A DNA stretch of 38,769 nucleotides, taken from assembly GCF_000003605.2 (NCBI RefSeq), contig NW_003140820.1:376860-415628 (forward strand). Reading direction: 5' to 3'. Source of the stretch: Saccoglossus kowalevskii (Eukaryota; Hemichordata; Enteropneusta; Harrimaniidae). The position numbers and the translations under genes were made by a program. The notes under the pieces were generated by a model that had not been told where the DNA came from, did not search any database, and worked only from the letters and a program-made list of their open reading frames with translations. Shown piece after piece: positions 1 to 38,769 of the stretch (the first letter of the stretch is position 1; each line of letters starts with the position of its first letter).

Positions 1-5
1 GCGTC

Positions 6-19
6 CTGGGCCCATAACC
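6..19 (-). other. Primer-binding site of a copia-type LTR retrotransposon (initiator tRNA-Met)
   Basis: On the plus strand these 14 bases read CTGGGCCCATAACC, the anticodon stem-loop of eukaryotic initiator tRNA-Met. The minus strand is therefore complementary to that part of the tRNA. Drosophila copia primes reverse transcription from an internal half of initiator tRNA-Met, so this is the expected primer site of a Ty1/copia element. It directly abuts the LTR end at base 20 with no spacer. The element's internal region would continue to the left, outside the window. Confidence 0.75.
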
Positions 20-239
20 TGTTGGACATCGTTGATCCATCTTGTAAAATACAAGGCTAGACAATGAATCGAAGTGATCTATGCGAGTACTTTATTAACA
101 GATAACACTGAAGAACACAACGCAAGGAATTGTGGTACAACTCATTAATTATACATGACATCATCTCCTCAGCCAATCAGAAATCACATCTAGTATTATA
201 TGACGTGTACAAAGTGAACAAATTAAGTTTATCCTAACA
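20..239 (-). mobile_element. Copia-type long terminal repeat (5' LTR of an element running off the left edge)
   Basis: The 220-bp segment begins TGTTGGA on the plus strand and ends TCCTAACA, so read on the minus strand it starts TGTTAGGA and ends TCCAACA. These are the short inverted ends with TG...CA termini expected of an LTR. On the minus strand there is a TATA-like run near 199-193 and an AATAAA signal at 96-91, in promoter-then-polyadenylation order. The adjoining tRNA-Met primer site makes this the 5' LTR. The second LTR and the target-site duplication cannot be checked. The right flank begins ATATT (240-244). The right boundary is inferred only from the imperfect inverted ends. Confidence 0.65.
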
Positions 240-597
240 ATATTGACATGCATTCGTGATGTACATAAATTAAATTGTAGCTTACGTCATGTTTTTATTG
301 TTTATAATATGCATAATGTAAAAATATTACTAGTATATTATACACCATGTATAAATTACCATGTAGTGTAAGATATTGACATGCATTCGTGGTGTATATA
401 AATTAAATTGTAACTTACGTCATTTTTATATTGTTTATAATATGCATAATATAAAAATATTACTAGTTTATTATACACCATGTATAAATTACCATGTAAT
501 GTAAGATATTGACATGTATTCGTGGTGTATATAAATTAAATTGTAGATTACGTCATGTTTATCCCTGTATTGTATATAATATGCATAATATAAACAT
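240..597. repeat. 133-bp tandem repeat, about 2.7 copies
   Basis: The phrase TATTGACATG(C/T)ATTCGTG starts at 241, 374 and 507, giving an exact spacing of 133 twice. The copies also share TAAATTAAATTGTA, TTACGTCAT and TATAATATGCATAAT in the same order. The third copy is cut short near 595, where it runs into the dispersed repeat that follows. The array is very AT-rich and has no open frame. It begins at or next to the inferred end of the LTR. Confidence 0.9.
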
Positions 598-1010
598 GAT
601 GGCAACAACAAGTATGTGACATCTTCCATGAATTTTTACTGCACTGTGGCCACCAATTTGAATTGAAAAAAAACATATTCGAATTCGATGATATGTAGGA
701 AAGCATATTTTTCAACGTTTAAAAAAAAGGATACATGCATTAACAAATATTGACTTTCCACCTCGTCAACGTACAATGTTTTTTTTAAAATTATTAGTAG
801 TATAGGTCTCTAACATAGTGTATGTATTGTTCGAATCTTAGTACGGAATTTGTCGGCAGGGGGCGCATTACTTTAATTCGTATGTTTTGTTTATTCCAAC
901 ATCGTGTCTATTTACAATGAACTATGTGAAACAATATATACTAAAATCTTAACTGTCAACTTGTTTACAGCAGAATATGACGAAACAAGTTGTGTTACAT
1001 GAATCCCATG
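598..1010 (+). repeat. Dispersed repeat, copy A
   Basis: This stretch matches 5704-6165 in the same orientation with moderate divergence. Shared landmarks in order are CACTGTGGCC/CACTTTGGCC, a poly-T run, the AGGGGGCGCATTA/AGAGGGCGTATTA block, and the right end near TGTGTTACATGAATCCCATG / TGTGTAACATGAATCACATG. No protein is conserved between the copies. It is either an unnamed interspersed element or a local duplication. Confidence 0.7.
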
Positions 1011-3681
1011 TGTATATTTGGTGTTCGGCGGGTGTGATGTTTGTTTCGCCGAATTATGAATGTAATTAACAAACTACCATCGTAACAATTATGATTATGT
1101 ACGTGTTTTATTAAGAACCTTGATATAGGTAATGGCGTGAAACGAATCATAATTACGATCGTTAAAATCGAATGAACCTTTAATTGATTGTCTTGAATGT
1201 ACACCCTATTCAGAGATATATCAATAAAGAAGTTGCTCGATGAAATTTACTGATGACCAAATTTGCTGACGACTTGCCTCCCCCGGTAGCAGGCCGTATA
1301 TTTCTGAAGAAAAAGGCAGAGGGTGACCTCTTTCTTTAGACTTTTTTTAGCATCATCCTGGACAACGCGTACGGAATTCACGCTAAACATACTGCTGCCC
1401 GGGATTCATTTGCTGTTCATTTCAAAAGGTTTGGATCACTCTGGAGGTGATGACAGAATTTTAATTCGCTGTAATTTTATTTCTTCTTTGTGCAATGTTT
1501 TTTTCCCAAGACATAGGCATGCAGACGTTCCCTTCTGTTATTGTTTTGTGTGTGCATTTTTTTTCAATTCTGTGATCGCCCGATAGGTTCTAATGGCCTA
1601 CCCCTGAAGTGTTTACACGATTAGGGGAACACAATGAACACTACAGACAATAACTTTGCTTTCCTGTTTGTCAGTACAACAAAGTCTGAAAGATTTTCTT
1701 GCTCAGAATCGTACATTATTGAATAAAAATAGTTTGCCTCCATTGCATTCTCCAAAATTGCAAAGAGTATGAATGAACGCATGCACAAGTCATCAAACGT
1801 AGTTAATTTAACTAACCTATTTGAAAATAGTCAAAAATGGTCCAATTGTCACACAATCGATGCAAAACACAAATCCCATGACCGGGAATTTTGAAATACA
1901 TTTATCGCATATTTAGGCAAACATTACGTCATTAGATTGTATGTACATGTGCAGTATGTTTAATGACATCATGCTTAACAATCCAATGTTTACTCAACTT
2001 TGTTGATACTTTTTCATTCTTTCTTTGTACATTTACTGAACATTCCAAACCCGGATTTGCAATTCAATGATAAACTAACATCAGTTTTCTGATGTCTGCG
2101 TGTTGATCTGCGTGTAGGTTCTGCGGGACCCGCATGCGCAGATGCTGTTTTGATCAAGTCTGCGTGTGCGACCGATTCTTTTGTTTTAATACGATAAATG
2201 AAACCTAGCTATAAAACTTGTTTTCAGTGCTGAATATATGGAGCCGACGACAGAAAGAATTTAAGCGAGAAGCAATGCCCATGTTCAAGGTTAACCGAGT
2301 CATTATTTCTTTTTTTCGTTCTTACGAACAGTACGAGTATACCGACTATTCAATAATTTGAATGTCGGGATCGAACGTACTAAATTTACTGTGGTACGAT
2401 GGGAAATGACTCAATAGTTATATAGACCGGCCAAGAGAAATTTTGAAAAGTGGAAATTTTATATATGTTTTGTTAAATTATGGTCAACGAGAGAGGTTCA
2501 GCCAACTGGGCCAGTCTCCGTTTAATGCTGAGGATATTAATCTAAATAAGTTTGATTGTGATCGGTAATTTACGAACCTAAACCATTTAATGGCGCGATT
2601 CAGGTGTTAATCATTGCCGTTGAAAGACCGCAATCTTGAGAGTTCGCATCTTGAACGTGTTTGCTATTTTTTATTGACGGGCACGGTTGTCAACAACACG
2701 TTGACACTTTCGCTCAGCAACTAATTCGCGTATCGGAATTCGAAAGAGACGGGTGATGTAATGGTTACCGTCGTAATTGATATCGATTTTAGTGTACGCC
2801 ATAATAAACACATACTTTACTCACTAGTCACGAAATAAAAAACTAGACATTTTTTTTTACAAATATACGAATTACAAACCGCATTCACGCTAAGATTATT
2901 TATAATGTAAAAGGTCTAAATAATGCAAATTCGTCTATAAATAGTGTATTTATTGTCTGAACGAATATAATGGTATCGCAGTATGAAAATTATAAGTTGG
3001 CAGCGCGGTGTCGGCCATGTTTTATATTCGACTCGTTGTACTGTTTTTAAGTTCTATACCTATCATATCGCGGGATCTCGCAGTGTTCAATACATAACAG
3101 TACACGTACGCGTACAGCAAGGTTACATCAAACTATGATTTACCATATAGTCATACCGCGTATGATGTTTTGATTAACTGTCAGGTAGGCCTTGCAACTT
3201 TATAGCGTCTGAAACGGTCACTGGATCGTCTAGGAAAAGGGACTTTTCCAAATTTCGCTTGGCCATTAAATGGCTATAAAGGTATATATTTTGGTTCGTG
3301 GGAACTTGGGAGTGATATATATATATATTTTTTTTGCTTTTATTATCCAAAAAGTCTTGGCTATAGTGGTATCACACTATTCGTATCGTACTGAGTAACT
3401 AACGTCTTCTGTGACAGCAAAACAGGGCTGAATTATATCCCAACACCCCGTAAAACATATAAAGTCGAAATGAAATTAAATATTACTGTTTGCATGATAG
3501 TATTCGTAGTGTAACAGTAGTAATACATCGAATGTTGAAAATTCATGTACCTGTGAGCGTCTGTTTATCAAGGCGAGGTCACCTTGACGAAGACACCATG
3601 TCAAGTGACACAAGCAATACACATTCACTGGGACATGCCATGAACCCGGAAATATGCATAAGTAATATAAACTAAATCCAG
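1011..3681. other. Non-coding stretch upstream of the Ig receptor gene
   Basis: I see no coding exon. Short open frames such as 1323-1586 (+) lack homology I recognise and have biased, hydrophobic composition. A CGCATGCGCA word of NRF-1 type lies at 2131-2140. TATA-like words occur at 2936-2944 (TATAAATAG) and 3275-3282 (TATAAAGG). The receptor promoter should lie in this stretch, but no start site can be fixed from sequence alone. Confidence 0.5.
3275..3282 (+). promoter_or_regulatory. Candidate TATA box for the Ig receptor gene
   Basis: TATAAAGG lies about 420 bases upstream of the receptor start codon. A better-formed TATAAATAG at 2936-2944 is an alternative, about 750 bases upstream. In AT-rich DNA such words arise often by chance, so either is only a candidate. 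Confidence 0.2.
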
Positions 3682-3693
3682 GTGAAGGTAAAT

Positions 3694-5217
3694 ATGGATG
3701 GTGCATTTTCCTTCAGATGTGTGTCGTGTCTTTTGGTCTGTTACGTAACTATTGCTACAGATCCTAGTTTAGTTATACAGCCAGATGATCAAAGAGTAGT
3801 ACTGCAATATGGTACGTCACCGACATATGTCAGCCTTGATTGCAGAGTATCGGACTATGATGATCAATCCATGCAGGTATCTTGGTTCAAAAATGACATC
3901 ATCATTTCAGATGGTTACTTGTTCACTCAAGACATCAGTGCGTTGGTGGATACATCACGGTATTATATGACAAGTTGGGGTTTAACCGGAATGTACAAAC
4001 TCCAGATTATGACCGATGACGACTACGTAACATTCGATACAGGACAATACTACTGTGCGTTATTGTATTCATCCAACAAGACTGTGATTGAAAAGTCTCG
4101 CACTGCAGACATCAATATACACACCAGTCCACTGTGTGTTGTTGATTACGGAACCAGTTTGTATTACGACAACGCTGAAGGTAATGTTGACAATGTTGAT
4201 GTGTTGGAAGGAGAGACTGTTGGGCTGTCCTGTAGGTGCAAGTATTCTAGTACACCAATTCCTGGGGATATTATGATGTGGAGGAGAGATGATGTCATGG
4301 AAGATTTACCACTAAATGACGTCACACAATTAGATGGTTTACAATCGAGAGATAGTAACTGGCATCCTGAACGAGGGGAGCAAGGTCTGACATTTACTTG
4401 TACACATCGAATTCAAAATAAACCCGATAGAACATGTCAGGTTGGTCCATTCAATATAAAGTATGCACCCATTGTAAACGTGATACCAACTCAAATAGAA
4501 ATTAACGACAAACACCGGGTGACCGTCATACTGTGTAACAGTACAGGGAATCCTAGTGTAGACGATTACGTGTGGACATGGGACAATGGGGTGATTACCA
4601 GTAATGACAACTTTCATTTTGAAAATAACCACGCAATTCTCGCTATCCAGCGACTGGCCGTTGAGAATAATGGACCACATTATATAACATGTATTGGTAT
4701 AAATGAAATCGGTAACACAACGAGTGAAACTATCACGATACAAGTTAATATTACACCGCTCTCTACAGTTGCTCCTATCCCATCGGGACCCATCACTGAT
4801 TATGCAAAGTCAGCGATCATGAACACTAAGCCGATAGTACATGATGTCATAGTACAACCATTGAATGACTGTACGGTCTGTGGTGCTATTGGTGCTACAG
4901 TTAGTTGCATATTAGCAGTGATCGTTGTCATAGTTACAATATGTCTTGTTAAAGAAAAACGTGAGAGAAAGTGTCATCATCAGGACGTTGATATGTCTCC
5001 GGTTACAACAAAAGCTGAGATGTCACCGACAGGACATCTGACACCAATAGACGAATCTCGTCAAAACACCGACTCAGAATATATCAATATGGCAACTGAA
5101 GCAGCAGATTACGTGGAAGTCAATAACATAACACGACTACCAAATAAAGATGAAAATAACTATCAACCACTGGTTGGTAAATCACAAGATATTTATACTC
5201 AGTTACAAATAAAGTAA
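3694..5217 (+). CDS. Type I membrane receptor: three Ig-like domains, one TM segment, tail with YxNM and ITAM-like motifs
   Basis: An uninterrupted 507-codon frame, apparently a complete single-exon gene. The frame stays open 12 bases further up to a GTG, but the first ATG at 3694 has A at -3 and G at +4 and an in-frame TAA at 3673, so I start there. Residues 2-21 form a hydrophobic signal peptide. Ig1 (about 25-142) is V-like, with Cys50, Trp64 and the classic DTGQYYC ending at Cys121. Ig2 (about 147-256) has Cys180, Trp196 and Cys236 plus extra cysteines 182 and 248. Ig3 (about 259-352) has Cys281, Trp294/296 and Cys333. Possible N-glycosylation sites are Asn128, 282, 341 and 352. One transmembrane helix (about 397-418) lacks charged residues. 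The tail (419-507) has proline-directed sites at Ser435, Ser444 and Thr450, and tyrosines in YINM (463), YVEV (473), YQPL (490) and YTQL (501). The last two are spaced as an ITAM. Cell-surface recognition with tyrosine-kinase signalling is inferred; the ligand is unknown. Confidence 0.85.
   Translation: MDGAFSFRCVSCLLVCYVTIATDPSLVIQPDDQRVVLQYGTSPTYVSLDCRVSDYDDQSMQVSWFKNDIIISDGYLFTQDISALVDTSRYYMTSWGLTGMYKLQIMTDDDYVTFDTGQYYCALLYSSNKTVIEKSRTADINIHTSPLCVVDYGTSLYYDNAEGNVDNVDVLEGETVGLSCRCKYSSTPIPGDIMMWRRDDVMEDLPLNDVTQLDGLQSRDSNWHPERGEQGLTFTCTHRIQNKPDRTCQVGPFNIKYAPIVNVIPTQIEINDKHRVTVILCNSTGNPSVDDYVWTWDNGVITSNDNFHFENNHAILAIQRLAVENNGPHYITCIGINEIGNTTSETITIQVNITPLSTVAPIPSGPITDYAKSAIMNTKPIVHDVIVQPLNDCTVCGAIGATVSCILAVIVVIVTICLVKEKRERKCHHQDVDMSPVTTKAEMSPTGHLTPIDESRQNTDSEYINMATEAADYVEVNNITRLPNKDENNYQPLVGKSQDIYTQLQIK
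5208..5213 (+). terminator. Polyadenylation signal overlapping the end of the receptor frame
   Basis: AATAAA sits inside the last codons of the receptor, ending two bases before the TAA stop at 5215-5217. No other AATAAA is obvious in the next few hundred bases. If it is used, the transcript would have a 3' untranslated tail of only some 10-25 bases. Its use is inferred, not shown. Confidence 0.35.
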
Positions 5218-5703
5218 ATCTTAAAAACTGAACATTAGTCTCGTAAAAAGGGGTAACATTTTATTATCTGTCAATGTAATATAGGATACTACGCATACAA
5301 CAATTTATTGGGTATCAATCCTACAGCGCAGTCACAGCTCGTATCGGAATACGAACTGAAACGAAAACCTCTGACGCAATGTGAGCTTTTTATTAGTTTG
5401 CACTGGGGATTTTCTTTGATCTGACCAAGTTATCACCGATTTCATTTTCAAAAATAGAGTGCATCATTCATCTTGATTATGGGTTAAAATACGGGAATGC
5501 ATGGGAGAGCATAGTACAGTCATTTCTCATGAAAAATAACACCATTTCGAGAAAAAAACATCATTAACTTCTTTTCAAAATACATTTTAATACATTTAAT
5601 CCCTGCGTAGAGGGGGCCAGCTATAAATATTTTTCTCTGACCAATCATGAATATCTAGCCAATAATGAATGCGTAAATAATAGGAATTATATTACAATTG
5701 TTT
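5218..5703. other. Non-coding stretch after the receptor gene
   Basis: AT-rich sequence with stop codons in all frames. I see no exon, RNA gene or recognisable element before the dispersed repeat at 5704. Confidence 0.5.
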
Positions 5704-6165
5704 CCATGAGAACCTGAGTTTGTGGCTTCTCCCATTACGTTTTACTTCACTTTGGCCGCGATTTTGAACTGAAAAACCTCCAAATTGAACAAAATCTGAC
5801 AATCAAATCAGAGTTTTGTTAGGAAACGTAGATACGTGAAAAAAAAAAACAGGAATCCATGATTTAGTAAATATTGGATTTTCCCCTTAAAAATGTTTTT
5901 TTTTTTTTTTTATATTTGAATGTACGTAACATTACATTATTTATTGTCTATTTCAATCAATTGAGAACAAAGTTGGCGTTTCGTGTACTGCGCCATCTAC
6001 GTTATGATCATTTGCACAGGATTGCTCGACAGAGGGCGTATTATTGTATTATGTGCGTTATGTATACCCGTTTCTGCTCACAATATCTGTGGAAGGAAAT
6101 ATTAACTGCCAACATGCTTACAGAAAAATACGAAGAAACAAATTGTGTAACATGAATCACATGCT
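5704..6165 (+). repeat. Dispersed repeat, copy B
   Basis: Second copy of the repeat at 598-1010, in the same orientation and lying downstream of the receptor gene. It differs by short insertions, including a longer poly-T run near 5895-5912. The open frame 5874-6155 falls wholly inside the repeat and is not conserved in copy A, so I do not call a gene. The LINE remnant begins just to its right. Confidence 0.7.
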
Positions 6166-6180
6166 TGTGTGCGTGGTTTG

Positions 6181-8206
6181 AAATACTTAATAGTATTTAT
6201 TAAATCTATAAGATACAAAAGAAAAGAAAAGGTAAAAAAAAACATACATAAAGCTCCAAACTCACTCAAAACACAGTCACTGTCTGGTATTAAGACTGGT
6301 CTTAATGAATTGAGTTATGGAAAGTGATATATGTATGTTGCTCATAATGGAAATAAATTTATCACTTTCACTACTGGTTCTAAAATTATTTATATGAATT
6401 TCTGCTTTGTTAAATAAATGCAGTCTATGTGTTCTGTATGCTGCGCAATTCATAACATCTTCAATTTTGTTTTGTATACATTGGTCATACTTTCTAGAAT
6501 TAATAGCAATCTGTTTTTGTCTGTTAGTTTCAATCTCACTTGCAGATATAATTTGTTTTATTGACAGTGTAGACATCCTTCGATTATGTATTTGATGAGT
6601 TGTTGAATTTATTAAATGATTTAATAATTTTTGTTTAAATAATCAACAAGACATATTGCCATTTTTGATGGGATGCCAAGTACAAATCAGCAGAATGAAT
6701 GATGTACATCCTCAAATGCTGATTTTATAGTACATGTACTTTCATCACCCTAAACACCACTGCCATATGTAATAAACTCGTCTTATAAACTTATCAAAAA
6801 GTGACATAAAAGTATTATTGTTATGAGTACTTTATTTTCAAGGAAATTATAGTTTTTTTTTCTTTTCTTTTTAGGTTGTTTAAACCTCCTTTAAATCTAC
6901 TATTTGAACTAATAGTTAGGCCAAGGTAATTAATTTCATTGACAATATTAATTTCCTTTCCTTCAAAGAAAACTGTTTTGTTATTTAGATTCATAATTGA
7001 TCTATTAAAAATAATATCAAGTATTTTCTCAATATTTACTTTCGAGACACCATTTTGATGGCAGATGGCCATATCGTCTACCCATGAGCCTTTGCGTTTT
7101 AGCGTGTGTTGTTATCGTCGCTTGGGACTCAATTCCCGCGCGTGCGCAGGTGATGACCCTCCCGCTTTAAGTCTTGAAATACATATCTTTGATGATAATA
7201 CATTTGCCCGAAATTTCATTCTTTATAAGTTTTAAATAGAGGCCATTGTGCCAAACGTCGTGACTGTCAAATTGTTTACTCGGATAAATAAGCATAAATC
7301 TTTCTTTTTAATTCTATTGTTACTTTAACGAGTCTGCTGTATTCCCGGACTGCTTTTGGGTTTAATGTGTCTGAGCAATAAGACTTGTGTTCCAGAATTT
7401 TGGATTTTTTCCAGAGTCATGGGTTTTGTTAAAAATGTTGTGTAGAGCTTCAATAATTTAATATTCCCTTATTTAAATGTATCATTACATACTTATCCTC
7501 GTCAGGTGATTTTTTTTTTTTTATTTCTTAATTGCATCTTTAATATGCTGAACTAAGATTAGTAATCAGTAATCGATTCATTAATATAATTTTTTTTTGA
7601 AATGTCATGTACTTTGTTATTACTCAGTGTTTAATATGAAGGAATTTTGTTTAACAACTTTGTAAAGTATCTCAGTTATCCACTAAATCACTCGGTTTAA
7701 TTGAGCATGTTTCATCGATTTCTCTCAATAATTTCCAAAATTTAGGTGGTTCACTGACTGGTATTCAATCATTGATAATTGTTTAAATTACTTTTTCTTT
7801 ATTTTTTATTAGTTGTTCAACTGATTTTTTTTAATTTTGAAATAATTACCACGAATTATTGGATCTAGTGGAAACAATTTAGTGCATTTTAAAATGTATT
7901 CCTAGTTGATCAGTAGTCATTGTCAAACCACTTTTTACGTCTTATCTTCCTGACGGTTTTAGTTGTAGTTGTTGTTATTAAATAAATAACTGTTAAATCA
8001 CAAATATTATCACTATTATTATTGAAATATATAATTTTATAGTTTTATACATATGTACACATGAAATAAATTTTCATTTTGCCTGGATGTCCCAGTTGTA
8101 TATTTAGCTGGTAACGGTTTGAATTTTTTTAATTTGCTTATTTTGTTTTGGAAAGTCGTTACTAATACCATATAAATTCAGGGATAATGAGACTTATGTC
8201 ACGTGG
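6181..8206 (-). mobile_element. Decayed LINE (APE-type non-LTR retrotransposon), minus strand
   Basis: Read on the minus strand, broken frames follow the order of a LINE ORF2. A run like the end of the endonuclease (RDISLIIPE, about 8206-8180) comes first. Then a linker with YNWD (about 8098) and KKWFDND (about 7940), and EPPKFWKLLREID (about 7752-7712). RT block 0/1 follows as IKDAIKK and KSPDEDKY (about 7540-7490), with WKKSKI after it. The RT end shows VNEINYLGL and FKGGLNNLK (about 6960-6880). Last is a C-terminal region with SESDKFISIM and FIKTSLNTR (about 6400-6280). Many stops and frameshifts and an RT core with missing sequence show it is dead. It appears 5' truncated near 8206, since nothing like the rest of the endonuclease lies beyond. 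Two open pieces survive at 6821-7072 and 6277-6576. The clade cannot be fixed; Jockey/I/CR1-like groups are possible. Confidence 0.75.
7078..7170 (-). repeat. Fragment of a second repeat lying within the LINE remnant
   Basis: Bases 7078-7151 are the reverse complement of 30219-30296 with moderate divergence; shared words include CGCGGGAA, AACAACAC and CTCATGGGTAGACG. Bases 7140-7170 also match 30331-30362 in the forward sense (GCAGGT...CCCGCTTTAA). The segment is more GC-rich than its surroundings. It sits where the middle of the LINE reverse transcriptase should be, so it is either an insertion or part of a rearranged junction. Confidence 0.7.
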
Positions 8207-11200
8207 CTCAGTTTGCTCGATAGTACACTTATTTTGCCCTACCCGGTATCTTGTGAGAACATCTTGAATACACGGTTCTTTTTAGTAACCGTGCTGAATC
8301 AAGGAGAATCGCGAAAAATTGCGCCCTCTAGTGACCATAACAAAATGAACTTTTTAAAATTCTTTCTCCCCGACTTGTTGTATAATGCTATCACTCCGAA
8401 ATTGGGGAAATTTACGATTACTCGTATTATCACGACTGCCAGACAATCTGGCGTTCTGCCCACTAAATTGTGTACCCAACAGTTGACCCATGCAATTAAA
8501 ATAACCCCATCGCACGTGACATCAATAATAGAATGAAGATATTTCACGACATTTGGTTGTCTTGAGTTATGAGCAACCGATTTGTTGTTTTAGGACTTCG
8601 CCGCAACTGTTGTTGGAGATAAGGTTGGCTTACCTTCTTGCCTGGTACTCTTTTTGGGTGAAAATTATAACTCGAGTGCAGGTTTATGTGACAAGTGGCA
8701 AATACAATTAAATACCAACACATCCACACCCCCATCTCGTATTTAACAAAACCACTCTTCCAGAACCACGGCTAAACAATGGGAGTAGCATAGAAAACAC
8801 TCGAGTACAGGGTCAGTGCGATTCAGTCATTTAATTGAAGGAGAAAACTAAAGGACACATTTTATTTCATAGTATTTGTTTCTGTTCTATGTTCACTTAC
8901 AGAGGAGATTCGTCCTGTTTACGATGCCTATTGCGCATATAAAGGCGTACGTGTGTTACCACATACCACGCAATTGCCTAATTCGACCACCATGCACCGT
9001 AACAGCTTTACCCTGATGCACGACGTACTTGTTTACCTCCACGTTTGCTGGTTGTAAATATACTTTACAAAGAGTCGATTTTAAAGACACTATTATCTTC
9101 TAAACAATTTCCAGTCGAGGTGAAATCACCCTGGCTTCCTCAAAGGTCACGAGTGGGCTGGCCCGTAGTCCTCGCCCTGTCGTTATCTTCTACGATTTAT
9201 AACCAACCCCACAGCTATCACTCACTTTAAGGACGCTTTGCTTCATTCCGAATGTATCCATGTGTAACCGGAGTAGTGAAAGCACTGACATTAAACTTAC
9301 AAATATGTTGCAAACTATTCATACATCGGACCATTTGTTGTGATAAATCGCACAAAGATGTCACTGTCAATTGTGGATGAACCTTTGCGGCAAAATGTAC
9401 TCCATTAGTACCTCAATGAGTTCACGAGGCGCTCTGTTTTTTTCCACAATGTCAAACCTCGCCCATGTAACGACCGATTAATTCTAGACACTGTTTTCGA
9501 AGCGTGAATCAAACAGGCTTGGTATTCAAAGATAGTACATAGAAGCTACGATAAAACATCAGTTTATGAAACATACACAGTATAACGACTGTGTCAATTT
9601 CATAAACAAACAACACTAAAAAAAGATGTGACAGTATATTAAAATAAAACAGAACAGTAATATACTGCGAATGTTTAGGATAGATAGGTCACCCTAACAC
9701 TGATTTTGAAGCGACAGTAGTACTTTTCGACTTTTTTCCTGATTGTTTGAGATTTGTTTTTAGTCCCATCAGTTAAACACGTTTCCAAACTTGTTGAAAA
9801 CTATGAGAACGTGCGATTCTATGGTAAGTTCTGTTTACACACTACAGCTCTGTATCACCACAATACGTTGTGCAGTGATAGTCGTAGTGATTAATTAATG
9901 AACATATTGGGTAGTAATCGCTGAGTAATAACATTCTGTATATATGTATACCTGATAAAGGAAGGGAGAAGTGAAAAGTTGCAGAGTTCTGCCAGGACCT
10001 TTGCATGATGTGGCACACGATACAGCATAATGCGCTCCGAATATTAAGAACTATTGTTTTTATCAAGAACATCTTCGCCAGCCAAGGTTCATCTATTCGG
10101 CCGTCGCTCCACGTTCATAGAGGCGGCCATGGAAGACCGGCTTTAACGAAACCGTTCGAATCGGGCGAAATATCCTGAGTTAATGTGAAAATAATTATTT
10201 AGATTTCAGCGTTAAACAACGGGTGGAATTAAGTTAAACACAACCTGTGGGTCATTTAAACACGTGGGTTTTTACGTTTTTGTATGTACTCTTAAATAAT
10301 CAGTGTATATTTCGAGCTCCCGTGTTCCTGTCTTCAAATGACGTGTAAATCTAGTATTATTTATCTCGTTATATCGTTTATTTGATACTTTACTCAACAA
10401 AATACACACAATTGATTCACCTGTTATCAGAAACACAATGCACTATGTAATTGACTATTTATCTCAATATTACGAGATTCACTGACAGGAAGAGACTACA
10501 ACAAACATTTACACAAACCCGTCATGCGCACATGGCGGGGCAAGTACGGTGGGTCATCCAAACGAAATGCATTTTTCTCGCGTGAATTATAATTGCTACA
10601 ACGCGGAATTTAAACATGATTTCGGGAGGATTAACAGTGTCACTCACTTGACCGCATACAATTCTTCCTGAAACCGGGGTACACAGTCGTTAAATGCGAT
10701 GCTGCAGAAAAGAAACGTAAAAGTATTCCATAAAATAAACGGGTTGTGGGGGTTTTAATGTCACGTGGTATCTTTTGTCCGAGAACGTCCTGATTATCCA
10801 CCATTTTGTCGTCCTCGTTCGTAGTTGATTTTTATAAAACAAATAAAAGAAATCCTGCATTCATTTGATGTAATGTCAATTGCACAGTGTCTTTAATAAC
10901 ACCAAGTGTTTGCAGGTAAATGTTTAACTTATAGTGCCGCGAACTCCTGAAAATGTCAAGTGGCCGTGTACAGCTGCGATGTGTCATACACAAACTTGTG
11001 ATCATGCACTTGAAACCCGAAAATCATCTATTGTCATTGGGTGATTTTCAAATATTCGTAAACTAACTTCATGTTGTCTTTGACCAACATATATGCCGTT
11101 TATCGTCCAGCATTCAAACGCCAGAAAAGTTATTAATTTGATTTAACATTTGATGCAGTTTAACTATAATTTTGTTGTCGCTATATTATAACTGTCTAAC

Positions 11201-14200
11201 TAGTGTATATGTTTCTCTACCTATACTTTCGTTTATTTAAATAATAAAATAAAATTAATAATCAATCCACGTACAGAATACGTACAGTTTTAACATTTTT
11301 GCGTCGTACCAAAGAAAACCAGCACTTATAGACAGTCTGGCGTGTTCGTATTTATATAGTTTAAGCTCGTTTAAGATTATGTAGAGCTTACGCCCGTTTA
11401 AGATGTTCTCGGTTCGAGTAACCGTCAAAATCACACGGAAGACTCCTTGCGCATCACCATATACACAGTAGCATATTGTATCTATATTTAGCTAACCATA
11501 TCTGTCGAATCTCGCAACAGGCCATTAATTCTATGTGACAGTCTTGAATGTCATGCATTAATGTATATCATCGTATACGTACACGCCATATAGTATAAAT
11601 GGGTGTATTGAGATCTGCGAATACTAAGTAATAATTTGTACAGTCGCTGTGTTATGTGTGTCTTGTTTGTAGTTTATGGTGGGACGACTTGGGAAACACC
11701 TGTTAAATCGTAGATTGCATATTAGGCATAATGCAAGTAGATGTTCTGGGGTAGGTCACTGTGCATTGGAATATTTTCATAAATCTGAAGATGCCGGTCT
11801 GCACGAATTGATGAAATCCTTAGAAATACATTATTTACACAATTCTTATAAATAGACTACATTTAATGCCATCTTTATCTTAACGGTTATTTTTAGCCTA
11901 ATGCGAAGGAACAGTTCGATGCGTAATGTCGGCGGGTTGGTTTGTGATAAGAACGAATTGTATGCTCCTGCCCTATACCCCCACCCCACCAAAGTTAAGT
12001 GATGATATTTCGCACGTTATGTGTTAGCCATTATGAACTTCGGGGAGGAAAAACTACTGTGCAAATCATTTATTTCCTTCACCTAGTTTTGGGCTACATC
12101 TTTATAAATATATATATGTCGATTTTTATTTCTGAGCCGATTGTTTTTGTAAAATTCCACCATCCAGTCTTTATAATGACCATTCCCTCATTGAAATTCA
12201 GTCGCCTGACAAGATATGTGAAATCAGTAAAAAACATACAAACACGTAACGCGGAAACTGATATACACGAGGCCCGAGCCATGGATATGTTTTTATATTA
12301 TTATCTAGTTTTGACTGCTTCGAATTGTCCCTCCATCTAGTTTGGACACGTCTTTTCGTGTTGGTCTCGGCTATAGACAAAAGCAGGGGACAACAATAGA
12401 CACTGATGGGCTTCTATCGTAACAATGTAATGTTTTTCCAGTTTAACAACATAAAGAAAAACAATTACAATACGTTCTTGACATGGTTCTGAATACTGAA
12501 CAGCTAGTGGAGGTCGCTCGTCGAAAACAATAGCCGTGTATCATATCGAAGCTAGTCAGCCAACATGGCCATGTTGATTACTAGTATATAAGAGTGGTCG
12601 CCAAACAACAATCTGTTTATCAAAGTTCTAATTTGAATAATTACTGAATATTCCGCCATAATCCTTATATTATGACTAGGTTATTTCGATTAGAAGTTCA
12701 TTTTGATTGGTTGTTGATTATGGGACATAGCTGGTCGTGTGAAATTGATTTGTGACGCTTTAGTTTATTTTCTGGTGATTCTATTGGTGGATATTGCGTT
12801 GGTTTGAGGCGTCTTCAGAAATCATCCGTAACGAGAGACCTATATACGTGTCCGTTGTCGGTATGGCGCCGACCTTCAAACTGACGCCGTGACGTGGGTC
12901 CATCTTTAGGCTACTGCATAGGATCCATCCAATTTTAGTTATGCTTAGCCCTTCCCCACAAACAATTGTTTTTTACTCGGGGAATGTACAAGTTACTGGC
13001 ATTCTTTTCGTCGGAATGTGCCATTGACAAGGGAAAAGATACAGTTACGGCACAGTTGCCGTTGTCACTCGGAAGGATTGAAAGCGATTTTAGTAATTAC
13101 GTCGAGTTATTTCCATCTGTTTTATGTTGTTGACTGAATAAAAAGACTCATGTTCGTAACTTGAATGTGGTCGGCACAATCTGTGTCAATTTCAGATTGT
13201 GTGAATAGGCTTATTTTGCCACTATAAAGCGATCCCCGACAAGAAAAACTAGTTATTAATATCTAGGCACGTGAGTTTCCGTCACAATGATCCTTAAGTT
13301 GGACCAACTGTTTCGGATTGCCAGGGGTGTGGACAGCAGGTCAATAATTGATTGTACGAAAAGATGGGTTACCTGAGATTACAATGTTATTAATTGCCAG
13401 TATAAATCATAATATAAATCATAAATATAATTCTTGCCGGGAGACACTCTTTTCGTGATATTATAAAAGTAGTTTGAAAAGAAGATCTTCATTTTCAGAA
13501 TTGTTAATATAAATTGTATTTTTTTTTCAGAACCTCTGATTTACGTGTTTACATCATAATCTATAAAAAAAAGATGAAAGATTATTAAATCGATGTTTTT
13601 GAATTCAGCCATACTTTCGACGATCGAGTGTATGCTCGCTCATGGAGAACGTGTATTGTCAAGTTGAAACTCTGACTTGAACCACGCCCCCAACATAAAT
13701 CTGTAGTGGAAGAAATTGCCTTCTGTCAGTGGACAACAATAACTACTTTTCGTTTCAAGACGTCTTGGTGATTTACAACCAAGACCCCTGTTGCAATTTA
13801 GTATGCTAAGGTCGCGGTTCGGCGTTTTACGTGCGCGTTTATTTATTTGTTCTTCTTCTCGGTGTTTCATATGGCATCGGACCGTAAAAAAACAACCACG
13901 ACGACAAAAACTTGAACAGTCGAAATATATTCCAAAAAAGATTTTCAGATGGAAGGCTGTTTGTTGGTGTGTTGACATTTAGTGAAATTAAACATGCTTA
14001 GAACAGTGTGCTTGTTTCCAGTTATTGGCGGTTTCAGGCAAATCGCCCCGGATTTATGCAAATTTTGCCACGCCCGTGTGGAATCAACACCAGTGCCCGA
14101 TTGACCGGGCATACCACTGTGGGTGGAAATTGAGACCAAACGTACTGTTATCGTCATTTTTATGTAATTAAAAAAGGATTCGAGATGCACGTTGAAGGCA

Positions 14201-14918
14201 TTAATTCAACCCTCCTTGTCTTTCCACCTTTCATCCTCAACTTCCAGTTCGTGCAGAAGAATTATTATCGACGGTAGCGCGAAAAATGTAATTATAATGC
14301 TACTATTATGATTTCGAGATAGTATGAATCATTACAATTTCCCCTGACCCTTCAAAACAGTGTCATCAATTTTATCCATACTTTTTTTAACAATCTAGCG
14401 GAAATTATATTATGTGATTTAATTTCCCGTCCAAGTACCTTTTTATTCACACAAGTCAGAACGAACGTACGCAAACGATAAGAAATAAACTGATTTTTAA
14501 ATGTACGTCTATGTGAAGAACTGTTTTTTCTCGTGTTCTCGCATAGATAATTTATTTGACAGTTTGATACATTTGATCTTCCAGTGTCCCTTTAATCTAT
14601 TATGCCATTGTCAAATCGAAATACCAAACCCTCTTGCCATTGAGGTCTTGGCTTGAGTGAAGGAATCTGACTTGGGAGCGTCCATTTTAGTTACAGGTTT
14701 CAAGAAATACAAGCGCGGCGGGGACGCAGAACTTAGTTCAATATCACAGTACCGCCTTAAGTTACAATAACCATAAAATTGTCAGAAGCGGCAATTAAAG
14801 TTAGTGTTTAATATAAACAGTGAGCGGAACGTTTTTTATGTGACGTATTTGGAGGGTTTAAACTCAAGACACTCGACCTTTGACGAATGGACTCCCCTAA
14901 TTTTTGAAATTCCTTCGT
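8207..14918. other. Intergenic stretch between the receptor and the Quaking-like gene
   Basis: About 6.7 kb without a gene I can support. Open frames such as 8213-8536 (+), 11999-12340 (+) and 13640-13978 (-) have no motif I recognise, overlap frames of similar length on the other strand, and show no splice or promoter context. I found no tRNA: GGTTCGAG near 11411 and GTTCGAATC near 10155 do not fit a T-arm with a proper stem. Untranslated first exons of the Quaking-like gene could lie near the right end. Confidence 0.5.
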
Positions 14919-14929
14919 TGCGCATGCGT
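14919..14929. promoter_or_regulatory. NRF-1-type palindromic motif upstream of the Quaking-like gene
   Basis: TGCGCATGCGT is a near-perfect match to the NRF-1/alpha-Pal consensus and lies about 185 bases upstream of the start codon, within a locally CpG-richer stretch. Such motifs are common in CpG-rich animal promoters. About 55 bases downstream is a TCAGTGAG initiator-like word at 14981. A promoter here is an inference. Confidence 0.35.
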
Positions 14930-15014
14930 TCTTATCGCACGTGTTAATAAACAAATTTCACTGTCTTCGAAGAGTAGTGTTCAGTGAGCAGCGTCGTCAG
15001 TGATCGGTAGTCAG

Positions 15015-15072
15015 TAACTAACTTACTCGGGCTGTATGCTCGCTTAGTTAACACACATTTTTTTTTACTCAG
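15015..15072 (+). promoter_or_regulatory. Candidate 3' splice site before the Quaking-like start codon, with ACTAAC word
   Basis: TAACTAAC at 15015-15022 and GTTAAC near 15048 are branch-point-like. They are followed by a T-rich tract (about 15057-15066) and ACTCAG ending at 15072. This is a convincing acceptor, so the coding exon could begin at 15073 after an intron in the 5' UTR. If instead the stretch is transcribed and not spliced out, ACTAAC is the core site bound by Quaking/How/GLD-1 STAR proteins, and a TAAC half-site lies 26 bases downstream. Confidence 0.4.
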
Positions 15073-15104
15073 GGGTGTTTTACTTCAAGCCTTAATCAGA
15101 CACA

Positions 15105-15243
15105 ATGACAACAACAATAATAATGCCGGAGAAGGAGAAGATTGAAAGTACGCCGGAGTATTTGGCCCAACTTTTGAAAGACAAGAAGACCATTGCAACG
15201 ATGCCAAGTCTATTCCAGCACGCTGAGCGGTTACTCGATGATG
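15105..15243 (+). CDS. Quaking/How-family STAR RNA-binding protein, first coding exon (partial gene)
   Basis: Encodes 46 residues plus one base. After a short acidic and basic lead the sequence TPEYLAQLLKDKKTIA and HAERLLDD matches the start of the QUA1 dimerisation domain of Quaking (QKI), Drosophila How and worm GLD-1. These proteins have TPDYLMQL / ADYLAQLLKD / VEYLADLVKEKK, then ERLLDE/D. QUA1 mediates dimerisation; the KH and QUA2 RNA-binding parts would be in later exons. Family members bind ACUAAC-type RNA and control splicing, stability and translation. The exon ends with a single G before GTACGT, a phase-1 junction splitting the codon after LLDD, which agrees with my recollection of the human QKI exon 1 boundary. 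Frame beyond 15243 is intron read-through. The upstream ATG context is CACAATGA. How or QKI orthology cannot be separated from one exon, so no symbol is given. Confidence 0.88.
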
Positions 15244-15249
15244 GTACGT
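15244..15249 (+). other. 5' splice donor of the Quaking-like exon
   Basis: G|GTACGT directly after the conserved LLDD codons. It matches the donor consensus GTRNGT and keeps the phase-1 boundary expected for the family. Confidence 0.8.
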
Positions 15250-15819
15250 ACCGAGAGGCCCATAGGCCGATTTGTATGTCTGGTGTTCTTGTGAATTCTT
15301 AGCTAGGACCTTGAACAGTCTTCTGGCACGTTTATTGTGTCATAAACGAAGCCTACATTAAGGGTGGTCGGTCTAGTATAAATCAGGTCCCGGTGTATAC
15401 ACTCGAGTTCCGGGACATGTTAGCAGCGACGTTTGTTAGGTCTGTACAATGGATGAAAGTTTACGAATTGAAGTGTTGCGATTGATCGAAAACGTGGCCC
15501 CTAACCATTGTAAACATACTTATTTCACGATCGTTGAAGCGGTACCCGTCGGATTGTAGTCGTAAATACCCACTTTACTTCCGTTTAGTGCTATTTCCTA
15601 CAAGACTCGTCGCAAGTAGCGACATTCCTATACTTGTATCTGATGTTCGCTGGCAAAGGCCAACAGTCGGCACACTCTCACGCATTTAGTTTAGAAAGGT
15701 CATCTGTAAAACGACGTTCAAAACTACTTTGACGTGACTGCTAGCCCGCGGCTTGGATGGAATTACACATAGTTTTAAGATTAATATGAATGAGATGATC
15801 AAAAAAGGGTTACTGTGTT

Positions 15820-15866
15820 AAATTTCAAGAATTTTTTCAAGGCAGTATTTTGCTTTCTTGAAATTT
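15820..15866. repeat. Perfect 12-bp inverted repeat (hairpin)
   Basis: AAATTTCAAGAA at 15820-15831 is followed after 23 bases by its exact reverse complement at 15855-15866. Function unknown. It could be the core of an old MITE or a structured intronic RNA. Confidence 0.6.
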
Positions 15867-17832
15867 GACGTAGGTCGTCTTTGAAGTACACTAAAACTCT
15901 GAAAACTAGCGTAACTGACGTTTTTCAATCATGTCAGTCGTTGTGGTGAAATTTATTTTGGATCTGATAGCAATTCATTCAAAATTACGTTAATTACTGT
16001 CTATGACGGTTATCGATCTTCCAGACAACGAAAATTTGATGTTTGACAAGCGAGCTGACCTAAACAGCCTTTCTACTTCCTGTGGTGTGTTATTTAGACA
16101 GCGCCCTACAACAGGCCTCTCTCTGGCTCTGGCAGCTCGATCGTTTCCCCCTAAACCAGCCCCATTCTCTGTTCAATTTTGATATTGAGACGGTGGTCGT
16201 TTGGTTGACGATGTCAGTAGGGTGCAACCAATCGTGCTGGCTGTCTGTCTCAGTCATCGCCTGTTTTTTTATAGGGGTCCTGTGACCTCGATCAGTCCCG
16301 AACAGCGAGTTCCTGTCATTTTAACAGTATACACATCAGTTGGATTGGATGTGTATCTAATGTATGCTGACAAGTTTATAATTTGAGATGCTAATATTTG
16401 CAGATCGAAACTGATCACAAGAAATGTGTTTGTATAAATTGCTGGTATGTTTTAATGCATTTTAAGATTAGTGCTATTTTGATAATGCAAATTAATGGTA
16501 AAGAAAATATAAAAATAGCAATTTATTTTTTTAAGACGTTGGTTTGTGTGGGATCTCATTACGACAGCATTATATTTTAAATTGCAAACTACAATCCGAT
16601 AAGCCACCTTGTCAGCTGAACAGTTTCAAAGATAGCAATAAAAAAACGCTAAGAACTTAATCCTAAAATTTATTAAAACTGAAGAGATTTACGATGACTG
16701 TCGGCATATAGAGGCAATTGTGAATTGCAGGTTGGTTATTATCTTGTTAAAGAATACCTTTCTCTAATGTTCTCCCCATAAACTCTGCCACAGTACGGTT
16801 TGATTGTCTAAATTCAATGGTCTAGCATTCACACTGGTCAGCCATGCATGCTTGCTTGTTGACTGTTTTTGTTTTCTTGCTACCTGTTTTGCATGCCTGG
16901 TTACTGTGAATACATTTGGCCCTGGGGCAGTGTCATCTTATTTAGCAACTTGCTGACTGGGTTTCCACGGTAATTTGTGTCCTAAAATTCTTGGATTAAT
17001 GATGTGTTACCAATTTCCCAGGGTCGAGGAATAAATTAAGAAAAAAAAAACTTGTCCATTGTAAAACAAACTGATAACTGCCCCTTTCTTTAATTATTAG
17101 TTAGTGGTTTTGATGTTGTGTATGGTGTCGTTGACGCTGCTATTGTGTCCAACTGGAAGGTTTATCAATATACTCATAGCTTATAAGCTTGTAACATTTC
17201 CCACTGACAGTCATGTACTGTATATTCGCCACCCAACCCTTTTGGCCGGCTTGTAAAGATGTACATAGTGGGTGTTAGGGAATTTTTGAAGATGATTACT
17301 TTGTTAGGTGTTTGTTACATTGAACTGACAGTTGTTTAGTTTGGACTGTCAAAATCAGCTGTTCTGGAGGCGCAATTCAAGTTGTTTGTCAGGAAGCAAC
17401 AAAGCAGATTCATACCATTACCAATGAAAAGGTCAGTGCTGTTCCTGACTGCACTGTAATTTTCGCCTGGGGAGCGAGTGGCTAATGCTTCTAGTTCATT
17501 TGAATTTGTTGGTATGCCACTTTTGTTCCATTTGCCCAGCACACATGTAGAAATACATGTAGGGTGTTGATATCATGAATCTTAAAAACAAGTCTTTGCC
17601 AATATTTACATTGGGTATCCAGCATGTCATCTTTGCATTTGAGTCAAACATGGTTTTCTTTTTCTATTTTACCAAGGACAAATGATTTTTCAAAAAATAT
17701 ATGAAAAATATATATATAAAAAAAACAAAAAAATTCTTGCCCTGCTACTCAATTTGCTTGCTAAAATCTACACAAAGTTAAGGTACCGTATTTGTCCCAT
17801 TAGACTCGCATCTCCAATACTAGCATGCATAA

Positions 17833-18024
17833 TGTAAAATTTTTCATTTTCGCTTGGAGTTTACTTTTAATGAAAGTGATTCCAAAAAAAATAAAATCCA
17901 GCAAATGTACTTTATTCCCATATTTTACAATCGACTCGTAAAAAAACAGTGAAAATAAATTCTGTACACAAAACAGCCAAAAAGTCTTTTCAGCAAAAAT
18001 TACTTCCAGCTAGAATATTTTAAT
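17833..18024 (+). mobile_element. Palindromic MITE, family 1, decayed copy
   Basis: Shares the internal order of the better copies: TTTTCGCTTGGA, AAATAAAATCCAGC, a TATTTTACA block, CAGTGAAAATAAATTC and CTTTTCAGC. The outer ends have drifted and the terminal TACTGTAG is lost, so boundaries are approximate. It is the most diverged member in the window. Confidence 0.6.
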
Positions 18025-18108
18025 AAGTATTTTAAAATACACCAAGGATGGCCATTTATTATGCGCTTAATCATTAAAATATGAATTATTTTCACCATAG
18101 ATATAAAT

Positions 18109-18180
18109 GCACCGTATTTGCTCTATTAGTAGCACATAAATTCAGGTAAATAACAAAAGTACGGTAGCAGCTAAACTTTA
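18109..18180 (+). repeat. Short dispersed repeat, ACCGTATTTGCTCTATTAGT family
   Basis: The run ACCGTATTTGCTCTATTAGT followed by AGCACAT recurs at 30125 with one difference and is followed in both by a similar AT-rich stretch with AACAAA. Weaker matches start at 17783 (ACCGTATTTGTCCCATTAG) and near 33378 (ACTGTATTTGTTCCTTTAG). Boundaries are uncertain. Confidence 0.55.
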
Positions 18181-21095
18181 CTTCAGCCATAGATGCTTTA
18201 GCTTGCTGGTAGACAGAAACAAATGAACATTGCTGGAGGAGGGAGGTCAGAACCTTTTTGGAAAAGCTAAAACTGAACAGTTAAAGGCTGTTCCTTTTGA
18301 TGCTTCTGAGGTCAAGATTTTCAGGTCACCGGGATGCATTCGCTGGTTAGACATCACAAGATGGCCGATTCTGAAACTTTTCAAACAAAGATCCAGATAG
18401 ACGTGTTTTTATGACTTTTGCAATTTCAATAATTTTATAAAAACCCTTAATAACCCTAAATAATTTGTGTCACGATGTAAATTGCTCCAACTATCGAATA
18501 TTCTTGTAATTTACTTGATGAGTCATGGATTTATTTTCCAGCACGCAATGTCATTTGGATCATCGGCAGCATTGCGCTGTTTGCTCTGCTCAATCTTACT
18601 ATTATACAAAATGTCTGTATTGTAATTCAATTATTCATAATTTTTACGTTTGAGTTCTACTAAGGCACTTACGGCCCCATACAAAGACCCAGACAATAAA
18701 ATTAATTGTGCGCTGATTTCGTTTGCTAACTACAGACAGCATGCTGGTCTATTGAACATTCAGTGCATCACGAATTATATACGATGAGTACGGACCTGAA
18801 GTTAGTAGTGTTATAAATTGTGTACAACCAATAATTGCTATCGATGTTTGTGCAATATTTCTTGTCCATCCACTCTTGAGCCTCCATCAGTGTATTATAT
18901 TTGCTATGACTATCAGCGAAATCTATATGCTTATCATGAAAAGTTATTCACTTATTTGGAAATGAGCATGTGCTCAAAATCAAAACCTTTTTTTACTAAT
19001 TGTTAGTTTTTTTCCTGAAAAAAAGTATTTCACTGCATCTCCTCATTTATTTGTATATGACTTTACCCACAATGCATTATTGTTGCTTTTTATGGCATAC
19101 ATGCTGAAAGTGAAATATTCTGATACCTAGAAGTTTAAACCTTTTTATTTTTATATACCAATGAATTCAGTCAACGTAAAAAGATTGATTGAGAAAAGGT
19201 ATCACTCAGTTTTGAGTCTCGTTTTTCAACATTGTGTACTGTTCATTGCAACATCACGCTCGTTTTGCTATGCTTTATACTTTCGTGCGCCGACTGATAT
19301 TTAAATTGTAGATCCTTGATGTGATAATATTTTAAGTTAGAAATCCTCTTTAGCATTGCCATAGAAACTTGTGTGAAGGCAGGTATGACAAATGATTGAA
19401 ATGAAAATTTTAGAGAAAGTAGGTCGTGTAAGTAAATGTCCTGTATCATAAATTATTGAGATTCTCGCTGGCCAGAAGTCCATGATCGGATGGGTAGCAG
19501 GTGATAGCAAATTACCACTCTACCATAATGATTATTTAATAGATATTAAAATTTTACCATCTAAAAATCTAATTGCTTATACCTGGTAATATAATATATA
19601 TATATAGCAAGATGAATTTTTATTAAATTAACATGTTCCCAGTGACTTGGTCTCAGTACACTTGTGTTTTTTTGTCCATTTCACACATTATTATGTAGGA
19701 AATTATTATTAATTAATTAGGTAGTGCCTGAGATTAAATATATTTGTCGGTAATTAGTCGAATGTAATAAACGTACCTTGTCATATATTTCACTAATTAA
19801 CGAGGGACTAAATCTAATGAATTGTTATGCATTTGAAATTAAAAAAAAAAATGTCAGTGAGAAGGTTTATTGATTGAGTTTGTTTTAATAATTATGTATC
19901 TTATAGAGTGAGTGATTACTCCCACTGGAGTTATAAATTTACATTGGACATTTATAAATTTCATAGTTTGCGTTCATTTTTACTACAGTATTTTTTTTTT
20001 TTCAAAGACAAAATAAATTGCAATTATTTCAAGTTTTAAAATCTTTCGCAATTATCGTTTTTGAAGATTACTGTGAAATAGTGTTTTTTTTTTCAATACA
20101 TTCTGCACTAGTTACATTAGCTCTGCTTTAAAGAGTCGGTGTAATTTACTCTTTTGCTGAATTAGTGAAAATACAAGGAAGCAATCAGCTAGTACATCAT
20201 GCTTGCTAAAAATACGCATTTCAAGTTACTTTATGCATTCAAGCATATCGTCATGCACTTTAGCGAATACAACTTTGTTTTAATTACAGTATTCCCGTAG
20301 AGCTTGCTTGAAAAAAAAACAAAAAACAGCGATGTCTGGTCAAAATGAGTTATTTTCATGCAATAAATGCAATTTTTGGTTTATGTGCACTTTATTGGAG
20401 TTGTACTTATGTAACGAACTGGTGATAATCTTTACTTTTATTGTAATCTCCTCTGTTCCACTAGCTTGCCTGTCAATCCTAAATCCCTGGTAATGGTTAT
20501 AGTTTCCTATTAAATTATGCACATGGGCATGTTAATAAAATGGATCCTAATGACATTAGCCACAGTTATTATTGAGTAACTTGCAATGCATACCTTACGG
20601 AGACGTACTGTATTTTGATGGATCACAAAAAAAAACGACTGTTATATACTGACTATAGCTAGAGGAGACTATGAAACGCTTTTATAATTTACCACTTTCT
20701 TGTACATGCTTTGAAAGACGTGCATACGGATTTGTGTTCAGCAAGGGCAGGCAGCTCGAGGAGGTAGATTTACAATAGATCTTCAGGTGCTTTTTCAGGA
20801 TTGTAGCTGGCAAATGGAATCAAGGAATTAGTATTCACCTCGCTTTCACTTCTAGGGCTTAGCTGAAAGTGTAGCTTGTAATGGATTAGTCTTCGTACGG
20901 GGTACGACTACAAGGGTTCGAGTTCATATTTGAAGAGATGTTAGAATGGAGGATCTCTTCAGGACTGTTTGAGTTTAGTTTATAGTAGGTGGTTTCTCCG
21001 AATTATAAATTCAGCAGAGTTGTGGCTCATTTGCGTAAAATTTATTAATTATATCCATTATGGTGATTCACCTCTTCTGTTTATCAATATTAGAG

Positions 21096-21282
21096 TACTG
21101 TAGAATACTTTATTTTTGCTTGGAATTTATTTTCGCTGAAGGGATGATTCCGTGAAAATAAAATCCAGCGAATATACTTTTTTTCCTATATTTCACATTA
21201 AACTTGTCAAAAATCAGTGAAAATAAATTCCAAGCAAAACGTCCAAAAATCCTTTTCAGCGAAAATAAAGTATTCCACAGTA
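21096..21282 (+). mobile_element. Palindromic MITE, family 1
   Basis: Begins TACTGTAGAATACTTTAT and ends TAAAGTATTCCACAGTA, terminal inverted repeats of about 25 bp (one mismatch in the first 16). The interior also folds back: TTTATTTTCGCTGAA against TTCAGCGAAAATAAA. It has no coding capacity. A TA at each end would suit a Tc1/mariner-type target duplication. The open frame 21204-21431 partly crosses it and is not a gene. Confidence 0.8.
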
Positions 21283-23269
21283 TATTGCCCCTGATTGGAG
21301 GGGGGTTTGTATGTGTTGTATGTGCAAAATTTTATTTTTGCTGGTTGAAAATTGTAACAGGATTGGTGAGAAAGAATAAAAAATTAAATTATAAATCCAC
21401 TATGCTCACAAAACAATGTACAATGTATTGAACTTCTGAGTGAATCAATTTTCATCTTCTATATTCTGGAGCAAATTAGAAACTTTTTGTTTTTGCGATG
21501 TTTTTTTTTAAGCTGTGTGCTGAACACAACGTATAGAAGTCAAACAGCCAAGCTGCTTGTAATAATAGGTGCAGAAAACCTACCCAACTGTTATTGTACT
21601 GTGATTAAACTTTCATAAGCATGCACCTCCTGAGAGGGCAACTTGAATCAAGGACACGCATACATCAGTACACCCTGCGTTGGCCCCTAGAATGTCTTGA
21701 TATGAATCCTATTTAGTTAAAATTCACTGCAAGACATTATGCTTGATATGCAAGAGATAACGCCCGCCCGTCGCAGATAGTGAAATTCAGCTGGGCTCCA
21801 TGCTAGTGCTTATGCACTCTGACAGACAGAAGTTGTATACACTTGGTTCTCCCATGTTAATACATTGTAATATATTGACAGACTCTGTATGCAGGCACAA
21901 TTGGCTTTCACCCGGCTCTATTGAAATGTACAAGAATTTTCCTATTGATCGACTTGTCCCTTCTTCTGGTGTTGTGTGGTGACTGTGTATACATGTCCAC
22001 CCTAAACAAGGGCCTTGGCGTAGTTCTTTACCGGGTCATGCATGCATCTGTTATAAGCATGTACATTTCTTGTTATATCAATGAGCATGACCAGAATATT
22101 ATTTTTCTCTCTCTTGTTGCCTTCTTCTGCACGTGCACAATACCACGGATATGCAGTAATTTGATTCACTACAAAAGAACTTGTGACAATATACAACTAC
22201 TGGTATAAAAGTGAAATATTAAGCGGTTTGTCGTATATACCGTTAAGTGGTGAAATAGTCATTCTTCTGCAAGTTATAATAGCCCGCCCAATGTCTGTTT
22301 TTTTTTTTTTTTAAATCATCTACTAGGAGCCTGAGATCATAATCTGCCTTGTATATGTGGTTAATTATAATGGTACATATTTGTGGAAAGCCTCGTTGGT
22401 GCTTTTTTAATGGATGTATATTTTTCGTTTCAAGATGTTGTAGTTTTCTTTGTTTGCTGATTGAAAAGCATCACAAAGCTTGTTCCTTGTAATGGATACA
22501 GCAATGTTTACTTGTGTACCTTGCATGCGGCTTACTGCTTATTCAAGTCATTGTCCTTGTAACTCAGAGACTAGCATTGTGTGTGCTGTGCAGAATATGC
22601 AGACCGACCTGATTTTCTAGCTTGTAATGTATGCAAAAACTGATGCATATTTTGTTGCTAGGCTACCATTTGACTAATAATGTTGATTTCTGATGTGTTT
22701 GTGATTTGTTATATTTCAAGATGCGCGATTAATCACGTAGAAGCATTATATGAAACGTTCATAAAACACAAGAAACTTCTTTTGTCCATGCAATATCATC
22801 TTTTGTCTTCTGCGAGGCAGTGGTAAACGAATAATTTTGCACCCCTTCCCCCATTCCTACTAAAACTGTTTATTAATGTAAATTGTAATATAAGGTAAAA
22901 TAACTTGATGTCAACTATTAAATTTTTAATATCATCCTGGGGTATAACATCATAGATAAAGTCAAAACATTTTTTTTTTTTTACTTCCTTGAGGTATATA
23001 ACAGATTACATGTATGTTGTCAGCCATTTTGAACGTTGATAAGAGCGTAGCTTTTAAAAAAAAAAGTTGTTTGTGTGACAGATAAAATGTTTTTGTGCAA
23101 TAAAACGAGTCTTGATTAACCAGCATACTTGCACGCACACTCGTACGTGCATAGATTCCCCTTGACTCTGAAATGCAATTTGCTTGGTTGTCTCCAGTGT
23201 CTGATCGGTTAATGGCACGTTATGACAGATGTCCATCAACCGCAGCTAGCCTATTACCATCTCTATTAT

Positions 23270-23539
23270 NNNNNNNNNNNNNNNNNNNNNNNNNNNNNNN
23301 NNNNNNNNNNNNNNNNNNNNNNNNNNNNNNNNNNNNNNNNNNNNNNNNNNNNNNNNNNNNNNNNNNNNNNNNNNNNNNNNNNNNNNNNNNNNNNNNNNNN
23401 NNNNNNNNNNNNNNNNNNNNNNNNNNNNNNNNNNNNNNNNNNNNNNNNNNNNNNNNNNNNNNNNNNNNNNNNNNNNNNNNNNNNNNNNNNNNNNNNNNNN
23501 NNNNNNNNNNNNNNNNNNNNNNNNNNNNNNNNNNNNNNN
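23270..23539. other. Assembly gap (270 N)
   Basis: An unbroken run of N. Open frames crossing it are artefacts. A short exon could in principle lie here. Confidence 1.
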
Positions 23540-24862
23540 CCCCTTTTTCCTCATTTCACCTTTATTTAGTAGACGTTATTGTTGTGATAATTTTTTTTCT
23601 CTGGCTGGTATTCAGAGTCTCCAAGGGTTAGTTAGGCTCGCACTGTCAAAATTGTAATCATCATGTTTAGTGGCCTTCATAAGGTATTAACAGATCATGT
23701 ATATTATGGGTTGTTTGATATAAAAAAAGGAGGGGGTGGAGGTTGGGCTTCCTCTCCCAAGTTTGATTGGTTTTCTGATGTATAATTGCCCAAGTACAGA
23801 CTGATATCACTTAGTTGATGCAATACTCTGGTCTGTTTAAGTTGAATAGTAATTGAATAACAACTGTTATTGTATTTATTAATATTATCGATCTACAGAG
23901 CTTCATGTAGATACATGTGACAATTATGTGTTGGTGAGTCAATATACTGTCATGAAAATTGGATTAGCTTCTGTGTTATTTTTTCATATCTCAAATTTTT
24001 GCTCAATGACATGAAAAAGTTTCATTAGTATATACGAATTAATAATTATATATCGCTATTGAATCATAATAATTATTAAAATGTTTTAAAAATTTGATAT
24101 ATGATTTAAAATTGAGTTTTCAGTACGATAAGTTTATCTCCCATAATGCATTGCATGTAACATGCTCAGTAGTGACATACATGTATTTGAATTAGATTGA
24201 AGAAAAATGTAATTTTATGCCATACTTGTCAGTTTGCTGATCTCCTCTTTGTGTGTTGGTGCTTGTATAGATCATTACTGTTGTATCCCAGATGCTTCAT
24301 CCCTACACGCCTCCTGCAAGTTTTATTCAATCACAGTCGTAAAGGGTCAACATAGGGTGGATTTGTAAAAAAAATCTGCTTCAAATTTTCAACTTGCAAA
24401 CAATCTTATAAAGGAAAGCCGAAAGAAATGTTTACAGCAAGACCTTGAATGAAAAATTGCAGGTAAAAGTGGAAGATGATTTTCTGCCAACCCCCCTCCA
24501 TTTTTTTAATGGTTAACCCTAATTTGTTTAGACTGAAATAAATTATCATGCAATGAACTGTATTGGAAGGAGATTGTTTGTTCTTTGATATTGGTAGCTA
24601 AGCACTGGTTGTTAATATTAGACTTGAAACACCTCTAGGTGTGACTTCATTTAACCCGTATGGCTTTTCTACTGCTGGAACAGAAGAATATTAACAATTT
24701 TGCATTTGATGTGGGTTGGGTAGGGTAGAAGGTATCTTGTAATTAATGCTGACAATGTTTGTGACATTAGTCACTTTGTGTGTCAGGGCTAAGAATTTTC
24801 TTATGATGCACGGAAATATTCACTGATAATTAGTACAAGTACTAAAGTTTCCGGAAATGTAT

Positions 24863-25074
24863 TACTGTAGAATACTTTATTTTCGCTTGGAATTTATTTT
24901 CGCTAATTTCGCTGAAGGGATGACTCCGTGAAAATAAACTCCAGCGAATATACTTTTTTTCCTATATTTCACATTAAACTCTTCAGAAATCAGTGAAAAT
25001 AAATTCCATACAAAACGCCCAATAAGCCTTTTCAGCGAAAATTAATTCCAGCGAAAATAAAATATTCTACAGTA
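24863..25074 (+). mobile_element. Palindromic MITE, family 1
   Basis: Begins TACTGTAGAATACTTTATT and ends AAATATTCTACAGTA. It is the longest copy (212 bp) and closely resembles 21096-21282 in the same orientation, with a small internal duplication of TTTTCGCT. Both terminal inverted repeats are well preserved. Confidence 0.82.
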
Positions 25075-25782
25075 TATTAATTTGACTTCTCCACATAATG
25101 TGTGCTTCAATAACTTCTGTAAGCATGTTAGCTGTAATTTGAAGGGTTGTTGAGTGAGTAAGGCTATTATTAAAACTTTATCACTTAATATTTAACATTC
25201 AGTGTTTTATGAATGGAACAATTTTACATTTGATTGATGACATGTTGTTTACAAATGTGTAACTTGTTCGTGAAATCCTGATTAATACCAATCAAAGTGA
25301 AAATCTTGGAATCGATGCAAATGAATGAAATTTGATTGTTTTAAAAATACCCGCATGGACATGTTAATTGCGATTCTGCTGTGCATTTCATCCTGCATCA
25401 CTAGCTATATTTGCATAACGAAGTGTCTCAATAATGTGTGCTTCGCATTCTATATTATTCATATTTCTCTTTAGCATTCAGGTATTGTGGTCAAGATGTT
25501 CTTAGCGTGAGAGCAAATTTCCAACTCATTTCCTCCACAGTTCAAGTCTGGCTACCCTGGCAGACAAATTTCTCATTTCAATATTAGAATAAAACACACG
25601 ATACCGACCCTCCTCAAGCCTACGTCACATTTAAAAAAAAAATGACAGTCGGATCAGCTCGTCAGAATATTTGATTGCAGTTCAGGAAATAAGTAGCTAT
25701 ATTGTATTAGTATTTGGGTTGAATTATGTCTGAACAGCTGGTAGGAACTGTCAAAAAAGGCTGTATGAATTCCCTAGCTTTT

Positions 25783-25802
25783 GCTGGCTGGCTGGCTGGC
25801 TG
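25783..25802. repeat. GCTG microsatellite, five units
   Basis: Five perfect tandem GCTG units, a simple tetranucleotide repeat within the intron. Confidence 0.95.
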
Positions 25803-28128
25803 GTATTTGATATTCTTGGGGCCTTAGATGGGATATTTCAAAGAGCTCTTTTGTAAATAAATTAATATTTCATAGAGGTGTTTAAAAAAAAACTGCATGG
25901 GGAATTCATCAATTGTCTTAGAAAGATAAGAGATTCACAGCTTGTTAATTAGTAGATCTAAGATCCAATTAACCTACTTTGCAAGAACTATTGTGAATAG
26001 ATAAAAAGGGGAAAACATATTTATAGGAGTAGAAAATATGAACCAGAAATGCAGTTTGATGATCAGCCAATTTATTTTTATTAGAAGATTCTTGATTGTG
26101 TGCATTTTAATAGGAAGTGAACAGTTTATGACCTTGATTCAATCCTACCTCCCTCGTCTTGAATGGTTTCTTCCTGTGTAATAGAACTTGTGAAGATATT
26201 TCTCATTTTCTCTGATCTAGAATAATTTAGTTTGTATTAACTTTGTATTAAATTTTTGCATGTAGAAGGCTGGGATAGGATAATAATTGTGGATATATTA
26301 TAAACAATTTTTGTTTTAAAAAAGATTGAATTTCGCAAGTCTGCAAATCCCAAATTTGGTTGCTATGGGTTTTAGTTATTTGTGCTGTTTTTCCCCTACC
26401 TGAAGGAACCAGGTAACTTGTCACAACTTCAACTCTAAAGTTTTACCAGTGTCTCGCCAAATTTGTCTGAATTTTGAAGTAGTCCATAGATTCAATAAAC
26501 TATTAGCAATTGAATCTCCTCAGTGAATACTTTTTGCGGATCATTTTGAATTACCTGGGTGTGTTTATATTGAATAAGAACTACTGACAATAACACCGTC
26601 CTTGACACTATTGCTTAATAAGATATATCTAAGTCTAACACAAAATTGATTCAACCAGGCTGTCTTCTTATCCTTATTTCAACCCACTGGGTGGTAGAAT
26701 TATTACCAATTCCTGATGGTATCCTGGAAGTTTTAATCCATGCCATATGGTTTACATAATTATGGACTAGACCATTCTATTGTAGGGAGGTTCTAGGAAA
26801 CTTTCATTGGAGGTGCAATTCAATTCTAGTTTTAACATCCACTTTTGTGTTCTTTTAACAAATTTGATGAGTACCTGTAGGAAATAGGAATTATCAAATA
26901 AATTGTAAAGAAATATAGAATAATCGTTGTACCAATATTTAGAAGGAACAAAAATTATGAAGTTACAGGGTTATAACCCTCAGGCCGAATTTCTCCAGTC
27001 ATATAGTTGAACATTTTACAAATTTTATTCACATTTGTTTACGATTGGAAAGATTATTCAGGTTTAAATTGACAAGTGTTGAACATTGACTTAACAACCA
27101 AGTTGTTTAAAAAGCTAATTTCTGTTGAAACTTTTTTACTCATTGTCTTTATATGGCTTTATGTCATGTGGTTCTCTTCCATGTTGAGTGATAAGGTGTG
27201 GAATTAAATCATTCAATTCTTACACACCAGATGTTGGATTAATTGTGTTTGTTGTGGATTACACTCCACTCATAATCTAATAATTAAATTAGATTAGCTA
27301 CTTCCTGTTTGTATAAAATCTGTTTATTTGTTCTCTCTTATCATTGTGTGTGTCTGTATATGAATGCCACACTTAGCCCACCTGTAGTGAAACCATTTGT
27401 ATAATCAATCAATTTTGAATGGAAATCACATGTATTGATTTCTGAATAGCCTTGAAGGGTTATTCATGGATACACTCCTTGCTGGTTGGCAATGTTTTTG
27501 TCAGGAAAAATGGATTTTAATCTGTGAGCAAATCGTGACCTCTCTGACCTTTCAAGGTTTGCTTTCACTTAAGAGGTAACCACTGAATTAATCAACTGTG
27601 ATTGCTGGGTTTTGTCTAATACTTGACCCACTTATGGATGGAACCTGGGAATATGCGTTACTGGAACAGGACAGTACAGTCTTAATTTAATTTTAATGAA
27701 TCCTTGTTTCTGAAGGAAGTATCCGCCCCTACCATAGTGCTGTAGCACACTGAGTTGTTCTCTCAATTTGAAATGAAATTTGCATATAATTAGTGTAACA
27801 AATTAGTCTTTATTTTGATATTTGAGTATCTAAATAATTTGGCAAAATCTATAGTTTGAACTTCATAGAATGGTGAGACGATAAAACAAAATTTTATTAA
27901 AATCGCCTTGACATCTACATATGCAATAAACGACACGAGGAAAATCTTTTATCATTTTTTTAAAAGCACTATGGAAAATGGGCATGGTTGGTCAGTGACG
28001 CTTCTGATGCCTCTTACGTTTCAACCAATAGAAACATGTGTGTGGGGGTATTAAAAGTAGATGGGTGGGTGTTCCACCTACATTCCTGATGTAGATCAGT
28101 GCATGGTACTAAGGCAAAAGCACAAGTG

Positions 28129-28265
28129 TACTGTAAATGCATTAATGTTTCACTGGGTTGTAATATTGCTGATAAGTGAAATCTGCTAAATTTTAATAAG
28201 ATTAAGATTATTTCACTGGAGATCCATAAATTCAAAACCCAGTGAATATGTGCTTAAAACAAAAC
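28129..28265. mobile_element. MITE-like element with inverted repeat ends
   Basis: TTCACTGGGTT at 28149-28159 is matched exactly by AACCCAGTGAA at 28236-28246. On the left this extends into TACTGTAAATGCATTAAT, resembling the terminal repeats of other MITEs in this intron. The right arm is less complete. Outer boundaries are estimates. Confidence 0.5.
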
Positions 28266-28868
28266 ATTGAAATGACATCTCAGAAAAATTAATGATTTTA
28301 CAGCAGGTACAGCTGGATGATGTCATACTATTACAATCTGACAACACTCGCTCTTGTTGTCTTTAGTAAATACACTAGCTCGGTAGAACGTCGGTTACCA
28401 CACAGAACTATATTGTCGTCGTCTTGTTAGTAAATGTTGTTCTCCAAATATGGTCATAAAGGGCCGTGGATGACTGATGCATATTGTTTTACAAAGCGTA
28501 GCAATGCATGGCAATATGTGCTACATGACGATTGATAAAACGAATGGATGCTTTACTCCCCAGACTGCCTACAGACGCAACTCCCTCGCATAAAAATCTT
28601 AATATGTTGACATTTGTATATTATTGACTCGCCTGAATTATCACTATGCCATGAATCAACTAAACTTTAAAACAATGTATCGAAAAACTCATTTTGATTA
28701 CTGTTGAGTTTCCTCCAACTATCCCCAACGGTATTCAACAGTAAAATCAATTTGATCATGCAGAATACTATTCATTCTCGATTGCATTAATATGCTTCTT
28801 CCAATCACGACTTTATTTGTTCATAATGTTACACCCAATTCTATGATTGATTCATTGTTATGTCTTTG

Positions 28869-29053
28869 TACTGTGAAATGCTTAATTTTTGCCGCTGTTA
28901 TTATTGTACACTTATACAATGATAGCTTTGTGGCGGTCGTATACATTTTGTGGTAGTTACTGCAACTATCTGTTTTATTTAAAGATGCCAATGAAATGTT
29001 TGTTGCTACTAAATTTCACGTTTTGACTTACAAAATTAAAGCATTCCACAGTG
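28869..29053. mobile_element. MITE related to family 1
   Basis: Begins TACTGTGAAATGCTTAATTT and ends AATTAAAGCATTCCACAGTG, terminal inverted repeats of about 21 bp with few mismatches. The outermost bases (TACTGTG) match family 1, but the rest of the end and the interior differ. It is about 185 bp with no coding capacity. A separate family sharing the same transposase source is an inference. Confidence 0.65.
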
Positions 29054-30124
29054 CTTGAGATATATTTAAGACTAGACACAAATTTATTGTTGTCAATTTT
29101 AATATTAATAATTACATAATTATTTGCCATCAAATTTAATTGTTGTATAAAATATATTATGTGTTTGAAATATTTTAGATTATATCTCTGAATTAATGTG
29201 GGTAATTACATCTCCGTGGTATTCTGATATTTGTCGTGGATGATATCGATTTAACAATCAATACCTGAACATGGAAATTAAGTACTATAGTCTTTCATTG
29301 ATGTGCTTCCTTTAATTGACAACCAGCGTCTAGAACATATCTGAAAAAGATTAATTAAATAATGGAAATAGCCTGTCAGTTTATGAATAATGCTAATGCT
29401 GTCAAGTCAAGGAAGTTCTCAACGACAGTTTTCAAATATATATACGCCGACAGTACCAGGTTTAAATTAGTACATGTCTGTATCGAATGGGAGTCATTTT
29501 TATGCGATGTTTTTTTATTTTTTAAGTGAGACTTATTACTGTGGACATTATTTTGATATTAACATGATTGAGCAGGGAGTTGCTTTACTTGGATTTGCAT
29601 TTAAATTCTGCTGGGATTCATTAAAAATGTCCTAAGGCAGCTGCTTTTAGATGCCTCGTCAATGCAAGAAATCAACGAGTACGATCAATATCCTGTGCTG
29701 TGTTGTTACTTCCTCTTTTGAAGTTCATTGTGATGGGCAAGTGTCGGTTGTTTTGTGGTGGTACATCTGCCAGAAGTAGTGAGGTCATCATTGGAATGCA
29801 AGTTGTATTATTTTAATGTTATTACATATTCACGCATATTATGGGTTTTCCGTGAAAACATAATTTAGTACAGCATATGACTGGAAATGGCATGAGTGGA
29901 ACAGTCATACTTGCTGTATAAGCTACATCGAAAGTACATCCACATTCTTTTATGCCCTGGTAGGACAATTTATATTTAAAAAATCGGTTTGCGTTGGGTT
30001 TACCTTAAAATAAATGCACATTTCAGATTTGCATATACTGATGTTACAAAAGTAGCCTATGCGATAAAAGCACACACAAGTAAAAATTGCATTTACTACA
30101 TACTAAAACGTGACTTATTTTTAC

Positions 30125-30366
30125 CATATTTGCTCTATTAGTAGCACATGTGCTTATATAAGCAACAAAGGTATTTCTATGGTCAAAATAAGTAATATTT
30201 TAAAGCGTTTGGGTCGACGCCTGTGCATGCGCGGGAAATTAGTCCCAATCAACAATAACAACACGCACTAAAAATGCAAAGACTCATGGGTAGACGCTTG
30301 TTTGTAAACAATGACGCGCTATGGCCATCTGACGCATGTGCAGGTAACGACTCCCCGCTTTAATCA
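30125..30366 (+). repeat. Dispersed repeat containing the ACCATATTTGCTC word and the segment shared with 7078-7170
   Basis: The left part carries ACCATATTTGCTCTATTAGT, shared with 18111. The right part (30219-30362) is the longer, less damaged version of the segment at 7078-7170. Its ends are roughly inverted relative to each other: CCTGTGCATGCG near 30220 against GCATGTGCAGG near 30334. It is locally GC- and CpG-rich. Whether these two parts form one element is not certain. Confidence 0.55.
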
Positions 30367-30413
30367 TTTAGCATAAAATTACTAGTTTTTATCATTCTTT
30401 TACATTAGCACAT

Positions 30414-31093
30414 TCTCTACTAAAAGAGCTAATATGGTAGGCTTCTGTGGTAGGCTCCTGTATGAGAAGTGCTGCTAAAAAAACAAATACCGTATTATGT
30501 ATACTTGAGCCATCATGCTTTGTAATCCTTGCGCTGATTTTAAGGGGCACCAAGAAAGGAAAAACAAGCAGCCTCTCGGCTGAGATAGCTCCGCTGTTAG
30601 CAATGCACATTTCAATTAAAGAACAGAAGATATCATTAGAAAATGAACAATATGTATAGTATCAAAGCAATGGGACTTGCTGTTTTCAACAAGAATTCAA
30701 AAATATCATTTTTCACCATAAATGACAAAAATATTCACCAAAATTAGAGAATTAAAGATATCATTACAAAATGAACAAATCTGAGAGAGGTCCACATGTA
30801 GTACCTATATATGTAATATCAAAGCAATTGGACTTGCAATTTTTAACAAGAAGTCGAAAATATCACTTTTTACCAAAAATGACAAAAATATTCACCAAAA
30901 TTAGAGAATTGAAGATATCATCATGAAATGAACAAATCTGAGAGAGGTCTACCCAAGGTACATATACACCAAGTATCAAAACATTCACGCTTGTAGTTTT
31001 CAAGAAGTCGAAAAAGTAAAACATTGACACGGACGACGACGGACAATCACTCGTATGATAAGCTCCGCTTGACAAAGTCGACAGCGGAGCTAA
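30414..31093 (+). mobile_element. Helitron-like non-autonomous element with internal tandem repeats
   Basis: The left end reads TCTCTACTA, a typical Helitron 5' terminus. The right end has a 9-bp hairpin, AGCTCCGCT at 31061-31069 against AGCGGAGCT at 31083-31091, overlapping a final CTAA followed by T, as in the hairpin-plus-CTRR 3' end of Helitrons. Between them lie a unique stretch and a 157-bp tandem array. This matches non-autonomous Helitrons described from bivalves, which often carry internal tandem repeats. The hairpin lies closer to CTAA than usual and the 5' flanking base is T, so the call is tentative. Open frames at 30392-30610 and 30863-31075 fall inside and are not genes. Confidence 0.5.
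30627..31020 (+). repeat. 157-bp tandem repeat inside the Helitron-like element, about 2.5 units
   Basis: ATCAAA(G/A)CA(A/T) words occur at 30661, 30818 and 30975, exactly 157 bases apart each time. AGATATCAT...ATGAACAA and AATATTCACCAAAATTAGAG recur between them. The first unit is partial and the last is cut off after about 45 bases by the terminal segment with GACGGACAATCACTCG. Confidence 0.9.
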
Positions 31094-31958
31094 TAAAAAC
31101 CAGCATTTATGAAAATGAATATTACTACCACGAACTTTAGGTAAAAGAAAAAACAGTCAGTCCCTTGCATTGCACCTTGGCATTATCCTGCATATCTCTT
31201 TAACAATATAATACATTAAGTTCTTTGCTTTGATCGAATACTTGGTAATTGAGGAGCATGTTGAGAGGAGTCGGTGGCTGTCAATATATTAGCTTAAAAT
31301 GCTGCTTAGAACTGCCTGGAGTAGAATTGTGCATGTTTTGGCGTATTGTAGAGTGAAATACAGCCAGTGCAATGTAAACTTCTGAAAAGTAAAAGGCAAA
31401 GTGTTTAGTACTCAATTGTGCAAACATTGTCGTTTTCCAGGACACTGCAAACAAGTTGTGACATACACAACCACCCTTAACTTGTTTTCCCCCTGTTCAC
31501 AGCTATTCAATGAACACATTGACATCTATTTAAGTGAAGCTCAAACTCCTGGCTTGTACCATTTTTCTGTAATTTGGGGGAGGAAGGGGGTGAGACGGAG
31601 GCGAGTGTCTGAGATTCATAAGTTTCCCAATTCACTGAAGTTAGTGTTTTCAAGTGTATGATCAGTTCCCGCAATTGTTCTATGGAATTGTTTGTTTTTA
31701 CTCTGATTGCGATTCAGATCGTCTCCCTAGAAATAAATTAATCAGTTAAGTATGTATACTGGTGAATATACCATACTTTCAATTACATGCTTCTTTTCAA
31801 CCACATGCAAATTAAATGTAATGTAGGATACCCCATCTTGTTTACTCTATTCAAGGGGGAGGTGTCAAACCCAGGGATCATGGAATCCTGGGACACCATT
31901 ATTTGATGTTATTTACATTTTAATCTGTTTTTTTGTTGTCCATTTAAATTGTATCAAG

Positions 31959-32137
31959 TACTGTGAAGTACTTTATTTTCATTTAGAATTTATTTTCACT
32001 ATTTTTGCTAAATTGATGAATCAGTAGAAATGCTATCCATTTAAGATCCCCCTTCTCCTATATTTTACATTCAACTCATCAAAAGTCGGTGAAAATAAAC
32101 TTTATACAAAACAGCCAGAATGAAGTATTTTACAGTA
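31959..32137 (+). mobile_element. Palindromic MITE, family 1, diverged copy
   Basis: Begins TACTGTGAAGTACTTTATTT and ends GAAGTATTTTACAGTA, with interior words AATTTATTTTCAC, CCTATATTTTACATTCAAC and GTGAAAATAAAC in family order. Several internal stretches are missing or drifted. Confidence 0.7.
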
Positions 32138-32789
32138 AGTAAAGTCAGTGTGAGATTCAGCTTAACTGAAGGTTTCCCTTTAAATGATGCATGCAGTTGG
32201 CGTAAGCGGATCAGTGAAACTTAAATTTAGTGTACCGGTACTTTAAACAAATTTGTTTATTTCACTTTAAATTAAAATGGCTCACTTTAAACTAAAATAA
32301 AATCATTCAACTTATTTGAATATAACTGAAATCCTGTCTAAATCATTGTTACCGGTAATAATTTTTGCAAATAAAAATATCAAATTGGTTTCTTTGCAAA
32401 CAATCTTTGGGAATAGATAAATCTCTATAAATGCTTGTCTGACGAGCAACAATAATCCTCTGTAACATCACTAGTGACAGTCTAATAATCGGAAAAACAA
32501 AATCTGAGTTTGTTGTGCCAGTAATCCGGCAGTAGAAGACGAGATGCATCTGCAATAACTTAATAAGTTCAGTTTCACTGGGATCGTAGTGTAGCAAAAT
32601 TACAACTTTACAGAAAGTGAAAAATTACCCTTTCTGTCACATGGGAATTGCCAGCGGAGATGTAGAATAGAGTAATCATAGGCCACTGAGTTTTCAATTT
32701 GATGATTTGCCAGTGGAATAAAAATAAATTCAAATTTAATGCTTTTAATGTAAGGTATATTACAGTTGTTTTGTCAAAAGCGTCTTATA

Positions 32790-32998
32790 TACTGTGGAAT
32801 ACTTTATTTTCGCTGGAATTAAGTTTCGCTGAAAAGACTTTCTGGGCATTTTGTATGAAATTTATTTCTACTGATTTTTTTTTTTTGACGAGTTAAATGG
32901 GAAATATAGGAAAAAAAGTATATTCACTGGATTTTATTTTCATGGAATCATGACTTCAGAGAGAAAAAAGCGAAAATAAAGTAAAGTATTCTACAGTA
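32790..32998 (-). mobile_element. Palindromic MITE, family 1, opposite orientation
   Basis: Begins TACTGTGGAATACTTTATTT and ends AAAGTATTCTACAGTA. The interior order is reversed compared with the other copies: CGCTGAAAAG first, then GAGTTAAATGGGAAATATAG, then TGGATTTTATTTTCATGG. It lies about 650 bp from the copy at 31959 in the opposite sense, so transcripts across both could pair. Confidence 0.78.
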
Positions 32999-35106
32999 CT
33001 TACTGTTACTGCCTTAGGATAGAAAGTGACTTGTTCACTTTATAGTGATGTCATGCGTTATTTATTTAAATTTAATGGGCTATACGAATAACTGCTTTTC
33101 GTTTTTATGGCAGTCATGAAGACCAAATTTTGGAAAGTGGCTGACACTCCTTGTTCTATGACCTTACAGAAATTCTAACTGCTACAAAATTTCTTGACTA
33201 TCTGTTTATGCGAAATTCACGAAAATATGCTCCTGTGCAATTTATGCTATTTTTGAGTTTTAACTATTTTTGTTATTATCCTGACAGGAGCAATATGAGG
33301 TATGATTTATTGTGAAATTAATAATATTGTTTAAGCAGCAAACGTATTAGTATTTATAAAATACATAAATGCGCATACTGTATTTGTTCCTTTAGTAAAT
33401 GACAGATTTAGCCTTAGGTTTAGCAACACAATTAATGCAATTGTTGGTGTTTATGCACGTCTATTGGAAAATAAAGAATATGGTTTAGTGTATTATAACG
33501 CCATAAGTTACAGCATGTTGTAATTTTGCTGTATTTCACGGAGGTATTTTCATCCTACCATATTCGGAAATGCGAATTCCAAATATGGAATGTTTACGTG
33601 CTGCCACCAGGGTTTCATCGGACTCCACACAAAGAAATTCGCTGATTCTGTTCTAAACTTTTTGGATTTCGGAATTCCCACGATGTATCCTTGGAAGGAA
33701 AAAAATGTATATGAGCTAATTACGAAGATACACTGAGCATGCACGCGGACAGTACGCCGTCGCATCGATCTCTGCTACGCTTTGGTCGATACTTCCGCTG
33801 CCTTTGTGCATACTTTGAGGTATCCTCGTAATAACCTCATATTATTGTTCCTATATAGAAACTACATGAAGCAGAATTATTTTAATGTTTAAAGATCGTT
33901 GGTTGATATGCTATTGCCTCTTTTAAAAAAAACTAAATGTGCGACTGAAACCAGTTTTCTCTGCCCAGCAACCTGATTATTTGAAGGTCAGTTGATGAGA
34001 CCAAGACCTCATCCATTGACCATCAGGTCATGAGTTATTGTTCAGTGTTTATAACTGAACATTTGTGTTTTTCCGCCGACACAGACAAAATGCGTTTGTA
34101 TCGACGATCAACAAAAAAAAAAAGGTTAGTTTTATTGACTTGGTAATAAAATTATATCATTTCCTTAGATACTTGAATTTAACCTTATTAAAAAAAATCA
34201 TCAAAACATGCTTAACTCTAAAGTGTTGAGTTGTACACTTTGGGCTATTTTGAGTTGTCTGTCGTCTGTCTGTCCGTCTGAGTTGATTTTGAGTTTGACA
34301 ATGTTTTTTGGAATTGCTGGCTAAATGTGATTTAAATTGTTCAACATGCCCTTTTTTGTGAAGAATTGCCATGTGTTAAACAGTTTAAATTTATTTAGCA
34401 GTCTCTTTTGAATGTGTAATTAATTTTAAATATTTTTTGCATGCCTGAGTACTCACAACTCTGGTATCTTTTTTCTAAGCTGTATTTAATAGTTAACCAG
34501 TGTGAACCCGCAAGTGCATCATGCACAATAAACCTATTAAAAAAAAGAGAATATACATTGAAACTAGTAACATGTCTGGACATGGTATGGTAAATTAATA
34601 TGGATGAGCAAGCCTTTAATTACATGGGCCTTTAATAGCTTATAGAATCTTTTTCACTATACCTATCTTTACCATTAGGTAGGCCAAAATAAGACAATGG
34701 AGCTATAAAAAGTATATAAAGTACAAACTTGTAACTGTACTGTGTTTAATGTGCGACTTTTTAAGCTTGAATGATTTTGACTTCTATGCAGTGTATATGT
34801 CTATCTATTGTGCAACTAACACCTTGGTGGGACTGTTTTCCAAATGTCCTTATTTCTGTGGGAAAGTTTGATGTGTGTGCCTTGAACTTACCCTACTAGT
34901 TCCAAGATCTCATCTCGGTCTAACCCTAAAAATATTTTTGATTCGTTGAGTGATTTAGAAGGAATATTTATTGCTCAATGATTGTTTTGAAAAAAAAAAA
35001 TCATATAAATGACACGTCTTAAATACCAATCTGATCGGGTTGTGTTGCATCATTCTCTAAACAATGGTAAACATCAAGGGCTTTGTGGAGTTGTATCACT
35101 TTCCAA

Positions 35107-35322
35107 TCAGTGGTCAGAATTGAACGCTTTGTGAAGTTGTATCACTTTCTCAACAATTTGGTCAGCTTTGGGGCTTTGTTTAGCTTCAACCAATGCTGCA
35201 TTTACAATAAGATTAGTCACTTGTGAAAATATATCCATATCCGAGTTGTAATTATGTCTGCTGGACCTAATCTCAGTGATGTTTGGATCAATCCAATCAT
35301 AAATATTTTTCTCCAAGCCCAA
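35107..35322 (-). other. Unidentified short open frame, possibly a gene or element fragment
   Basis: About 71 residues with a balanced, protein-like composition (runs such as NIYDWIDPN and AALVEAKQSPKADQIVEKV), unlike the lysine- and phenylalanine-rich chance frames nearby. It has no ATG start in the right place, and no flanking splice sites are obvious. On the plus strand, GCTTTGTGGAGTTGTATCAC at 35080 recurs at 35126 as GCTTTGTGAAGTTGTATCAC, so the 3' end of the frame lies in a 46-bp duplication. I do not recognise the family. It could be an exon of a nested gene, a transposon relic or chance. Confidence 0.2.
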
Positions 35323-36227
35323 GCATTTGAGTTTTTATACATGTTCGTGTAGCAAAGCTGCATTCAGGATTTGTCGTCTATAGCTCAATTATCCAAAGAG
35401 ATTTGTATTAGGAATTTCATTTCTAATAATCACGTCTATAGAGCTTTACTTCCCTTACAACACTGTGTCGAGTATTTCTTTATAATGTCCACTTCTCTGT
35501 CAGTTTAGAAAATCATCAAATCAAGTCTCTCGATAATGGGGCGCGTTTAGAAAATTGCTTTTTGGTGTAATTGAAAGGAAATGGCACCAGTTAGACTGAA
35601 AGAAAACCAGCTTTGCTGCTTAGAAAAACAGTATTAAGTAATTTGTGCTGATTGATCTTTGGCGTTATCGACCTGCTTTGCATTCTGTGAATCTGTCAAA
35701 AATAATTCTTGTGTATCGTTCGTTTACATTGTACTTAAAATTTAAAAAAATTGTCTGATTTTACAATAGGAGGAAATACCTTGGTCTAAGATTATTTGTA
35801 ATCTCGTGCTCACCCAATGGTAGGGTGCAGTTGCCATGGTGACAATATTGTCTACGTCTTTTTTTTTTTTATGACTGTAAAATAATAGATAGGATGCATG
35901 TAGGTTTTAAATATAGGGAACACTTCCTCGTTCTTCCCACCTCTTTGTCAACTCTTTGAAAAGATGCTGTTCGAGCAGTATTGATTAATTAACCCGAGAG
36001 AAATGTAGAATCTATTCAATCAATTTCCACTTTCTAGACCATAACACTGTCACATTTGTTAAAAGGCCCTTTTGAGTGGCAGATTGACTTGTCATGTATT
36101 GCACTTTTTTAGGAGGATCATGGCGTCAATTTTACAGAATTCTTCATGGAAAATGTTAATGTTTTTAATTAGAAGTCTAGTTACAAATTTTTGTGTGGAA
36201 TTCACGTGAAAATAGACCTTATAAAAT

Positions 36228-36395
36228 GACCCCTAAAGGTCACACATCCTGGCATTCACTTTTAGTATTGTTGTAAGTTTCCAAAATTTTGTGAATTTTT
36301 GTTTTGTTTTTACATCAATCTATATTTTTTGACATAATAAATTCTCACCCCCCCCCCCCATGGAAAAAAAAAAAATGTGTGACCTTTTAAGGGTC
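36228..36395. mobile_element. MITE with GACCCCTAAAGGTCACACAT terminal inverted repeats
   Basis: The left end at 36228-36247 and the right end at 36375-36395, reverse complemented, differ by one substitution and one inserted A. The interior is about 125 bp, AT-rich and non-coding, and holds adjacent poly-C and poly-A runs (36350-36374). No other copy is visible in the window. Confidence 0.7.
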
Positions 36396-38649
36396 AAGTA
36401 CATTACAGCTCATTAGAATAAATTTAAAAAATAATCCCAATTTATTTCTAGCGTTTTGCATGCTATTATAAGTTTAAACCATGTGACCTGGCTTATCAAT
36501 TTGCTAACTACAAAGGTCACTGAATTATGTGATGTAAAAAAATGGCTGCTCATGGATTATCTAATGCAGGCATTTCTAATGAAGCATATACGGTAATTCA
36601 ATTTTAATTGTTAGAGGTGACACGCTTGGTAATTTTTGAATGAACTTATTCCTGTTATTGGCAGCTTAAGTGTTATGCATCCATGTTCTCATTACAATTT
36701 CCAAATGTTACCGTTCCATTGTACAAGCAGTTGGTTGCATGTGTAAGCAAGTTGTATTTTGTTTCAAAGTAGTTGGATTGTATTAGTTTCCTTGCCAATT
36801 GGGCAATTAAACTCAAGAGTTGGCTTATTATGCACTTTTATGGTTGGTGTGCAATACTCCAGAAATCTTTTTACCTTGACCTAAGGCAGTGGCGGTCAGT
36901 GCAAGGTCAGACGTGTGCAAATATGTTGGTTGGTGAATGGACCCAAACATTGATGGTAGACACAAAAAATAAGCGTTTGTAGAACCTATTTGATTAAAAT
37001 AACATGTTTGTATAGTCGCCTCGCCTCGTCAACATGCTACTAAAGTACTACTGTGTATATTTGAGAAATCCAGTTTAATTTCACAGGCGCTTTTTCCAAA
37101 ATCTCGTGAGCTGGGAAAAATGAAAAAAATGCATTAGTTACGGTTTCTTTTGGCTTCTTCAGAAATAAGTCACTGTGACCTTCATCAAATTAGGTTAACA
37201 TGTAAAATTATCGGGCATGGACGTTTGATTGTTTGAAAATTAAAATTTATTTTAAATAATCTTTTTTCAGAATAACTTCTGAAATAAATGTGTCAATTTG
37301 GTTTGTGAATAAGCAAAACAAGAGCTGTCACCAAACTTATTTCCATGGGAATTGTTTTATTATTCAGTTGTAATACTACTGGTTAGTATGCTTAGAATCT
37401 GTTGCGTGACGATATGACGCAAGTCTGCGATTTCGGTTTATTTTTATCGCAAATAATGACATCTCATAATGATCTCTGTTCCATGTCCAAATATCAAATC
37501 AGAAACGCTACTGACATTGGTTGTTGAATAATATATATCCATTGACAACGTCGATTATATGAAGCCAATTTAATGGCCATCTTGTTAGTGTGCGGACTAT
37601 AGGAATGCCACATTGTATAGAGAAAACCCCTTAGCTCTGAATATCTTTGTATTTTCTAATTCCATTCGTATTTAGAGTCTGTGTACTTATATGTACCTTA
37701 GTAACCACCGATAAAGATTGCACACATATTATCAGGGTTTCAAGTAGGCTTAGCATTGTCTAAAAAAAAATGCGTTCATTGATTCCCCCACTATTAAAAA
37801 TTCTTGGCGCCGAAGGAATTTCAAAAAAACTTGTTTACTATCATGGACCTTAGTTTATTATATAACAGATTGCTGTTCTGACTTTCTACAGTTCGTTGCC
37901 CGGTACCCATTTAATGTAATTTATTTGTGATAGACTGATTTACATAATATTGTGTGCTTTTATAACAAATTATGAGCATTCGTGATAGGGACAAAAATAC
38001 AAGCAGTAGAAAGAAAAAATTAACATCTGCATAATTTAATATCGGATTAATTTCTCTGGAAAAATTGTTGAAACCCAATTACCCAGCTAGGATGCCTTGG
38101 AACTTGAGCGCCGATCAATAGTAATCACTTTCTCGGTACTTATCAAATAATCCATCAAACTTTATACAAATCAAATGAACATGTTGAGTTAAAATTTATG
38201 AAATGTGATACGTAGAATTGATATGTAGTCCGGGTATATTGCCTACTTCTGCTGACTGCCTTGTATTGCTAAAAAGACTTTGCTGAGACTTTACAAATCA
38301 GTCTCTCCCACCCTTAAGGTAGCGAGAAGGGAAATTTTCACTTTTTTCTTGATTTTTCAAAAATTGATAAAACGGTTACTTTAGACCTTGATACATCACC
38401 CCAGGTTTACAAAAGATCGAAATTGCGCAATAACGTTGCTCAAATTAGTGTTTTAAAACACTAGCAGAAAAGACTACAACTGCCGTTTCGTGGATATTTG
38501 CATAGTGTTTATCTTTGGAAGGAATTAAATGATAACATCTTATCTGTATACTCTGTTGTTGACGATTCTGATATAACGGGTGATAAGCTTCCAGTTGCAA
38601 ACAATGCGTGTTTATCTAACGTGAACCTCGGAAATTATTCTGTTAGTCC

Positions 38650-38769
38650 GAATTTTAAATGCGCGCGAGCGAGCAGGTGGGCGGTGATATTTCGGGGTTT
38701 GCGCGGTCGAAAAAAAAGCGGAAATTGTCCGGTCGAATTCAACAAGCGGTCGCAAAAGCGAGAGAAAAA
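38650..38769. other. CpG-rich stretch at the right edge
   Basis: After kilobases of AT-rich intron, this stretch has many CG dinucleotides (GCGCGCGAGCGAGC, TTTGCGCGGTCG, GGTCGAATTC, CGGTCGCAAAAGCG). It could be the start of a transposable element or of an alternative promoter. It is cut by the window end. Confidence 0.4.

Follow-up and report, generated by a model that had tools for sequence, protein, structure and literature searches.

The gene at 3694–5217 of the window, the whole stretch of 38,769 nucleotides analysed here (C3169:376860-415628 in a 572-Mb assembly), probably encodes the activating member of a clustered, one-exon family of paired Ig receptors in an invertebrate. The predicted receptor combines an ITAM with a YxNM motif in its cytoplasmic tail, and among its relatives, ectodomains of this kind are also joined to ITIM tails, a pairing that the initial annotation of this DNA had missed. 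All conservation described below is conservation within one genome and concerns paralogues only.

The open reading frame starts at 3682 and closes at 5217, with a Met at 3694. Its 513 codons lie beyond chance, the longest frame in 200 base shuffles of the window being 174 codons. From the Met to the stop codon inclusive (3694–5217; all features of the gene lie on the forward strand), a single exon encodes a type I membrane receptor of 507 residues. The signal peptide (3694–3759, end approximate) is read from the hydrophobic stretch after the Met, and the other array copies have similar N-termini. Three Ig domains with approximate limits follow: a V-like domain 1 at 3760–4119 (C54–C125 and DTGQYYC, with residue 1 at the ORF start, 3682), domain 2 at 4120–4455, and an I-set/C2-like domain 3 at 4456–4755, typed by Pfam and PDB comparisons. 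The domains were counted by their cysteine-tryptophan pattern, and Ig is also found by Pfam, where the whole protein matches Ig_3 (E 2e-10); domain 2 alone stays below the cut-off, and the domain 1 piece by itself gives V-set and other Ig scores under the cut-offs. All matches of these domains in PDB and Pfam are generic Ig matches.

The transmembrane helix (4879–4950) has a core devoid of charged residues, as first annotated, and leads into a tail of 88 residues (4951–5214). Here, Y463 forms YINM (5080–5091), Y473 forms YVEV (5110–5121), and Y490 (at 5161) and Y501 (at 5194) form the ITAM core YQPL-x7-YTQL (5161–5205); re-reading returned exactly the four tyrosines, the coordinates, and the YxxL-x7-YxxL spacing of the initial annotation. 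YxxM is the consensus for PI3K p85 and YxN that for Grb2, and YINM combines the two.

Seven tandem copies form an array at 321–382 kb, and the window gene comes last. Four copies are open over their full length, namely the window gene and three more at 73–78% identity; the remaining three are broken or split. Upstream sequence is common across the array copies; the corresponding stretch in the window (3459–3693, forward strand) possibly holds the promoter and the 5′ leader. On the same strand, a repeat at 611–1010 has its partner in the 3′ flanking repeat at 5717–6163; the part at 829–1086 also matches the 3′ flanks of other array copies, and parts of 5717–6163 are common to the array copies L005 and L008. 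Further, a 133-nt tandem repeat occupies 240–597 of the window, with many copies behind array gene L007 and fewer or partial ones behind L004 and L005.

Beyond the array, the window protein finds 49 matches on 13 contigs of its own genome, and the distant relative L029, used as query, finds 50. From the 49 matches, those on C127, C1866, C1613, and C3325 and some partial ones were left out, so that the tail counts given below are lower bounds; the material comprises 58 frames, 34 free of N and 24 holding N. The full-length relatives that were read are mostly single open frames of roughly 430–1030 residues, running from signal peptide to tail. Consequently, the one-exon form is a family trait, with an intron in the 5′ leader being possible. 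Recent retroposition of the window copy is rejected: the region 5218–6300 contains no AATAAA, a single ATTAAA at 6199, and a first A-run of at least eight at 5839, and the one-exon form common to the relatives also disfavours it. The family as a whole may still descend from an old retroposition at its root. A search of viral contigs returned no relative. L001, from the prokaryote collection, was discarded as a chance match to bacterial RpoC. For the animal itself, COX1 and ND1 can be read well with AAA as Lys and are encoded on opposite strands, which would speak against an echinoderm or hemichordate code.

The remainder of the window holds several further features. A quaking/How-type STAR gene has its first coding exon at 15105–15246 on the forward strand (Pfam STAR_dimer, E 1.6e-12), with a GTACGT donor near its end; a piece of QKI as query found no later exon of this gene in the window. 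On the reverse strand, 30889–31105 is a fragment with a resemblance to adiponectin-receptor/PAQR proteins (Pfam HlyIII, E 3e-4, below the cut-off; AdipoR1, E 0.025), which overlaps a 157-nt tandem repeat and looks decayed. Dispersed short repeats in both orientations, MITE-like by eye, occur at 17830–18017, 21096–21285, 24863–25077, 31959–32141, and 32787–33000. Additionally, a reverse-strand frame at 6824–7111 looks by eye like part of the reverse transcriptase of a LINE, and Pfam gives no convincing match for it.

Tail types were counted in 23 representative tails, hand-chosen for lineages and consisting of 22 of the 34 N-free frames plus L030. Left out were near copies (L003, L004, L005, L008, L015a, and the second frame of L007), frames whose tail could not be relied on (L006, the first frames of L007 and L014, L017:1711, and L023:5227), and L013:8956, which is the same gene as L030. 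An ITAM with x6–8 spacing occurs in five of these tails (expected 0.13, maximum three in 2000 shuffles), which represent four ectodomain lineages. Eight others of the 23 carry two or more ITIMs such as LTYADL, ITYAQI, and similar (expected 0.53, shuffle maximum four), among them L028, which fits the ITIM pattern only loosely. ITAM and YxNM together are present in two (expected 0.001, shuffle maximum one). Several family members have neither ITAM nor ITIM, for example L030 (C1345:195400-197600), which keeps the three-Ig plan on a 21-residue tail without tyrosine motif and may represent a third, silent class. Besides their ITIMs, the long tails of L017 and L018 (275 and 314 residues) contain many further tyrosines and some proline-rich stretches.

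Three lineages combine alike ectodomains with opposite tails, whose class is assigned by motif only. In the first, the neighbours L013a (with ITIMs) and L013b (with an ITAM) lie some 3 kb from each other on C1345 in convergent orientation. Over residues 41–280 they share an identity of 0.85–0.97 with a dS of 0–0.18, as opposed to 0.20–0.33 with a dS from 1.9 to saturation beyond residue 320, and their tails are unlike. As the low silent divergence is limited to the outer domains, their likeness would most simply reflect gene conversion or a recent exchange of the lower half. In the second lineage, the window gene and L009 (ITIM), located on another contig, are 54.6% identical in their ectodomains. 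Residues 121–160 are 95% identical (dS 0.04) and form the sole near-identical stretch of domains 1 and 2; the identity between the tails is 0.21–0.26, about the level of unlike tails. In the third, the ectodomain of L015b (ITAM) is 55% identical to that of L018 and 52% to that of L017b, both of which bear ITIMs, and the tails do not match. L015b and L018 reside on different contigs, and L013a and L013b are the only paired examples that adjoin.

In a maximum-likelihood tree of 18 ectodomains, of which 13 are labelled by tail type and five are unlabelled, well-supported branches force at least four changes of tail type; the tree contains three long-branch rows, two of them joining. On this tree, tail types cluster no more strongly than shuffled labels. 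Tail-against-tail comparison gives matches among the ITIM tails of several ectodomain lineages. The ITAM tails of the array match those of L015 and also that of L022, which lacks an ITAM; for the ITAM tails of L013b and L029, no other tail matches at E 0.01.

The same pattern might be read as recognition or adhesion in development or allorecognition rather than in defence, with the pairing produced by ordinary domain shuffling and conversion within clusters. Gene conversion is common in tandem families, which speaks for this reading. Moreover, the candidate allorecognition receptors of Botryllus and Hydractinia are clustered and include putative activating and inhibitory members (PMC12065747). 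By itself, however, this explanation fails to account for unlike tail classes staying on alike ectodomains in three lineages, and we consider it rather unlikely. The alternatives weighed here are not mutually exclusive, and a role in allorecognition or adhesion is compatible with the signalling mechanism proposed below.

Mixed tails bear on a second alternative, in which the ITAM receptors are themselves mixed or inhibitory, either because the ITAM is inhibitory or because YVEV and neighbouring motifs dock a phosphatase, so that the two kinds of tail are not simple opposites. L015a, which lies outside the 23 tails, carries an ITAM together with two ITIM patterns, contrary to a clean split, and L015b and L005 each combine an ITAM with one ITIM pattern. 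L016 joins an ITAM-like pair with x10 spacing to LTYADL, and YVEV is conserved without an assigned partner. The oyster receptor CgIgIT2 is likewise called "inhibitory" in a reference title and is given a classic ITAM in the text of the review (PMC11999971). In contrast, no tail of the representative 23 has an ITAM (x6–8) accompanied by two ITIMs, which suggests that the labour is divided at least in part. We regard a mixed or inhibitory function of the ITAM receptors as improbable. The tails of L016 and L015a could be intermediates between the ITAM and ITIM classes.

An activating role of the window receptor is consistent with the conservation of its tail. The four tyrosines and the four residues at +3, including Y and V of YVEV, are invariant in all six open-frame tails among the seven array copies; two of the six, L007 and L008, come from copies broken further upstream. 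As 32 of the 91 columns of the alignment are invariant, the chance of this invariance of Y and +3 residues is 1.2e-4. YxNM is present in six of six open-frame tails as well; the seventh copy, which is broken, retains a readable ITAM and has lost the N of YxNM. The dN/dS among array tails, estimated from few sites, is 0.37 in the ITAM core, 0.82 in the YINM core (five codons, few changes), and 1.25 in the membrane-near tail. Given the low value in the ITAM core compared to 1.25 near the membrane, homogenisation alone does not account for the ITAM.

Two distant relatives show the combination again. Over the stretch that matches the window protein, L015a is 26% identical; it has YENM, YIDV, and YQSL-x7-YMTL, and L029 (28% identical) has YINM and YQHI-x7-YMTL. 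Thus, conserved among paralogues and recurrent in these relatives, the combined YxNM and ITAM tail looks like a selected feature. Both motifs stand together in eight of the 11 tails with an x6–8 ITAM; YxNM is missing from L013b, L014, and L015b. Because of these three tails, the lost N in the broken copy, and the dN/dS of 0.82 in the YINM core, YxNM is less constant than the ITAM. The initial annotation had asked whether YxNM and the YxxL pair are conserved in orthologues, and had named Ig domains kept with the tyrosines lost as the contrary outcome. Among paralogues, the array (six of six open frames), L015a, and L029 keep both motifs, and the relatives with ITIM tails keep the Ig domains without these tyrosines.

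The statistics of the single window tail point in the same direction and are only suggestive; paralogue conservation weighs more. In shuffled window tails, an ITAM (x6–8) arises with a frequency of 0.0034, YxNM with 0.011, and both with 3.5e-5; with the tyrosines fixed, the values are 0.020, 0.012, and 1.5e-4, respectively. A motif panel that allows for choice gives 0.007–0.019 for a paired motif plus any other.

Yxx-hydrophobic motifs are also used by AP-2, and the tail tyrosines might mainly be sorting signals (YxxL/M/V) for endocytosis of an adhesion receptor, their ITAM spacing being incidental. All four tail tyrosines fit this pattern. AP-2, however, needs a single YxxΦ and no fixed spacing, whereas the x7–x8 pair recurs in four ectodomain lineages, in three of them with YxNM alongside, and other relatives have paired ITIMs instead; a mainly sorting function is quite improbable. 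Chance appearance of the motifs in a fast-evolving tail, or a pseudogene, is hardly credible: an ITAM arises in 2% of shuffles with fixed tyrosines and the array includes three broken or split copies among its seven, but the frame is intact, six of six open tails are conserved, and the motifs recur in distant relatives.

For the predicted activating signal, candidate partners were sought in the same genome with human queries. SHP-2 exons are present at 67–80% identity and serve as the control for the search for Syk. The SYK tandem-SH2 query gave three weak matches (36–38%). With the SYK kinase as query, long matches did not exceed 37% and short exons reached 54%; Syk was not found in the genome with these queries. 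The kinase search also met several stop-free kinase-like frames of about 300–800 residues on C3649, C1523, C3372, C2513, and other contigs, and genes of a single exon may be widespread in this animal. For the best SH2 exon, SYK and ZAP-70 are the nearest solved structures, and an ankyrin exon follows on the same strand within less than 3 kb. SH2 followed by ankyrin is the order of Shark; a second SH2 exon and a kinase exon of this Shark-type gene were not found. The tail fits the ITAM consensus. Recruitment of Syk/ZAP-70, as initially annotated, is in doubt because Syk was not found with these queries while a Shark-type SH2-ankyrin gene was. Shark is the more likely candidate for the kinase of this ITAM, with Syk as a possible alternative. 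Signalling from Src42A via the Draper ITAM to Shark is demonstrated in Drosophila (PMC4503800). Further, PMC5978004 links Syk in invertebrates with the presence of Bcl10 and CARD-CC in the species, a pattern that Shark does not follow.

We propose that the ITAM and ITIM partners see the same or a similar ligand. Clustering would lead to phosphorylation of the ITAM tail by a Src-family kinase, and the phosphorylated ITAM would dock a tandem-SH2 kinase, more likely Shark than Syk, while YxNM would dock PI3K p85 and/or Grb2. The output would be an activating signal for phagocytosis, killing, or rejection, opposed by SHP-2 that the ITIM partner would recruit. Beyond this mechanism, it is conceivable, and put forward here tentatively, that the family forms a full paired-receptor immune system made from one-exon genes, in which heads are exchanged or homogenised between ITAM plus YxNM tails and multi-ITIM tails without exon shuffling, and which signals through Shark and SHP-2 rather than through Syk and SHP-1.

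Paired receptors are commonly presented as the answer of vertebrates to pathogens that exploit inhibitory receptors. If our reading holds, the paired design arose or was kept far outside the vertebrates, and the family would be a case of tail exchange in genes that have no exons to shuffle. The ITAM plus YxNM tail would then provide activation and co-stimulation in a single chain, as a natural counterpart of the tail of a second-generation CAR, and the animal would allow an ITAM and a CD28-like YxNM to be tested in one natural chain.

Comparison with known systems separates general likeness from kinship. The window ITAM shares seven of 15 residues and the x7 spacing with that of DAP12, to which the initial annotation considered it close; CD3-gamma reaches the same seven of 15 among nine human ITAMs, a tenth having been skipped for its length. 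The likeness is thus not specific, and kinship with DAP12 is rejected. DAP12 is an adaptor with a charged transmembrane helix and almost no ectodomain, whereas the window protein is a full receptor with an uncharged helix and three Ig domains and lacks the features of such adaptors. Measured against the extended ITAM consensus D/Ex7D/ExxYxxI/L as quoted in PMC7026191, the window protein has E at −3 and I at −11, so that a distal acid of this consensus is absent. The three Ig domains also leave the plan of the CD28 family (a single V-set Ig) unmatched, with YxNM as the only common feature. CD28 (YMNM) has one Ig domain and no ITAM, and CARs are man-made. A membrane-near YxNM followed by an ITAM in a single chain is the order of the second-generation CAR as well.

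ITAM-bearing invertebrate receptors are not new, and the Ig receptor that the initial annotation singled out has precedents in the oyster (PMC11999971) and, as Ig receptors with ITIM or hemITAM, in Botryllus (PMC12065747). As far as its description in the review text reaches, oyster CgIgIT2 resembles the window receptor as an invertebrate Ig receptor with a transmembrane helix and a classic ITAM in the same chain, and differs by its five Ig domains; neither a paired partner nor a YxNM is mentioned in that description (PMC11999971). Botryllus FcoR consists of a V-type Ig, a sushi domain, and two C2-type Ig domains on hemITAM or ITIM tails, with alternative splicing and two-gene pairs FF/FcoR (PMC12065747). 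Like the window family, FcoR and the Hydractinia candidates are clustered, with putative activating and inhibitory members; the window family differs from FcoR by three Ig domains, one exon, and a full ITAM. In Drosophila, the ITIM form Draper-II acts via Corkscrew against Draper-I Src-ITAM-Shark signalling (PMC4503800), but Draper is a CED-1 family member whose two tails arise by alternative splicing of a single gene. Further motif-bearing tails are described for an ascidian protein with two ITAMs (PMC5465252), shrimp Dscam with a YxxL called ITAM (PMC6851185), and catfish LITR 1.1b, whose tail combines a YxN site with ITIMs (PMC4810170). The passages drawn from this literature, in searches aimed at subjects other than pairing, mention no one-exon invertebrate family with alike heads on both kinds of tail and an activating member of the ITAM plus YxNM type.

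For a descent from KIR, FcR, or CEACAM, PDB and Pfam offer only generic Ig matches. The vertebrate paired Ig receptors (KIR, LILR, SIRP, FcR/FCRL, and CEACAM) place alike ectodomains on activating and inhibitory tails, and the window family resembles them in having alike ectodomains on both kinds of tail. Within one such group, CEACAM1 carries ITIMs, CEACAM3 an ITAM-like motif whose first tyrosine docks PI3K, and CEACAM4 an ITAM in one chain (PMC7026191). Compared to the vertebrate paired receptors, the window family is distinguished by its one-exon genes, by an ITAM that is often joined by YxNM, and by an activating chain that bears its own ITAM behind an uncharged transmembrane helix.
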